Shown: one piece after another, positions 1 to 64,000 of the stretch
Numbering within the stretch: the stretch's first letter is position 1
Layout of the letters: each line of letters begins with the position of its first letter
Assembly (NCBI RefSeq): GCF_040215725.1
Contig: NZ_CP157967.1
Location: 3,504,501 to 3,568,500, forward strand
Length of the DNA: 64,000 bases
Direction: 5' to 3'
From: Rhizobium sp. ZPR4
GTDB lineage: Bacteria; Pseudomonadota; Alphaproteobacteria; Rhizobiales; Rhizobiaceae
The notes under the pieces: generated by a model
Told to the model about the DNA's origin: nothing
The model's input: the letters and a program-made list of their open reading frames with translations, nothing else
Databases searched by the model: none
Position numbers and translations under genes: made by a program

Positions 1-46
1 GTGTTTTCCGGACTCCGATCGTCAGGCCATAGGCGATCACCACCCT

Positions 47-259
47 TTATCCGTTCTTGCTTTTCGGCTTGCGTTTCTTCGTAAGCTCACGCCCCATCGC
101 GCGTGAAATTATTCGCCAGTCACGGCCGCCCATGCCGGGGATGCGCAGCAGTTCGGCAGAGCTGATTGAGCTCATATCTTCAGCCGTCTCATAGCCAGGT
201 TGATTAAGTTCGGCGAGCAAGCTTGGGCGGAGTTTTAAGTCTTTGAGATTTATCGTCAT
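47..259 (-). CDS. small RNA polymerase alpha-CTD-like helix-hairpin-helix protein
   Basis: This 70-residue basic protein resembles the C-terminal domain of the RNA polymerase alpha subunit. Residues 3-55 carry the pattern LKDLKLRPSLLAEL, an aspartate-led helix, then the helix-hairpin-helix signature AELLRIPGMGGRDW, which matches the AEMLRTPNFG turn of alpha-CTD. A lysine-rich tail (KKRKPKSK) follows. The ATG at 259 is preferred to the TTG nine bases upstream because the alpha-CTD match begins there; no strong ribosome-binding site is seen. It probably binds nucleic acid. Whether it touches promoters, like true alpha-CTD, is inference. It sits at the start of the accessory region and is not linked to other ribosomal or polymerase genes. 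Confidence 0.6.
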   Translation of the reverse strand: MTINLKDLKLRPSLLAELNQPGYETAEDMSSISSAELLRIPGMGGRDWRIISRAMGRELTKKRKPKSKNG

Positions 260-379
260 GAACAGCAAGGTCGCAGACCACCGCGTAGCTTCAATACGGT
301 GAAATCATACAAGCTTGGTTGCGCTTAACGTAGAGATTGTTTCTCTTGCAAGGCAAAGTCTTGCTTGCGCCACATATGG

Positions 380-802
380 TTATGTGGGTTCTCCTAGCAA
401 GATGACGGTGACATCCAGCCCGCTCATCGCTGAATTAGCGTCGCGCTGGTCGTGGGCAGGCACATAGATGATCTCACCCGAGCGATCGTTTCTGAGCGCT
501 GTGCCTGGCATCTAGCGAAAACCATCCGTACGCCGTTTGAGAAGCTGAAATATACCGACGATGGTCGCATTCGTCATCAGGCCCTCGGTCTGCCGAAGCT
601 TGTCAAAGCCGAATTTGAGGGCATCTCGATACGGAGCGACTTCTTTTGCCGCAGGAGACTCCAACCCCTCTGGAAATAGGTCCGCCAGAAACAACCCATC
701 CTAGGTGGTGACTTTTCGAGCTCCGAGCTCGCTTTTGCCTCTTGCGACAGGCGTGTCGATCAGAATTCCCGGATTGGGTATGCGGCCGCTCGCCCCTTCG
801 AC
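380..802 (-). pseudogene. Fic-family (AMP-transferase fold) gene remnant, N-terminal part with two in-frame stops
   Basis: Read on the minus strand in one frame from 802 down, the sequence gives IPNPGILIDTPVA, then SELGARKVTT, a TAG (703-701), DGLFLADLFPEGLESPAAKE, a helix ending QLLKRRTDGFR, a second TAG (514-512), MPGTALRNDRSGEIIYVP, and a TAA at 382-380. This is the order of the N-terminal helical region of Fic proteins that carry the IENIVTT...ADLF signature. At both TAG positions the family usually has glutamine, consistent with CAG to TAG changes. The catalytic HxFx(D/E)GNG motif lies beyond the end and is not present. The gene is therefore dead and truncated. Conservation fades below about 425. 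Confidence 0.72.
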
Positions 803-897
803 TTAGCAAGTTAGCAAGCGATCTGTTCGCGGGAGTGAATTCCTTGAAACCTCGATGGGTTCCTAAGCCATTAGCGATGTCAGATCGGGAAGCTGAT

Positions 898-982
898 GGA
901 CGGATTTAATATGTACGGCTCGATAAGTTAAAAGAACTCGATTTCTTTAACATGTCCGTCGCAACGTGTTAAATCCGCGTCC
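898..982. repeat. nested inverted repeat in an otherwise empty stretch
   Basis: Between the Fic relic and hipB (803-1177) no gene is supported. The stretch holds an imperfect inverted repeat with arms at 898-909 (GGACGGATTTAA) and 969-982 (TTAAATCCGCGTCC, two extra bases). Inside it lies a second palindrome at 927-951 (GTTAAAAGAA/TTTCTTTAAC) and then ACATGT/ACGTGT half sites. It could be a structured RNA, an operator cluster for the downstream HipB-like repressor, or the scar of a mobile element. No target-site duplication was recognised. Confidence 0.4.
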
Positions 983-1064
983 ATGGTTATCAGTGCGAGG
1001 CAACTACCACGCGCGATACCCAGATTTCAAAGACCTTATTTTTGACGAACTGAGAAGATGAAGA

Positions 1065-1158
1065 ACTTCCCGATCGGGGTGATTTTGACGCCGTCACCAC
1101 CGCACTTCCCGATCGGTAAGAATTGCATTATTTTGGGAAAAACTTCCTGTACGGTAAG
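1065..1158 (+). promoter_or_regulatory. three direct repeats ahead of hipB, candidate autorepression sites
   Basis: The motif ACTTCCCGATCGG occurs at 1065-1077 and 1104-1116, and a diverged copy ACTTCCTGTACGGTAAG at 1142-1158. The starts are 39 and 38 bases apart, close to four helical turns, so all copies would face the same side of DNA. They end 19 bases before the chosen hipB start. HipB proteins repress their own operons by binding repeated upstream operators, so an operator role is the simplest reading. It is inferred from position only. Confidence 0.5.
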
Positions 1159-1177
1159 CCGATTCAGGAGATGTTCG

Positions 1178-1450
1178 ATGTACAGGTCTGCACGGGATTT
1201 CGGCGCCGCCGTTCGAGAGAAACGCAAAGCCCGGGGCTGGACCCAGACCGAGCTTGCCGCTCGCTCCGGCACGGCCGAACGCTTCATCGTAGAACTCGAA
1301 TCCGGCAAGCCAAGCTGCCAGCTCGAAAAATCCCTGGTCGTGGCACGCGCCGTGGGGATCGAGATCGGTGACCTCAAGACGGTCCGATCTGTTCCGGCAT
1401 CATCGGATGATGGCCTCGACTTCCTTCCGACCTTCGGGGATGGTCGATGA
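1178..1450 (+). CDS. hipB: HipB-like XRE-family transcriptional repressor (antitoxin)
   Basis: A 90-residue protein with an XRE-type helix-turn-helix at residues 7-62 (AAVREKRKARGWTQTELAAR, then a recognition helix and the ELESGKP turn that typifies HipB proteins). In type II HipBA modules HipB neutralises the kinase HipA and represses the operon. The ATG at 1178 is chosen because AGGAG lies at 1166-1170 and the family begins with a MYRSARDFG-like strand; an earlier ATG at 1058 would translate the upstream repeats. The hipA partner overlaps the 3' end but is broken, so this repressor is an orphan. Its domain is complete, so it may still bind DNA. Confidence 0.8.
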   Translation: MYRSARDFGAAVREKRKARGWTQTELAARSGTAERFIVELESGKPSCQLEKSLVVARAVGIEIGDLKTVRSVPASSDDGLDFLPTFGDGR

Positions 1451-1729
1451 CGACGATCTTCTAATAGAGCCTGCCTGTCGCCCACCTGACGAAGGCAAAT
1501 GGCGTCTTGACTATGATCCTAGCTGGGAAGAGCGCTGCTCAGCGTTCCCAGCGTCGCTGATCACATGCCATTGCGCTCAGGACCCGTTGCTGCCGACAGG
1601 CTGCTGCCTTGGCTCGCCAATCTGCTTCCGGAAACGCATCTTACCGAGATCGGTCAGCGGCAGAAAGTGTCATCCCAGGACATCGTTGGTCTGCTGAGCC
1701 ACATCGGGCGTGACACAGCGGGCGCGTGA
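1440..1729 (+). pseudogene. hipA kinase gene remnant, frameshifted and truncated
   Basis: Starting at ATG 1440, which overlaps the end of hipB as in intact modules, the frame reads MVDDDDLLIEP...EGKWRLDYDPSWEE...FPASLI, the N-terminal HipA strand pattern. The match then continues in another frame from about 1562 with MPLRSGPVAADRLLPWLANL LPETH and QDIVGLLSHIGRDTAGA, which is HipA N-subdomain 1, and stops at TGA 1727-1729. At least one single-base indel lies near 1555-1565. Only about 96 of the usual 400-440 codons remain, and the kinase ATP-binding and catalytic segments are absent. The toxin activity is therefore lost. Confidence 0.75.
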
Positions 1730-1937
1730 TCGATTGGCGAACCCCGGAAACCGCGTACGGCTTCACCTCACTCCCAATCATCCATGCGCTCCAGCTCGCC
1801 GCGGGCAACCAACGCATATCGAATGGCGCGGCCCGCCACGCGACAAGAATGGCTTCCATGCCGTCCACCTGATTTGCCGAAAGCCGCCCGCCGAACAACG
1901 ACGGGCGTACCGCCGCGAAGAACTTCGCGTGATCCAT
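1641..1937 (-). pseudogene. phage lysozyme/chitinase-like gene fragment
   Basis: On the minus strand, a good ribosome-binding site (GGAGAG, five bases before ATG 1937) leads into MDHAKFFAAVRPSLFGGRLS, then QVDGMEAILVAW and MRWL. This matches the start of phage-type muramidase/chitinase-like proteins (SLFGG.L...QV.GM.AIL..W, followed in the family by a conserved ALATAxHE active-site segment). The match covers about 1806-1937. After MRWL the reading frame turns into unrelated sequence and runs antisense through the hipA relic, so the catalytic part is missing. It marks a recombination junction and a phage contribution to this region. Confidence 0.55.
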
Positions 1938-1955
1938 AACTTCTCTCCATATTTT

Positions 1956-2001
1956 GGGGTAAAATTTACACCAACTATCTTTACATGGTGCATAATATGC
2001 C
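1956..2001. promoter_or_regulatory. two short palindromes between the phage-like fragment and the DUF4160 gene
   Basis: GGGGTAAAATTTACACC (1956-1972) and GCATAATATGC (1991-2001) are near-perfect palindromes in an A+T-rich intergenic stretch. They sit just before the DUF4160/DUF2442-HTH pair. The second gene of that pair carries a helix-turn-helix, so these are candidate operators. No binding data are available. Confidence 0.35.
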
Positions 2002-2032
2002 CTATGTTTTACCTCCTCGAAGTGAGGGGCAC

Positions 2033-2275
2033 ATGGGCAAACTGGTTCAAATCGGGAACATCATCATTCGGGTTTACGCGAACGATCATCTGCCCCCGCA
2101 CTTCCACATTCTCACCCCGGATGGGGATGCATTGGTGGAAATCGCGACACTGGAAATCCTGCGTGGTAAGCTCGCACGCAAGGCGCAAGACACCGCCCTC
2201 GAATGGGCAGCAAAGAACAAGGCAGCTATTGCCGCCGAGTGGAATCGGACCAATCCCCGCTTTCCAATCGCTTGA
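2033..2275 (+). CDS. DUF4160 domain protein, first gene of a two-gene module
   Basis: This 80-residue protein carries the DUF4160 signature: a short strand (VQIGNIIIRVYANDH), the invariant PPHFH motif at about residue 20-24, and a C-terminal helix starting LEILRGKL. The family has no proven activity but is found next to DUF2442 genes in many bacteria and is suspected to act as a toxin-antitoxin-like pair. The ATG at 2033 is preferred because it has GAGGGG just upstream and avoids translating the palindrome at 1991-2001; the frame is open back to ATG 1985. The next gene starts 15 bases downstream, so the two are co-transcribed. The gene appears intact, unlike its neighbours. Confidence 0.78.
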   Translation: MGKLVQIGNIIIRVYANDHLPPHFHILTPDGDALVEIATLEILRGKLARKAQDTALEWAAKNKAAIAAEWNRTNPRFPIA

Positions 2276-2290
2276 GGAAGGGAAACAGCC

Positions 2291-2770
2291 ATGGATATGC
2301 CGCGAATTGAAAGCGTAACGCCAACATCAAACATGACGCTGGCAATCAAGTGGAAGGGTGGCGCTGAATCTTCCGTAAACCTCGTCGGGTGGATTGCGAC
2401 CGGCGGCGATTTGCTCGCCTCCCTCAAGTCTCCTGATATCTGGAAAACCGCCGCAGTCACCGACTATGGAGCAACGGTCGAATGGGCAGGCGAGGATTTG
2501 GCGATCGATGCCTATCACCTCTTCCAGATCGCCGAAGACCAGCGTGATTTTAACGCCGAGGATCTGCGGAAATGGCAGGAAGATATAGGGCTTTCGAATA
2601 ACGAGGCTGCGGATTTCCTTGGCGTTACCTTGCGCACATGGAAGAACTATCGTGCCGGCGCTCCCGTCAGCCATGCCGTCAAGATGCTGTTACGTGCGAG
2701 CCAGCGCGACCCGCTCTTGATGCATGCGCATTACCGGCCACGTCAGAACGGCAGGCCGAAAGCCGCATAG
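2291..2770 (+). CDS. DUF2442 domain protein with C-terminal helix-turn-helix
   Basis: The 159-residue product has two parts. Residues 1-80 match DUF2442 (PRIESVTPTSNMTLAIKW, then a segment with VNLVGWI and a short acidic end). Residues 92-140 form an XRE-like helix-turn-helix (WQEDIGLSNNEAADFLGVTL, RTWKNYRAG). Such fused proteins pair with DUF4160 genes, and the helix-turn-helix suggests autoregulation of the pair, as antitoxins do. AGGAAGGGAAACAGCC precedes the ATG at 2291. The function is not known; a DNA-binding partner of the DUF4160 protein is the inference. Confidence 0.75.
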   Translation: MDMPRIESVTPTSNMTLAIKWKGGAESSVNLVGWIATGGDLLASLKSPDIWKTAAVTDYGATVEWAGEDLAIDAYHLFQIAEDQRDFNAEDLRKWQEDIGLSNNEAADFLGVTLRTWKNYRAGAPVSHAVKMLLRASQRDPLLMHAHYRPRQNGRPKAA

Positions 2771-2813
2771 CCGACGCCAGAGATTTGTCATATAGAGCCC
2801 ATCGGGGACCTTA

Positions 2814-3068
2814 ATGCAGCTAGAGAAAGAACTGGACATTGCTGAAATAAGCGCGGCCCTCCATCCCAAACGCCGAATAGTCGTCTTACAGAGAGAAGAT
2901 GGCCTTTATACCTATGCAGAGCAGTACCATTATGTTTCGCACTATGAGGGCAAGATCATAGCCGAAGGCTGGGCAACGCTTCCCAGTGACGATATATTCT
3001 CAACTTCCGAAATAGCCGAGACCGAGGGGCGAGCAGCGTTTTCACGGCGCTACGGCGTAGCTTATTGA
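2814..3068 (+). CDS. small hypothetical protein
   Basis: This 84-residue soluble protein has no motif I recognise. It has an N-terminal amphipathic helix (LEKELDIAEISAAL), a strand-rich middle that reads like a small beta sheet (RRIVVLQREDGLYTYAEQYH), and an aromatic centre. It is preceded by GGGGA seven bases before ATG 2814. Codon use is less G+C-rich than in the core genes to the right. Similar short proteins annotated as hypothetical are common in rhizobial accessory DNA. I cannot assign a role. Confidence 0.6.
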   Translation: MQLEKELDIAEISAALHPKRRIVVLQREDGLYTYAEQYHYVSHYEGKIIAEGWATLPSDDIFSTSEIAETEGRAAFSRRYGVAY

Positions 3069-3122
3069 TCGAAACAATAGAACCATTTTTGGCTCGGTTT
3101 GTCAGCCGACACAACTTCCGGA

Positions 3123-3575
3123 ATGCCGAGCATGAACGACTTCAGTCCATCCCAAGACTTCGCTGGTTTTTTCTTTCTTGCCATCGACCACGGATTCACG
3201 AGCATTGAAGATGGTGGAGGCCCCGCTTGTTCCGTTCACAATGACTGTGGACTCAGCGGGACAAAAAAGCTCACTCGGTTTGCAATGGAGAAGCTCGAAG
3301 ACGGCGTGGAAGCCGCCAAGAATAGTGTCGCATCGACCGGAGCGATAGCGATGTATGCGATAGCTTGGGACGGTTTCGTCACACTCGAAGGGCGAAAATG
3401 GGATGCAATTTGCGTTGAAGCCGGCGAGGCCCAAGCCGAATTCGGCGCGCTGTTCTGTCAGCGATACACCACGGAAAAGAAGGGATTACTACGAAGGACC
3501 CGCTCAGTACGCGTTGGCAACCCGGCGCTTATCGGGAGACCTCGGTCTCGTTTATGGGTGGGAAGTGAACTGTAG
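3123..3575 (+). CDS. hypothetical protein
   Basis: A protein of about 150 residues without a recognised domain. It contains a central segment AYAIAWDG-like (MYAIAWDGFVTLEGRKWDAI), an acidic VEAGEAQ stretch and a C-terminal QRY...GNPALIG pattern, an arrangement I have seen in small uncharacterised proteins that pair a GFxxxxGxxxDAxxVEA sheet with a basic tail. The start is uncertain: TTG 3099, ATG 3123 and ATG 3132 are all in frame and none has a strong ribosome-binding site. Weak start signals and A+T-rich flanks leave open that it is not expressed. Confidence 0.5.
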   Translation: MPSMNDFSPSQDFAGFFFLAIDHGFTSIEDGGGPACSVHNDCGLSGTKKLTRFAMEKLEDGVEAAKNSVASTGAIAMYAIAWDGFVTLEGRKWDAICVEAGEAQAEFGALFCQRYTTEKKGLLRRTRSVRVGNPALIGRPRSRLWVGSEL

Positions 3576-3641
3576 CGGAAGGCTGATACGCGCAAGCCGG
3601 CGCGACCCGCTGAAGCAACCAAGCTTGTCCACCAAAAAATG

Positions 3642-3711
3642 CGATTTTTGGAAATCTACCGCTCTTGGCTCTCACCGATAACAGTCAAAAGACATTGAAT
3701 TCCAAAAATCG
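3642..3711. repeat. 15-bp inverted repeat with T-tract, in a 470-base gene-free stretch
   Basis: Bases 3576-4049 contain no gene I can support. The only clear structure is an inverted repeat: CGATTTTTGGAAATC (3642-3656) against GAATTCCAAAAATCG (3697-3711), 14 of 15 bases complementary, followed by a run of seven T. The left arm can also pair with CCAAAAA at 3632-3638, giving alternative hairpins. It may be a loose terminator for the upstream gene or a decayed element end. No transposase or target duplication is visible. Confidence 0.4.
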
Positions 3712-4049
3712 GTTTTTTTGAAAGTCAACGCGATTTAAGTGCCACGGAGGAGATACAAACAGCTTTCTCTTCCATTTTTGCTCAATTCCGGAATTCAACT
3801 GACGAAAAGTCCCATGGTTTTGGCAACTGCGCAGCTCTCCACCACAGCGGTTACACGAATCTCCGCGCAGCGAACTGCCAATCGGTTCGGCCCACGATCC
3901 TACAAAATACCGCTGGTTAGCATGATGAATCACAATAAGCGAACGTACCGCGGTTGCCGGCTCAACGATCATTTATCCCGGTAGATACGCGACTTGGACG
4001 CATACGCCATAATGAGAAAGCTTGGAGGAGTTGGTATCAAGGCCCAAAA

Positions 4050-4139
4050 TGGCGGAGAGGGTGGGATTTGAACCCACGATGCCCTTGCAGGCATGCCGCA
4101 TTTCGAGTGCGGTGCATTCGACCACTCTGCCACCTCTCC
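4050..4139 (-). tRNA. tRNA-Ser (anticodon CGA)
   Basis: The minus strand folds into a 90-nt class II tRNA. The acceptor stem GGAGAGG pairs with CCTCTCC, with discriminator G and an encoded CCA (4052-4050). The anticodon stem-loop is CCGCACTCGAAATGCGG with anticodon CGA, reading UCG serine codons. A long variable arm and the T-loop GGTTCAAATCC are both present. The extended variable arm is diagnostic of serine tRNAs. Accessory genes begin directly beyond its 3' end, towards base 1, a usual integration point for genomic islands. Confidence 0.97.
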
Positions 4140-4234
4140 GGTTATGCTGGTCGGCGCTGTTCGGCGCGGAGGGCTACATAGCGAGAGACGGAGAGGATAG
4201 CAAGGGCGAATATGAAAGCTTTTCATCCTTTCGC

Positions 4235-4262
4235 CTTGACAGATCAGGGACGCTTATATATC
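4235..4262 (+). promoter_or_regulatory. probable promoter of rplU-rpmA
   Basis: CTTGACA (4235-4241) is a strong -35 box. TATATATC at 4255-4262 supplies the -10. The spacing is 13-15 bases depending on which hexamer is taken, shorter than ideal. It points at rplU and predicts an untranslated leader of about 175 bases. Confidence 0.55.
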
Positions 4263-4304
4263 CCGTGCGACGCAATAGGTGTGGACAAGTCCGCGCCTTG
4301 CCTG

Positions 4305-4357
4305 CCCTGCTTCGCGCAGGGCTTCACCGGCAGATCTTTTGGAAGGCCTCAGGCCTT
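4305..4357 (+). promoter_or_regulatory. two hairpins in the rplU leader, possible ribosomal-protein leader
   Basis: The leader between the promoter and rplU has two stable hairpins: CCCTGC-TTCGC-GCAGGG (4305-4321) and AAGGCC-TCA-GGCCTT (4343-4357). Neither is followed by a long T run, so they are unlikely to be simple terminators. L21 operons in other bacteria have autoregulatory leaders; a similar role here is inference. Confidence 0.35.
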
Positions 4358-4444
4358 TAGAATTCCTGCTAAATTTCGACTGATAAAAAGACGGCCCCTC
4401 GTCCTCATGGCGAGAGAGCCGGAACGAACATGAAAGGATAAAAA

Positions 4445-4762
4445 ATGTTCGCAGTCATCAAGACCGGCGGTAAGCAGTACCGAGTGGCGGCAAACGACGT
4501 GCTGACCATCGAGAAGCTCGAAGTCACCGCCGGCGGCACCGTAGAATTCACCGAAGTCCTCGTTATCGGCGAAGGCGCCGACGCTGCGATTGGTGCTCCC
4601 TTCGTCAAGGGCGCTTCCGTCAAGGCCGAAGTGGTCGAGCACAACCGCGGCAAGAAGGTCATCGCCTTCAAGAAGCGCCGTCGTCAGAACTCGAAGCGTT
4701 CGCGCGGCCATCGCCAGCATCACACGGTTGTCCGCATCACGGACATCGTGGCTGCCAAGTAA
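4445..4762 (+). CDS. rplU: 50S ribosomal protein L21
   Basis: The 105-residue product is full-length L21, a structural protein of the large ribosomal subunit that contacts 23S rRNA. It opens with [20 protein letters not shown], has the usual beta-barrel with [20 protein letters not shown], and ends with the basic [16 protein letters not shown] extension. GAAAGGA lies just ahead of ATG 4445. It is followed 32 bases later by rpmA, the classic rplU-rpmA pair, with obgE a short way downstream as in most bacteria. Confidence 0.97.
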
Positions 4763-4794
4763 GTAACGGGATCAAGGTTTAAAGGAGAACTCCA

Positions 4795-5064
4795 ATGGCA
4801 CACAAAAAAGCTGGCGGTTCCTCGCGCAACGGTCGCGATTCCGAATCCAAGCGCCTTGGCGTGAAGAAGTTCGGCGGCGAAGCCGTCATCGCAGGCAACA
4901 TTATCGTGCGTCAGCGCGGCACGCAGTGGCACCCGGGTTCCAACGTTGGCCTCGGCAAGGATCACACGATTTTTGCGCTTACGGCGGGCAACGTGAACTA
5001 CCGTACGAAGGCCAATGGCCGCGTGTACGTGTCTGTAATGCCGAAAGCGGAAGCAGCGGAATAA
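4795..5064 (+). CDS. rpmA: 50S ribosomal protein L27
   Basis: This 89-residue protein is L27, whose N-terminal tail reaches the peptidyl-transferase centre. It begins [20 protein letters not shown] and continues with the conserved [15 protein letters not shown] and GKDHTIFAL segments. The start is direct (MAHKK), without the cleavable N-terminal extension of Firmicutes. AAAGGAG precedes the ATG. It shares a transcript with rplU. A strong terminator follows at 5131-5164. Confidence 0.97.
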
Positions 5065-5130
5065 GCCGGTAGCGCTCTAAAACAGCCGGCGTCTCATCGA
5101 CCCGGCTGACGCTACAAGGTTCAGTCAAGA

Positions 5131-5164
5131 AAAAAGGGGAGATGGGGCGCCATCTCCCCTTTTT
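5131..5164 (+). terminator. Rho-independent terminator after rpmA
   Basis: A 15-base-pair stem (AAAAAGGGGAGATGG against CCATCTCCCCTTTTT) with a GGCG loop is followed by T-rich sequence. It separates the ribosomal-protein pair from the acetyltransferase genes, though read-through to obgE is possible. Confidence 0.85.
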
Positions 5165-5193
5165 CTTTACCCTCAACCAAGGAGGACTGAACC

Positions 5194-5829
5194 ATGCAAG
5201 GCGAATTGTTAAGGGAAGACCAATCAAGGTCTCCCGAAGAACGGCTGAGGCCGGATAGGTTAAGGACCGATTGCCCCGTCTTACTGTCGGAAAGGCTCGT
5301 TCTGCGCGCGCCCCACGAAGAAGACATCGACGCCCTTGCCCATCTCGCCAACAACGCCAATGTCGCCACAATGGTATCGCGTATGCCGCACCCGTATACG
5401 ATCGCCGATGCCGCCGATTTCGTGCGACGCACGAAGCTTGGCGAGATTGGCAAGTGCGTCTATGCCATTACCAAAGCCGACAACGGCGCCTTTCTCGGTT
5501 GCTGCGGGGTCGAACCCACGGGTGATCCGAACACTGTCGAGATCGGCTACTGGCTGGGCGAGCCGCACTGGAACCAGGGCTATACCACGGAAGCGGCCCA
5601 TGCCCTCATCGACATGGTCTTTCGCACCCGCGAAAATGTCGCCCAGATCGACGCACGTTGCAGGGTCACAAACGTTGCCTCGAGAAGGGTCGTGCAGAAG
5701 TGCGGCTTCCAGTTCCAGGGCTCCGGCCTCGCCGCGTCGCTGGCGCTCGGCAGCACCGTACCGGTCGAATGGTACAGGCTCGACCGCAAGACCTGGATAT
5801 CGTTGCGCAGCTGGGGAGGCATGAGATGA
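5194..5829 (+). CDS. GNAT-family N-acetyltransferase (RimJ/RimL type)
   Basis: A 211-residue acetyltransferase of the RimJ/RimL branch. The substrate is unknown. After a charged N-terminal extension of about 25 residues, the fold begins with SERLVLRAPHEEDIDALAHL. The acetyl-CoA loop is WLGEPHWNQGYTTEAA (about residue 119-134), a Q-x-G-Y variant of the pyrophosphate-binding motif, and VVQKCGF is the C-terminal motif B. AAGGAGG precedes ATG 5194. Its stop overlaps the start of a second GNAT gene by four bases (ATGA), so the two are translationally coupled. The pair sits between rpmA and obgE, as in related rhizobia. Confidence 0.88.
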   Translation: MQGELLREDQSRSPEERLRPDRLRTDCPVLLSERLVLRAPHEEDIDALAHLANNANVATMVSRMPHPYTIADAADFVRRTKLGEIGKCVYAITKADNGAFLGCCGVEPTGDPNTVEIGYWLGEPHWNQGYTTEAAHALIDMVFRTRENVAQIDARCRVTNVASRRVVQKCGFQFQGSGLAASLALGSTVPVEWYRLDRKTWISLRSWGGMR

Positions 5830-6413
5830 ACGCTCTCGCCCTCACCCGCCGCGATGCCCGCATCCTGATGCCCGGGCCAACGCCCGTCATCCAGACGGGC
5901 CGATTGACGCTGCGCCCGCACCGGCTCAGCGACGCCGATATGATTGCGGAATCGCTTTCGGATTTCGCCGTCACCCGCATGCTGGCCCGCGTCCCCGCGC
6001 CCTATGACCGGCAGGATGCGCTCGACTGGCTGGTCGAGCACACCTCCGGCTTCGGCGCCGATTGGGAACTGGCCATCACCGAGCGGGATGATGCCCATAT
6101 CGGCAACGTCGGTATCGAACTCCGCCACGGCCGCTGGCACCTCGGTTACTGGCTGAACCGCTTCTACTGGCGGCAAGGCATCATGACCGAAGCGGTCAAG
6201 GCTGCGCTCGAACGTTTTGCCCGCCGCATGCCCGAAGTCGCCGTTCATTCCGGCGCCTTCGCCGACAATCCGGCGTCCTTGAAGCTGCAGCAGAAGCTCG
6301 GCTTCGAGATCACCGGTTGCTCGGAGATCTACAGCTTTGCCCGAAACACCATGGTTCCGCATATCGAAACCGTGTTGAAGCCGGGCGCGCTGCGGCTCTC
6401 GCAGGCGGCCTAA
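5826..6413 (+). CDS. GNAT-family N-acetyltransferase (RimJ/RimL type), second copy
   Basis: A 195-residue paralogue-like acetyltransferase. It starts at ATG 5826 inside the stop of the preceding gene. Features are TGRLTLRPHRLSDADMI near residue 23-39, the acetyl-CoA loop YWLNRFYWRQGIMTEAVKA, and the LQQKLGFEITG motif near residue 160. The glycine-rich loop is reduced (RQGIMTEA), as in other RimJ-like proteins. Substrate unknown. A hairpin at 6428-6456 follows and may mark the end of this two-gene unit. Confidence 0.87.
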   Translation: MNALALTRRDARILMPGPTPVIQTGRLTLRPHRLSDADMIAESLSDFAVTRMLARVPAPYDRQDALDWLVEHTSGFGADWELAITERDDAHIGNVGIELRHGRWHLGYWLNRFYWRQGIMTEAVKAALERFARRMPEVAVHSGAFADNPASLKLQQKLGFEITGCSEIYSFARNTMVPHIETVLKPGALRLSQAA

Positions 6414-6427
6414 GGCCCTTGAAAAGC

Positions 6428-6456
6428 GGTCATCGCCGTTCAAACCGGCGATGACC
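6428..6456 (+). terminator. hairpin without T-tract after the GNAT pair
   Basis: GGTCATCGCCG (6428-6438) pairs perfectly with CGGCGATGACC (6446-6456) around a seven-base loop. There is no U-run, so termination is uncertain; it may instead stabilise the transcript end. The rest of 6457-6683 shows no feature. Confidence 0.4.
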
Positions 6457-6629
6457 ATCATGCCAGCCATGCAGTTCCGCCCCTTTATGGCACTGGAGCC
6501 GCACGATATTCTTTGACCTCAGCCCGAAGCGCCTATATCGAAGGCGACATGACGGGCAAATGGCCGTCCGATGCGTCCTTCCGGATGTAAAAGACGGCAG
6601 CAATTGAAAAGAGCGCATAGGCTTTGTGA

Positions 6630-8939
<2,310 letters not shown>

Positions 8940-8947
<8 letters not shown>

Positions 8948-10223
8948 TACTGTCACACAAAGCCCCGACATCGATGCGCTGATGAACGATATCGGCCGCA
9001 AGGCCCGGGCTGCGTCGCGACCTCTGGCCTTCGCTTCGACGGAAAGCAAGAACAAGGCGTTGAGCGCCATGGCGGACGCCATTCTGGCCCGCAAGGATCA
9101 TATCCTGGCCGAGAACGCCAGGGATCTGAAGGATGTCGAAGGCACGGACATGCTCGCCTCCTTCGTCGATCGCCTGACGCTGAACGACAAGCGTGTCGCC
9201 GAGATGGCCGAAGGCATCCGTGCGATTGCTGCCCTCGCCGATCCGGTCGGTGAAGTCATTGCTGCCTGGGATCGCCCGAACGGGTTGAAGATCGAGCGCA
9301 CGCGCACGCCGCTCGGCGTGATCGGCGTCATTTTCGAAAGCCGACCCAACGTGACGGCCGATGCCGGCGCGCTGTGCCTGAAGGCAGGCAATGCCGTGAT
9401 CCTGCGCTGCGGCAGCGATTCGCGCCGTTCCTCGCAGGCAATCCACGACTGCCTGGTCGAAGGCCTGAAGGCAGCCGGCCTGCCGGAACATTCAATCCAG
9501 CTCGTGCCTGTCAGCGATCGTGCTGCCGTCGGCGCCATGCTGCGTGGCCTTGAAGGCAATATCGACGTCATCGTGCCGCGCGGCGGCAAGAGCCTTGTCG
9601 GTCGCGTTCAGACCGAGGCGCGCGTGCCGGTCTTTGCCCATCTCGAAGGCCTTTGCCACATCTATATCGATGCCTCGGCCGATCTGGAGATGGCAAAATC
9701 CATCGTCGTCAACGCCAAGATGCGCCGCACCGGCATCTGCGGTGCTGCCGAAACGCTGCTGGTCGACAAGAAGGTCGCCTCCACCCATCTGAAGCCGCTA
9801 CTCGACGGGCTTGCAGCGGCAGGCTGTGAAATCCGCGGTTCGGCCGAGGTGCTCAAGCTTGAGCCCGGTCTGAAGGCCGCAACCGAAGAGGATTGGACGA
9901 CCGAATATCTGGCCGCGATCATCTCGGTCGCGCTGGTCGACGGCATTTCCGGCGCAATTGCCCATATCGGCAAATATTCGTCGAACCATACCGAAGCCGT
10001 CATTGCCGAAGATCCTGAAGTCGTCGAGCGCTTCTTTACCGAGATCGACTCGGCGATCCTGCTGCACAATGCCTCGACGCAATTTGCCGATGGCGGCGAA
10101 TTCGGCATGGGCGCGGAAATCGGCATCGCCACCGGCAAGATGCACGCGCGCGGGCCTGTTGGCGTCGAACAGCTCACCTCCTTCAAATATCGCGTGCGCG
10201 GCAGCGGACAGATACGGCCCTGA
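8940..10223 (+). CDS. proA: gamma-glutamyl phosphate reductase
   Basis: ProA reduces gamma-glutamyl phosphate to glutamate semialdehyde with NADPH, the second step of proline synthesis. The 427-residue protein belongs to the aldehyde dehydrogenase superfamily. It shows the NADPH-binding part ([18 protein letters not shown]) and the catalytic cysteine in [13 protein letters not shown] near residue 264. ATG 8940 is chosen over ATG 8931 because AGAAGG lies about ten bases before it; both overlap the end of proB. nadD follows at once. Confidence 0.95.
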
Positions 10224-10224
10224 C

Positions 10225-10842
10225 GTGCTGAAGGAAGAGGTCGATCAACGCTATCTGCGCATGCCCCATGCCGAGCGCGGCATGGTGGTCGGTCTTTTCG
10301 GCGGCTCCTTCAACCCGCCGCATCGCGGCCATGCGCTGGTCGCCGAGATTGCTCTTCGCCGGCTCGGCCTCGACCAACTCTGGTGGATGGTGACGCCCGG
10401 CAACCCGCTGAAGAGCCGCAATCACCTTGCGCCACTTGCCGAGCGCATCGCGCTCAGCGAACAGCTCCTCCACGATCCCCGTATCAAGGTGACGGCCTTC
10501 GAGCAGACGCTGGGCATGAGCTACACGGCCAACACGCTGGCGCATGTGAAGGCGCGCAACCGCCAGGTTCATTTCATCTGGATCATGGGTGCCGACAGCT
10601 TGAATACATTCCATCGCTGGCAAAAGTGGGAAGAGATCGCCCGCACCTTCCCGATCGCCGTCATAGACCGGCCGGGATCGACGCTCTCCTATCTCTCGGC
10701 CAAGATGGCCAAGACCTTCCACTACGCCCGCGTCGACGAGGATGACGCCCGCGTGCTCTGGAAGAAGCGTGCACCGGCCTGGACTTTCATCCATGGGCCA
10801 CGTTCGGCACTCAGCTCGACCGCCTTGCGCGCCGCACAGTAA
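10225..10842 (+). CDS. nadD: nicotinate-nucleotide adenylyltransferase
   Basis: NadD adenylates nicotinate mononucleotide in NAD synthesis. It has the nucleotidyl-transferase motif GLFGGSFNPPHRGH and the C-terminal SSTALR (ISST-type) motif. The start is uncertain. GTG 10225, one base after the proA stop, gives 205 residues; ATG 10261 gives 193. The longer N-terminus (VLKEEVDQRYLRMPHAERG) is kept because related rhizobial proteins share it. Neither start has a clear ribosome-binding site, which suggests translational coupling to proA. In many rhizobia nadD is followed directly by rsfS; here 4.2 kb of mod genes intervene. Confidence 0.93.
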   Translation: MLKEEVDQRYLRMPHAERGMVVGLFGGSFNPPHRGHALVAEIALRRLGLDQLWWMVTPGNPLKSRNHLAPLAERIALSEQLLHDPRIKVTAFEQTLGMSYTANTLAHVKARNRQVHFIWIMGADSLNTFHRWQKWEEIARTFPIAVIDRPGSTLSYLSAKMAKTFHYARVDEDDARVLWKKRAPAWTFIHGPRSALSSTALRAAQ

Positions 10843-10871
10843 TTCCACCAATTTTTTCGGGAAAATCTGGA

Positions 10872-10995
10872 AAATAAAAAGCCCGACGCGGGAGGAGGAT
10901 GCGTCGGGCTTTTGAACCTGATCAGCAACTGGGAGGAGGAGAGTTGCTGATCCATCTCGAACGGCATTGGGAGGAGGAGATCGCCGTTTCGATGA
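10872..10995 (-). ncRNA. alpha-r14/NfeR1-type small RNA with three anti-Shine-Dalgarno hairpin loops
   Basis: Read on the minus strand, three hairpins follow one another: 10991-10958 (stem about 8 bp), 10952-10920 (perfect 11-bp stem) and 10913-10876 (13-bp G+C-rich stem). Each loop holds the same motif, CUCCUCCUCCC or AUCCUCCUCCC, complementary to ribosome-binding sites. The last hairpin ends in GGGCTTTTT and TTTT, a Rho-independent terminator in this orientation. This is the architecture of the alpha-r14 family of rhizobial sRNAs (NfeR1 in Sinorhizobium), which pair through repeated CCUCCUCCC loops with many transporter mRNAs. The 5' end near 10995 is an estimate. Confidence 0.85.
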
Positions 10996-11357
10996 TTATG
11001 TTTTAGCAGATTTTACCGATTGATAAATGATCGATTGCGCAATGCAGCAATGCATATAGCGCATGACTATGAAAATTTTCTGCCCAAAAAACGCTTCTTT
11101 TGCAGAATTGCGGCATTCGGATTTTCACTGCCGGAATCAAACAACCACAATAAAGGCCCACAATCGCACGGTTCGTAACGTTACGTCTTGCTTCGTGAGC
11201 GTTCGCCAAGCCGTTGGGCGAATCCAGTCATGCATTTTTGCAATGCCTGAAACCCTTCGTATGCACTACGCCACGGAAAATCCATAGAATTCGTAGGGTT
11301 ACGTGACAATTTCGCGATATATTTTTGCAAATACATCCCTAGCCAAGCCTCTCCCGC

Positions 11358-11381
11358 CGTTATATCTGTCGAGACATGTCG
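11358..11381 (+). promoter_or_regulatory. candidate ModE-type molybdate box before modA
   Basis: CGTTATAT (11358-11365), eight bases, then ACATGTCG (11374-11381) resembles a ModE operator with one good half and one poor half (5 of 8). It lies 21 bases before modA. The rest of 10996-11357 has no gene; it is A+T-rich and presumably carries the divergent promoters of the sRNA and modA. Confidence 0.4.
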
Positions 11382-11402
11382 ACATCTTTGGGGAGAATTA
11401 AG

Positions 11403-12200
11403 ATGACCACCAGCCGACGCCAATGGATCAAGCTTGCAACCGCCGCAGTATCAGCCGCATGGCTCGGCCTCTCGGTCATTCCGACGCCAGCGTTCGCCGC
11501 CGACAAGATCGTCGTCTTTGCCGCCGCCAGCATGAAGAACGCGCTCGACAATGCCGATGCCGCCTTCACCAAGGAAACCGGCAAGGAGGTCACCGTCTCC
11601 TATGCCGCGAGCGGACCGCTTGCCAAGCAGCTTGAAAACGGCGCACCCGCCGATGTCTTCATATCAGCCGATACCAACTGGATGGATTATGTCGCTGGCA
11701 AGAAGCTGATCAAGGACGACAGCCGGGTGAACCTCCTCGGCAACAAGCTCGTTCTCGTCGCCGCCAAGGACAAGGCGAAGCCAGTCGACATCAAGCACGG
11801 CTTTGACCTCGCAGCCCTTCTTGGCGACGGCCGTCTGGCGATCGGCCAACCGGAATCGGTGCCGGCAGGCAAATACGGCAAGAGCGCGCTGGAAAAGCTC
11901 GGCGTCTGGTCGTCAGTCGAAAAGAAGGTTGCCGGTGCCGAAAGCGTTCGTGCCGCACTCGCGCTCGTTTCGCGCGGCGAAGCGCCCTACGGCATCGTCT
12001 ACCAGACCGACGTCTCGGCCGATCCGGGCGTTGCCGTCGTCGGGACCTTCCCGGCAGACAGCCACCCGCCGATCGTCTACCCCTTCGCCATCACCAGCAG
12101 CAGCAAGAACCCGGACGTTCAAGCCTATTTCGACTATCTGAAATCGGCTAAGGCTGTTCCCTTCTTCGAGCATGAGGGCTTCACCATCCTGAAGCAGTGA
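11403..12200 (+). CDS. modA: molybdate ABC transporter, periplasmic substrate-binding protein
   Basis: ModA captures molybdate or tungstate in the periplasm and delivers it to ModBC. The 265-residue protein has a signal peptide of about 32 residues with a twin-arginine pattern (SRRQWIKLA, then a hydrophobic core and AFA cleavage site). The mature protein starts ADKIVVFAAASMKNAL, the conserved anion-binding loop, followed by YAASGPLAKQLENGAPADVF. The ATG at 11403 has GGGGAGA eight bases ahead; an ATG at 11376 lies inside the candidate operator and is less likely. modB follows after 85 bases. Confidence 0.95.
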   Translation: MTTSRRQWIKLATAAVSAAWLGLSVIPTPAFAADKIVVFAAASMKNALDNADAAFTKETGKEVTVSYAASGPLAKQLENGAPADVFISADTNWMDYVAGKKLIKDDSRVNLLGNKLVLVAAKDKAKPVDIKHGFDLAALLGDGRLAIGQPESVPAGKYGKSALEKLGVWSSVEKKVAGAESVRAALALVSRGEAPYGIVYQTDVSADPGVAVVGTFPADSHPPIVYPFAITSSSKNPDVQAYFDYLKSAKAVPFFEHEGFTILKQ

Positions 12201-12285
12201 GCGTCATCACCGCAAGTCAGGCATGAGAGTTCAATCATCAGGCTCGCCGACCATGGCGGGCCTGAGATGTTTCAAGGGGCGGGAT

Positions 12286-12987
12286 TTGGACGCATTGGGT
12301 TTGAGCAGCGATGAATGGACGGCGATAGAGCTGAGCCTGCGTGTCTCCATCGTCGCCATGCTGGTGAGCCTGCCCTTCGGCATCGGCGCGGCGCTTCTGC
12401 TCGCACGCGGTCGCTTCTGGGGCAAATCCATCCTCAATGGCCTCATCCATCTGCCCCTGATCCTGCCACCCGTCGTTACCGGCTTCATCCTGCTCATCCT
12501 CTTTGGCCGCAAGGGGCCGATCGGCGCTCTGTTCGAGCAATATCTCGGCCTCGTCTTCTCGTTTCGCTGGACGGGGGCCGCACTCGCCTGCGGCGTCATG
12601 GGTTTTCCGCTGATGGTGAGAAGCATCCGCCTGTCGATCGAGGCCGTCGACCGCAAGCTTGAAGAGGCAGCCGGCACGCTCGGCGCGAGCCCCATCTGGA
12701 CCTTCGGGACCGTGACCCTGCCCCTGATCCTGCCAGGCATCATCGCCGGCATGATCCTCTCCTTCGCCAAGGCCATGGGCGAATTCGGCGCCACTGTCAC
12801 CTTCGTCTCCAATATTCCCGGCGAGACACAGACCCTGTCTTCGGCCATCTACACCTTCACCCAGGTTCCGGGCGGCGATGCCGGCGCCATGCGGCTGACC
12901 ATCGTCGCGATCATCATTTCCATGGCAGCGCTGCTCGCTTCGGAATTCCTTGCCTATCTCGCCGGCCGGAGGGTGGATTTCGAATGA
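12286..12987 (+). CDS. modB: molybdate ABC transporter, permease
   Basis: ModB forms the inner-membrane channel for molybdate. The product (233 residues from this start) has about five or six membrane helices and the permease EAA loop [20 protein letters not shown] near residue 145-165, which docks on ModC. The TTG at 12286 is chosen because AAGGGGCGGGA lies just upstream and the protein then begins [18 protein letters not shown], as in relatives. In-frame ATGs at 12223 and 12253 would add a non-conserved leader. It overlaps modC by four bases. Confidence 0.93.
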
Positions 12988-14057
12988 CGCTTTCGGTCGA
13001 TATCCGCCATCGCCTCGGCGCCTTTTCGCTGGAGGCCGCATTCACCTCCGATGGCGGCGTAACCGCCTTATTCGGCCGCTCCGGTTCAGGCAAAACGTCG
13101 ATCGTCCGCATCATTGCCGGCCTGATCCGGCCCGATCACGGCCGCGTCAGTCTCGACGACACGGTTCTCGCCGACGCCGGCAGGCAGATCTTCGTGCCGC
13201 GCCACCACCGCCGCTTCGGCTATGTTTTCCAGGAAGCACGCCTGTTTCCGCATCTTTCGGTGCGGCAGAACCTCAATTACGGCCGCTGGTTCGCTCCGCG
13301 AAACGAGCGCAGCGAGAGCTTCGACGGCGTCGTCGATCTCCTCGGCATCGGCGCGCTACTGGACCGCCGGCCGGCCAAGCTTTCCGGCGGCGAGAAGCAG
13401 CGCGTTGCGATCGGCCGCGCCCTGCTTTCCTCGCCGAGGCTCCTATTGATGGACGAGCCGCTCGCAGCACTCGACGAAGCCCGCAAGGCGGAAATCCTTC
13501 CCTATCTGGAGCGGCTGCGCGACGAGACGAAGATACCGATCATCTATGTCAGCCACTCGATCGCCGAAGTGGCTCGGCTGGCCAACCGCGTCGTCGTCAT
13601 GCGTGACGGCAAGGTCGAGGCAATCGGTGCTGCCGTCGATATCTTCAGCCGGCTCTCCGGCCCGCTGGCGGCCGACCGCCGCGAAGCCGGCGTGCTGCTG
13701 GAAGGCCGTGTGGAATCGATGGACGACCGGCATCATCTGACCATTGTCGCCCTGAAGACGGCAAAACTGGTCGTGCCGGGTCAGGCGGCGGCCGTCGGCA
13801 AGACGGTACGCGTCCACATTCCTGCCCGCGATGTCATGCTGGCGACGGCGCGGCCAGAAGGCCTCAGTGCCCTCAATATCCTCGATGGCGAAGTGCTGGG
13901 GATCGGCACGGCAGCCGACGGAACCGCGGAGGTCAGGGTCGATTGCGGCGGCGATATCGTAGTCGCTCGCATCACGCAATTCTCAGCCGAGCGGCTGGGC
14001 TTGCGCATCGGCCTGCCAATCCATGCCGTCATCAAGACCGTGGCACTGGAACATTAA
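12984..14057 (+). CDS. modC: molybdate ABC transporter, ATP-binding protein
   Basis: ModC energises molybdate import at the cytoplasmic face. The 357-residue protein has Walker A GRSGSGKT (residues 31-38), a Q-loop [13 protein letters not shown], the signature [15 protein letters not shown], Walker [13 protein letters not shown] and the switch histidine in YVSHS. A C-terminal TOBE/Mop-type domain (about 285-355) probably binds molybdate for trans-inhibition, as known for ModC. Its TAA stop directly abuts the stop of the convergent ModE-like gene, with no bases between them and no room for a separate terminator. Confidence 0.96.
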
Positions 14058-14441
14058 TCAGGATTTCTCCGAAGAAGCCTCGGCCGGGTTGCGATTGACC
14101 TCCAGCCAGTTCAGATCGTCGGCTATGGCCGCGCGCAGCGTCGTTTCCATGCTGCGGAAGCGCCGTAGCAACTCCTCGCCGAACGGGGTGAGCGCCGCTC
14201 CGCCGCCCTTCTGGCCGCCACGCTGCGATTCCACCACCGGTTCGCGGAACATATGGTTCAATTCGCTGATGAGCAGCCAGGCCCGACGATACGACATATC
14301 CATGGCGCGGCCGGCGGCCGAGATCGAGCCGGTTTCCTGAATATGTTCGAGGAGCTCCATCTTGCCGCGCCCGAGCCGGTCCTGCCCCGAAAAGCTGATG
14401 CGGAGGATGGGCTTCAACGGTGGCTGCGGAGCATCTGTCAT
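14058..14441 (-). CDS. ModE-like winged-helix regulator, DNA-binding domain only
   Basis: The 127-residue protein matches the N-terminal DNA-binding domain of ModE: LLEHIQETGSISAAGRAMDM, SYRRAWLLISELN and the glycine-rich wing QRGGQKGGGAALTPFGEELL. The two Mop domains that sense molybdate in E. coli ModE are absent. One-domain ModE proteins occur in several alphaproteobacteria. It is likely the molybdate-dependent regulator of the adjacent mod operon, but how it would sense the metal is not visible. ATG 14441 is preferred to the upstream start at 14501. It converges on modC with abutting stop codons. Confidence 0.85.
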   Translation of the reverse strand: MTDAPQPPLKPILRISFSGQDRLGRGKMELLEHIQETGSISAAGRAMDMSYRRAWLLISELNHMFREPVVESQRGGQKGGGAALTPFGEELLRRFRSMETTLRAAIADDLNWLEVNRNPAEASSEKS

Positions 14442-14614
14442 GGCATCTGTAACATTTGAGGTCTGATAGAGTGTATACGCGGCCTTCACCTGGCTGTACA
14501 TGCCGGCGGAAAATGGACGAGCGGCAGCGCCGGCCTATCTGATCTTCCATGGAAGAGCACATTGGCGCGCCTAGCAAGGATCGCGCGAGCCGTGGGTTTT
14601 AGAGGAGGAGATCG

Positions 14615-14914
14615 ATGCCAGCCTATATCATTTCCGACGTCACCGTCCGGGATGCCGACGCCTTCCAGACCTACCGGACCCGCGCGGCCGCCTCCATTGC
14701 CCACCATGGCGGGCACTATCTTGTCCGCGGCGGCGCGATCGAGCAGCTGGAAGGCGATTGGTCGCCGCGTGCGATCGTGATCGTGGAATTTCCGGATTTG
14801 GAACGGGCGAGGGCCTGGTATCGTTCGCCGGAATATGCACATGCTCTCGCGGTCCGCGATCAGGCTCTCAGCCGCAATCTCATTCTGGTCGACGGAGTAA
14901 GCCGGGAAGCCTGA
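14615..14914 (+). CDS. DUF1330 domain protein (dimeric alpha/beta barrel)
   Basis: A 99-residue protein of the DUF1330 family, a ferredoxin-like dimeric alpha+beta barrel related to the ABM/NIPSNAP group. It has MPAYIISDVTVRDADAFQTY at the start, the central GGHYLVRGG and VIVEFPDLERARAWYRSPEY, which is the most conserved segment. No enzymatic residue can be named. AGGAGGAG lies six bases before the ATG. It starts divergently from the ModE-like gene and may be unrelated to molybdate. No terminator is visible after it. Confidence 0.88.
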   Translation: MPAYIISDVTVRDADAFQTYRTRAAASIAHHGGHYLVRGGAIEQLEGDWSPRAIVIVEFPDLERARAWYRSPEYAHALAVRDQALSRNLILVDGVSREA

Positions 14915-15105
14915 CTTCGGCCGCCGGCACGAATATTCACCCATATCTGGTGCGAAAGCGCCTTATTCGGACACAAATCCTTGTCTTCAATGCCTGAAGA
15001 TGGCCTCCGGCGTCTTGAAACCTTAATGCTTTGATGCCTATCTTTATGGTGTGATCGACTCAGATCGCATATGTGCATGTTCTGTTACTCAAGGAAGGAA
15101 GAGCA

Positions 15106-15519
15106 CTGACAACAGTACACGCCAAGGGAAGAACGCCTGTCGTTATCCCGAAGAGCTCGGAACGTGGCGCCGATGCCGCTGCCCGCGCCCTGCAAGCCGT
15201 CCTCGTTAGCCTCGAGGATTCCAAGGCCGAGAATATCGTCACCATCGACATTGCCGGCAAATCTGCGCTTGGAGACTACATGGTCGTTGTCTCCGGCCGG
15301 TCGAACCGCCATGTCCTGGCGATTGCCGACCATCTCATGACCGATCTCAAGGACGAGGGTTTTGGCAATGCCCGCGTCGAAGGTCTCGATGGCGGCGACT
15401 GGGTGTTGATCGACACCGGCGACATCATCGTTCATGTCTTCCGACCCGAGATTCGCGAGTTCTACAACATCGAAAAGATGTGGGCGGCACCCGATCTCGA
15501 CGAAGGCACGCTGCACTAG
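15106..15519 (+). CDS. rsfS: ribosome silencing factor RsfS
   Basis: RsfS binds L14 and blocks subunit joining when nutrients are short. The protein has the conserved core SLEDSKAENIVTIDIAGKSA, DYMVVVSGRSNRHV, WVLIDTGDIIVHVFRPEIRE and FYNIEKMW. The start is unusual. The best ribosome-binding site, AAGGAAGGAAG (15091-15101), points at a CTG at 15106, which begins LTTVHAKGRTPV, equivalent to the usual MTTVHAKG start of rhizobial homologues. The only in-frame ATG (15073) has no ribosome-binding site and adds eleven residues. With CTG the protein has 137 residues. It is followed by rlmH, its common neighbour. Confidence 0.92.
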   Translation: MTTVHAKGRTPVVIPKSSERGADAAARALQAVLVSLEDSKAENIVTIDIAGKSALGDYMVVVSGRSNRHVLAIADHLMTDLKDEGFGNARVEGLDGGDWVLIDTGDIIVHVFRPEIREFYNIEKMWAAPDLDEGTLH

Positions 15520-15529
15520 CCGGGCGACC

Positions 15530-15574
15530 GCATTTCCAGGAAAAGTGCATAGCGGTTTTCCGTCCGGAATGCGG
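15530..15574. repeat. rhizobial dispersed palindrome, copy A
   Basis: GCATTTCCAGGAAAA ... TTTTCCGTCCGGAATGC folds into a long stem with an internal bulge. The same element recurs at 19261, 49453 and, in decayed form, 63598. It lies between rsfS and rlmH. Confidence 0.8.
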
Positions 15575-15690
15575 GATGTTCCAAGGAATTCTTCCCGGCC
15601 ACGGTTCGCAGCTTTACATCGCCGGAGATGAGCTTCCGGCCAGGGTTTTGTTTTGTGCCGCCATGACGGCGGATATGCGTGGGAGCGGGG

Positions 15691-16173
15691 ATGCGGATAG
15701 GTCTTTTTGCGGTGGGACGGCTGAAAGCCGGCCCTGAAAAGGATCTTGCGGCGCGCTATCTCGACCGTTTCGCCAAGGCCGGGCCGGCCATCGGCCTGGA
15801 AATGGCGCGCATGACCGAGGTTGCCGAAAGCCGTGCCTCCAATAGCGAGACCCGCAAGCGCGAAGAGGCGGGCCTCTTACAAAAGGCGCATCCCGAAGGC
15901 GGCGTCCTCATTCTTCTCGACGAGCGCGGCAAGGCGCTCGACAGCGAAGCCTTCGCCGCCATGCTCGGGACATACCGCGATCAGGGCAAGCGCGACCTGA
16001 CGATCGCCATCGGCGGCGCCGACGGCCTGGATCCGGCACTTTACGACAAGGCCGACATGACCATTTGCCTCGGCAAATTGACCTGGCCGCATCAGCTCGT
16101 GCGCATTCTCATCGCCGAACAGCTCTACCGCGCCGTCACCATCCTCTCCGGTCACCCCTATCACCGGGTGTAA
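15691..16173 (+). CDS. rlmH: 23S rRNA (pseudouridine-1915-N3) methyltransferase RlmH
   Basis: RlmH is a SPOUT-class methyltransferase that modifies pseudouridine 1915 in helix 69 of 23S rRNA using SAM. The 160-residue protein has MRIGLFAVGRLK at the start, the LLDERGKALDSEAFA segment, the SAM-binding knot IAIGGADGLDP, and the C-terminal LTWPHQLVRILIAEQLYRA with the invariant YHR ending (HPYHRV). GGAGCGGGG precedes ATG 15691. rsfS lies upstream, separated by a palindromic repeat. Confidence 0.96.
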   Translation: MRIGLFAVGRLKAGPEKDLAARYLDRFAKAGPAIGLEMARMTEVAESRASNSETRKREEAGLLQKAHPEGGVLILLDERGKALDSEAFAAMLGTYRDQGKRDLTIAIGGADGLDPALYDKADMTICLGKLTWPHQLVRILIAEQLYRAVTILSGHPYHRV

Positions 16174-16343
16174 TCACCTGTCCCATTTCGAAAACTGTTT
16201 GGCTTTCGGTTCTTTTGCGTTAACGAAACGCTCACACAGGCGTGTTTTGATTCCCGCCCTGAAAATGACGATGCTTCCTGGATGATCGCGGCAAATCAGC
16301 TTATTTTCGCGTGATCTGAAGGGACCAGGCCCGAATCGACTGG

Positions 16344-17801
16344 ATGAGAAAAGCCCCGCCCATGCTTTCGCGTCTCGTGCTGCCAGTTTTGGCGGCATCT
16401 CTCGGCATGGGCGCTTATATGACAGGTCCTTTCTCCCGGGAGGACGTCGCCGTCGCGCAGGAAGCTGATGCCATCGCGCCGCAGGCGCCTGACGATCGCC
16501 CTTCCACGACGGCATCGGCGCTGCCTGGGCAGCAGGCGCCTGACCCGGCTGCAGACCTTGCCCGCAAGCGCGACGAGACCCGCACGCAGCTCGACGCACT
16601 TTCAAAGACGATTAGTCTTTCCTCCGACAAGACGAAGGAGCTGGAAGACAGCATCGCCTCGCTCGACAAGAGCACCGCCAGCCTGCGCCAGGCGCTGATC
16701 GATAGTGCCGCCCGCCGCAAGGACTTGGATCGAAAGATCCAGCGGAGCGAGAAGACGCTGACGGATCTTGCCGTCAAGGAAGACAAGATCCGCGCCTCCC
16801 TTCACGATCGCCGCGCCCTGCTGGCCGAGGTATTAGGCGCCTTGGAGCGTATGGGACGCAATCCGCCGCCCGCCCTGCTGGTGACGCCGGACGATGCGCT
16901 CGCCTCGGTGCGCAGCGCCATTCTTCTCGGTGCCGTCGTGCCCGGAATGCGCAAGGAGACGGACAAGCTCATTGCCGATCTCACCGACCTCAGCAAGCTG
17001 CAAACCGACGCTGCAACCGAAAAAGCAAGCTTCACCGCCACCATGACCAACAGTCTGGAGGAGGAGCGGCGCATGGATCTGCTGATTGCGGAGAACGACA
17101 AGCACAACAAGGAAAATGCCGCCCAGCTCGAGGGGGAGCGCAAACGCGCGGAAGAGCTGGCGGGCCAGGCAACCAGCCTGGAAGGTCTCGTCGCCTCGCT
17201 CGAAAGCCAGATAGGCTCCGTGCGTGACGCCGCCACCGCGGCCCGTGCGGAAGAAGCGCGCCGGGCTCAGATGACCGAACAGCAACGCGAGCAGGCCAAG
17301 GCCCTTGCCGAGAACGGCGTGCCCGATAAAAACCGCATTACGCCCGCATATCCATTCTCAGACCTGAAGAAAAAGTTGGAGCTGCCCGTGGCGGGCGATA
17401 CTCTCCGCCAGTTCGGCGACGACGATGGCACGGGCCATACCGCGATGGGATTGACCGTCGCGACCGGCCCCGATGCGCTCGTCACGGCTCCCGCCGACGG
17501 CACGGTCGTCTATGCCGGCGCGTTTCGCAGCTACGGACAGATGATCATCCTGGATACGGGCGACGGCTATCACATGGTGCTGTCGGGCATGGACGCGATC
17601 AAGACGCGCCCTGGCAGATTCGTCTTCGCTGGCGAGCCGCTTGCCACGATGGGCCAAAAAAGAGTCGCGAGCGCGACCGCATTGGCGCTGGAAACGGATC
17701 GGCCAACGCTTTACATTGAATTCCGAAAAGATGGAAAACCGGTCGATTCTCGGCCCTGGTGGACCTCCAAAGACACTGGAAAGGCACGCAATGATACGTA
17801 G
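16344..17801 (+). CDS. EnvC-like murein hydrolase activator with degenerate LytM domain
   Basis: The 485-residue periplasmic protein has a signal peptide (residues 8-27), a long coiled coil (about 65-330, rich in Glu/Lys/Gln heptads) and a C-terminal LytM/M23 domain (about 350-475). In active M23 peptidases zinc is bound by H-x3-D and H-x-H. Here the first site reads GHTAMGL and the second HxH is replaced by YIEF, so zinc binding appears lost. This is as in EnvC, which activates amidases at the septum instead of cutting peptidoglycan itself. The gene overlaps ctpA by 11 bases, a conserved pairing in alphaproteobacteria. Confidence 0.88.
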   Translation: MRKAPPMLSRLVLPVLAASLGMGAYMTGPFSREDVAVAQEADAIAPQAPDDRPSTTASALPGQQAPDPAADLARKRDETRTQLDALSKTISLSSDKTKELEDSIASLDKSTASLRQALIDSAARRKDLDRKIQRSEKTLTDLAVKEDKIRASLHDRRALLAEVLGALERMGRNPPPALLVTPDDALASVRSAILLGAVVPGMRKETDKLIADLTDLSKLQTDAATEKASFTATMTNSLEEERRMDLLIAENDKHNKENAAQLEGERKRAEELAGQATSLEGLVASLESQIGSVRDAATAARAEEARRAQMTEQQREQAKALAENGVPDKNRITPAYPFSDLKKKLELPVAGDTLRQFGDDDGTGHTAMGLTVATGPDALVTAPADGTVVYAGAFRSYGQMIILDTGDGYHMVLSGMDAIKTRPGRFVFAGEPLATMGQKRVASATALALETDRPTLYIEFRKDGKPVDSRPWWTSKDTGKARNDT

Positions 17802-19119
17802 GGCTTCTCTTGTTCTCGTCGGCGCATTGATGGGTGCGACCGCGATGAGCGTTATCTACTCGGCGGTAGCGCCGGCGGAAGCCGCTGGCACTTCCACCTA
17901 TAAGGAGTTGTCGATTTTCGGCGACGTCTTTGAGCGCGTCCGCGCGCAGTATGTGACGCCGCCGCAGGAAGACAAGCTTATCGAAGCCGCCATCAACGGC
18001 ATGCTCTCTTCGCTGGACCCGCATTCGAGCTACATGAATGCCAAGGATGCGGAAGACATGCGCACCCAGACCAAGGGTGAGTTCGGCGGTCTCGGCATCG
18101 AAGTGACGATGGACAACGATCTCGTCAAGGTCATCACCCCGATCGACGATACGCCCGCCGCCAAGGCCGGTGTTCTTGCTGGCGACTATATCACCGCCAT
18201 CGACGGCCAGTCCGTCCGCGGCCTGAAGCTGGAAGACGCCGTCGAGAAGATGCGCGGTCCGGTCAAGACGCCGATCAAGCTCACCTTGATGCGCAAGGGC
18301 GTCGACAAGCCGATCGAGCTCACAGTGATGCGTGACGTCATCGCCGTCGCCGCCGTCAAGTCGCGCGAGGAAGGCGGCGATGTCGGCTATATCCGTATTA
18401 TTTCCTTCACCGAAAAGACCACGCCGGATCTCGAAGCCGCGATCGCCAAGATCAAGAAGGATATTCCGGCCGACAAGCTGAAGGGCTACGTCCTCGACCT
18501 GCGACTTAACCCGGGTGGCTTGCTCGACCAAGCGATCAATGTCGCCGACGACGTGCTCGAGCGGGGCGAGATCGTTTCCACACGCGGCCGCAATCCGGAC
18601 GAGACCCGCCGCTTCAACGCCACGCCCGGCGATCTGACCGACGGTAAGCCGATCATCGTGCTTACCAACGGCGGCTCGGCTTCCGCTTCGGAAATCGTCG
18701 CCGGCGCCCTGCAGGATCTGCGACGCGCCACCATTCTCGGCACCCAGTCCTTCGGCAAGGGCTCGGTTCAGACGATCATTCCGCTCGGTGATGGCAACGG
18801 CGCGCTGCGCCTAACGACGGCGCTCTACTATACGCCCTCAGGCCGCTCAATCCAGGGCACCGGCATCACGCCTGATATCAAGGTAGACCAGCCGCTGCCG
18901 GACGATCTGAAGGGCAAGCTGACGACAGAGGGCGAATCCAGCCTGCCGGGCCACATCAAGGGCCAGAGCGAAACCGATAAGGGCTCCGGCTCGTCGGCCT
19001 ATGTGCCGCCGGACCCGAAGGACGATATCCAGCTCAACTACGCGCTCGACCTGCTGCGTGGCGCCAAGACAGATCCGGCCTTCCCGCCGAACCCCGAAAA
19101 GGCGGTTTCCTCCAAGTAA
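17791..19119 (+). CDS. ctpA: S41 carboxy-terminal processing peptidase
   Basis: CtpA is a periplasmic serine protease that trims C-termini of envelope proteins, often peptidoglycan hydrolases. The 442-residue protein has a signal segment (residues 1-31), a PDZ domain (about 90-170, GGLGIEVTMDNDLVKVI) and the S41 domain with the catalytic serine in LTNGGSASASEIVAGAL and the lysine in SFGKGSVQT. A low-complexity tail rich in Ser/Lys/Gly follows. Its start is inside the envC-like gene, so the activator and protease are co-translated and probably work on cell-wall remodelling together. Confidence 0.95.
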   Translation: MIRRASLVLVGALMGATAMSVIYSAVAPAEAAGTSTYKELSIFGDVFERVRAQYVTPPQEDKLIEAAINGMLSSLDPHSSYMNAKDAEDMRTQTKGEFGGLGIEVTMDNDLVKVITPIDDTPAAKAGVLAGDYITAIDGQSVRGLKLEDAVEKMRGPVKTPIKLTLMRKGVDKPIELTVMRDVIAVAAVKSREEGGDVGYIRIISFTEKTTPDLEAAIAKIKKDIPADKLKGYVLDLRLNPGGLLDQAINVADDVLERGEIVSTRGRNPDETRRFNATPGDLTDGKPIIVLTNGGSASASEIVAGALQDLRRATILGTQSFGKGSVQTIIPLGDGNGALRLTTALYYTPSGRSIQGTGITPDIKVDQPLPDDLKGKLTTEGESSLPGHIKGQSETDKGSGSSAYVPPDPKDDIQLNYALDLLRGAKTDPAFPPNPEKAVSSK

Positions 19120-19260
19120 GGATTGGCGCCGGGCTGGAAACAGACCCGGCGCTTTCATGATGAGGGAGCGGGATAACGCGTATCGTTCCGCTCTTCTCGG
19201 CCGGCCTCAATTTCATATGAATCCGGCCTTGTTCGGAAACAGTTTTGTTCATGTTCTAGA

Positions 19261-19358
19261 GCAATTCCAGGAAAAGTGCGCAGCGGTTTTCCGTCCGGAA
19301 TTGCGTGAAAAAAGAGATAGAGCGGTTCAGAGATTCCATGAAAACTGAACCGTTCTAG
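19261..19358. repeat. rhizobial dispersed palindrome, copy B, with companion stem
   Basis: Copy B is the cleanest: GCAATTCCAGGAAAA ... GTTTTCCGTCCGGAATTGC (19261-19304). It is followed by AGAGCGGTTCAG ... CTGAACCGTTCT (19319-19358), a second stem that also accompanies copy D. Together they fill most of the 327-base gap between ctpA and the next gene. No gene is seen in the gap. Confidence 0.85.
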
Positions 19359-19446
19359 CACTTTGAGTGCCGCGGGCATTTTTCCGCTTCGCCGCGAGCG
19401 ATATGCTCAAGGCCGATACAGTTTTCCGCTTGGGGTGGATTGAAAT

Positions 19447-20640
19447 TTGGGAACGGATTTGCATGCACCGTTGGGACAGAATCGCGGCCCCGGCCGCCAG
19501 CGGCGCTCCATCCCCTTTGGACGCATTCTCGGCGGCTTCTGTCTGATCGCGATCGCCGGCTTTTCTCTCTATTCGGCGCTTCTGCGCGATCACCTGCAAA
19601 AGACCCAGCCGGTAGAGGCGGCAAAGAAGGAAGATCCGGCCCCTCCGGCCGAAACCAAGCCTGCTGCGACCGAGAAAACCGACCAGGCCGGGTTGACGCA
19701 GGTCGATCCGCAATCCGGCGCCAATGCCACACGCATCGTTACCGGCGACGGTTCGGTCGTCACCATGTTCAGCCCGAACAATCGTGACGGCAGCGGCCCG
19801 GTATTGATCAACGCCAATCAGGTGGGCCAGGACCCACGCATGGCGGCAACGCCGAATGACAGCCTGCTGGAGGATTCGCCCTTCGGCAAGCTGCCGATTA
19901 TCTCACCGAGCGGCCTGAGGCCGATGGATCAATATGCGCGGCCCTGGTCAGGCGCTCGCGGCACCCGCGTCGCCATTGTCGTCAGCGGCCTTGGCCTCAG
20001 CCAGACCGGCACGCAGCGCGCCATCGAGAAGCTGCCGGAAGAAATCACGCTCGCCTTTGCCGTCAGCGGCAACAGCCTGCAGCGCTGGATGCAGGAGGCA
20101 CGGCGCGGTGGCCATGAGATCCTCATCCAGGTGCCGTTCGAGCCCTTCGACTATCCCAGCAACAATCCAGGCCCGGATACGCTGCTGACCTCGCTGTCGG
20201 CTGCAAAGAATGTCGAAAACCTGCATAAGGCGATGGGCAAAATCACCAATTACACCGGCGTCATGAACTATCTCGGCGGCCGCTTTCTGGCCAATCCCGG
20301 CGCCATGGAACCGGTGCTGCGCGATATCGGCAAGCGCGGCCTGCTGTTCCTGGATGACGGCTCTTCGGCGCAATCCAAATCCGGAACGCTCGCCAAGACG
20401 TTGGACGTGCCGCACGCCTTTGCCGATGTTCAGCTCGACGGAGAGCTTCAACAGGACGCCATACTCAGGAAACTTGACGAACTCGAGCGCGTTGCCCGCC
20501 GCAACGGTTCCGCGATCGGCGTCGCCTCCGCCTTCGACGAGAGTGTTGACGCCATTAGCAAATGGAGCGAGGAGGCCGCCATGCGTGGCATTGAAATCGT
20601 TGCCGTCTCGGCGCTTGCCGACGACCCTAAACATCCCTGA
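19447..20640 (+). CDS. divergent polysaccharide deacetylase family protein
   Basis: A 397-residue membrane-anchored periplasmic protein. A single N-terminal membrane segment (about 26-45) precedes a Pro/Ala/Lys-rich linker. From residue 170 it shows the divergent polysaccharide deacetylase fold ([52 protein letters not shown]). The family lies beside envC and ctpA in many proteobacteria and is thought to act on the envelope, but its substrate is unproven. TTG 19447 is taken as start because GGGGTGG precedes it and relatives begin GTDLxAPLGQ. rppH follows 40 bases later. Confidence 0.86.
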
Positions 20641-20680
20641 CCCCTGGCCTGGTTTCCTGGGCCTGATCCTGGAGAGAGAA

Positions 20681-21220
20681 ATGAGCACGCCCCACGCGTC
20701 CGTAAGAGCCGAAGACCTGCCCTACCGCCCCTGTGTCGGCATCATGATCCTGAACCGGAATGGCCTGGTCTGGGCCGGCCGCCGTATTCCGGACGGCAAT
20801 TCCGAATATGACGGCTCGCCGCAGCTCTGGCAGATGCCGCAGGGCGGCATAGACGAAGGCGAAGATCCGCTGAAAGCCGCCTATCGCGAGCTTTACGAGG
20901 AAACGGGCATGAAAACCGTGACCCTGATGGCCGAGGCGAAGGACTGGATCAACTACGATCTGCCGCCGCAGCTGATCGGCATCGGCCTCAAAGGAAAATA
21001 TCGCGGCCAGACGCAGCGCTGGTTCGCCTTCCGCTTCGACGGCGACGAGAGCGAGATCGCCATCAACCCTCCGCCGGGCGGCCATGAAGCGGAATTCGAT
21101 GCCTGGGGATGGAAGCCGATGGCCGAGCTTCCCGGATTGATCGTCGCCTTCAAGCGATCGGTCTACGAGCAGGTCGTTTCGGAATTCAGCCATCTGGCCG
21201 GCCTGAAGGCCGAGGACTGA
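20681..21220 (+). CDS. rppH: RNA pyrophosphohydrolase (Nudix)
   Basis: RppH removes pyrophosphate from 5'-triphosphorylated mRNA and so starts RNase E-dependent decay. The 179-residue protein has the Nudix box [20 protein letters not shown] followed by TGM, preceded by QLWQMPQ, and the W/Y-rich RppH features [10 protein letters not shown] and [17 protein letters not shown] lies just before ATG 20681. It is probably co-transcribed with the preceding deacetylase gene. It converges on bfr with a 45-base gap that contains the short hairpin GGCCGC/GCGGCC. Confidence 0.95.
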
Positions 21221-21265
21221 ACGAAGACAACCGGCCGCTTGGCGGCCGGTTTCGTAAGATGTCGA

Positions 21266-21751
21266 TTATTCTGCGGAATCGGCGGAGTCAGCGTTGAGCT
21301 GGCCGTACTTGGCTTCGCCGATTTTTCCGAGCAGCTCGAGCTGGGTTTCGAGGAAGTCGATATGGCCTTCCTCATCCGTCAACAGCTCTTCGAACAGCTT
21401 CATGGAAACATAGTCGCCGGCGTCATGACAGATATCGCGCGACTTCTTGTAGGCCGTGCGGGCGTCGTATTCGCCGGCAAGATCGGCTTCCAGCACTTCC
21501 TTGACGTTCTGACCGATGCGTAGCGGCGCCAGCGTCTGCAGATTGGGATGACCTTCAAGGAAGATAATGCGAGCGACGAGACGGTCGGCGTGCTGCATCT
21601 CCTCGATGGATTCCGCACGCTCCTTCTTGGCGAGCTTGGTGTAGCCCCAGTCCTCGAGGAGTCGATAGTGAACCCAATACTGGTTGACTGCGCCAAGCTC
21701 GAGGAACAGCGCCTCGTTAAGCCGCTCGATGACTTTTTTGTCGCCTTTCAA
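21266..21751 (-). CDS. bfr: bacterioferritin
   Basis: Bacterioferritin stores iron as a 24-mer with haem at dimer interfaces. All key residues are present: ferroxidase ligands E18, E51, H54 and the later EYDART and EEGH glutamates and histidine, and the haem ligand M52 ([10 protein letters not shown]). The start is TTG 21751: it has AGGAGAG five bases upstream and gives the family's MKGDKKVI opening. An ATG at 21775 would add eight residues that overlap the Shine-Dalgarno sequence. The product has 161 residues. The 5' end overlaps bfd by 35 bases. Confidence 0.94.
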
Positions 21752-22028
21752 TGTCCGCTCTCCTGTTGTCTTCATGGAATTTTTTCAGGCGGGACATGAA
21801 ATCAAATATTTCGGCTTCCGTCGAGTGCCGACGGGCATGATAATCTTCGGTTGTCTGTATAATGATATCAACGACATTCGGGAAACAGCCGCAGCAGCGG
21901 CCGCGCTTTTCCATGGCGTGATAAACCTTGGCGGGAACGATGAGCTGCCAACAGTCCTGATCGAGGAGTTCGGTGATGACCTCCCGGATTTCCTTGTCAG
22001 TGATGTAATTACAACTGCAAACCAGCAT
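21717..22028 (-). CDS. bfd: bacterioferritin-associated ferredoxin
   Basis: Bfd is a [2Fe-2S] ferredoxin that reduces bacterioferritin iron for release. The 103-residue protein has the BFD-type cluster ligands, C4 and C6 in [11 protein letters not shown] and two in RCCGCFPNV. The C-terminal 35 residues (basic, [16 protein letters not shown]) exceed the usual 60-75-residue form and run into the bfr gene, overlapping it. This arrangement couples the two products. No other gene fits the frame better. Confidence 0.92.
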
Positions 22029-22067
22029 TCTTCGCTCAGCCCGTCAAACATGACATCCGCTGTCTTG

Positions 22068-22121
22068 TTATCTGCTAAAGAAGACGCCCTTTGTCAAGAA
22101 AGAAACGATTCATTTTAATCG
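22068..22121 (-). promoter_or_regulatory. bfd-bfr promoter with upstream palindrome
   Basis: On the minus strand TTGACA (22097-22092), 18 bases and AGATAA (22073-22068) form a good promoter 40 bases before bfd. A palindrome CGATTaaaatgAATCG (22121-22106) lies directly upstream of the -35 and may be an iron-responsive operator (RirA or Irr type). It does not match the consensus of either well enough to assign. Confidence 0.5.
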
Positions 22122-22146
22122 CCGGTTTGATTGCCGGTTTGATTGG
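22121..22146. repeat. two tandem 12-bp repeats upstream of bfd
   Basis: GCCGGTTTGATT is repeated twice head to tail. It lies between the end of dnaE2 and the bfd promoter. It could be a binding-site pair or chance; two copies are too few to say more. Confidence 0.4.
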
Positions 22147-22203
22147 ATGACAGGAGCATTGGCTCGCGACCTCCGGATGAAAGGCCTCGAATCTCCCAGA
22201 ATC

Positions 22204-25200
22204 TCAATGGAAATTGCGACCTCGCGGCATGACCTTTGCCGTTTCCACGCCATTGCTGGGGCCTTCCGCCGCTGTCCCTGCACCGGATGGACGCGGCAGC
22301 AGGGCAGATTTTTTCTTCTGCCTGTGATCCATGGTCGGCCGTAGCGCCTCATCCGCCCGGTCGCTGACGCCGAAACGCCTTGCCTCGCGCTGTAGGATGC
22401 CGAGTGCCGGCGTCATATCCTCGATATGATTGACCACCACATGGATGACGCCGCTTTCGCTCTGCAGGCGGCCGCGGATCTTCACCAATCGTGCCCCCAT
22501 GACAATGGCACGGTATTTCTCGAACTTCTTCGGCCAGACGATCGCATTGGCGACGCCAGTCTCGTCTTCGAGCGTCATGAAGATCACCCCATTGGCCGAG
22601 CCCGGCCGCTGGCGCACCAGCACCAGCCCGGCGATCGTCACCATCCGGCCATTGGCGACACCGGGCAGTTCCCGGCTCCGTACAATACCCTGCCGCGCGA
22701 AATCGGCGCGCAGGAAGGAAACCGGATGCGCTTTCAGCGACATGGACAGATAGCGATAATCTTCGGTGACCTGCTCGCCGGGTAGCATCTCGGGCAGAGA
22801 AACCGCCGGTTCGAGCTGCAGATCCGCATGGTCGCCGAGATCGAAGAGGGGAAGCTTTTCGGCAGCGCTGCTGGCATCAAGCGCCCGCACCGCCCAAAGC
22901 GCCTCACGCCGGCTGAGGCTGATGGAACCGAACGCATCCGCATCCGCCAGACGCTCGATCTGCGCCTTGGCAAGTCCGGATCGCAGCCAGAGATCGCGCA
23001 CCGAGCGATAACCATCACCACGGCGCTCGACCAGCTGCTTCATCTCATCCTCGGACAGGCCCTTGACCTGCCGGAAACCGAGGCGGACGGCACATTGCGT
23101 CTTGATGATCTCGCGCATCGACGCATGACGCTGCTCGACCGAACTGCGATCGAAAGACGCCTTTTCCAGCAGGCAATCCCAACTCGAATGATTGACATCC
23201 ACCGGCCGCACCTCGACGCCATGCTCGCGCGCATCGCGCACCAGCTGCGCCGGCGCATAAAAGCCCATGGGCTGAGCATTGAGGATCGCCGCACAGAAGA
23301 TATCGGGATAATAGGCCTTGAGCCAGGAAGAGGCGTAGACGAGGAGAGCAAAGGACGCCGCATGGCTTTCGGGAAAGCCATATTCGCCGAAGCCTTTGAT
23401 CTGCTCGAAGCAGTTCTTGGCGAACTCACGGTCGTACCCCTTCGCGACCATACCCTCGACCATCTTCTCCTCGAAAGTATGGATAGTCCCGGTTCGCTTG
23501 AATGTTGCCATAGCCCGACGCAGCTTGTCCGCTTCCGCAGGCTTAAATCCAGCCGCCGTAATGGCGATCTGCATCGCCTGTTCCTGAAAGAGAGGAACGC
23601 CCAGCGTGCGTTTTAGCACCGCCTCCAGCTCCGGACTCGGATAGTCGAGTTTTTTCCCCGCCCGCTTGGCCTCCCGTCGCTTGAGATAGGGATGCACCAT
23701 ATTGCCCTGGATCGGACCGGGGCGGACGATCGCCACCTCGATGACCAGATCATAGAACTCCCGGGGCCGAAGGCGCGGCAGCATGCTCATCTGTGCACGA
23801 CTTTCAATCTGGAAAACGCCGATCGTGTCGGCGCGGCAGATCATGTCATAGACCGGTCCACCATCGGGATAGTTGGCATAACCAAGATCCGCGAGCTCCT
23901 TCTTCACATCGTAATTGAGCAAAAGCAGATCGAAGGCCTTGGCAAGACAGGTCAGCATGCCGAGCGCAAGCACGTCGATCTTCAATATGTTGAGATTGTC
24001 GAGATCGTCCTTGTTCCACTCGATCATATAGCGATCATCCATCGCCGTGTGCATGATCGGCACGACCTCATCCAGCCGATCCCGGGTGATGACGAAACCA
24101 CCGACATGCTGGGTTAGATGTCGCGGAAATCCCATCAGCGTCGAGGCATAGGAAAGGACGTTTTTTGTCGTCTTGTCGTTAAGATCGAGGCCGGCAATCT
24201 TCGCTTCGCGCTCGGACAGGTCCTCTGTCGACCAACCCCAGACACCGCTTGCAAGAGCCGACTGTACATCTTCAGACAGGCCGAAGGCTTTCGCCACTTC
24301 GCGGCCGGCCGAGCGCGCCCTATAGCTGGTGACGGCAGCCGTCAGCCCGGCATGCTCCATCTTGTAGTGCCTGTAGATAAACTGAATGACCTCTTCGCGT
24401 TTCTCATGCTCGAAATCGACGTCGATGTCTGGTGGTTCCTCCCGCTCTGTGGAGATGAAACGCTCGAACAGAAGCATCGTAATCTCCGGATTGACCTCAG
24501 TAATCCTGAGACAGTAGCAGACCGTCGAATTGGCCGCCGATCCACGCCCCTGGCACAGAATATGCTCGCTGCGGGCAAACTCCATGATCCGATGCACAGT
24601 CAGGAAATATGGCTCATATTGCCGCTCCCGAATAAGCTCGAGTTCATGCTCGATCTGCATCGAGACCTTTGGCGGGATTCCATCAGGAAAGCGCCATCTG
24701 GCACCCTCCCACGTCAGCCGCTTCAACGTCTCAGCAACGGTTTCGCCCTTGGTACTTTCGTCGGGATAGTTATGCTTCAGCTCATCCAGCGAAAAAGACA
24801 GCCGGCTAAAAAACTTCTGTGTATTGGCGATCGCTTTTGGATAATCCCGGAAAAGGCGCGCCATCTCGGCAGCGTCCTTCATGTAGCGCTCGGCATTGGC
24901 CGCCAGCTTGAAGCCGGCTTCAGCGATCGGCACGTGTTCGCGGATCGAAATCACGATATCGGCAAGCGGCTTGCGTTCGGTTGCGTGATAGAGCGGCTGG
25001 TTGCTGGCGATCAACCGGACGCCATTGCGCTGTGCCAGAATGGAGAGCGTGGCAAAGACCATCCGGTCCCGCCCGTCATAGGCCGGCGACAGGACCATAT
25101 GCAGCTTCCTGCCGAAGCGCATCCATAGCCGTTTCAGACATTGCTCCAGCTTTTCCTGCCCCTCCGGCGTCTCGACGCTTGTCGTATCGGGGACCAACGC

Positions 25201-25671
25201 CAGCATCATCTCGTCGCCCCATTCCACGAGGTCGCTTTCATTGAGGATGCAGGTGCCTTTCTCGCCACGCAGATTGCCGGCGCTCAAAAGCCGGCAGAGA
25301 TGCGCCCAGCCCTTGCGGTTCTGCGGATAGGCAAGGATATCGGGCGTGCCATCCGAGAACACCAGACGGGCGCCAGGCTGGAAACGAACCGGCTTCAGGA
25401 ACGGCTTTTCCGGCTTTCCCTGGGCTCGAAGCAGAAGGTTTTCCTTGATGGTGTCTTCATGTTTCGCCTGGAGAAGCTTGGTATGCGCATGCGCCTTGAC
25501 GACGCCTGCAACCGAATTGCGGTCGGCAATCCCAAATCCGGAAAGTCTCAGGATGGCGGCCTGCGCCACGATCTCTTCCGGATGCGAGGCTCCCTCGAGA
25601 AAGGAGAAGTTGGTTCTGACTCCAATCTCGCAGAAGGGTACGGGTTCGTGAAAGCTCGGGCGCGCGTTCAT
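22204..25671 (-). CDS. dnaE2: error-prone DNA polymerase DnaE2/ImuC
   Basis: The translesion C-family polymerase of the SOS mutasome. The 1155-residue protein starts with a PHP domain ([19 protein letters not shown]), contains the polymerase palm with catalytic aspartates in [11 protein letters not shown] near residue 414-423, the finger region FQEQAMQIA, and an OB-fold near 1000-1080 ([20 protein letters not shown]). The start ATG 25671 overlaps the imuB stop (ATGA). The tail after residue 1100 is basic and variable. It lacks the beta-clamp and tau-binding tail of the replicative DnaE1. Expression is expected from the LexA-controlled promoter ahead of imuA. Confidence 0.95.
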
Positions 25672-27296
25672 GCGAAGACCCCGTGCATGTACCAGTCCGG
25701 CGATGTTCCGCTGCGACCATAAAGCCCCTTGCGGAACAGCCAAAAACGATGACCCTCTTCATCCTCGATCTGGAAATAATCACGGGCAGGCTCTTGCCTG
25801 TCCTCGAGCCACCATTCCGCCGAAAGCCGCTCCGGCCCCTCGGCCCGGCTGACCCGATGCATGACCCGCCGCCAGCGGAACTGCCGGGGAGGGCCATCAG
25901 GCACTTCGGCGGCAATGGTTTCGACCAGCTCCGGCATGCGAAACAGCCGCAGCGGCCGCTCGCCGCGGAAGAAGCCATGACCGGCATCATCGCCGCCCGG
26001 CCGCCTGCGAGCGGCAAGGAGATCCATGGCCGGCATCGGCCGAACGGCCCGCTCGGGGATATGGCTCTGTCGCAGCTCGAACCCTTGCAGGCAGTCCGGT
26101 CCCAGCCGCGCGGCCACGCGATCGACAAAGGCGGCAAGCGACCCTTCCTGGCGGTTTTCGCCGACGAAATCGCCTTGCGTTGCATCGAAAGGCGCATGCT
26201 GAAGCACATTGAGGCGGATGATTTCGAAACCGTAACCGACGTCGAGATCGTCATGAATGGCCCCGAAGCGTTCCGTGAACAGGCTTGAAATCCGGCTCGG
26301 CTCCCGCAGCGGCTGCGATGCACCGGCGGCGATGCGGAAGACCGCGCCGTCCACCCGGAAAAGCAGAAGTTCGAAGGAACGGCCGCCGACACCGCGTGCT
26401 TCCAGCCCCGGCTTCAGGGTTTCGGCAAGCTGGCGGGCAAGCTTAAGAATATCCTCTTCCGCCTGTACCGGTTCGACCAGACGGCGCTCGGCCGACAATT
26501 GCGCGACCGGGCGGCGCGGCGAGATCGGCTCCTCGACGAGACCAACGGCCTGGTCGAGCCGCAACAGCAGTTGCGCGCCAAAACGGCGGGCAAGCGGCGC
26601 CCGCGGCGCGGCCAGAAGATCGCCCACCTGCTTCAGACCCATCTTCTGCAGGGCCGCAACCGTTTCCTCTCCGAGCCTTAAGGAGGCGACGGGCAACGGC
26701 GCCAGGGCTTCTTCCATCGCCTCCGGAGGAACGACACGGCTGTCGTCGAAGCGGGCAACAGCCCAGGACAGGCCCGGCGCGGAGGAAATGGCGCCGCGCA
26801 CATCGAAGCCCAGCCGGGAAATCCGGATCAGGATGTCCTCGAGCAGCGCCTCTTCGCCGCCGAAGAGATGGGCGCAGCCAGTAATATCGAGGAAAAGCCC
26901 ATCCTTGCCGTCGATCGCCACCAGCGGCGTATAGCGGTCACACCAGTCGGCGATCGCCTCCAGAAGCTTGCGGTCCGCCGCCGGATCCTCCTCGACCACA
27001 TCGAGATCGGGACAGATCGCCTTCGCCTCGGCCACGCCCTGACCCTGTTTCAAGCCGATCATCTCCGCGCGCTCGTTAAGAGCTGTCAGTCGCATGGCAT
27101 TGTTGAGCTTGCCGGCACAGGCAAGCGGCGGCGCTTCAAGCCTGCCTGTCGAACGCCAGGACAGACCCCAGCGCTTGCGCGCGATGCGGTCGGTCGGCAG
27201 ATGCGGAAAGGTCAGCGCCAGAATGCGCTGCGTGTTCGCCGGGAAAGGCAGGGCGTTGAGTGTCGAGGATAGGGGCAAAGCGGCGGTCATGGGCAT
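25668..27296 (-). CDS. imuB: ImuB, Y-family polymerase-like mutasome protein
   Basis: ImuB is a Y-family-like protein that bridges DnaE2 to the beta clamp and ImuA. The 542-residue protein has the Y-family fold ([60 protein letters not shown]), but the catalytic acids of active enzymes (DxxFFAxVE and SxDE) are absent, as known for ImuB. Its 5' end overlaps imuA by 161 bases, yet the conserved RILALTFP strand begins only about 24 residues in, so most of the overlap carries a variable leader. Its stop overlaps the dnaE2 start. Confidence 0.93.
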
Positions 27297-28116
27297 TCCA
27301 CTCCAGGGTTATGGAAAAAGGCGCCGGGTTTCGGCTTTTTTCCAAGGTCAGACGAAAGGCCGGATGACCGATGCTGCCGCCAAGCACCGATCCGTCCGGC
27401 AGGGGCCGCGCCTGCGCCGGCGCGGGTTCGACGGAAAAGCGGAAGAGGGCGCTGCTTGCCTCCTCCTCGCCTCCCTGTCGCAACAGAAACAAGGGCCGCC
27501 CCGCCGCCTTGGCCCTCAGCGCCAGCCGCCGGCTTTCGGTCAGGCCGAAACGGGCGGGATTGCCGCGCACTTCCAAAATGACGAGAGCAAAAGCAGCACT
27601 GCCAAGTGCTGCCTCCGCCACCCAGAGCGCATCGTCCAGCTTGCGCGGCGAGGCCTGCAGGAAAGCCGCAGGCTCCAGCCCGAAATCGCTGACGCCGATG
27701 GCATAAGGCACGCCCGCCTCCATCGTCGCGACCGTATCGCCGATCCACAGGACCGGGGACTTGGACACGGCCGTATCCGACGCTTGCGCATGCAGCCGCG
27801 CTGCGAGCGCCAAAGCAAAACCGCTTGCCGCCCCGGCATCGCGCAGGCCGTGCGAGCGGATTTCCGTCAGCGCATCGAGCGGCAGGCCGCCCTGCAGCGC
27901 CGCGTCGAGATCATCGACGCCGATCGGAAGGAGCGGCTGGGAAAGTCCGGTTTGCGCGGGCAGGGGCTTCGCAATGCCCGCCGTCCCCATCCCCGGCCTG
28001 TCTGCCAGCGTTTCACGCGCCGCTGCTGCCAGTGCCGGGATCGGCCTGCCTTCCAGTCGGGCAATGGTTTCACGCAGGGCAAAAAGCGTTTCCCGCGCCA
28101 CGGCAGCCTCGGCCAT
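27136..28116 (-). CDS. imuA: ImuA, RecA-like SOS mutagenesis protein
   Basis: ImuA is a RecA/SulA-related component of the translesion mutasome. The protein (326 residues from ATG 28116) shows LPIGVDDLDAALQGGLPLDA near residue 65 and a RecA-like core with a degenerate P-loop (SHGLRDAGAASGFALALAA) and FALVILEVRGN. GGAG is correctly spaced before ATG 28116; a GTG nine bases upstream is less likely. The C-terminal 50 residues (ending [14 protein letters not shown]) are encoded in another frame of imuB. A LexA box at 28140-28154 overlaps the expected promoter. Confidence 0.92.
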   Translation of the reverse strand: MAEAAVARETLFALRETIARLEGRPIPALAAAARETLADRPGMGTAGIAKPLPAQTGLSQPLLPIGVDDLDAALQGGLPLDALTEIRSHGLRDAGAASGFALALAARLHAQASDTAVSKSPVLWIGDTVATMEAGVPYAIGVSDFGLEPAAFLQASPRKLDDALWVAEAALGSAAFALVILEVRGNPARFGLTESRRLALRAKAAGRPLFLLRQGGEEEASSALFRFSVEPAPAQARPLPDGSVLGGSIGHPAFRLTLEKSRNPAPFSITLEWNAHDRRFAPILDTQRPAFPGEHAAHSGADLSASADRPHRAQALGSVLAFDRQA

Positions 28117-28139
28117 GACGTTCACTCCAGATCGATAAT

Positions 28140-28154
28140 GTTCCTGTTATGTTC
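28140..28154 (-). promoter_or_regulatory. LexA (SOS) box of the imuA-imuB-dnaE2 operon
   Basis: GTTC-CTGTTAT-GTTC (minus strand GAAC-N7-GAAC) is an exact alphaproteobacterial LexA box. It lies 24 bases upstream of the imuA start, so LexA would block transcription of the whole mutagenesis cassette until DNA damage. Confidence 0.9.
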
Positions 28155-28281
28155 TTATGGATTCCAGAGCTTGGAGAAAGAGTCAACACCATTTCATGAG
28201 AAAATATTCCTCTGCCCAGAGTCGGATGATTTCAGGTTGAAATGACCTAAAATCTGAATCCGCTCTAGAATCAAAGAAGTA

Positions 28282-28348
28282 GGGCATGATGGCGCCCGAA
28301 AACCGCTCAAACACTTTTCGGCGCCATACACTAATCCGCTCTCGTAAA
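28282..28348. repeat. dispersed palindromic element (GGCATGATGGCG family)
   Basis: GGGCATGATGGCGCCCGAAAA ccgctcaaacac TTTTCGGCGCCAT (arms about 28282-28301 and 28314-28326), then AATCCGCTCT, matches another common rhizobial intergenic palindrome with the core GATG...CCGAAAA/TTTTCGG...CAT. It occupies the gap between the imu operon and the metallopeptidase gene. Confidence 0.6.
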
Positions 28349-28392
28349 AGCAGCATAAAGTCTCTATATGACCAGCCAAGGAAGGAATATTC

Positions 28393-28830
28393 ATGGCTCG
28401 CGTCGACCAGAGCGAAGATTGGCGGGACCGCCACTCGCCCTCCATCAGCACATTCGAATCTCTGGCAATGGAGGCTTACAGCCACCTGCCGGACGAATTC
28501 CGCTCGCTCACCGGCAATCTCGTCATTCTCATCGAGGATTTCCCGGATGACGAGGTGTTCGAGGATATGGCGCTGGAAACCCCTTTCGACCTGCTCGGCC
28601 TCTTCGAAGGCCGCGGCATCTCGGAGCGCTTCACCGCCCAGACCGGCGACATGCCCAACAAGATCCGCCTCTACCGCCGGCCGATCATCGACTATTGGGC
28701 TGAAAACGAGGAAACCCTCGGCGACATCATCACCCATGTCCTGATCCACGAGATCGGCCACCATTTCGGCCTGAGCGACGAGGACATGGAGCGCATCGAG
28801 GAAAGCGCCGAAGAAGCGACGGATCGATGA
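28393..28830 (+). CDS. metallopeptidase-family (zincin) protein
   Basis: A 145-residue member of the small zincin family (Pfam Zincin_1 type). Residues 113-124 carry the zinc motif HVLIHEIGHHFGL, with two histidines and the glutamate as in HExxH peptidases. The N-terminal FESLAMEAYSHLPDEFRSL and the acidic IEDFPDDEVFE segment are typical of the family. Peptidase activity has not been shown for close relatives. AAGGAAGG precedes ATG 28393. It stands alone and no partner is evident. Confidence 0.88.
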   Translation: MARVDQSEDWRDRHSPSISTFESLAMEAYSHLPDEFRSLTGNLVILIEDFPDDEVFEDMALETPFDLLGLFEGRGISERFTAQTGDMPNKIRLYRRPIIDYWAENEETLGDIITHVLIHEIGHHFGLSDEDMERIEESAEEATDR

Positions 28831-28878
28831 TATCGACCCCGACCGCAGGCGGCCAGGGTGAAGAACTTCAATCGACGC

Positions 28879-29085
28879 TTACTGCTCGGAAAGCTTCATA
28901 TCCGGATCGTAATCCTTGCCGGCCACTTCCTTGACGACGGCCTGGCCGCATTCCATCCGGCCGCTTGCGGAATTGAAGCCATAGGTCGGCGAGCCGTATA
29001 GCTCCCAGCCCTTGTTCAGCGCTGCACTCACCTTGTGGCAGAAGGAAGCGTCATCAGGACCGGTGAGGAAGCGATAGAGTTTCAT
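28879..29085 (-). CDS. DUF1737 domain protein
   Basis: This 68-residue protein matches DUF1737: MKLYRFLTGPDDASFCHKVS, then ALNKGWELYGSPTYGF, the conserved segment, and a C-terminal VVKEV. The family is small, cytosolic and uncharacterised. ATG 29085 is preferred to TTG 29088. It follows the CoA-ester lyase gene by 37 bases in the same direction, so co-transcription is likely but a joint role is not evident. Confidence 0.85.
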   Translation of the reverse strand: MKLYRFLTGPDDASFCHKVSAALNKGWELYGSPTYGFNSASGRMECGQAVVKEVAGKDYDPDMKLSEQ

Positions 29086-29122
29086 CAAGGCATCTTTCGT
29101 GTTTGGCCGGGCAATTCGACAG

Positions 29123-30067
29123 TCAGGCTCCGGTGCGGGGCGCTGCGGCAGCGCCAGAAGAGCGCTGCTCGATCAGGCGAGCTTTATGAATGAGTCTTTC
29201 CGCCTGGACAAGGTGCAGCCGCTCCACCATCCGCCCGCCGATGTTCACGACATTGAGAGCTTCAGCGCCCGGCTCGGCGAAGGCTGATATGATGGCCTCG
29301 GCCTCGGCGATGGCAGCCTCAGCCGGGCCGAAATGCCGGTTGGCGGCCTCGATCTGGCTCGGATGGATCAGCATCTTGCCGGTAAAGCCCATGGCGACAC
29401 CCTGGCCGCATTCCGCCTCGAATTCTTCGGCATCCTTGAAATCGTTGAACACGCTGTCGATGGCCTCGAGCCCATAAGCGCTGACGGCCAATATCACCTG
29501 CATCAGCCAGGGCACGAGATAGGGGCGGCCAGGCTGCCGCAGGACACCCGTTTCCTTTCTGAGGTCGTTGAGGCCGACCACGAAACAATCGAGCCGGCTG
29601 CCGGCCGTACGACCGGCCTCGGCGATCGCGGCCGCGTTCAGAATGCCACGCGGCGTCTCGATCATCGCCCAGATGCGCAACTCTTCCGGCACATCGGCTT
29701 CCGTGAGCCAGTCGCCGACCATCATGACATCCTGCGGCTCGTCCACCTTCGGCAGCAGCACCGCATCCGGCTCCAGCTCCGCAACCAGCGCCAGGTCGTC
29801 GGCGCCGAAATTGGAGGAAAGCGCATTGATGCGGATGATCCGCTCCTTGCCCGGCAGCGGCGCGACAGCAAAGAAGGCTCGCAGATTCTCCCGCGCCTCG
29901 GCCTTTTTCTCCGGCGCCACCGAATCCTCGAGATCGAAGATGACGGCATCGCAATCTAGGCTCGAAAGCTTGTCCAGCGCACGACGGTTGATGGCGGGAA
30001 CGCTCAAGACCGAGCGGCGCACCCGGGCGGGGCGGGAAGGGGGATTCTGGCTCTCAGATTGGCTCAT
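29123..30067 (-). CDS. HpcH/HpaI aldolase/citrate lyase family CoA-ester lyase
   Basis: A 314-residue TIM-barrel lyase of the CitE/malyl-CoA lyase group, which cleaves or forms (3S)-malyl-CoA-like esters. Motifs are RRSVLSVPAINRRALDK, the metal-binding aspartate in AVIFDLEDSVAPEKK, IETPRGILN with the catalytic glutamate, and GFTGKMLIHPSQIEAAN near the C-terminus. A precise substrate cannot be told from sequence; free-standing CitE-like proteins often act on citramalyl-CoA or malyl-CoA. The neighbourhood has no glyoxylate or ethylmalonyl-CoA genes to help. Confidence 0.88.
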   Translation of the reverse strand: MSQSESQNPPSRPARVRRSVLSVPAINRRALDKLSSLDCDAVIFDLEDSVAPEKKAEARENLRAFFAVAPLPGKERIIRINALSSNFGADDLALVAELEPDAVLLPKVDEPQDVMMVGDWLTEADVPEELRIWAMIETPRGILNAAAIAEAGRTAGSRLDCFVVGLNDLRKETGVLRQPGRPYLVPWLMQVILAVSAYGLEAIDSVFNDFKDAEEFEAECGQGVAMGFTGKMLIHPSQIEAANRHFGPAEAAIAEAEAIISAFAEPGAEALNVVNIGGRMVERLHLVQAERLIHKARLIEQRSSGAAAAPRTGA

Positions 30068-30178
30068 TGTGCCGTTTTGCCGCGCTTTTACGCGCCAGGC
30101 AAGTCAACAAAAAGCCATGCTCCTCTTGCAGATGACAGGGAAGAGGGCCACATTGCTTGCTGTAGAGAGGTCTCGACC

Positions 30179-30415
30179 ATGCAGAATATCCGTTCCCTGT
30201 TCATCGCGCTTGCCGGTATCACCGTGTTTGCAGCCATGGCGTTGTTTACCGTTTCGGTCACGCTTGCCGTCGGCGCTATTCTCACCGTGCTGATGGCAGC
30301 CCGCGCGATTTCGCTGCGCATGAAGCCGGCACCGGTGCGCGCCAAGGCGAAGACGAACGGCCAGCGCGAAATGCGCATCTGGAACGACGGTCGCGGCACC
30401 ATCATCGATCTCTGA
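30179..30415 (+). CDS. small membrane protein
   Basis: A 78-residue protein with two adjacent hydrophobic stretches (SLFIALAGITVFAAMALFTV and VTLAVGAILTVLMAARAISL), predicted to span the inner membrane, followed by a basic cytosolic tail with a conserved-looking end (MRIWNDGRGTIIDL). Similar short proteins are widespread and unannotated in rhizobia. GAGAGG lies about eight bases before ATG 30179. It is divergent from the CoA-ester lyase. Function unknown. Confidence 0.65.
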   Translation: MQNIRSLFIALAGITVFAAMALFTVSVTLAVGAILTVLMAARAISLRMKPAPVRAKAKTNGQREMRIWNDGRGTIIDL

Positions 30416-30517
30416 GATTGAAAGCAGGGCAGGGCGGCCCATTGCCGGCCGCTGGCACCCGTTTGCCCGGTTCAAGCCACGTGCTGAAGGGCAAGGGCGA
30501 CCAAAGCGCCGCCTTTT

Positions 30518-30562
30518 AGAGCATTTCCAAGATTCTCCTTCATTTCGGGCCGGATTTGCTCT
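30518..30562. repeat. imperfect palindrome ahead of leuD
   Basis: AGAGCATTTCC (30518-30528) and GGATTTGCTCT (30552-30562) are inverted with one mismatch. The element resembles the GCAATTCC family outer arms but lacks its core. It is 46 bases before leuD. Confidence 0.5.
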
Positions 30563-30608
30563 ATTGGCAGGATAATTCGTGCTTAGACGAAAATGAAGGC
30601 AGGACCCC

Positions 30609-31217
30609 ATGGACAAGTTCGTGAAGTTGACCGGTGTCGCAGCACCCCTCCCGGTCGTCAATGTCGATACCGACATGATCATCCCGAAGGATTATCTGAA
30701 GACCATCAAGCGCACGGGTCTCGGCAAGGGGCTCTTCGCTGAAGCCCGCTACAATGAAGACGGCACGCCGAACGAAGATTTCGTGCTGAACAAGCCGGCC
30801 TACCAGAACGCCAAGATCCTCGTCGCCGGCGACAATTTCGGCTGCGGCTCCTCGCGCGAACACGCTCCCTGGGCGCTGCTCGATTTCGGCATCCGCTGCG
30901 TCATCTCGACCAGCTTCGCCGATATCTTCTACAACAACTGCTTCAAGAACGGCATCCTGCCGATCAAGGTCAGCCAGGAAGATCTGGACAAGCTGATGGA
31001 CGACGCTTCGCGCGGCTCCAACGCCATCCTGACGGTCGATCTGGAAAACCTCGAAATCACCGGCCCGGACGGCGGCTCGCTGAAGTTCGAACTCGACGAA
31101 TTCAAGCGTCACTGCCTGCTGAACGGCCTCGACGATATCGGCCTGACGCTGGAAAAATCCTCCGCGATCGACACTTTCGAAAAGACGAACGCCGCATCGC
31201 GCCCCTGGGCCGCCTGA
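30609..31217 (+). CDS. leuD: 3-isopropylmalate dehydratase, small subunit
   Basis: LeuD pairs with LeuC (not in this window) to isomerise 2- to 3-isopropylmalate in leucine synthesis. The 202-residue protein has the swivel-domain motifs [37 protein letters not shown] and [17 protein letters not shown]. The GSSRE loop contributes substrate-binding residues. The start [14 protein letters not shown] at ATG 30609 is standard. leuB lies 1.6 kb downstream on the same strand, separated by a terminator and a sugar-phosphate isomerase gene. Confidence 0.96.
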
Positions 31218-31245
31218 TCGGCTTATCCTTATCTCTAGCGTTTAG

Positions 31246-31273
31246 AAGCCGGGCCTTACAGCCCGGCTTTTTT
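31246..31273 (+). terminator. Rho-independent terminator of leuD
   Basis: AAGCCGGGC and GCCCGGCTT form a nine-base-pair stem around CTTACA, followed by a T-run. Confidence 0.85.
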
Positions 31274-31292
31274 CATGCGGACACAAAGGTCC

Positions 31293-31534
31293 CCCTCTCC
31301 CCGCATGCGGGGAGAGGGCTGGGGTGAGGGGCTACAGGCCATCGACTGGTTGGAAGCCTATGATTTGTTTCCCCAGGAAGAGCCGTAGGTCGACCTCTCC
31401 TTCGCCTCTGCGGGCTACTCACCCATCACAAGTAGCGACAGGTTTCCAAAACGCACAGCATCGCTGTAACGGCAGCAAGATCGCGAGTTTCTGCCTTCGC
31501 AAGCGGCCCCTCTCCCCGCATGCAGGGAGAGGGG
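31293..31534. repeat. two CCCTCTCCCCGCATGC palindromes flanking about 190 bases
   Basis: CCCTCTCCCCGCATGCGGGG and its complement form a 26-base perfect palindrome at 31293-31318. A near-identical one with one change lies at 31507-31534. Both could form very stable cruciforms. The sequence between them has no gene. They and their surroundings fill the 460-base gap after leuD. The layout resembles a small non-autonomous element, but I see no target duplication. Confidence 0.7.
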
Positions 31535-31678
31535 ACTATTCCGTTAAAACGGCTCAGGCACCATCTTTCCCGTCCGCTGTAATATGTTCGACAAGAAGGG
31601 GGGCCATACAGACCTGCCGAGAGCTTTCGGGCCTCTCTCCCACCCCCCTAATTCCTCTCCACACACTGGAGCTTCTCC

Positions 31679-32497
31679 ATGACCTCCCTTCCCATTGTTG
31701 GCGCCGCCATGACGCTTGACGACGTCGAAATCCATCGCAACTGGCTGCTGGAAAAGCCGCGCGATCTGGAGCTGCAGAGCTTCGTCGAAGCCGAAATCTT
31801 GAATGGCGACTGGGCTCCGCTTGCCGAGCGCGCCCGCAAGCTGCTCGACGGCCATCAGGGCCGCCTCGGCATCCACGGCCCGTTCTGGGGCTTCGTCATC
31901 GCCTCGCAGGACCCGGATGTCCGCGCCGTCGTCACCAAGCGCCTGCTGCAGGCGCTCGACGTCTGCGCCAATATCGGCGCCACGCAGATGGTCATCCATA
32001 GCCCCTATACGTCGTGGTCCTACAACAACCTCGACAACAACAAGGGCGAGCGCGAGAAGATCATCGAATACACGCACCTGACCCTCAAGGATGCGGTAAA
32101 GCGCGCCGAAGACATCGGGCTCACCATGGTCATCGAAAATATCGAGGACAAAGACCCGCATATCCGCGTCGGCCTCGCCGACAGCTTCAATTCATCCGCC
32201 GTCGCCGTTTCGATCGACACCGGCCACGCCCATTACGCCCATGGCTATACGGGCGCTCCACCGGTCGACTACTACGTCCACGCCGCCGGCAACCGCCTGC
32301 AGCACGTCCACCTGCAGGATGCCGACGGCTATGCCGACCGTCACTGGAGCCTCGGCGAAGGCAATATCCACTGGCGCGCCGTCTTTGCCGCCCTTGCCAA
32401 GCTTAACAGCAATCCGCGCCTGATCATCGAGATCAAGGACAAGTCGAAGATCCCGGCATCAGCGGCCTATCTCGCTTCGCTCGGCCTCGCCGAGTAG
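31679..32497 (+). CDS. sugar phosphate isomerase/epimerase (AP endonuclease 2 fold)
   Basis: A 272-residue xylose-isomerase-like TIM barrel. Metal and substrate positions are visible in IHGPFWGF, MVIHSPYTSW, MVIENIEDKD, SIDTGHAHY, LQHVHLQDADG and IIEIKDKSK, the order found in IolE/IolI-type epimerases. The sugar is not identifiable. CTGGAG lies six bases before ATG 31679. It is placed between leuD and leuB. Position alone does not connect it with leucine synthesis. Confidence 0.85.
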   Translation: MTSLPIVGAAMTLDDVEIHRNWLLEKPRDLELQSFVEAEILNGDWAPLAERARKLLDGHQGRLGIHGPFWGFVIASQDPDVRAVVTKRLLQALDVCANIGATQMVIHSPYTSWSYNNLDNNKGEREKIIEYTHLTLKDAVKRAEDIGLTMVIENIEDKDPHIRVGLADSFNSSAVAVSIDTGHAHYAHGYTGAPPVDYYVHAAGNRLQHVHLQDADGYADRHWSLGEGNIHWRAVFAALAKLNSNPRLIIEIKDKSKIPASAAYLASLGLAE

Positions 32498-32518
32498 GCA
32501 GATCAATTACCCGCCCTC

Positions 32519-32703
32519 GTGGTTCGAGACGGTCCTTCGGGCCTTCTCACCATGAGGGCTAATCTCCTCATCAGACTATCAACCCGCTCCGCCCTCATCC
32601 TGAGCCTGTCGAAGGATCAGGCGGCCCCTCCGGTTAAGTGCAAAAGCACCAGCCCTCACCCTGAGGAGGCCTGCAAGGCCGTCTCGAAGGGCGAGGGCTG
32701 GTG
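32519..32703. repeat. cluster of REP-like palindromes between the isomerase and leuB
   Basis: Three units lie in the 316-base gap: GTGGTTCGAGAC...CTCACCATGAGGG (32519-32558), CCTCATCCTGAGCCTGTCGAAGGATCAG (32593-32620), and CACCAGCCCTC...GAGGGCTGGTG (32647-32703, perfect 11-bp arms). The same family occurs reversed at 58298-58356. No gene is seen in this gap. Confidence 0.75.
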
Positions 32704-32813
32704 GGTAGCCGCAAAAGCCCGAAAACCGTACCGTTTCGGTCTCTTCCTCGCTTGAAAAGCCGCATTTGCAGGTCTAAAAACCCCGCAACTTTTTCTTTCG
32801 CGGAGGCTTTCCC

Positions 32814-33926
32814 ATGACAGTTCGCAATCTCTTCCTCCTGCCGGGTGACGGCATCGGTCCCGAGGCTATGGGCGAAGTTCGCAAGATCATCGCTTACATG
32901 AACGAGGCCAAGAATGCCGGCTTCGTCACCGATGAGGGCCTTGTCGGCGGCAGCGCCTATGACGCCCATGGCGCGGCGATCTCCGATGCAGATATGGCAA
33001 AGGCGATGGCGGCTGACGCCGTGCTCTTCGGCGCCGTCGGCGGTCCGAAGTGGGATGCTGTCCCTTATGAAGTGCGCCCGGAAGCCGGCCTGCTGCGCCT
33101 GCGCAAGGATCTGCAGCTGTTTGCCAACCTGCGCCCGGCCATCTGCTATCCGGCGCTGGCATCGGCTTCCTCGCTGAAGCCGGAGCTGGTCGACGGCCTC
33201 GATATCCTCATCATCCGCGAACTGACAGGCGGCGTCTATTTCGGCGAGCCGAAGGAAATCATCGACCTCGGCAACGGCCAGAAGCGCGGCATCGACACTC
33301 AGATCTACGACACCTACGAGATCGAGCGCATCGCCGGCGTCGCCTTCGAACTGGCGCGCACCCGCAACAACCGCGTCTGCTCGATGGAAAAGCGCAACGT
33401 CATGAAATCAGGCGTGCTCTGGAACCAGGTCGTCACCGCGACGCACAAGGAAAAATATTCCGACGTGCAGCTCGAACATATGCTGGCTGACGCCGGTGGC
33501 ATGCAGCTCGTTCGCCAGCCGAAGCAGTTCGACGTCATCGTGACGGACAACCTGTTCGGCGACATGCTGTCCGACGTTGCGGCCATGCTCACCGGCTCGC
33601 TCGGCATGCTGCCGTCCGCTTCACTCGGCGCACCTGATGCCAAGACCGGCAAGCGCAAGGCGCTCTACGAGCCCGTGCACGGCTCCGCACCCGACATCGC
33701 CGGCAAGGGTATCGCCAACCCGATCGCCATGATCGCTTCCTTCGCCATGTGCCTGCGCTACTCCTTCGGCCTGGTTGCCGAAGCCGACGCGCTGGAAAAG
33801 GCGATCGCCAACGTGCTCGACAGCGGCATCCGCACCGGCGACATCATGTCGGCAGGCAGCCGCCAGGTCGGCACCGCCGAAATGGGCGACGCCATCCTCG
33901 CCGAATTCAAGGCCCTGTCGGCATAA
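32814..33926 (+). CDS. leuB: 3-isopropylmalate dehydrogenase
   Basis: LeuB oxidises and decarboxylates 3-isopropylmalate in leucine synthesis, using NAD. The 370-residue protein shows [20 protein letters not shown], the loop with [20 protein letters not shown], the substrate arginine/tyrosine region [12 protein letters not shown], the metal aspartates in [17 protein letters not shown] and the NAD-binding [24 protein letters not shown] precedes ATG 32814. A parS-like palindrome and a terminator follow. Confidence 0.97.
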
Positions 33927-33949
33927 TCGCCGGCATAAGTCGCCTGATA

Positions 33950-33965
33950 TATTTCACGTGAAACA
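33950..33965. promoter_or_regulatory. parS-like ParB-binding site
   Basis: TATTTCACGTGAAACA differs at one base from the parS consensus TGTTTCACGTGAAACA. It lies just after leuB and about 30 kb from parB. Spo0J/ParB proteins load at such sites near the origin. Confidence 0.7.
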
Positions 33966-33967
33966 CG

Positions 33968-33999
33968 AAGGCCCCGTTCTTCGCCGGAACGGGGCTTTT
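33968..33999 (+). terminator. Rho-independent terminator of leuB
   Basis: GCCCCGTTC and GAACGGGGC pair around a short loop, with flanking AAG/CTT extending the stem and TTTT following. It directly follows the parS-like site. Confidence 0.8.
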
Positions 34000-34131
34000 C
34001 ATTGCAAGCAGGATAGTCTCGTCTGAGCCCACGATCGCCGGTTCGGCTCGTGTCGTTAATTTTTAGAAAATTAGAAAAACTGTAACAACAGCCTGTTATT
34101 TGTCGAGGTGATTGGAAATCGACAATAGGCA

Positions 34132-34902
34132 ATGATTATGCAGGCGATCTTGACGTCTCTCGACAGGCGTTGGCGGCGAAGCGATGCGGCATTTGCACCA
34201 TCTCACTGGAAAATTTGCCTTTTTCTGACCGCCAATGTTGTCCTTCTTTCGGCTCTCCTGTTCGATTGGCCCGTCGGCGCAACCCTGAAAAGCCTGTCGC
34301 CATCCATTCGCTTCGTCGGAGGAATGCTGACCAATTTCGGCGAATCCGGCTGGCTTCTCCTCGTCAGCGCCTTCCTGCTCGTCGAGGGCTGGGCCGGCAG
34401 CAGGCTGCTGCATTCGCAACGCTGTCGCTGCCAGGCGCTGCGCATCTGCCAGATCGGCGGCTATCTGCTGACGACCATTGCGCTTTCCGGCCTCCTTGCC
34501 AATTTGCTGAAGCGCGCCATCGGCCGCGCGCGTCCGACGCATTTTGCCGATTGGGGTCCCTTTGGCTTCTCGCCCTTCAACGGCCGCGCCAGCTTCGAAA
34601 GCTTCCCGTCGGGCCATGCGACCACCATCGGCGCCCTGTTCGTGGCGCTTGCCTTCCTGTTCCCGCGCTATCGCTACATCTTCGCGGTCTGCGCCCTGTG
34701 GCTGGCGATCACCCGCGTCATGGTCGGCGCCCACTATCCGAGCGACGTGATAGCCGGCCTGGCGCTCGGCGGCTGGTTCTCCTTCATGGTGGCGATCGTC
34801 TATGCGCGCTACGGCCTGCTCTTCCGTATCAACGCCGCCGGCTGGCCGACGCCGCGACTGCCGCTTTTCAAAAGCGGCAAGCCTCGACAGGCCGATTCCT
34901 GA
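34132..34902 (+). CDS. PAP2-family membrane phosphatase
   Basis: A 256-residue inner-membrane phosphatase with about six helices. The three PAP2 motifs are present: KRAIGRARP (motif 1), PSGHATT (motif 2, catalytic histidine) and RVMVGAHYPSDV (motif 3). Such enzymes remove phosphate from undecaprenyl-pyrophosphate, phosphatidylglycerophosphate or lipid A; which one cannot be decided here. The loop with CRCQALR between helices is unusual. The start is ATG 34132; ATG 34138 is also in frame. Transcription probably starts in the A+T-rich sequence at 34040-34110. Confidence 0.9.
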   Translation: MIMQAILTSLDRRWRRSDAAFAPSHWKICLFLTANVVLLSALLFDWPVGATLKSLSPSIRFVGGMLTNFGESGWLLLVSAFLLVEGWAGSRLLHSQRCRCQALRICQIGGYLLTTIALSGLLANLLKRAIGRARPTHFADWGPFGFSPFNGRASFESFPSGHATTIGALFVALAFLFPRYRYIFAVCALWLAITRVMVGAHYPSDVIAGLALGGWFSFMVAIVYARYGLLFRINAAGWPTPRLPLFKSGKPRQADS

Positions 34903-34979
34903 GCTTGTCACGCCTGCATCGCAAAGGTTGCCAAGGCCCTCGCGCATTCATATATCTGGCAAGGTAGGGGTGGCTGAAG

Positions 34980-35309
34980 GTGGTCAACCCGATTTCGTTT
35001 CCGTTTGCGATGAATACCATGGATGCCGGACCGATACGTTTAAACGAAAGGCAGATGGGATTGATTTCCCGAGCACTTGCCGAGCCGCGACGCGTGCAGA
35101 TCCTGAAGGAGATCGGCACACGGACTGAGCCCACGCCCTGCAGCATCCTGAACGAATGCCACACCGTCAGTGCCGCGACGATGTCGCATCACATCAAGGA
35201 ACTTGAAAATGCCGGTCTCATCGAGATCCAGCGCGAAGGCAAGTTCGCGAACCTCGTGCTGCGCCGTGACACGCTGAACGCCTATATGGCAGAGCTTTCC
35301 AAGATCTGA
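34980..35309 (+). CDS. ArsR-family winged-helix transcriptional regulator
   Basis: A 109-residue ArsR-type regulator. The winged helix begins [16 protein letters not shown]; the recognition helix is [20 protein letters not shown] and the wing [11 protein letters not shown]. No cysteine pair typical of metal sensors is placed in the DNA-binding helix, although C and H residues occur near it ([10 protein letters not shown]). GTG 34980 has AGGGG upstream; ATG 35010 is an alternative. The neighbouring SDR gene, with an inverted repeat in its promoter, is a likely target. Confidence 0.85.
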
Positions 35310-35357
35310 CACTTCCATCCATGCCATCAGCATTTCTTGCTGTGGCTCTTGTATCAA

Positions 35358-35373
35358 TTAGATGATTATCTAA
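35358..35373. promoter_or_regulatory. inverted repeat TTAGAT-N4-ATCTAA before the SDR gene
   Basis: A perfect inverted repeat in the 159-base gap between the ArsR-type regulator and the SDR gene. ArsR proteins bind such short A+T-rich palindromes, so it is a candidate operator. Confidence 0.55.
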
Positions 35374-35468
35374 ATATCAAAGTGACGATGCGAAACGGTT
35401 TTCGGGTCGCATGCGCCAAATGATTTGATGATTGTAAAACTGTCTAATAATCTCCGAAGGAAGCTGAC

Positions 35469-36218
35469 ATGAGCAAATTGACAGGCAAGGTCGCAATCGT
35501 GACCGGAGCATCCAAGGGCATCGGCGCCGGTATCGCCAAGGCGATGGGCGAGGCGGGTGCAGCCGTTGTCGTCAACTACGCCTCGAGCCGCGAAGGTGCC
35601 GACAAGGTAGTGGCCGAGATCACCGCCAAGGGCGGCAAGGCGCTCGCTGTGCACGGCGACGTTTCCAAATCCGAAGACGTCAAACAGCTGTTTGCCGAAA
35701 CCAAGCAGGCCTTCGGCCGCGTCGATATTCTCGTCAACAATGCCGGCGTCTATCAATTTGCGCCGATAGAGGAGTTCACCGAGGAAGAATTCCATCGTGA
35801 ATTCAATATCAACGTGCTCGGCACCCTGCTGACCAGCCGGGAAGCTGTCAAATATTTCGGCCCGGAAGGCGGCAATATCATCAACATCGGCTCCAACGCC
35901 GTCAGCATGAACCTGCCGACTGCGTCCGTTTACACCGCAACCAAGGCCGCCGTGGATTCCATCACCAAGATCCTCGCCAAGGAGCTCGGTTCACGCAATA
36001 TCCGTGTCAACAACCTGGCGCCTGGCGGCGTCGAAACCGAAGGCGTCGTTACCGCGGGCCTCATCGGCAGTGATTTCGAGAAGCATCTCGTCTCCCAGAC
36101 GCCTCTTGGCCGCCTCGGTCAGCCGACCGATATCGCCCCGGTCGCCGTCTTCCTTGCTTCGCAGGATGCCGCCTGGGTGACCGGCGAAACCATCTATGTC
36201 GGCGGTGGCTTGAAGTAA
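35469..36218 (+). CDS. SDR-family oxidoreductase
   Basis: A 249-residue classical short-chain dehydrogenase. It has the cofactor motif VTGASKGIGAGIAKAM, the structural NNAGVY, the serine near NIINIGSNAVS and the active YTATKAAVDSITK (YxxxK). The C-terminal end WVTGETIYVGGG is typical of 3-ketoacyl-ACP reductase-like members. Lack of an acid after the second beta strand (NYASSREGADKV) suggests NADPH. The substrate is unknown. CGAAGGAAG precedes the ATG. Confidence 0.9.
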   Translation: MSKLTGKVAIVTGASKGIGAGIAKAMGEAGAAVVVNYASSREGADKVVAEITAKGGKALAVHGDVSKSEDVKQLFAETKQAFGRVDILVNNAGVYQFAPIEEFTEEEFHREFNINVLGTLLTSREAVKYFGPEGGNIINIGSNAVSMNLPTASVYTATKAAVDSITKILAKELGSRNIRVNNLAPGGVETEGVVTAGLIGSDFEKHLVSQTPLGRLGQPTDIAPVAVFLASQDAAWVTGETIYVGGGLK

Positions 36219-36518
36219 CTCATCAACTGAAACATCGCCCTCCGACACGAGGGCGGTGTCCTTCCGCGCGGCATAACCGCGTGCCCTGCCAATACATTAG
36301 CAGGCGATTGCCAAACCACCTCATTTTCCTATTTAGTAAAGCTGTTCGGGTTTTCCGCATGTCAGCGCAGTCGACTGTGCCGCGAAGCGACCTTTCGACC
36401 GCGAAATTTCAAAACAGATCCAGTCTTCAATGCGATCCCACGCCGCAGCGAATGTCATCGAACTCCCTTAAGATCCGTCGGCGATGGCTGTCGTGAATAA
36501 CAAACGGAGGACGCCTTT

Positions 36519-37028
36519 ATGAATACCGCCAATACCAAATCGAAATTGGGCACTCGCACCAATCTCAGCGAAGACGCGACGCGCGATATTTCCGCAGCGC
36601 TGACCGCTCTGCTGGCGGATGTCTTTGCCCTCTATCTGAAAACCAAGAATTTTCACTGGCACATGAGCGGCCCGCATTTCCGTGATTATCACCTTCTTCT
36701 CGATGATCAGGGCGATCAGATTTTCGCCATGACCGATCCCATGGCCGAGCGTTGCCGGAAGATCGGCGGGACGACCCTCCACTCGATCGGCCAGATCGCC
36801 AAGCTGCAGCGCATCCCCGACAATGACGCCGAATATGTCGATCCACAGGACATGCTTGCCGAGCTGGCTGACGATAATCTCAAACTGTCAGCCGAAATCC
36901 GCGCCGTTCACGACGTCTGCGACGAATATGGTGATGTCGCCACAGCAAGCCTCCTCGAAAACTGGCTTGATGAGACCGAGCGCCGCACCTGGTTCCTGTT
37001 CGAGATCACGCGCAAGTCCAACCGCTGA
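36519..37028 (+). CDS. dps: Dps-family DNA-binding ferritin-like protein
   Basis: Dps forms a 12-mer that stores iron and shields DNA during oxidative or starvation stress. The 169-residue protein has the ferroxidase signature TKNFHWHMSGPHFRDYH with the iron histidines, then LLLDDQGDQIFAMTDPMAER, where the usual glutamate is an aspartate. The N-terminal tail has lysines and arginines that can contact DNA. GGAGGA is nine bases before ATG 36519. The 300-base gap upstream has a hairpin (CGCCCTC/GAGGGCG near 36236-36255) but no gene. The 375-base gap downstream shows nothing I can support. Confidence 0.93.
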   Translation: MNTANTKSKLGTRTNLSEDATRDISAALTALLADVFALYLKTKNFHWHMSGPHFRDYHLLLDDQGDQIFAMTDPMAERCRKIGGTTLHSIGQIAKLQRIPDNDAEYVDPQDMLAELADDNLKLSAEIRAVHDVCDEYGDVATASLLENWLDETERRTWFLFEITRKSNR

Positions 37029-37403
37029 CATCTGAGACCGCGACCTTCGAACACGATCAGTTGAAGGCGGTCTGCAATGATCCCGATTTCCTCGCTCCCG
37101 CAGCGATGCCAGCGAGGAAATCCTTGACTCCTGTGGAAAACATCTTAGAACCGGCGACGGAAAAGGAAGACTTCCATGGTTCGCTTCGAACAGATCGATA
37201 GCTGCAGTCACCTGGCTGAATATGCCGGGCAGGATGTCTGTTTTCCGGTTTCTTCCAAAACCAAGGCCAAAACGACGACGAAAACCGTCTGACGTCTCTG
37301 GCCTGCCGCTCTCTCCCCGGCTCGGCTGGGGACAGGAACCGGTCGTCATGACCACGGTTCCCCCCTTCGCCCAAGAGGAGAGAAGAGAAAGAGAGCTTGA
37401 GAA

Positions 37404-38438
37404 ATGGGTTTCAAAGTTGCAGTAGCGGGCGCGACCGGGAATGTTGGCCGCGAAATGCTCAATATCCTCGCGGAACGCGGTTTCCCGGCCGATGAGGTCG
37501 TGGCACTCGCATCGGCCCGTTCGCAGGGAACCGAGGTATCCTTCGGCGACCGGACGCTGAAGGTTTCCAACCTGGAGAACTACGATTTCTCCGACACCGA
37601 CATCTGCCTGATGTCGGCCGGCGGCGACGTCTCGAAGCGGGTCTCGCCGAAGATCGGCGCCCGGGGCTGCGTCGTCATCGACAACTCCTCGGCCTGGCGC
37701 TACGACGCCGACGTGCCGCTGATCGTGCCGGAAGTAAACCCGGATGCCGTCGCGCAGTTCACCAAGCGCAACATCATCGCCAACCCGAATTGCTCGACCG
37801 CGCAGCTCGTCGTCGCCCTGAAGCCGCTGCACGACTTCGCCAAGATCAAGCGCGTCGTCGTTTCGACCTACCAGTCGGTCTCCGGCGCCGGCAAGGACGG
37901 CATGGACGAGCTGTTCAACCAGACCCGCGCCGTCTTCGTCGCCGACCCGATCGAAGCGAAGAAGTTCACCAAGCGCATCGCCTTCAATGTCATCCCGCAC
38001 ATCGATAGCTTCATGGAAGACGGCTACACCAAGGAAGAATGGAAGGTGCTGGCCGAAACCAAGAAGATGCTCGACCCGAAGATCAAGGTCACCTGCACGG
38101 CCGTGCGCGTACCCGTCTTCATCGGCCACTCGGAATCGGTCAACATCGAGTTCGAAAACGAGATCACAGCCGATCAGGCTCGTGACATCCTGCGCGAAGC
38201 GCCGGGCTGCCTCGTCATCGACAAGCGCGAAAACGGCGGCTACATCACGCCTTACGAATCCGCCGGCGAAGATGCGACCTATATTTCGCGTATCCGTGAA
38301 GACGCGACCGTCGAGAACGGCCTCAACCTGTGGGTCGTTTCCGACAACCTGCGCAAGGGTGCCGCGCTCAACGCCATCCAGATTGCCGAATTGCTGGTCA
38401 ATCGCGGCCTCATCAAGCCGCGCAAGCAGGCTGCATAA
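37404..38438 (+). CDS. asd: aspartate-semialdehyde dehydrogenase
   Basis: Asd reduces aspartyl phosphate to aspartate semialdehyde, the branch-point for lysine/diaminopimelate, methionine and threonine. The 344-residue protein has VAVAGATGNVGREML for NADP, VIDNSSAWR, the catalytic cysteine in IIANPNCSTAQLV, VSTYQSVSGAGKDGMDE and the histidine region VTCTAVRVPVFIGHSES. GAAAGAGAG lies upstream of ATG 37404. It has no adjacent pathway gene. A terminator follows. Confidence 0.96.
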   Translation: MGFKVAVAGATGNVGREMLNILAERGFPADEVVALASARSQGTEVSFGDRTLKVSNLENYDFSDTDICLMSAGGDVSKRVSPKIGARGCVVIDNSSAWRYDADVPLIVPEVNPDAVAQFTKRNIIANPNCSTAQLVVALKPLHDFAKIKRVVVSTYQSVSGAGKDGMDELFNQTRAVFVADPIEAKKFTKRIAFNVIPHIDSFMEDGYTKEEWKVLAETKKMLDPKIKVTCTAVRVPVFIGHSESVNIEFENEITADQARDILREAPGCLVIDKRENGGYITPYESAGEDATYISRIREDATVENGLNLWVVSDNLRKGAALNAIQIAELLVNRGLIKPRKQAA

Positions 38439-38496
38439 GGATCTGTAAACCAATTTACGGTTTATAAACCCTCTCTGGCTATTCAGGATTGAATGG

Positions 38497-38531
38497 AAGC
38501 CTCGCCATTTCAAACGAAAGGCGGGGCTTTT
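38497..38531 (+). terminator. Rho-independent terminator of asd
   Basis: AAGCCTCGCC pairs with GGCGGGGCTT (one G-T pair) around a 15-base loop, followed by TTT. Confidence 0.75.
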
Positions 38532-38551
38532 CTGAATGATTTTGGTGGCGA

Positions 38552-38567
38552 TGTTTCACATGAAACG
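38552..38567. promoter_or_regulatory. second parS-like site
   Basis: TGTTTCACATGAAACG differs from the parS consensus at two positions. It lies after asd in a gene-free gap, 4.6 kb from the first site. Confidence 0.5.
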
Positions 38568-38722
38568 AAAACATCGGTCGCTAAAATATGATGACATGAT
38601 GGTCGGATGCTGGCATGGTCCGGTGGCGACTAAACGCGCGCGATCCCCTGGCTTCCAAGGGTTTGCGCGCCATTGAAAACGGTTACCGCGTTCGCATCGC
38701 GGTAAGATTTCGGGGACACTGA

Positions 38723-39544
38723 ATGCGCTTCACAAAGTCTGGAATGGCGGCTCTCGTGGCGGGCGGGTTGCTGCTGGGAATGCCGCTTGCGGCAAATGCC
38801 GCCTCTTGCAGCAACACCTCCGCCGGCTTCGAAAACTGGGTGCAGGAATTCAAGCGGGAAGCGCAGGGACAGGGCGTCAGCCCGTCCACCCTCGACAGGG
38901 CCTTCGCCAACGTTCATTACAACCAGGCCACCATCCGCGCCGACCGCGGCCAGAAGAGCTTCAAGCTTTCCTTCGAGGAATTCATGAAGAAGCGTGGCGG
39001 CCAGACGATCATCAATCGCGGCAAGAGCATGAAGCAGGCCAATGCGGCGCTGTTTGCCAAGATACAGAAGCGCTTCGGCGTTCCCCCAGGCCCGATCATC
39101 GCCATCTGGGGCATGGAAACCGGCTTCGGCAGCTATATGGGCGACCAGCATACGCTTTCAGCCGTCTCGACCCTTGCCTTTGACTGCCGTCGTTCCGCAT
39201 TCTTTACCGAGCAGCTCTACGCCGCCCTGAAGCTTGTGGGCGAAGGCTATCTCAGCCCGTCGGCGCGCGGCGCGGCTCACGGCGAAATCGGCCAGACGCA
39301 ATTCATGCCGAAAAACGTCGTTGCCTTCGGCGTCGACGAAGATGGCGATGGCAGGGTAGACTTGGTCGGCTCGCGCGCGGATGCGCTGGCCTCGACCGCG
39401 AACTTCCTGCGTGGCCACGGCTGGCAGCCGGGCGCCGGCTATCAGCCCGGCGAGCCGAATTTCGCCGCCATCGCCGGCTGGAATGACGCAAAGGTCTATC
39501 AGCAGGCGATCGCCTATATCGGCCAGCAGATCGACGGCAAGTAA
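38723..39544 (+). CDS. lytic murein transglycosylase (MltB type)
   Basis: A 273-residue periplasmic lytic transglycosylase that cleaves peptidoglycan glycan strands to anhydro-muropeptides. It has a signal peptide (residues 1-26, ending ANA), the MltB-type catalytic glutamate in IIAIWGMETGFGSYMG near residue 134, and the GEIGQTQFMPKNVVAFGVDE segment that lines the active groove. A Ca-binding-like DEDGDGRVD loop follows. It lacks the lipoprotein cysteine of E. coli MltB. No C-terminal peptidoglycan-binding domain is present. A terminator closes the gene. Confidence 0.92.
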   Translation: MRFTKSGMAALVAGGLLLGMPLAANAASCSNTSAGFENWVQEFKREAQGQGVSPSTLDRAFANVHYNQATIRADRGQKSFKLSFEEFMKKRGGQTIINRGKSMKQANAALFAKIQKRFGVPPGPIIAIWGMETGFGSYMGDQHTLSAVSTLAFDCRRSAFFTEQLYAALKLVGEGYLSPSARGAAHGEIGQTQFMPKNVVAFGVDEDGDGRVDLVGSRADALASTANFLRGHGWQPGAGYQPGEPNFAAIAGWNDAKVYQQAIAYIGQQIDGK

Positions 39545-39562
39545 GCCTGATCTCATCAATTA

Positions 39563-39599
39563 AAAAGGCGCTGCGACGGGATGGTCAGCAGCGCCTTTT
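39563..39599 (+). terminator. Rho-independent terminator between the transglycosylase and carbonic anhydrase genes
   Basis: AAAAGGCGCTGC and GCAGCGCCTTTT form a perfect 12-base-pair stem. Flanking A and T runs on both sides allow it to serve both convergent genes. Confidence 0.85.
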
Positions 39600-39638
39600 C
39601 ATTTGATCTGCCTTCGGCCCCACCAGGCGACCGGCCCC

Positions 39639-40280
39639 TTAAACGTCAGGGCGGATGAAATCGCGCGTAGCCGGGTCCATGATCCATAGCTCGCCGGTCG
39701 AAATATCAAACCACGCGCCGTGCAGGCGCAGCTTGCCTTCTTCCTCGCGTGCCTTGATTTCGGGAAAGCTGCGCAGATTTTCCAGCGAATTGCGGATCGA
39801 AATACGCTCCAGCGCCGTCTGACGCTCGGTCTGCGTCATGATGTCATTGCTTTGGATCTGTTCGGCAGCCGGCTTCAGCAATGCCATCCACCGGCCGATG
39901 AAGTCACCCGGCGAGAGCGGTTCGGCATCGGGATCGAGCGCGGCGCGGATGCCGCCGCAGCGGCCATGACCCATGACGACGATGTCGGAGACCTTGAGCG
40001 ACAGAACCGCGAATTCAAGCGCCGACGAGGTCGAATGGAAATTACCGTCCGGCTCGTAGGGCGGCACCATATTGGCGACATTGCGGATGACGAAGAGCTC
40101 TCCCGGGCCAGCATCGAAGATGATCTCCGGCGCTGAGCGGGAGTCACAACAGGCAATCACGAGCGTCGACGGGTTCTGGCCGAGTTCCGCCAGAGTGCGA
40201 TAGCGTTCGCGCTCATCGACGTAACGCCCGCTCATGAAATTGCGATAGCCGTTCAGAAGGGTGTCGGGAAAGCTTTGCAT
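39639..40280 (-). CDS. beta-class carbonic anhydrase
   Basis: The 213-residue enzyme interconverts CO2 and bicarbonate. The zinc ligands are visible: C45 in ACCDSRSAPE, H105 and C108 in VVMGHGRCGGI, with the D47/R49 dyad of the active site. A loop at YEPDGNFHSTSSALEFAV is typical of the plant-type subclass. It is convergent with the MltB-type gene and separate from the pyridoxal-kinase gene by 72 bases on the same strand. It probably supplies bicarbonate for carboxylases. Confidence 0.94.
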   Translation of the reverse strand: MQSFPDTLLNGYRNFMSGRYVDERERYRTLAELGQNPSTLVIACCDSRSAPEIIFDAGPGELFVIRNVANMVPPYEPDGNFHSTSSALEFAVLSLKVSDIVVMGHGRCGGIRAALDPDAEPLSPGDFIGRWMALLKPAAEQIQSNDIMTQTERQTALERISIRNSLENLRSFPEIKAREEEGKLRLHGAWFDISTGELWIMDPATRDFIRPDV

Positions 40281-40352
40281 GACATTGGATTACAGCGCGC
40301 TTCGGCCGATGGCAACTGCTGCGCTGCAAAAAGCGTTAACCGTCGCGAACCG

Positions 40353-41228
40353 CTATTTTTTCTTCCGCTGTGCCGGATGAACAAGATGGCGCAGCTGCAC
40401 CATCGCCATCGGCGTCGACAGGCTTGCGGAATCGACGGCCAGCGTCAGCTCGTTGCTGCCGCGTTTGACGGCGCGCGCCAGCACTTCAAAGACGCTGGCC
40501 GTCGTCAGTTGCAGCGCCCGCTCCTCATCCATGCCGGAAAGCAGGCGCGACAGGAAGACGGCGGACAAGAGATCGCCAAGCCCGTTCGGCGCGCCTTCCA
40601 CGCTGCGATGTTCTGCAAGCAGCGCATTTCGGCCGCTGAGATAGAGGTTGCCGATGCCGCCGGCCATCATCGGCACGGCGGACGTTACCAGCATGCGCGA
40701 TGGCCCAAGGGCGAGTGCCGCCTCCATGATGGCGTTGTTATCCTCGAGCGGTGCACCGGCAAGCCAGGCAAGCTCGTAGCGATTCGGCGTTGCCAACGAT
40801 GCCAGCGGGATCAGGTGGTCGCGGATCGCTTCCGCCGTCGCCTCGGGCACATAAAGCCCGCCGGCATCGCCAATAACTGGATCGCAGGCATAGAGGAGAT
40901 CGGGGTTCTTCTCCCGCAAAGCCGTTACCAGCCGGGCGACGGAAAGCGCCTGCGCAGCATTGCCGAAATAGCCCGACAGCACCGCCCTGACCTCGGAAAG
41001 CCAGGGTGCGGCGATGAGATCGTCGATCGCATGGTCGAAATCCGCCTCGTTGAAGGTTAGCCGCGTCGAACGCCCATGGCCGGGATGCCATGGCAGAACG
41101 ATCGTCGGCAGCGCCCACACCGGATGGCCGAGCGTCTCCAGCGCGAAGACGGCCGCACGATTGCCGACCGACCCTCGGACGACATGGCTGGAGATGACGA
41201 TAACGGCGCCGGCGGACACTTGCGACAT
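40353..41228 (-). CDS. pdxY: pyridoxal kinase PdxY
   Basis: PdxY phosphorylates pyridoxal in vitamin B6 salvage. The product (291 residues from ATG 41228) has the ribokinase-like fold: VISSHVVRGSVGNRAAVFAL at the start, WALPTIVLPWHPGHGRS, YACDPVIGDAGGLYV, TPNRYELAWLAG and the GAPNGLGDLLSAVFLS anion-hole loop, in which the family's GTGD is NGLGD. ATG 41228 is the conserved start; the open frame upstream to 41294 has no family match. The 294-base region to gdh is A+T-rich and shows no gene. Confidence 0.92.
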   Translation of the reverse strand: MSQVSAGAVIVISSHVVRGSVGNRAAVFALETLGHPVWALPTIVLPWHPGHGRSTRLTFNEADFDHAIDDLIAAPWLSEVRAVLSGYFGNAAQALSVARLVTALREKNPDLLYACDPVIGDAGGLYVPEATAEAIRDHLIPLASLATPNRYELAWLAGAPLEDNNAIMEAALALGPSRMLVTSAVPMMAGGIGNLYLSGRNALLAEHRSVEGAPNGLGDLLSAVFLSRLLSGMDEERALQLTTASVFEVLARAVKRGSNELTLAVDSASLSTPMAMVQLRHLVHPAQRKKK

Positions 41229-41522
41229 GATGCTAGCTTTCAAGTTCAGGGCTTCAAACTGCCATGGCGCCGTTGATGATCCCTTTGGCGGCACTCTGTC
41301 AACCGCACTTCACAGAGTCATGAAAACCTCTGTTGACGAGCCCACTCCGCCAATTTCACACTAATGACATCCGCTTTGCATCGAGATCGCGCATTCCGGC
41401 AAGATTTTTAAAAAAACCGGCCAAAATCAGTCCGAAAGCAACCAAATTCGCATTCTTTTTGCCAGTTTTTTCGCTAAACCTTCTGCTACTGTCGTCAAAA
41501 TTCAAAAATCGGGAGGAATTCC

Positions 41523-44500
41523 ATGGCGCCCAAGACCAATCCGAAACGGGAAAAACAGATCGAAGCGGCACGCAAGATAGCGGCGGCAACGGGCGAGGCG
41601 CACCTTGATCCCGAAATCCTGTTCGGCCGGGCGAGCAACGACGACATGGAGCTTTACAGCCCGGAAATGCTGGCTCTTGCCGCGACGCATGCGGCCAAGG
41701 AACTCGCGGCCTGGGGCGGCACCTCTCCGCGCGTCAGCATCGAGCAGGTCGCCAACATCGAGCCCGATAGCGTTGCCGTGTCGATCCTCTCGATCACCGA
41801 CCACAACATGCCCTTCCTCTATGAATCGATCATGGGCGAAGTGACCAGCAGCTACCGCGATCTCTATATGGCGGTGCATCCGATCCTGATCATCGAGAAA
41901 GGCAAGCAGCCCAACCTCTATTCAGCCGATCAACCGAGCGACCCCGCCCATCGCGTCAGCCATATCCAGTTGCATCTCTCACCCCTATCGACGGCGCAGG
42001 CAACGGATCTGACCAAGCGGGTCCAGACCGTGCTCGACCAGACGCATCTTACCGTTTCCGACTGGAAGCCGATGCTGTCGCGCCTCGACACCGTCATTTC
42101 CGAGCTTTCCACCTACGAAGCGGCCGGCCGCCGCAAGAACGACCGAGACGAAGCGCTCGCCTTCCTTGCCTGGCTAAGAGACGGCAATTTCACCTTCCTC
42201 GGCATGCGCGAATATGTCTATTCCGGCAAGGGCGCCAACGCCAAGGTGGAGCGCGATCGCGGCACCGGCCTCGGCATCCTCTCCAATCCTGATGTCCGCG
42301 TCCTCCGACAGGGCAAGGACCAGGTGACCACGACGCCTGAAATCCTCGCCTTCCTCGATGGGCCGGATTTCCTGATCGTCACCAAGGCCAACGTCAAGTC
42401 GGTCGTCCATCGCCGCGCCTATATGGATTATGTCGGCGTCAAGCGCTTCGACACGGATGGCAACGTCACCGGCGAGCTGCGCATCGTCGGCCTCTTCACC
42501 TCCACCGCCTATACCAGCGCCGCAATTGAAGTGCCGCTGCTGCGCTCGAAGGTGCAGAAGGTCAAGGATCACTTCGGCTTCGATCCCACAAGCCATTCCG
42601 GCCGCATGCTCGAGAACACGCTGGAATCCTACCCCCGCGACGATCTCTTCCAGATCGATACGACGCTGCTCGCGAGCTTTGCAGAGCAGATCAACGACCT
42701 GACAGACCGGCCGCGTGTGCGGGCGCTGCCGCGCATCGATCATTTCGACCGCTTCGTCTCCGTCATCGTCTATGTCCCGCGCGAGGAATATGATTCCGTC
42801 GTCCGCGAGAAGATCGGCAACTACCTGAAGTCAGTCTATGACGGCCGCGTCTCCGCTTATTATCCGGCTTTCCCGGAAGGCGGCGTGGCCCGCGTTCACT
42901 TCATCATCGGCCGTAGCGCCGGCAAGACGCCACACGTTCCCCAAGCCAAGCTGGAAGAGGCGATCCGCGCCATCACCGCCCGCTGGGATGAGCGTTTCGT
43001 CATGCTGGCAGGTCCGAAGGCGCCGAACATCTCCGTCAGCCAGGCTTTCCAGGAAGCTTTCTCGCCGGAAGACGCCTTTGCCGACCTGCCCGATATCGTC
43101 GCCACGGCCGGTGCCGAGCCGATCCGTATCGGCTTCTATATCCGCAAGGACGAGGCGGGCGACATTCTCTCGCTGAAGATCTTCCATGGCGATGGCAACC
43201 TCGCACTGTCGCGCCGCGTGCCGCTGCTCGAAAATCTCGGCTTCAACGTTATCAGCGAGCGCACCTTCGATATCTACGTCACGGCCAAGGACGGCTCGAC
43301 CGGCCATGTCGTACTGCACGACATGGAACTCGAGGCTCGGGGCGGATTGACCATCGATCTCGCCCGCCATGGTGCTGCTCTGGAAGAGGCCTTCCTCGCC
43401 GCCTTCGGCGGCACGATTGACAATGATGCCTTCAACCGGCTGATCGTCTCCGCCGACCTCTCCGCCCGTGAGACGAACGTCTTGCGCGCCTATTCCCGCT
43501 ATCTGCGCCAGGCAGGCATTGCCTATTCGCAGGATTATATCTCTGCGACGTTGGACAAGTATCCGCGCATCGCTGCCTCGCTCTTCCGCCTGTTCCACGA
43601 CACGCTCGATCCGAAACTCAGCGACAAGAACCGCACGAAGAAGCTTTCCGACCTCCATACCGCCATCGAGACCGAGCTCGCCGACGTTCCGAGCCTTGAT
43701 GACGACCGCATCCTGCGCCGCTACGTCAACGCCATCGATGCGACGCTGCGCACCAACTATTTCCAGAGGAATGCAGACGGCACGCCGAAGGCCATGCTCG
43801 CCTTCAAGCTCGATCCGAAGCTGCTGGATGGCCTGCCCGAGCCGCGCCCCTTCCGCGAAATCTTCGTCTACGGCGTCGAAGTGGAAGGCGTGCACCTGCG
43901 CTTCGGCAAGGTGGCACGCGGCGGCCTGCGCTGGTCGGACCGCGCGGAAGACTATCGCACCGAAGTGCTCGGCCTGGTGAAGGCACAGCAGGTCAAGAAC
44001 GCCGTTATCGTGCCCGTCGGCGCCAAGGGCGGCTTCTATCCGAAGAAGCTTCCGGTCGGCGGCAGCCGCGACGAGATCTTCAACACTGGCCGCGAAGCCT
44101 ACAAGACCTATATCCGCACGCTGCTGTCGATCACCGACAATATCTCCGGCGCCGATATCATCCCGCCGGCCGACACGGTGCGGCTCGATGGCGACGATCC
44201 CTATTTCGTCGTCGCCGCCGACAAGGGCACCGCCACCTTCTCCGACACCGCCAATGCGCTCGCGCAGGAAGCCGGCTTCTGGCTGGACGACGCCTTCGCG
44301 TCGGGCGGCTCGGCCGGCTATGACCACAAGAAGATGGGCATCACCGCCCGCGGCGCCTGGGAAACCGTGAAGCGCCACTTCCGCGAAATGGACATCGATA
44401 TCCAGACGACGCCCTTCAACGTCGTCGGCGTCGGCGACATGTCGGGCGACGTCTTCGGCAACGGCATGCTGCTCTCTCCGAAGATCCGCCTGCTCGCCGC

Positions 44501-46313
44501 CTTCGATCACCGCGATATCTTCATCGATCCCGATCCGGACATGGCAAAGACGCTTGCCGAACGCCAGCGTCTTTTCGATCTGCCGCGCTCCAGCTGGCAG
44601 GATTTCGACAAGTCGGTCCTGTCGAAGGGCGCGATGATCATCTCCCGCTCGGCCAAATCGGTGACGCTGACGCCGGAGGCGGTCGCCTCCATCGGCATCG
44701 ACAAGTCAGTCGCAACACCTTTCGAGATCATGACGGCGATCCTCAGGGCTCCCGTTGATCTCTTGTGGTTCGGCGGCATCGGCACCTACGTTAAGGCGCC
44801 GTCGGAGACGGATTCGGAAGTCGGCGATCGCGCCAACGATCCGATCCGCATCACCGCCGAGGAAGTACGCGCCAAGGTGATCGGCGAGGGTGCCAATCTC
44901 GGTGTCACCCAAAAGGGCCGCATCGCCTATGGCCTCAAGGGCGGGCGCTGCAACTCCGACGCCATCGACAATTCCGCCGGCGTCAACACCTCCGACGTCG
45001 AGGTCAACATCAAGATCGCACTCGCCAATGCCATGTTCGACGATCGGCTGACGCGCGCCAAGCGCGATATCCTGCTGGCATCGATGACCGACGAAGTGGC
45101 TCTGCTCGTCCTGCGCAACAACTACCTGCAATCCCTGGCAATCTCGCTGACGGAGCGCAAGGGCACCGGCAACGCTCTCGAACTCAGCCGCTTTATGAGC
45201 GTGCTGGAAGCAGCAAAACAGCTCAATCGCAAGGTCGAAACCCTGCCCGACGACCAGACCTTCGCCGAGCGTTACGCCAACGGACGCCCGCTGACACGCC
45301 CCGAAATCGGCGTGCTGCTCTCCTATGCCAAGATCGTTCTCTTCGACGCGCTTGTCGCCAGCGACCTGCCTGACGATCCCTATTTCGCCGTAACCCTCAG
45401 CCGCTATTTCCCGGCCAAGATGCAGCGTTCGAACGCCACCGATATCGAAAGCCATCGTCTGCGCCGCGAAATCATCGGCACGGCGCTCGCCAACGAAGCG
45501 ATCAACCGTGGCGGCCCGGGCTTTGCCGTCAGCATGATGGACGCGACGGCGGCATCGGCTGCGGAAGTCGTCAAGGCCGCCGTCATCGCCCGCGATGGCT
45601 TCGATCTCGACCGGCTCTGGAACGAGACCGACGCGTTGGACGGCAAGGTCGGCGGCCAGATGCAGAACCGCGTCTATGGCGAGATCACCGAGGTCTACAC
45701 CGTTCTGACGCGCCTGCTACTGAAGACCGGGGCCGCCAAGGGTGAGATCGAGGAAACCGTTAGCCGGCTTCGCGCAGCCCTGAAGAAGTTGCGCCCAGTC
45801 TTCCTCAGCCACATCCCGGCGGATTTCGCGGCCGAGATCGCCGCTCGCGAAGCGGAATACCAGGCTGCCGGCCTGCCGGAAAAGCTGGCTTCGGAGATCG
45901 CCACGATCTACGCGCTCGTTCTCGTACCGGAAATCATGCAGATCGCCGAGCGCACCGGCGATACGCTGAACCGGGCGGCTGAAAGCTACTTCACGGTGTC
46001 GCAGACCTTCCGCGTCGGTCGCCTGCTGCTTGCCGGCAGCCGGATCGTCACCGGCGATCATTACGAGAGCCTGGCGCTCGCGCGCAGCCTCGACCAGATC
46101 GCCGGCGCCCGCCGCGATATCGTCATCTCGGCGCTATCAAACCATCCGAAGGACAAGCAGCCGGTTCAGGCCTGGCATGCGGAAGACCGTATCCGCATCA
46201 ATCGCATCGCCGAAGAACTCGGCGGCCTCAGCGAAAGCGGCGATCCGAACCTCGCCCGCATCACCGTCGCCGCCGGCCTGCTCAGCGATCTTGCGAACGG
46301 CCGGGCAAGGTGA
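41523..46313 (+). CDS. gdhB: NAD-specific glutamate dehydrogenase, 180-kDa class
   Basis: This 1596-residue enzyme deaminates glutamate to 2-oxoglutarate with NAD, a catabolic role. Its N-terminal half (to about 700) holds ACT-like regulatory segments. The catalytic part includes EVEGVHLRFGKVARGGLRWS, NAVIVPVGAKGGFYPKK near residue 823-840 with the catalytic lysine, and the Rossmann part VGVGDMSGDVFGNGML near residue 968. The C-terminal 400 residues are helical. GGGAGGAATTCC leads to ATG 41523. The MFS gene begins 52 bases downstream. The longest gene of the window, with uniform codon use. Confidence 0.96.
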   Translation: MAPKTNPKREKQIEAARKIAAATGEAHLDPEILFGRASNDDMELYSPEMLALAATHAAKELAAWGGTSPRVSIEQVANIEPDSVAVSILSITDHNMPFLYESIMGEVTSSYRDLYMAVHPILIIEKGKQPNLYSADQPSDPAHRVSHIQLHLSPLSTAQATDLTKRVQTVLDQTHLTVSDWKPMLSRLDTVISELSTYEAAGRRKNDRDEALAFLAWLRDGNFTFLGMREYVYSGKGANAKVERDRGTGLGILSNPDVRVLRQGKDQVTTTPEILAFLDGPDFLIVTKANVKSVVHRRAYMDYVGVKRFDTDGNVTGELRIVGLFTSTAYTSAAIEVPLLRSKVQKVKDHFGFDPTSHSGRMLENTLESYPRDDLFQIDTTLLASFAEQINDLTDRPRVRALPRIDHFDRFVSVIVYVPREEYDSVVREKIGNYLKSVYDGRVSAYYPAFPEGGVARVHFIIGRSAGKTPHVPQAKLEEAIRAITARWDERFVMLAGPKAPNISVSQAFQEAFSPEDAFADLPDIVATAGAEPIRIGFYIRKDEAGDILSLKIFHGDGNLALSRRVPLLENLGFNVISERTFDIYVTAKDGSTGHVVLHDMELEARGGLTIDLARHGAALEEAFLAAFGGTIDNDAFNRLIVSADLSARETNVLRAYSRYLRQAGIAYSQDYISATLDKYPRIAASLFRLFHDTLDPKLSDKNRTKKLSDLHTAIETELADVPSLDDDRILRRYVNAIDATLRTNYFQRNADGTPKAMLAFKLDPKLLDGLPEPRPFREIFVYGVEVEGVHLRFGKVARGGLRWSDRAEDYRTEVLGLVKAQQVKNAVIVPVGAKGGFYPKKLPVGGSRDEIFNTGREAYKTYIRTLLSITDNISGADIIPPADTVRLDGDDPYFVVAADKGTATFSDTANALAQEAGFWLDDAFASGGSAGYDHKKMGITARGAWETVKRHFREMDIDIQTTPFNVVGVGDMSGDVFGNGMLLSPKIRLLAAFDHRDIFIDPDPDMAKTLAERQRLFDLPRSSWQDFDKSVLSKGAMIISRSAKSVTLTPEAVASIGIDKSVATPFEIMTAILRAPVDLLWFGGIGTYVKAPSETDSEVGDRANDPIRITAEEVRAKVIGEGANLGVTQKGRIAYGLKGGRCNSDAIDNSAGVNTSDVEVNIKIALANAMFDDRLTRAKRDILLASMTDEVALLVLRNNYLQSLAISLTERKGTGNALELSRFMSVLEAAKQLNRKVETLPDDQTFAERYANGRPLTRPEIGVLLSYAKIVLFDALVASDLPDDPYFAVTLSRYFPAKMQRSNATDIESHRLRREIIGTALANEAINRGGPGFAVSMMDATAASAAEVVKAAVIARDGFDLDRLWNETDALDGKVGGQMQNRVYGEITEVYTVLTRLLLKTGAAKGEIEETVSRLRAALKKLRPVFLSHIPADFAAEIAAREAEYQAAGLPEKLASEIATIYALVLVPEIMQIAERTGDTLNRAAESYFTVSQTFRVGRLLLAGSRIVTGDHYESLALARSLDQIAGARRDIVISALSNHPKDKQPVQAWHAEDRIRINRIAEELGGLSESGDPNLARITVAAGLLSDLANGRAR

Positions 46314-46365
46314 CACAGTCCGCCCCGGCCCGTCATACGGGTAAGGGATTGAGGGGCAGGATCTG

Positions 46366-47751
46366 GTGGCAACCGAAATTGACAATGACGTGCCGGCCAA
46401 AGTGCCGGCACGCGGCATCTGGGGCTGGATGTTCTTCGACTGGGCGGCTCAGCCGTTCTTCACCGTCGTTACCACCTTCATTTTCGGCCCATATTTCGTT
46501 GCGCGGCTGACGGCCGATCCTGTCTCAGCGCAAACGACCTGGAGTAACATGGCGACGATCTCCTCGGTGATCATCGCCATTCTCTCCCCGGTTCTCGGCT
46601 CGATCGCTGATCAATCCGGCGCCAGAAAACCCTGGATAGCCTTCTTCGCCATCATCAAGATCGCAAGTCTCGTCTGCCTCTGGGGTGCAGCACCCGGATC
46701 ACCTGTCATCTATCCCGTGATCTTCATGATCCTGGCGTCGATCTCGGCCGAATTCTCCATCGTCTTCAACGATTCGATGATGCCGCGGCTGGTCGGCAAG
46801 GACGACGTCGGCAGGCTGTCGAACGCCGCCTGGGGGCTCGGCTATCTCGGCGGCATGATCGTGCTGATCACCGTCGTCGCGCTGCTCGCCGGCAATCCGC
46901 AGACCGGCAGGACCATTCTCGGCCAGACGCCGCTCTTCGGCCTCGATGCCACGCTCGGCGAGGATGCGCGCATCACCGGACCGATTTCCGCCGTCTGGTA
47001 TCTGATCTTCATCCTGCCAATGTTCCTCTTCACGCCCGACGCTGCCCGCGGCCTGCCACTTCGCGCCGCCGTTCGCTCGGGCCTGCGCGAGCTGTCGGCG
47101 ACCTTGGGCGAGCTGAAGCGCCGGCGCGGCATCAGCCTCTTCCTCATCGCCCGCATGATCTATCAGGATGGCGTCAACGGCCTCTTGATCCTCGGCGGCA
47201 CATTCGCGGCCGGCATGTTCGGCTGGGCGACGATCGAGATCGGCATCTACGGCATCATTCTCAACGTCATCGCCATCTTCGGTTGCTTTGCCGCCGGCTA
47301 TGTCGATCGCTGGCTGGGCTCGAAGACGACAGTTATGATCAGCCTGACGCTGCTGCTCATCGCCACCTTCGGCATTCTCTCGACCGGTCCCGGCTTCACG
47401 CTGTTCGGCTTCGTTCCGCTCTCCACGGTCAGCTCCGGCGGTCTGTTCGGTACGGCGGCGGAAAAGGCCTATATCGGCTACGGCCTGTTGATCGGCATCG
47501 CCTTCGGGCCTGTGCAGGCCTCCTCGCGCTCCTATCTCGCCCGCAGCGTAAGCCTCTCGGAAGCCGGCCGCTATTTCGGCATCTACGCTCTGTCAGGCCG
47601 CGCCACCAGCTTCATGGCGACGCTGTTCTTCTCACTGGTGACCTATTGGAGCGGCTCGGCCCGCCTCGGCATGGCGACGCTCGTCATCTTCCTCGCTGGC
47701 GGCCTTCTGCTTCTGCTGCCAACGCCCTATCCGGCCGACAAGAAGAAGTAG
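46366..47751 (+). CDS. MFS transporter, UMF1/Atg22-like family
   Basis: A 461-residue inner-membrane protein with about twelve helices of the UMF1 family (related to yeast vacuolar effluxer Atg22). Signature parts are WGWMFFDWAAQPFFTVVTTF, the loop SPVLGSIADQSGARKPWIAF (MFS motif A variant DQSGARK) and GPVQASSRSYLARSV. Atg22-like proteins export amino acids; a role in moving amino acids is plausible next to glutamate dehydrogenase but is inference. GTG 46366 is the start, with AGGGGCAGG upstream. A two-way terminator separates it from purH. Confidence 0.87.
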   Translation: MATEIDNDVPAKVPARGIWGWMFFDWAAQPFFTVVTTFIFGPYFVARLTADPVSAQTTWSNMATISSVIIAILSPVLGSIADQSGARKPWIAFFAIIKIASLVCLWGAAPGSPVIYPVIFMILASISAEFSIVFNDSMMPRLVGKDDVGRLSNAAWGLGYLGGMIVLITVVALLAGNPQTGRTILGQTPLFGLDATLGEDARITGPISAVWYLIFILPMFLFTPDAARGLPLRAAVRSGLRELSATLGELKRRRGISLFLIARMIYQDGVNGLLILGGTFAAGMFGWATIEIGIYGIILNVIAIFGCFAAGYVDRWLGSKTTVMISLTLLLIATFGILSTGPGFTLFGFVPLSTVSSGGLFGTAAEKAYIGYGLLIGIAFGPVQASSRSYLARSVSLSEAGRYFGIYALSGRATSFMATLFFSLVTYWSGSARLGMATLVIFLAGGLLLLLPTPYPADKKK

Positions 47752-47760
47752 GCAAAGAAA

Positions 47761-47786
47761 ATCCCGGCTGGTTCGCCAGCCGGGAT
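47761..47786. terminator. bidirectional terminator between the MFS gene and purH
   Basis: ATCCCGGCTGG and CCAGCCGGGAT pair perfectly around a TTCG tetraloop. A/T-rich sequence on both sides suits both convergent genes. Confidence 0.85.
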
Positions 47787-47816
47787 ATAAAATTTTCGAT
47801 TGGGTATATCCGCCAT

Positions 47817-49433
47817 TTAATGGCGGAAATGGCGAACGCCGGTGAAGACCATCGCGACATTGTGCTCGTTGGCCGCGTCGATGACCTCCTGGTCGCGCAT
47901 CGAACCGCCGGGCTGGATGACGGCGGTGGCGCCGGCAGCGATCGCCGAGAGCAGGCCGTCGGCAAAGGGCAGGAAGGCTTCGGAGGCAACGGCGGAACCG
48001 CGCGTCAGCGGCTCGGCAAGACCCATGGCCTTGGCGGCTTCCTCGGCCTTGATGGCGGCGATCCGGGCGGAATCGACACGGCTCATCTGCCCCGCGCCAA
48101 TACCGGCCGTCTGGCCATCCTTGGCGTAGACGACGGCATTCGACTTTACGTGCTTGGCAACACGGAAGGCGAACTTCATGTCCTCAAGCTCCTGCGCCGT
48201 CGGCGCGCGCTTGGTCACGACCTTGAGCTCCATATCCTCGACCAAGGCATTGTCGCGGTTCTGGACCAGCAGGCCGCCGGAGACGGTCTTCGCGGTCAGG
48301 CCGGCGACACGCGGATCGGGCAGGGCGCCGACCGAGAGCAGGCGGAGGTTCGGCTTGCGGGCGATGATCGCCTTGGCTTCCTCGGTGACGTCAGGCGCGA
48401 TGATGACCTCAGTGAAAAGCTTGACGATCTCTTCCGCCGTTTCGGCGTCGAGCAGGCTGTTCAAAGCAATGATGCCGCCGAAGGCCGAGGTGGAATCGCA
48501 GGCAAGAGCACGCTTGTAGGCTTCCACGAGGCTCGGGCCGGTGGCGACACCGCAAGGGTTGGCATGCTTGATGATCGCGCAGGCCGGGCCGTTTTCCGGC
48601 AGGAACTCGGCAACGAGCTCATAGGCCGCATCGGTGTCGTTGATGTTGTTGTAGGAAAGCTGCTTGCCCTGAATGAGGTTTGCAGTGGAAACGCCGGGAC
48701 GGTTTTCCCCGGTCAGGTAGAATGCCGCCTTCTGGTGCGGGTTTTCGCCATAGCGCATTTCCTCGCGCAGCACCCCGCCGATAACACGGTGGCGCGGCGT
48801 GGCAATATCGAGCGCTTCGGCAAACCAGTTGGAGATCATCGCGTCGTAAGCGGCGGTGCGGGCAAAGGCCTTGGCGGCCATGCGCTTGCGGAAATCATAA
48901 GTGGTCTGGCCGGCATCGGCGGAAAGCTGCGTCAATAGTTCGGCATAATCGGCGGGATCGGTCAGCGTCGTCACATAGGCATGGTTCTTGGCCGAAGCGC
49001 GGATCATCGCCGGACCGCCGATGTCGATATTCTCAACCGTCGTCGGATAATCGCCGCCGGCCTTGCGAACGTCCTCAAAGGGATAGAGGTTGATGACAGC
49101 AAGATCGATGGCCTCGATGCCGTGCTCCTTCATCGCAGCCTGATGCTCGGCATCGTCGCGGATGGCGAGCAGGCCGCCGTGCACCTTCGGATGCAGCGTC
49201 TTGACGCGGCCGTCCATGATCTCCGGAAAATCTGTCACTTCCGACACGTCGGTCACCGCAAGGCCGGCCGCCGCGATCGCCTTGTGCGTGCCGCCAGTCG
49301 ACAGCAGGCGCACGCCCTGTTCGCTGAGCGCGCGCGCCAGTTCGACGATGCCGGTCTTGTCGAAGACGGACAAAAGCGCGGTTTTCACCTTCACCTTGTC
49401 GGGAGCGGGAATTTTCTTGGAAACGACGGCCAT
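47817..49433 (-). CDS. purH: bifunctional AICAR formyltransferase/IMP cyclohydrolase
   Basis: PurH carries out the last two steps of IMP synthesis. The 538-residue protein has the N-terminal MGS-like cyclohydrolase domain ([44 protein letters not shown]) and the C-terminal transformylase domain ([25 protein letters not shown], near-terminal [16 protein letters not shown]). All segments are intact and of usual length. It probably shares a transcript with the upstream heparinase-like, rsmB and htpX genes, broken by a palindromic repeat at 49453-49496. Confidence 0.96.
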
Positions 49434-49452
49434 GGGCTTTCTCCGGTCTAGA

Positions 49453-49496
49453 GCAACTCCAGGAAAGGTGTATGGCGGTTTTCCGTCCGGAGTTGC
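49453..49496. repeat. rhizobial dispersed palindrome, copy C
   Basis: GCAACTCCAGGAAAG ... GTTTTCCGTCCGGAGTTGC keeps the stem through compensating changes (AC/GT in place of AT/AT at the outer arm). It is followed by AGAGCGGAAACGCTCT, a small hairpin. It lies just upstream of purH. Confidence 0.8.
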
Positions 49497-49604
49497 GATA
49501 ACAAAAAACAGAGCGGAAACGCTCTGGTATGAGGAGATGAGACGTCCGGCGGAAATGGCGCGGGACGGGAATGCCGCCCCGTTAGCATAGCTGACGCTGT
49601 TAGC

Positions 49605-51308
49605 CTATGGCCGATGGGATAAAAACCAGCGGATTTCCGGCTTTTCGGTGATCTTGAAAACGATCTCGAGCTGATCGGAAGAGCGCATGCCCGAAGGATC
49701 GGCAAAGAAGATGTCTTCCGCCACCAGCACCTCGTTGCCAGGCGAGGAGAAGACCCAGGTTTCCCCGTCCGGCGCGATCAGCAGCGCGGAGTCCGTCTCG
49801 GTCTGCAACAGGCTGATGGAAGGGTGAATATGAAAGCGGGCCGAGGCGATACCTTCGCCTTTCGGCGGCTGCTTCCTACCCTCCGGGACCAGGAACCGGT
49901 CGCGGCCGGCGACGATCGTGCCGCTGGCGTTGAGGCTGACCTCGCGCTCGTGGACATAGCCGAAGGTGGAGAGATAACCGTCGTGCGCGGCGCGGACATA
50001 GTCGCGCCCGTCTTCGGTCTCGGCGCGCTCGACGATGACCTTTTTCACGCCGCTGACCATGATCGGACCCAGCGATTTCGACTTGGAAAACTGGCAGGAC
50101 GACGTGTCGTTGAGCGTGACGGTAGAATGAGCGGCCGTCGCCCGCGCCGCCTGCATGAAGCGATCGCCCGCAAACTCCGGCGCGCCGGAATTGATGATGA
50201 AGCGCGTCTTGCCCGAGGACATCTCGAAAGACAGACAGCCGGCATGGGCCGTGCGGCTGAGATCGGTCGAAGCGGCGTTCCCGGCATCGACGATGACGAC
50301 GGCCGAACCGGCCGACAGCCGGTGATATTTTGTGTGCGGCAGCGCCTTGAAGGCCTGTCCCGCCGTCTCGTCATAACGCAACACCGACATCAGCTCGTTA
50401 GCGAGCGTCGATGTCGCGCCGTTGAACAGCGCCAGATCGCCATCCTGATGGCGGAAAAAGCGCAGCGCCGGATACATGCGGTCGATGCCGGGGATCAGTC
50501 GCACCGGCACGTCGTGGCCGAGATTGACATAGGTCTGGCGCAGCGGCAGCAGGTCGAGCAACAGCTCCAGCGACGCGCGCGGATTGCGGGAGATATGGCC
50601 GCCATCTGCCAGGATCTGCCGGTCGATCTCGCGATCAAGCGCCTGACCGGCCCGTTTCAGCGTCAGCGAACTGCTCGGCATTGCGACGGAGGCCATGGCA
50701 AGCGCGATGCGCACACGAAAACGGGTGATGCCATCGGGCGACGACGCCACGACCCGACGCAAGAAGCGCACATGAAAGACGAGCATGCGCATGAAGCGGC
50801 GGTAGAAGCCGCTATCCGTGCCCTGCAAAAGCACAGGCGAATGCGACAGGAGCGCGATCAGACGCTGCGCCGCTATATCGGGCGACCAGGCAAGACCATG
50901 CAGCCGGCGGCCGTGAACCGCGATCCAGTCGGTGAGGATCGAGCGCGCCATGGCCGAAGCCTGATCGCTCTTTTCCGCCCGCAAATGCCGCAGCCAGCGA
51001 AAATTGTGCAGCCGGGCCGCAAAGGCCAGCGACGGCAATTCAAGCGAGAAGGGCGATGCGCCCTGCGTTTCCAGAACGCGCCCGGCCAGCAGGATGCGGC
51101 CGTTCAAAAGCTCTTCGACGAAAAAGGGATCGACGCTGCGAAGGTCGGTCGGCGCCACGATCAGGCGTTCCGGCACACGCATCGTGTGGCGGGTGAGACG
51201 CAATCGCGTCAACGCCGCGCGGCGCGACATCCGCCGCCATGCTTCCCGCATGTATGAACTCACAAAACCCTGCCGCAGATCTGCATATTTGCTTCTGCTT
51301 ACTCTCAT
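49605..51308 (-). CDS. heparinase II/III-family protein
   Basis: A 567-residue protein with an alpha/alpha-toroid N-terminal half (about 90-330) and a C-terminal heparinase II/III beta-sandwich (about 340-565). Conserved parts include NFRWLRHLRA, RNPRASLELLLDLLPLRQTY, HAGCLSFEMSSGKTRFIINS and AAHSTVTLNDTSSCQFSKS. The family contains polysaccharide lyases, but this rhizobial group lacks a clear signal peptide and its substrate is unknown. In related genomes it sits between rsmB and purH as here, a stable neighbourhood that suggests a housekeeping envelope role. Confidence 0.87.
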   Translation of the reverse strand: MRVSRSKYADLRQGFVSSYMREAWRRMSRRAALTRLRLTRHTMRVPERLIVAPTDLRSVDPFFVEELLNGRILLAGRVLETQGASPFSLELPSLAFAARLHNFRWLRHLRAEKSDQASAMARSILTDWIAVHGRRLHGLAWSPDIAAQRLIALLSHSPVLLQGTDSGFYRRFMRMLVFHVRFLRRVVASSPDGITRFRVRIALAMASVAMPSSSLTLKRAGQALDREIDRQILADGGHISRNPRASLELLLDLLPLRQTYVNLGHDVPVRLIPGIDRMYPALRFFRHQDGDLALFNGATSTLANELMSVLRYDETAGQAFKALPHTKYHRLSAGSAVVIVDAGNAASTDLSRTAHAGCLSFEMSSGKTRFIINSGAPEFAGDRFMQAARATAAHSTVTLNDTSSCQFSKSKSLGPIMVSGVKKVIVERAETEDGRDYVRAAHDGYLSTFGYVHEREVSLNASGTIVAGRDRFLVPEGRKQPPKGEGIASARFHIHPSISLLQTETDSALLIAPDGETWVFSSPGNEVLVAEDIFFADPSGMRSSDQLEIVFKITEKPEIRWFLSHRP

Positions 51309-51399
51309 TATCCGTGGTTAAAAAGAGGTTACGGATATACCGATAAAGGACATATTACCGGTTTTTTAACCGCTTGATGGGTGACGAGCCGAAACAAAG

Positions 51400-52809
51400 C
51401 TAGCGCGTGCGGCGAAGCACGACCGCGAAAAAGCCGTCGAGGCCGGAGGCAAAACCATCGGCAAGCGGCAGCATGTTCGGCGTGGTGCGGAAGGCGCCAA
51501 GCGGCGAAATCGCCGCTTCCAGGCCCGGCCAATTCCCAGCGTCGATCGGCACGCGCTCCACGTCGTCCTTCTCGGCAAGCAGCTGTGCGACCAGATCTTC
51601 GCCCTCTTCGGGATCGAGCGAGCAATTGGAAAAGATCACCACGCCGCCGGGTTTGACGAGCGTCAGGGCATGGCGAAGCAGGCGCGCCTGCAGGCCGGCA
51701 AGCTTGGCGATATCCTCCGGTCCTTTGGTCCAGAGCACGTCGGGATGACGGCGCGTCGTGCCCGTCGAGGAGCAGGGGGCATCAAGGAGAGCGGCATCGA
51801 ACAGCGCCTCGGGCTGATATCTACTCATATCGGCAACAACGGTTTCAGCCTCGAAACCAAGGCGCGAGAGATTGCCGGATAGCCGCTTCAGTCGGTTGGC
51901 GGATTGATCGAGAGCCGTGACCTCGGCGCCGGCGAGAATAAGCTGGGCCGTCTTGCCGCCGGGTGCCGCACAGAGGTCGACGACCCGCTTGCCGGTCAAT
52001 GGGCCGAAAAGCTTGGCCGGAATGCTGGCGGCCGCATCCTGAACCCACCATTCGCCCTCGTCGAAGCCTTCCAGCGAGGGAATGGACCCTTCGAAAGCGG
52101 CAAGCCGTACGCCGCCGGTCGGCAGCACGGTGCCGTTCAACCGCTTCGCCCAGCCTTCGGGATCGGATTTCACGGTAAGATCGATCGCAGCCGGCTCAAG
52201 CTGCGTGTCGGAAATTTTGAACGCGGCTGGCGCGCCATAGGCAGCTTCGAGGCGAGACAGGAACCATTCCGGCATGGCCGGCACCTTCGCGACACGCTCG
52301 AGAATCTCCTGCTTCTCACGGCCGACGCGGCGGAGGATGGCATTGACCAGCTTGGCGAAACGGCGGTTGCGGGGGTCGCGGTTGGCCTGTTCGACCGCAA
52401 GATCGACGGCGGAATGATCCGGCACGTCGAGATAGAGGATCTGCGTCGCGCCAACGACGAGCACGTGATGCAGGGCGCGAGCGCCCTCGGGCAGCGGCGA
52501 ATCGAGCAGCGACGATATCGCCGCCTCGATGCGCGGCAGGTGCCTGAGCGCGCTGTTCAGAATGGCGCGCACCAAAGCCCGGTCGCCATCGCTGAGCGTC
52601 GTATAGGCGGCGCTGCCGCCTTCGGCGTCGAGCATGCCATCGAGCGGCGTCTTGCGGTCCAGCACGGCTCCCAGGATCTTCGACGCCGCCGCGCGGGCCG
52701 CAAGGCCGGGCTTCGGTGGAGACAAATCGGCCGGCCGCGACTGCTGCGGCCGCTTGCCCGATCGTTTTCCGTCTTTGTTGGAAGCGTTGTTTTTCGTGTC
52801 AGAACTCAA
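51400..52809 (-). CDS. rsmB: 16S rRNA (cytosine-967-C5)-methyltransferase family, RsmB
   Basis: RsmB methylates C967 of 16S rRNA. The 469-residue protein has a basic N-terminal tail, a NusB-like RNA-binding domain (about 30-165) and a SAM methyltransferase domain. Motifs are [33 protein letters not shown] and the catalytic cysteine in [15 protein letters not shown]. The TTG start at 52809 overlaps the htpX stop by four bases, so the two genes are translationally coupled. The small overlap and the family's variable N-terminus support this start. Confidence 0.93.
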
Positions 52810-53804
52810 GACCAGGGACCCTTCGGCGGTTGCGAACCACCGCGACCCGTATTCGGCACGGAGCGCGATTTGCGCCCCGGATTAGCAGTCAGAACCGGTC
52901 CCGTCGAGCCAAAGCCCGAAGATGGGCCTGAAGAGGGCGTCATCGGCGAGGCGCCGCCGCCGCCGTAACGGGCCATGTCATGCAGCGCGGCGATACGGTT
53001 TTCCGTGTTCGGATGGGTGGAAAACAGGTTGTCCATGCGCTCGCCGGAAAGCGGATTGATGATGAACATATGCGCCGTCGCCGGATGGCCTTCGGCCTCT
53101 TCGTTCGGGATATGCGCCGCACCGCGCGCGATCTTGCCAAGCGCCGAGGCGAGCCAGAGCGGGTTGCCGCAGATTTCCGCGCCACGGCGGTCGGCCGAAT
53201 ATTCGCGTGTGCGGCTGATCGCCATCTGCACCAGCATGGCAGCCAGAGGCGCGACGATCATCGCCGCGAGAACGCCGATCATACCGAGCGGATTGTTGTT
53301 GTCACGGCGGCCGCCGAAGAAGAAGGCGAAGTTGCCGAGCATGGAAATGGCGCCGGCAAGCGTCGCCGTAATCGTCATGGTCAGCGTATCGCGGTTCTGC
53401 ACATGGGCAAGCTCATGCGCCATCACGCCAGCGACTTCGTCGGGCGTCAGTGCGTGCAGAAGGCCCGTGGAGGCAGCAACGGCGGCATTTTCCGGATTGC
53501 GGCCCGTGGCAAACGCATTCGGCTGCGGGCTGTCATAGAGATAAACCCTAGGCATCGGCAGGCCGGCATTGCGGGCGAGATCGCGGACGATCCGGTAGAA
53601 TTCCGGGGCGCTGCGCTCATCCACCTCCTGCGCGCCATAGGTGGAAAGCACCATCCGGTCCGAATTCCAGTAGGAAAAGAAATTCATGCCGGCGGCGACG
53701 ACAAATGCGATCAGCATGCCCGATTGACCGCCGATCAGATAGCCGACACCCATGAAAAGCGCGGTCATGAAGGCAAGCAGCATGGCAGTACGCATGAGAT
53801 TCAT
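52806..53804 (-). CDS. htpX: membrane zinc metalloprotease HtpX
   Basis: HtpX is an inner-membrane M48 protease for quality control of damaged membrane proteins. The 332-residue protein has four hydrophobic segments (residues 6-22, 26-44, 145-165 and 175-200), the zinc motif [15 protein letters not shown] near residue 126-140 and the third ligand in [12 protein letters not shown]. The C-terminal 50 residues are rich in Gly/Ser/Pro and probably disordered. GGAG is eight bases before ATG 53804. The next gene upstream is divergent. Confidence 0.95.
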
Positions 53805-53912
53805 CGAGGGGTCTCCAACACATCTGTCGTCCAAACCTTTTTCTTTGCGGCTGGACGCACTATGATTTGGCTATTCCTCCGCTTAATTCAACGGTTCCGG
53901 GCCGATCAGATC

Positions 53913-54140
53913 ATGCAGACAGCCGATAACGACAATAAACTCGACACCGAAACCGGTGAAATCACTCGCAAGCCGCTTTCGCCCGCCGCCAAGCGCGCGC
54001 TTGGCGAAGCTGAGGAGCGCCGTAAGGCGCACGAAGCTCAAGCAGGGGCCGAACTCCCTCCCGAAATCGGCGGCCGCGGCGGCTCTGATCCCGCCCGCTT
54101 CGGCGATTGGGAAATCAACGGCCGGGCGATCGATTTTTGA
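53913..54140 (+). CDS. DUF1674 protein, succinate dehydrogenase assembly factor 4 homologue
   Basis: A 75-residue protein with the DUF1674/SDHAF4 signature at its C-terminus (ARFGDWEINGRAIDF, from residue 61). SDHAF4 helps FAD-loaded SdhA assemble into complex II; the same role in bacteria is inferred. The N-terminal half is charged (MQTADNDNKLDTETGEI). ATG 53913 is preferred to ATG 53862, which would add a hydrophobic stretch not seen in relatives. It is divergent from htpX, as in many rhizobia. Confidence 0.85.
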   Translation: MQTADNDNKLDTETGEITRKPLSPAAKRALGEAEERRKAHEAQAGAELPPEIGGRGGSDPARFGDWEINGRAIDF

Positions 54141-54177
54141 GATGAATATAGATTAGTCGTCATTCGATGAGAGAATA

Positions 54178-55169
54178 ATGGCCGTAGGTTTCTCTCAAGG
54201 TCTATCCTTTGATAGCAAGCGCACAAACTGGAGCCATACGGACCATCGCCCTTTGGCTTGGTACGCATGGTATCCGGCCGATGATGATGCAGCCGAAATT
54301 GTACCTCCGCCGTCTTGGTTCAAGCAAAAGCCGGTCGCGCCCAACGCGCCGTTGAAGAAGTCTTCCGATCCGCGCCCCCTGGTGTTGCTGTCCCATGGGT
54401 CGGGCGGCGTTGCCATCGGACTGGAATGGCTCGGACATCGCCTGGCGCAGGCCGGCTTCGTGGCCTTGGGCATCGACCATCACGGCCATACAGGTTCGGA
54501 ACCCTACAGGGCCGAGGGGTTCCTCTGTCTCTGGGAGCGCGCGGCTGATCTGACGGCCCTGCTCGATGTCAATGACTGGAGAGAGGTTTTGGGAGGGGCC
54601 GTCGAAGACCAGGCCTATGTCGCGGGTTTCTCTGCCGGCGCCTATACTGCGATGCTGCTTGTGGGCGCGCGCGTTGCCTACTCTCAGTTCGAACCGGATA
54701 ACCCTCAAAAGAGCCCCATACGTGCCCGAGAGAATTCCCTGATTTGGCGGATCACATTCCTTCGCTTCTCCAGGATGAGATGTTCCTGGAATCATGGAAT
54801 CGACGACGAGACAGCTTCAGGGATGACAGATTGAAAGCCGCTTTGGCGATTGCACCGGGTCGCTCGGTTCTCGGCATTGCCAAGCAAAGCCTCGAGGAAA
54901 TAACAGTACCCATTCAAATCATTGGCGGCGACGCCGATCTCATAGCCCCGGCCCACGAGTGCTGCACATGGCTCCACGAAAATGTGCGCTCCAGCTCCCT
55001 TGAAATCATGGGCGGCGGAGTAGGCCACTATACGTTTTTGCCTGAGCCCACGCCACAAGGCTTGAAGGCCGCACCAGCGGTCTTTACCGACACCCCAGAC
55101 TTGGTACGCGAAAACGTGCACAACCATGTTGCGCAAACGGCAATTGCTTTTTTCAGCACTGCAAGATGA
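54178..55169 (+). pseudogene. alpha/beta hydrolase (dienelactone hydrolase-like), frameshifted
   Basis: Two reading frames together encode one hydrolase of about 330 residues. The first (54178 to about 54730) has the oxyanion motif LLSHGSGG, HHGHTGSEP and the nucleophile elbow VAGFSAGAYTA. The second (from about 54725, ending 55169) has EFPDLADHIPSLLQDE, the acid in IIGGDADLIAPA and the histidine in GGGVGHYTFL. A one-base indel near 54718-54735 joins them. The first frame runs on to a stop at 54834 with unrelated sequence. Either the gene is recently broken or the sequence has an error. Catalytic triad residues are all present across the two parts. Confidence 0.8.
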
Positions 55170-55176
55170 GAAGCTT

Positions 55177-55199
55177 AGGCGAGAGCAAAGCTCTCGCCT
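55177..55199. terminator. hairpin between the hydrolase and acsA
   Basis: AGGCGAGAGC and GCTCTCGCCT form a perfect ten-base-pair stem with an AAA loop between convergent genes. No T-run follows on either side, so termination strength is unclear. Confidence 0.5.
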
Positions 55200-55231
55200 A
55201 ACGTCGAATGGCCTAATGCCCCTCGTTCGAT

Positions 55232-57190
55232 CTACGCCGCATCAGCCTTGTTCTGCCTGTTGGCGATCAGATCATCGACGACGGCGGGATCGGCGAGCGT
55301 CGAGGTATCGCCGAGCGCGCCGAAATCGTCTTCGGCGATCTTGCGCAGGATGCGGCGCATGATCTTGCCGGAGCGTGTTTTCGGCAGGCCGGGCGTGAAC
55401 TGGATCTTGTCCGGCGAGGCGATCGGGCCGATTTCGGCGCGGACATGCTTCACCAGCTCCTGCCGCAGCGTATCCGAGCCCTCGAGGCCAACCATTAACG
55501 TCACGTAGCAATAAATGCCCTGACCCTTGATCGAATGCGGATAGCCGACGACGGCGGCTTCGGACACGTGTTTGTGCGACACCAGCGCCGATTCCACTTC
55601 CGCCGTGCCGAGGCGATGGCCCGAGACGTTCAGCACATCGTCGACGCGGCCGGTGATCCAGTAGTAACCGTCCTCATCGCGGCGGCAGCCGTCGCCGGTG
55701 AAATACTTGCCCTTGTAGGTGGAGAAGTAGGTCTGGATGAAGCGCTCGTGGTCGCCGTAGACGGTGCGCATCTGGCCCGGCCAGCTGTCGGCGATGACGA
55801 GATTGCCGTCGGCCGCCCCTTCCAGCACGTTGCCTTCATTGTCGACCAGCTGCGGCTGCACGCCGAAAAAGGGCAGGGTGGCCGAGCCGGCCTTGAGATC
55901 GGTCGCGCCTGGAAGCGGCGTGATCATGTGGCCGCCGGTTTCAGTCTGCCACCAGGTATCGACGATCGGGCAGCGGCTGTCGCCGACCACCTTGTAATAC
56001 CATTCCCAGGCTTCCGGATTAATGGGTTCGCCGACCGTGCCGAGAATGCGCAGGCTGGAGCGCGAGGCGCGCTTGACGAAATGATCGCCGGCTCCCATCA
56101 GCGAGCGGATCGCCGTCGGCGCGGTGTAGAAGATATTGACCTTGTGCTTGTCAATGACGTCCCAGAAGCGGCCCTGGTCGGGATAGTTCGGCACGCCTTC
56201 GAACATCAGCGAGGTCGCGGCGTTCGCCAGCGGCCCGTAGACGATATAGGAGTGACCGGTGACCCAGCCGACATCGGCCGTGCACCAGTAGATATCGCCG
56301 GGGTGATAGTCGAACGTGTATTCATGCGTCATCGCCGCGTAGACGAGATAGCCGGCCGTCGTGTGCAGCACGCCCTTCGGCTTGCCGGTGGAGCCGGAGG
56401 TATAGAGGATGAACAACGGGTCTTCCGCCTTCATCTTCGCGGGCGGGCAATCCGCCTTCACCTTGGCGATTTCTTCGTGATACCAGACATCGCGGTCAGG
56501 CTCCCAGCCGACTTTGCCGCCGGTGCGACGCACGGCAATCACCGTCTTGACCGCAACCTTCTGCTTGGCGGCGATCTGAATGGCCGTGTCGGTGTTTTCC
56601 TTCAGCGGAATAGACTTGCCGCCGCGAACGCCTTCGTCGCAGGTAATAACGACGGTCGATGCGCAGTCGACGATGCGGCCGGCAAGCGCCTCCGGCGAGA
56701 AGCCACCAAAGACCACCGAATGCACCGCGCCGATGCGGGCGCAGGCCAGCATCGCATAGGCGGCTTCCGGGATCATCGGCATGTAGATGGTGACGCGATC
56801 GCCCTTCTTGACGCCGTGCTTCTTGAGCACGTTCGCCAGCCGGCAGACCTGCTCGTAAAGCTCGTTATAGGTGACCTTCTTGTCGATATAGGGATTGTCG
56901 CCTTCCCAGATGAAAGCGACACGATCGCCGTGCTTCTTCAGATGCCGGTCGATGCAATTGTAGGAGACGTTGGTGACGCCGTCCTCAAACCACTTGATCG
57001 AAACCTTGCCGGTAAAGGACGTGTTCTTGACCTTGGTATAGGGCTTGAACCAGTCGATGCGCTTGCCGTGCTTGCCCCAGAACTTGTCGGGATCCTCGAC
57101 GCTCTGCTCATACCATTTCTGGTACTTCGCCTTGTCGATCAGGGCGCGTGCCTTGACCGGTTTCGTCACAGGATGGATCTTCTCCGACAT
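55232..57190 (-). CDS. acsA: acetyl-CoA synthetase
   Basis: AcsA activates acetate to acetyl-CoA through acetyl-AMP. The 652-residue protein has the AMP-binding signature [31 protein letters not shown], the hinge [18 protein letters not shown] and the acetylation-regulated lysine in [13 protein letters not shown]. In relatives that lysine is acetylated by Pat and restored by a sirtuin. GAGGAGGAAAC lies ahead of ATG 57190. The 220-base intergenic region upstream is shared with the divergent trcR gene. Confidence 0.96.
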
Positions 57191-57307
57191 TGTTTCCTCC
57201 TCAAATCCTCACACTCCGATTTGTAATCGCGAGTGCTCTTTCCGCGCAATAAATAGCAGGTCAAACTACGACAGCAATTGGACAAAGTGCATTTCATGCG
57301 CAAAGAA

Positions 57308-57336
57308 TTGCAATTCCGCGACACTATCGCTATATA
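57308..57336 (+). promoter_or_regulatory. promoter of the DUF1013 gene
   Basis: TTGCAA (57308-57313), exactly 17 bases, TATATA (57331-57336). The leader to ATG 57414 is about 70 bases. Confidence 0.7.
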
Positions 57337-57413
57337 AGGCCGTATTTCCCGGACAATGTGGTGTTACACCCCGGACCGCGACACCGGCGCGGACTGACAG
57401 AAGGACTATATCC

Positions 57414-58121
57414 ATGGCTCAACAATTGCTCATGCCGAAGGCAACTGCCATCTGGCTTGTCGACAATACAGCCTTGTCATTCGACCAGATCGCGCAGTTC
57501 TGCAAGCTGCATCCGCTCGAAGTGAAGGCCATTGCCGATGGCGAAGCAGCACAGGGCATCAAGGGCCTCGACCCGATCTCGACCGGTCAGCTGACCCGTG
57601 ACGAAATCGCCCGCGCAGAAGCCAATCCGAACCACAAGCTGAAGCTTTCCGAGCCGAAGGTTCGCGTGCCGGAATCCAAGCGCCGCGGCCCGCGTTACAC
57701 CCCAGTCTCCAAGCGCCAGGACCGCCCGAACGCCATCCTCTGGCTGGTGCGCAACCATCCGGAACTGAAGGACGCGCAGATTTCCCGCCTCGTCGGCACC
57801 ACCAAGTCGACCATTGAGCAGATCCGCGACCGCACCCACTGGAATTCGGCCAACCTGGCGCCGATGGATCCGGTAACCCTCGGCCTCTGCAGCCAGATCG
57901 ATCTCGACATGGAAGTCGAAAAGGCCGCCAAGGGCCGTCCGCTGCCGACGGCCGCCGAACTCGGCGCAACGCTGCAGCCTGCCCAGGAAACCGAGAAGCT
58001 CGGCTTCAGCTATGAGCGTGAAGAAGAGAAGGAAAAGGAAATCGACGCCGATGCCGTTTTCGCCAAGCTGAAGTCGCTGAAGTCGACCAGCCGCGACGAC
58101 GAGGACGACGATCAGTTCTAA
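57414..58121 (+). CDS. trcR: DUF1013 protein, TrcR-type cell-cycle transcriptional regulator
   Basis: A 235-residue protein of the DUF1013 family, restricted to alphaproteobacteria. The Caulobacter member TrcR associates with RNA polymerase and sigma-70 and affects cell-cycle gene transcription. The N-terminal part has a helix-turn-helix-like segment (MPKATAIWLVDNTALSFDQI; FCKLHPLEVKAIADG), the middle a basic region (SKRRGPRYTPVSKRQDRPNA) and a second helical unit (NHPELKDAQISRLVGTTKST). The C-terminal end is strongly acidic. The symbol is given by homology. A terminator follows. Confidence 0.88.
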   Translation: MAQQLLMPKATAIWLVDNTALSFDQIAQFCKLHPLEVKAIADGEAAQGIKGLDPISTGQLTRDEIARAEANPNHKLKLSEPKVRVPESKRRGPRYTPVSKRQDRPNAILWLVRNHPELKDAQISRLVGTTKSTIEQIRDRTHWNSANLAPMDPVTLGLCSQIDLDMEVEKAAKGRPLPTAAELGATLQPAQETEKLGFSYEREEEKEKEIDADAVFAKLKSLKSTSRDDEDDDQF

Positions 58122-58146
58122 GGTCCGGCATCACGGATAGGAATGC

Positions 58147-58173
58147 AAAGCCCCGGCCGAACCGGGGCTTTTT
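58147..58173 (+). terminator. Rho-independent terminator of the DUF1013 gene
   Basis: AAAGCCCCGG and CCGGGGCTTT form a ten-base-pair stem around CCGAA... followed by TTTTC. Confidence 0.85.
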
Positions 58174-58192
58174 CTTTGTCTAATAGCCCGGT

Positions 58193-58356
58193 CCATCCTC
58201 GCCCTTCGAGGCTTCGCGCCTCAGGGTGAGGATGGAGAGCGCTCCTTAGCGTAAGACCAGCTCCTGTAGCTGACGCCGTCTTGCGCAGAAGACTAGACCT
58301 CATGGTGAGGTGCGTAGGCTCCTGAGCTTATCGAAGGGGCCGAAGCCTCGAACCAC
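58193..58356. repeat. REP-like palindromes between the DUF1013 gene and yggS
   Basis: CCATCCTC...GAGGATGG (58193-58235) contains CCCTTCGAGG and CCTCAGGGTGAGG arms. CCTCATGGTGAGG...CGAAGCCTCGAACCAC (58298-58356) is the reverse complement type of the unit at 32519-32558. The 333-base gap holds no gene. Confidence 0.75.
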
Positions 58357-58454
58357 GATGGCGGGTGGGAATACCTTTTAAATTTCCGATAGGAGGTCGT
58401 TCTTGTGACCCCGTACGCGTCAAAAGCTTTCAGCACGTTTATTTTGAGGAAAAT

Positions 58455-59114
58455 TTACCGCGCCCCAAAAATCGCAGAACCGACGCGAACGCTCGTCGCG
58501 CCGAAAGCAACGGCGGTTTCATAGTCGCTCGACATGCCCATGGAGAGCTTTTCGACGCCGGCCCGATCGGCAAGCTTTGCAAGCAGGGCGAAATGCGGTC
58601 CCGGATTTTCCTCCGCCGGCGGGATGCACATCAGACCCTCGATCGAAAGTCCAAGCTCCTTGCGGCAAAGCTCGACAAAAGCGACTGTATCATCCGGTGT
58701 GATGCCTGCTTTTTGCGGCTCCAGCCCGGTATTGACTTGCACGTATAGCCTGACGGCCTTGCCCTGCCGCTTCATTTCTTCCGCCAGAGCCCGCGCGATC
58801 TTTTCACGGTCGACGGTTTCGATGACGTCGAACAACGCCACAGCGTCGGCCGCCTTGTTCGATTGCAGCGGCCCGATCAAGTGTAGCTCGATCCCGGGGG
58901 TTTCGGCCTTCAGCTCCGGCCACTTGCCCTGACTTTCCTGCACGCGGTTCTCGCCGAACACCCGCTGGCCGGCCGAGATGGCAGGGCGAATCTGGTCGGC
59001 ATCAAAGGTCTTGGAAACGGCAACGAGCTGCACCGACCCCGCAGCTCGGCCAGCCTGGCGTTCGGCCGCCGCGATATGGGAACGGACTTCGTTCAGGCGC
59101 TCTTGAAGTTCCAT
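58455..59114 (-). CDS. yggS: YggS-family pyridoxal-phosphate homeostasis protein
   Basis: A 219-residue PLP-binding TIM barrel, the bacterial PLPBP/PROSC, which controls free PLP and amino-acid balance and has no known reaction. The PLP lysine is K35 in VQLVAVSKTFDADQI. Other family motifs are FGENRVQESQGKW, HLIGPLQSNKA, YVQVNTGLEPQKAGI and the phosphate site SMGMSSDYETAVAFGATSVR. ATG 59114 is chosen because GAGGCGAAAAG precedes it and the family starts there; the open frame reaches 59216. It is divergent from leuS. Confidence 0.93.
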   Translation of the reverse strand: MELQERLNEVRSHIAAAERQAGRAAGSVQLVAVSKTFDADQIRPAISAGQRVFGENRVQESQGKWPELKAETPGIELHLIGPLQSNKAADAVALFDVIETVDREKIARALAEEMKRQGKAVRLYVQVNTGLEPQKAGITPDDTVAFVELCRKELGLSIEGLMCIPPAEENPGPHFALLAKLADRAGVEKLSMGMSSDYETAVAFGATSVRVGSAIFGAR

Positions 59115-59314
59115 CTTTTCGCCTCGATATTTTCGCTTGCTTCTCAAACTTTGCAGTAATGCGGCTTGCAGGCATTGCCAAGGGCGAATGCGCCCGAATC
59201 CGGCTTTGCTTTGCAAGATAAGGCACTTGCTGCAACTGCTAAACTTGACGCTTGGGTGGTTTCGTGGTGAAGGTCACGCCTTACTCCCCATGATTTTCCG
59301 GAATACAAGATCAG

Positions 59315-61934
<2,620 letters not shown>

Positions 61935-61945
<11 letters not shown>

Positions 61946-62456
61946 TAGTCTTTTCAAGTTTGCCCGCATTGCCGGCGTAGCATCGCTTGTGGCCGTTGCC
62001 GGCCTCCTGTCTGCCTGCCAGGTTCGGCCGCTCTATGCCGTCAGCACCGGTGTCACGCAGAAGCTGTCGGAAGTCTCCTTCTCCGACGTCGGCACGCGCG
62101 TCGGCCTGCAGGTGCGCAATCAGCTGATCTTCATTGCGGGTCGGGGTGCCGGCGAAACGAAGACACCGAAGTACACCGTCGATCTCAGTGTCACCAGCGG
62201 AACAGGGGGCGTTCTCTATCTGCCATCGTCCAGCACGTCAGCAGCCGGTCGCACCACGGTGACTGCGTCCTTTACGCTGAAGGAAGCCGGCACGGGAAAA
62301 GTTATCAAATCCGGCGGCCGCTCGGTAACATCGCTTGTCGACTTCCCGACGCAGGAATTCGCCAAGCAGCGCGCTATCCGCGATTCGGAAGACCGGGCTG
62401 CCCGGGAAGTTGCCGAGATGGTGTCTGTCGACATCGCAGCTGCGCTCAGCCGCTGA
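61935..62456 (+). CDS. lptE: LPS-assembly lipoprotein LptE
   Basis: LptE plugs the LptD barrel and helps insert lipopolysaccharide in the outer membrane. The 173-residue protein has a lipoprotein signal with lipobox LSAC (cysteine 28), then [11 protein letters not shown] and a strand-rich body typical of alphaproteobacterial LptE. The start is TTG 61935 within the leuS 3' end; no other start gives a complete signal peptide. Its position between leuS and holA supports the assignment, which rests partly on context because LptE sequence conservation is low. Confidence 0.9.
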
Positions 62457-62469
62457 TAGAGAGCGCGGC

Positions 62470-63507
62470 ATGGCGGAAATCAAGTCTCACGAATTTGATG
62501 GATTCCTGCAAAATGCCGCGCGCAATTATCGGGTCTTCGTGATCTATGGCCCGGATCGCGGCCTCGTTTCCGAACGTGCCGCTCAGATCGCCGCCAAAAC
62601 CGGCGTCGATCTCAACGATGCCTTCTCGCTCATCAAGCTTGATGTCAGCGACCTGCAGAATGATGCAGGACGCCTGCTGGACGAAGTCAACGCCATCGGT
62701 CTGTTCGGCGGCGAAAAGCTCGTCTGGATTCGCGGCGCCGCCAATGAAAAAGCATTGGTCGATTCATTGCAGACCATTGCTGAAAACCCGCCGGAGGCGA
62801 GTTTCGTCATCGTCGAAGCCGGCGATCTGAAGAAGGGCGCCGGTCTGCGCAAGGTGGCGGAACCGGCACGCTCCATCGCGACCATTCCCTGCTATGCCGA
62901 CGATGCCAGAGCACTGAATGCTCTGATCGATACGGAACTGGCAAATGAGGGGTTGCGCATCGCGCCTGCAGCCCGTCAAGCATTGCTCGAGCTTCTGGGT
63001 GGCGACCGAATCGCCTCACGCAATGAAGTACGCAAGCTGGCGCTTTACTGCCGCGGGCAGGGCACGATCGAAGAAAACCATGTCATGGAGATCATCGGCG
63101 ATGCCAGTGCGATTTCCACGGACGATGCCGTCGACGCCATCTTGAAGGGGGACTCCGAGGCCTTTCTGCATGCCATGCAGAAGATCGCCTCCTCCAAGAC
63201 CCCGATGTTTCTCGTGCTGCAGGGTTGCCTGCGGCAGTTTCAGATGCTCGATACGATGCGGGCCGAGATGGATGAAAAGCGGATCGCGCCGGCCCAGGTC
63301 ATGCAGACGCATGGGCGTCATCTGCATTTCAGGCGCAAGCCGATCATAGAACAGGCTCTCAAAACCTGGTCCGCTCCTGCCATCGCCCGGGAGATGAACA
63401 GGCTGCAATCCGCCATTCTCCAGACGCGCCAGCGCGCGAGCCTCGAAGACACGATCGCAACGCAGACCCTGCTTGCGACCACATTGCAGTCGGCACGCAG
63501 AGGCTGA
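62470..63507 (+). CDS. holA: DNA polymerase III subunit delta
   Basis: HolA is the wrench subunit of the clamp loader that opens the beta clamp. The 345-residue protein has the N-terminal RecA-like domain (YRVFVIYGPDRGLVSERA, LFGGEKLVWIRG), a helical domain II and a C-terminal collar (QGCLRQFQMLDTMRAEM; PIIEQALKTWS). The start MAEIKSHEFDGFL at ATG 62470 is 13 bases after lptE. A parS-like site begins directly after the stop. Confidence 0.94.
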   Translation: MAEIKSHEFDGFLQNAARNYRVFVIYGPDRGLVSERAAQIAAKTGVDLNDAFSLIKLDVSDLQNDAGRLLDEVNAIGLFGGEKLVWIRGAANEKALVDSLQTIAENPPEASFVIVEAGDLKKGAGLRKVAEPARSIATIPCYADDARALNALIDTELANEGLRIAPAARQALLELLGGDRIASRNEVRKLALYCRGQGTIEENHVMEIIGDASAISTDDAVDAILKGDSEAFLHAMQKIASSKTPMFLVLQGCLRQFQMLDTMRAEMDEKRIAPAQVMQTHGRHLHFRRKPIIEQALKTWSAPAIAREMNRLQSAILQTRQRASLEDTIATQTLLATTLQSARRG

Positions 63508-63523
63508 TGTTTCACGGGAAACG
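63508..63523. promoter_or_regulatory. third parS-like site, next to holA and parB
   Basis: TGTTTCACGGGAAACG differs from the parS consensus at two positions. It directly follows the holA stop and is 170 bases from the end of parB. Confidence 0.5.
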
Positions 63524-63597
63524 GCTTGGATGGGCCGGACGCGGAGCGAAGCCGAAACCACCCATCTCTTTGTTTTTACAGCATTATTGAGTTATCG

Positions 63598-63697
63598 AGC
63601 AATTCCGGAGAAAACGCGCAGCGGCCTTCCGTCGGGTATAGCGAGTAGCAAGCGACCAGACCGATGACGTTCCCGTGAGAGGCTGAACCGTTCTAGC
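63598..63697. repeat. rhizobial dispersed palindrome, copy D (decayed)
   Basis: GAGCAATTCCGGAGAAAACGCGCAGCGG and later CTGAACCGTTCTAGC match copy B in order, with the right half degraded (CCTTCCGTCGGGTATAGCG). It fills the gap between convergent holA and parB. Confidence 0.6.
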
Positions 63698-64000
63698 GGC
63701 GCTCCAGAAGCCGGCAGATTTCCTCAAGCTGCTCCAGCGTCTTGTAGCTGATCTTCACCTGGCCGCCATTGCCGCGGTGATTGATGGAAACATCCAGCCC
63801 GAGCGTGTCCGACAGGGTGCGCTCGAGCGCCAGCGTATCGGAATCCTTCTCATCCCTGCGCGCGCCAGCCGGGCGAGGATCGTTCTGCGCTTTGATGTCG
63901 TTCTGTGCGAGACGCTCGGCATCGCGAACCGACATGCCTTTTGAGACGACGGTCCGCGCCAGTCCCGTCGGATCGGAGGTCGAAACAAGCGCGCGGGCAT
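63693..64000 (-). CDS. parB: chromosome-partitioning protein ParB, C-terminal part (5' end outside window)
   Basis: The last 102 codons of parB run off the right edge. The frame reads HARALVSTSDPTGLARTVVS then KGMSVRDAERLAQND, the end of the ParB DNA-binding domain and its linker, a charged linker, and the C-terminal dimer domain (LERTLSDTLGLDVSI; VKISYKTLEQLEEICRLL). ParB is a CTPase that spreads from parS sites and segregates origins with ParA. Three parS-like sites are in this window. The rest of the gene and probably parA lie to the right. Confidence 0.92.
   Translation of the reverse strand, partial: ARALVSTSDPTGLARTVVSKGMSVRDAERLAQNDIKAQNDPRPAGARRDEKDSDTLALERTLSDTLGLDVSINHRGNGGQVKISYKTLEQLEEICRLLERR

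What the first reader, a model, noticed from the sequence alone, without database searches (positions are those of the whole stretch)
10872..10995. Three-hairpin sRNA with anti-Shine-Dalgarno loops beside the molybdate operon
On the minus strand three consecutive hairpins carry the same CUCCUCCUCCC-type loop, and the third is a Rho-independent terminator. This is the plan of the alpha-r14/NfeR1 family, known to base-pair with ribosome-binding sites of transporter mRNAs. It lies divergently before modA, whose own ribosome-binding site (GGGGAGA) is partly complementary. The family link is established knowledge; regulation of modA or of the DUF1330 gene (AGGAGGAG) is inference.
Basis: partly seen in the sequence, partly recalled or inferred. 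Interest (0 to 1): 0.75.

Follow-up and report, generated by a model that had tools for sequence, protein, structure and literature searches.

The report
A known anti-ribosome-binding-site small RNA
This is an ordinary but well-preserved copy of a known family of small regulatory RNAs in root-nodule bacteria, which are thought to silence many messages by covering the sites where ribosomes bind; lying beside the molybdate genes does not make it their dedicated regulator.

Summary
Minus strand 10997-10874 matches Rfam ar14 (RF02344) end to end at 112.4 bits, cut-off 58.8. It folds into three hairpins with open CCUCCUCCC-type loops, and the stems covary in 50 of 72 distinct relatives aligned. It is one of five ar14 copies in this genome. 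Among 80 named modA loci, the sRNA is in 58 of 58 with nadD within 4 kb and in 0 of 22 without. [quoted passage not shown] 74 of 78 distinct relatives and the three AbcR copies found in this genome have it too. It most likely works as an LsrB-activated, trans-acting anti-Shine-Dalgarno repressor; expression is untested. modA as target fails: 166th of 432 genes, no better than with shuffled loops, no better linked than unlinked. DUF1330 pairs strongly here (4th of 432) but in only 2 of 19 relatives. Small new point: NfeR1's NtrC-type box (30 of 78 relatives) and another conserved block (41 of 78, this window included) never occur together.

The parts
10874..10997 (-). ar14 (alpha-r14) sRNA gene, 124 nt by the Rfam model
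   Evidence: cmscan RF02344, 112.4 bits, model 1-123 of 123
10958..10991 (-). hairpin 1 with anti-SD loop CUCCUCCUCCC (10979-10969)
   Evidence: Rfam alignment, fold, 5 pairs with changes on both sides
10920..10952 (-). hairpin 2 with anti-SD loop CUCCUCCUCCC (10941-10931)
   Evidence: fold, 5 pairs with changes on both sides
10877..10913 (-). hairpin 3 with loop UCCUCCUCCC, followed by a U-run: probable intrinsic terminator
   Evidence: fold, sequence, 3 pairs with changes on both sides; not listed by the terminator scan, whose loop limit it exceeds
11041..11053 (-). LsrB/VtlR-type box GCATTGCTGCATT, matches published consensus GCAT-N3-TG-N3-T
   Evidence: 74 of 78 distinct orthologs, reversed control 0 of 78, opposite strand 2 of 78; consensus from passages of PMC8844928
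11050..11063 (-). TGC-N7-GCAT (T-N11-A LysR-type box) corresponding to the NfeR1 TGCA-N6-GCAT box
   Evidence: 57 of 78 distinct orthologs; NfeR1 box from passages of PMC10746234
11080..11101 (-). conserved block AAAAGAAGCGTTTTTTGGGCAG where other Rhizobium species have an NtrC-type TGC-N11-GCA box; function unknown
   Evidence: T-run block in 41 of 78 distinct orthologs, never together with the NtrC-type box; its 16-nt core has no second exact copy in the genome
11001..11006 (-). weak candidate -10 element CTAAAA
   Evidence: read from sequence by eye; the consensus scan found no sigma-70 match
10261..10842 (+). nadD-type gene converging on the sRNA
   Evidence: Pfam PF01467, cytidylyltransferase-like; the name nadD is mine, recalled
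11403..12200 (+). modA-type gene, divergent from the sRNA
14615..14914 (+). DUF1330 gene with strong local pairing to the sRNA loops
   Evidence: Pfam PF07045; -20.8 kcal/mol, rank 4 of 432

Best explanation
The feature is the nadD-linked ar14 sRNA of Rhizobium. LsrB most likely switches on its transcription from the box at 11053-11041. The RNA ends at its third hairpin, and its three open CCUCCUCCC loops base-pair in trans with ribosome-binding sites of many mRNAs to block their translation, as shown for its relative NfeR1 in S. meliloti. It acts in parallel with other ar14 copies and with the AbcR sRNAs, which carry the same box. Shown here: family, structure, strand, conservation of locus and of the box. 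Inferred: expression, LsrB binding, repression of targets. It is not specifically a modA regulator.
For: RF02344 112.4 bits. Fold z -7.16. Covariation in 50 of 72 distinct ortholog sRNAs: 65 cells changed on both sides against a shuffled mean of 25.0 (0 of 500 shuffles), 93.8% of cells paired against 23-47% in slid controls (the structure came from one of the sequences, which favours it over slid versions). Loop 1 reads CTCCTCCTCCC in 78 of 78 distinct orthologs, of which the first 7 bases were required to find them. Published LsrB consensus at a fixed distance in 74 of 78, controls 0 and 2 of 78. Four of five ar14 copies and the three AbcR copies found in this genome carry it. A stricter form, GCATWRCTGNNNTGC, has ten sites in the 7.7-Mb genome (reversed control four): six upstream of ar14/AbcR genes, four inside open frames. 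A frame that reads like a LysR-type regulator lies upstream of the tandem AbcR genes (no family call). Published function of NfeR1 and LsrB: PMC10746234 (introduction and passages), PMC8844928 (passages).
Against: No transcript data. In S. meliloti only one of six copies was reliably detected by northern blot (PMC7143759, passages), so this copy may be weak or silent. The sigma-70 scan found no promoter and the -10/-35 are poor by eye. The NtrC box of NfeR1 is absent here. The fifth ar14 copy (L002) lacks the LsrB box, and only 14 of 41 ar14 copies in loci L010-L038 have it. A second match to the seven-base consensus lies at 11233, outside the promoter proper. The pattern was drawn from the sRNA promoters themselves, and the third AbcR does not fit it, so only the absence of other intergenic sites is informative.
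Confidence: 0.85

Rival explanations
1. It is a dedicated local regulator of the divergent modA (molybdate uptake) by pairing with its ribosome-binding site.
For: The sRNA lies near modA in 58 of 58 named loci where modA has nadD within 4 kb, and modA is in the fetched stretch of 49 of 50 unnamed loci with the sRNA (the named and unnamed sets overlap).
Against: modA pairing ranks 166 of 432; 344 of 500 shuffled loop sets pair as well; linked modA pairs no better than unlinked modA; extra DNA separates sRNA from modA in L179, L182 and L212 while the sRNA stays by nadD.
Confidence: 0.08
2. DUF1330 mRNA is a direct target in this strain and its closest kin.
For: Ten consecutive pairs at the Shine-Dalgarno, -20.8 kcal/mol, rank 4 of 432; 10 of 500 shuffled loop sets as low; kept in L146 and L147.
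Against: 17 of the 19 relatives with the gene lack GAGGAGGAG; any strong SD would score well; with a dozen or so neighbouring genes one such hit is not rare.
Confidence: 0.3
3. A duplicate copy with little or no expression of its own.
For: Five copies here; one of six reliably detected in S. meliloti (PMC7143759, passages); weak core promoter.
Against: Strong conservation of loops, covarying stems and LsrB box in the genus.
Confidence: 0.1
4. Mainly a two-way terminator or antisense element at the end of nadD, not a trans regulator.
For: The third hairpin is followed by TTTT on the plus strand too, and begins about 35 nt after nadD ends.
Against: Two further hairpins with conserved loops, and a conserved upstream box on the minus strand, are not explained.
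Confidence: 0.04

Closest known systems
alpha-r14 / Rfam ar14 (RF02344)
   Same: Three hairpins, anti-SD loops, terminal hairpin with U-run, full-length model match
   Different: Nothing found beyond stem differences
NfeR1 of Sinorhizobium meliloti (PMC10746234, introduction and passages)
   Same: Family, loops, LsrB-type box at a similar distance
   Different: No NtrC-type box here, another conserved block in its place; the S. meliloti locus was not fetched by name, so orthology is open
AbcR1/AbcR2, Rfam ar15 (RF02345)
   Same: Anti-SD mechanism (published) and the same LsrB-type promoter box in this genome
   Different: Different RNA family and fold
RFM SmelA075/SmelA099, aSD-hairpin RNAs with 3 or 4 modules (PMC3927594, passages)
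   Same: Repeated CCUCCUCCC hairpins; a 4-hairpin form seems to occur twice in this genome
   Different: The window copy has three modules
CcsR RNAs of Rhodobacter (recalled; search listing only; a two-hairpin homologue RS0680a is in passages of PMC3927594)
   Same: aSD motif loops
   Different: Two hairpins; link to a DUF1127 gene (recalled)

Membership tests
ar14 / alpha-r14 | Covariance-model score above gathering threshold, correct strand | tested here: met
   112.4 against 58.8 bits, minus strand
ar14 / alpha-r14 | Three hairpins, each with an unpaired CCUCCUCCC motif | tested here: met
ar14 / alpha-r14 | Variable stems held by compensatory change, conserved loops | tested here: met
   (13 pairs with changes on both sides, shuffled mean 7.5, 1 of 500 as high); loop 1 in 78 of 78, partly by selection
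ar14 / alpha-r14 | Discrete transcript of about 120 nt | not testable with these tools
   no expression data held
ar14 / alpha-r14 | Represses mRNAs through the loops | not testable with these tools
   in the papers seen, published for NfeR1 (PMC10746234)
NfeR1 | LsrB-type box upstream | tested here: met
   consensus at 11053-11041; binding itself not testable
NfeR1 | NtrC-type TGC-N11-GCA box upstream of the LsrB box | tested here: not met
   absent from 11250-10998 of the window; present at the NfeR1-like place in 30 of 78 distinct orthologs
NfeR1 | Same chromosomal locus | tested here: inconclusive
   S. meliloti locus not fetched by name; nadD flanks of 27 unnamed loci from other genera hold no ar14 match

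The most novel reading that the evidence does not exclude
Within Rhizobium the same sRNA locus has two input designs. The leguminosarum/etli-like species keep NfeR1's NtrC-type box beside the LsrB box, whereas the tropici/rhizogenes-like species, this window included, have another conserved block in its place; the two never occur together in 78 distinct promoters. This would uncouple the RNA from nitrogen status and give it a new input, while LsrB still drives it together with three other ar14 copies and three AbcR sRNAs as one anti-Shine-Dalgarno regulon.
Probability: 0.35. Interest if true: 0.5.

Novelty: new member of a known kind. Interest (0 to 1): 0.28.

Why it matters
It places a testable member of a known anti-Shine-Dalgarno sRNA family in a conserved Rhizobium locus, ties it by a shared promoter box to the AbcR sRNAs, and corrects a tempting but unsupported inference from neighbourhood to target. 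The split in its promoter makes a testable case of how the inputs to a conserved regulatory RNA change.

Tried and rejected
modA as a special target: rejected on rank, shuffled loops and the linked/unlinked comparison. The 432-gene ranking uses gene starts from a simple caller of my own and is rough; the frame I take for ntrB (by its place before the ntrC match, no family call of its own), a validated target in S. meliloti, ranked only 96 of 432, so the ranking cannot exclude a target. A regulon for the conserved block: its 16-nt core, allowing two mismatches, gave one exact and three two-mismatch sites, reversed control one, so no regulon was inferred. The sigma-70 scan was empty. The 81-aa minus-strand ORF 10967-10722, which starts inside the sRNA, was taken as mechanical, because its ATG stands at that place in only 20 of 50 aligned orthologs. 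Published evidence for this locus: searches, and passages of the R. etli papers PMC2881028 and PMC3188799 (no mention of modA, nadD or molybdate in their main text) did not show it; supplements could not be opened. Enrichment of ABC-transporter mRNAs among predicted targets was not tested. No tree of ar14 paralogs was built.

Full report
Observation. The minus strand of 10997-10874 holds three hairpins with open CU-rich loops, the last followed by a U-run. The fold is far more stable than shuffled sequence (z -7.16, 0 of 200), and the loops are unpaired with mean probability 0.89-1.00. Rfam's ar14 model matches end to end at 112.4 bits against a gathering score of 58.8; the only other Rfam match in the window at gathering score is a tRNA. 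The terminator scan did not list hairpin 3, whose loop is longer than the scan allows.

Family and copies. The genome holds five ar14 matches, all above cut-off. In a draw of 151 genomes of the family, 146 have a match at E <= 0.001 and 137 reach the cut-off. In 120 genomes of the window's genus, own included, all have one, with 3 to 10 copies each (strict filters may lose weak ones). S. meliloti is reported to have six copies, of which one is reliably detected by northern blot (PMC7143759, passages).

Locus. A search with the DNA between nadD and modA found matches in 120 of 120 genomes of the genus, but a match can be to any ar14 copy. I examined 50 of these loci. The best 30 had both nadD and modA. 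Of 20 more, chosen from the shorter matches, all had nadD and the sRNA, and 19 had modA in the fetched stretch, twice at a longer distance. For named records, one search kept the best 80 of 227 modA-type loci. The 58 of these with nadD within 4 kb all hold the sRNA on the strand opposite to modA, and the 22 without nadD (among them Agrobacterium, Ensifer, Neorhizobium, Phyllobacterium and Mycoplana) do not (sRNA found by its three loops). Of the 30 best nadD loci from 148 genomes of the family, with 1.5-kb flanks, the three from the window's genus hold an ar14 match and the 27 from other genera do not. So the locus looks like a feature of the genus, probably from one event; this does not by itself show a functional link. 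In L179, L182 and L212 extra DNA lies between sRNA and modA.

Structure under selection. In 50 of the 72 distinct ortholog sRNAs, 93.8% of cells pair, 13 pairs show changes on both sides (shuffled mean 7.5, 1 of 500 shuffles as high) and 65 cells do so (shuffled mean 25.0, 0 of 500); slid controls pair 23-47% of cells, though the structure came from one of the sequences. Pairs often broken: 61-73 in helix 2 (35 of 50), 90-127 and 92-126 at the base of helix 3, and 19-36 and 15-40 in helix 1. The first loop reads CTCCTCCTCCC in all 78 distinct 278-nt ortholog sequences taken from 108 loci; the search for them required its first seven bases.

Promoter. [quoted passage not shown] meliloti abcR1. 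The window copy has GCATTGCTGCATT at 11053-11041, 56 nt before the Rfam start. It lies at the same place in 74 of 78 distinct orthologs; the reversed pattern occurs in 0 and the opposite strand in 2. In this genome it precedes four of five ar14 copies and the three AbcR (ar15) copies found; the AbcR sites are all at -61. In loci L010-L038 of the family draw, 14 of 41 ar14 copies have it. A pattern drawn from these promoters, GCATWRCTGNNNTGC, has ten sites in the whole genome (reversed control four): six are ar14 or AbcR promoters and four lie inside open frames. That pattern was made from the sites and misses the third AbcR, so only the lack of further intergenic sites is evidence. A reading frame that looks like a LysR-type regulator lies upstream of the tandem AbcR genes (no family call made).

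The NtrC box. PMC10746234 (introduction in full, other passages) reports TGC-N11-GCA at -116 to -101 of NfeR1. Among the 78 distinct orthologs, 30 have TGC-N11-GCA at -127 to -129 from loop 1, 28 of 78 by a test of distance to the LsrB box; 17 further matches lie at -73 to -75, within the LsrB region. A T-run followed by GGGCA or a near variant occurs in 41 of 78; 0 have both and 7 have neither. In this window the block reads AAAAGAAGCGTTTTTTGGGCAG at 11101-11080. Among the 28 named rows, 10 have the block and no NtrC-type box (for example R. lusitanum, R. leucaenae, R. calliandrae, R. tubonense), 15 have the NtrC-type box and no block (for example R. leguminosarum, R. johnstonii, R. lentis, R. 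anhuiense), and 3 have neither. The group names are mine, from these species; no tree was built. A stricter form of the block was counted in 30 of 78. Its 16-nt core has no second exact copy in the genome. What binds it is unknown.

Targets. With rough gene calls on about 0.5 Mb of the genome (432 genes), modA ranks 166, the presumed ntrB 96 and DUF1330 4 by duplex energy with the loops. For modA, 344 of 500 shuffled loop sets pair as well; for DUF1330, 10 of 500. modA pairing averages -10.8 kcal/mol in 58 linked loci and -11.5 in 22 unlinked ones. DUF1330 pairing is -20.8 or lower in two of 19 relatives with the gene and between -7 and -18 in the other 17. Neighbourhood therefore gives no support for modA, and DUF1330 is at most a local target.

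Mechanism. Most likely LsrB activates the gene and the RNA covers ribosome-binding sites of several mRNAs in trans, redundantly with its paralogs. The anti-SD action and loop redundancy are published for NfeR1 (PMC10746234, PMC7143759) and are inference here. Core promoter elements are weak, which would fit a promoter that needs an activator but also a silent copy.

Novelty. It is a new, well-conserved member of a known family. Four-hairpin relatives such as L004 and L005 are also known in kind (PMC3927594, passages). The split of the promoter within Rhizobium was not seen in my searches, which cover open-licence papers only; [quoted passage not shown]

Noticed in passing
L004:1464-1626 and L005:1463-1624: Two ar14 copies (on C5 and C2) have a fourth anti-SD hairpin in front of the Rfam match; the LsrB-type box lies about 36 nt further upstream, as expected if the RNA starts at that hairpin.
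   Followed up: partly
window 11080-11101: A 22-nt block, conserved with small changes in 41 of 78 distinct orthologs, in the place of the NtrC-type box; function unknown, no second exact copy of its 16-nt core in the genome.
   Followed up: partly
L006:7973-8097 (own genome C1:1261972): This ar14 copy lacks the LsrB-type box. At least 19 of the 29 loci L010-L038 gave tblastn hits to its surroundings (five hits shown per locus), which hold what I read as tig, trmFO and small DUF1127-like frames.
   Followed up: partly
L012, L014, L021 and others: Other genera carry two or three ar14 copies in tandem within about 750 bases, often with the LsrB-type box only before some of them.
   Followed up: no
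G000:C6:28814-28923: A third AbcR (ar15) copy on another contig, with the LsrB-type box at -61.
   Followed up: no
L008:3348-3439 and L009:6650-6746: A ROSE thermoregulator near one ar14 copy and a TPP riboswitch near another.
   Followed up: no
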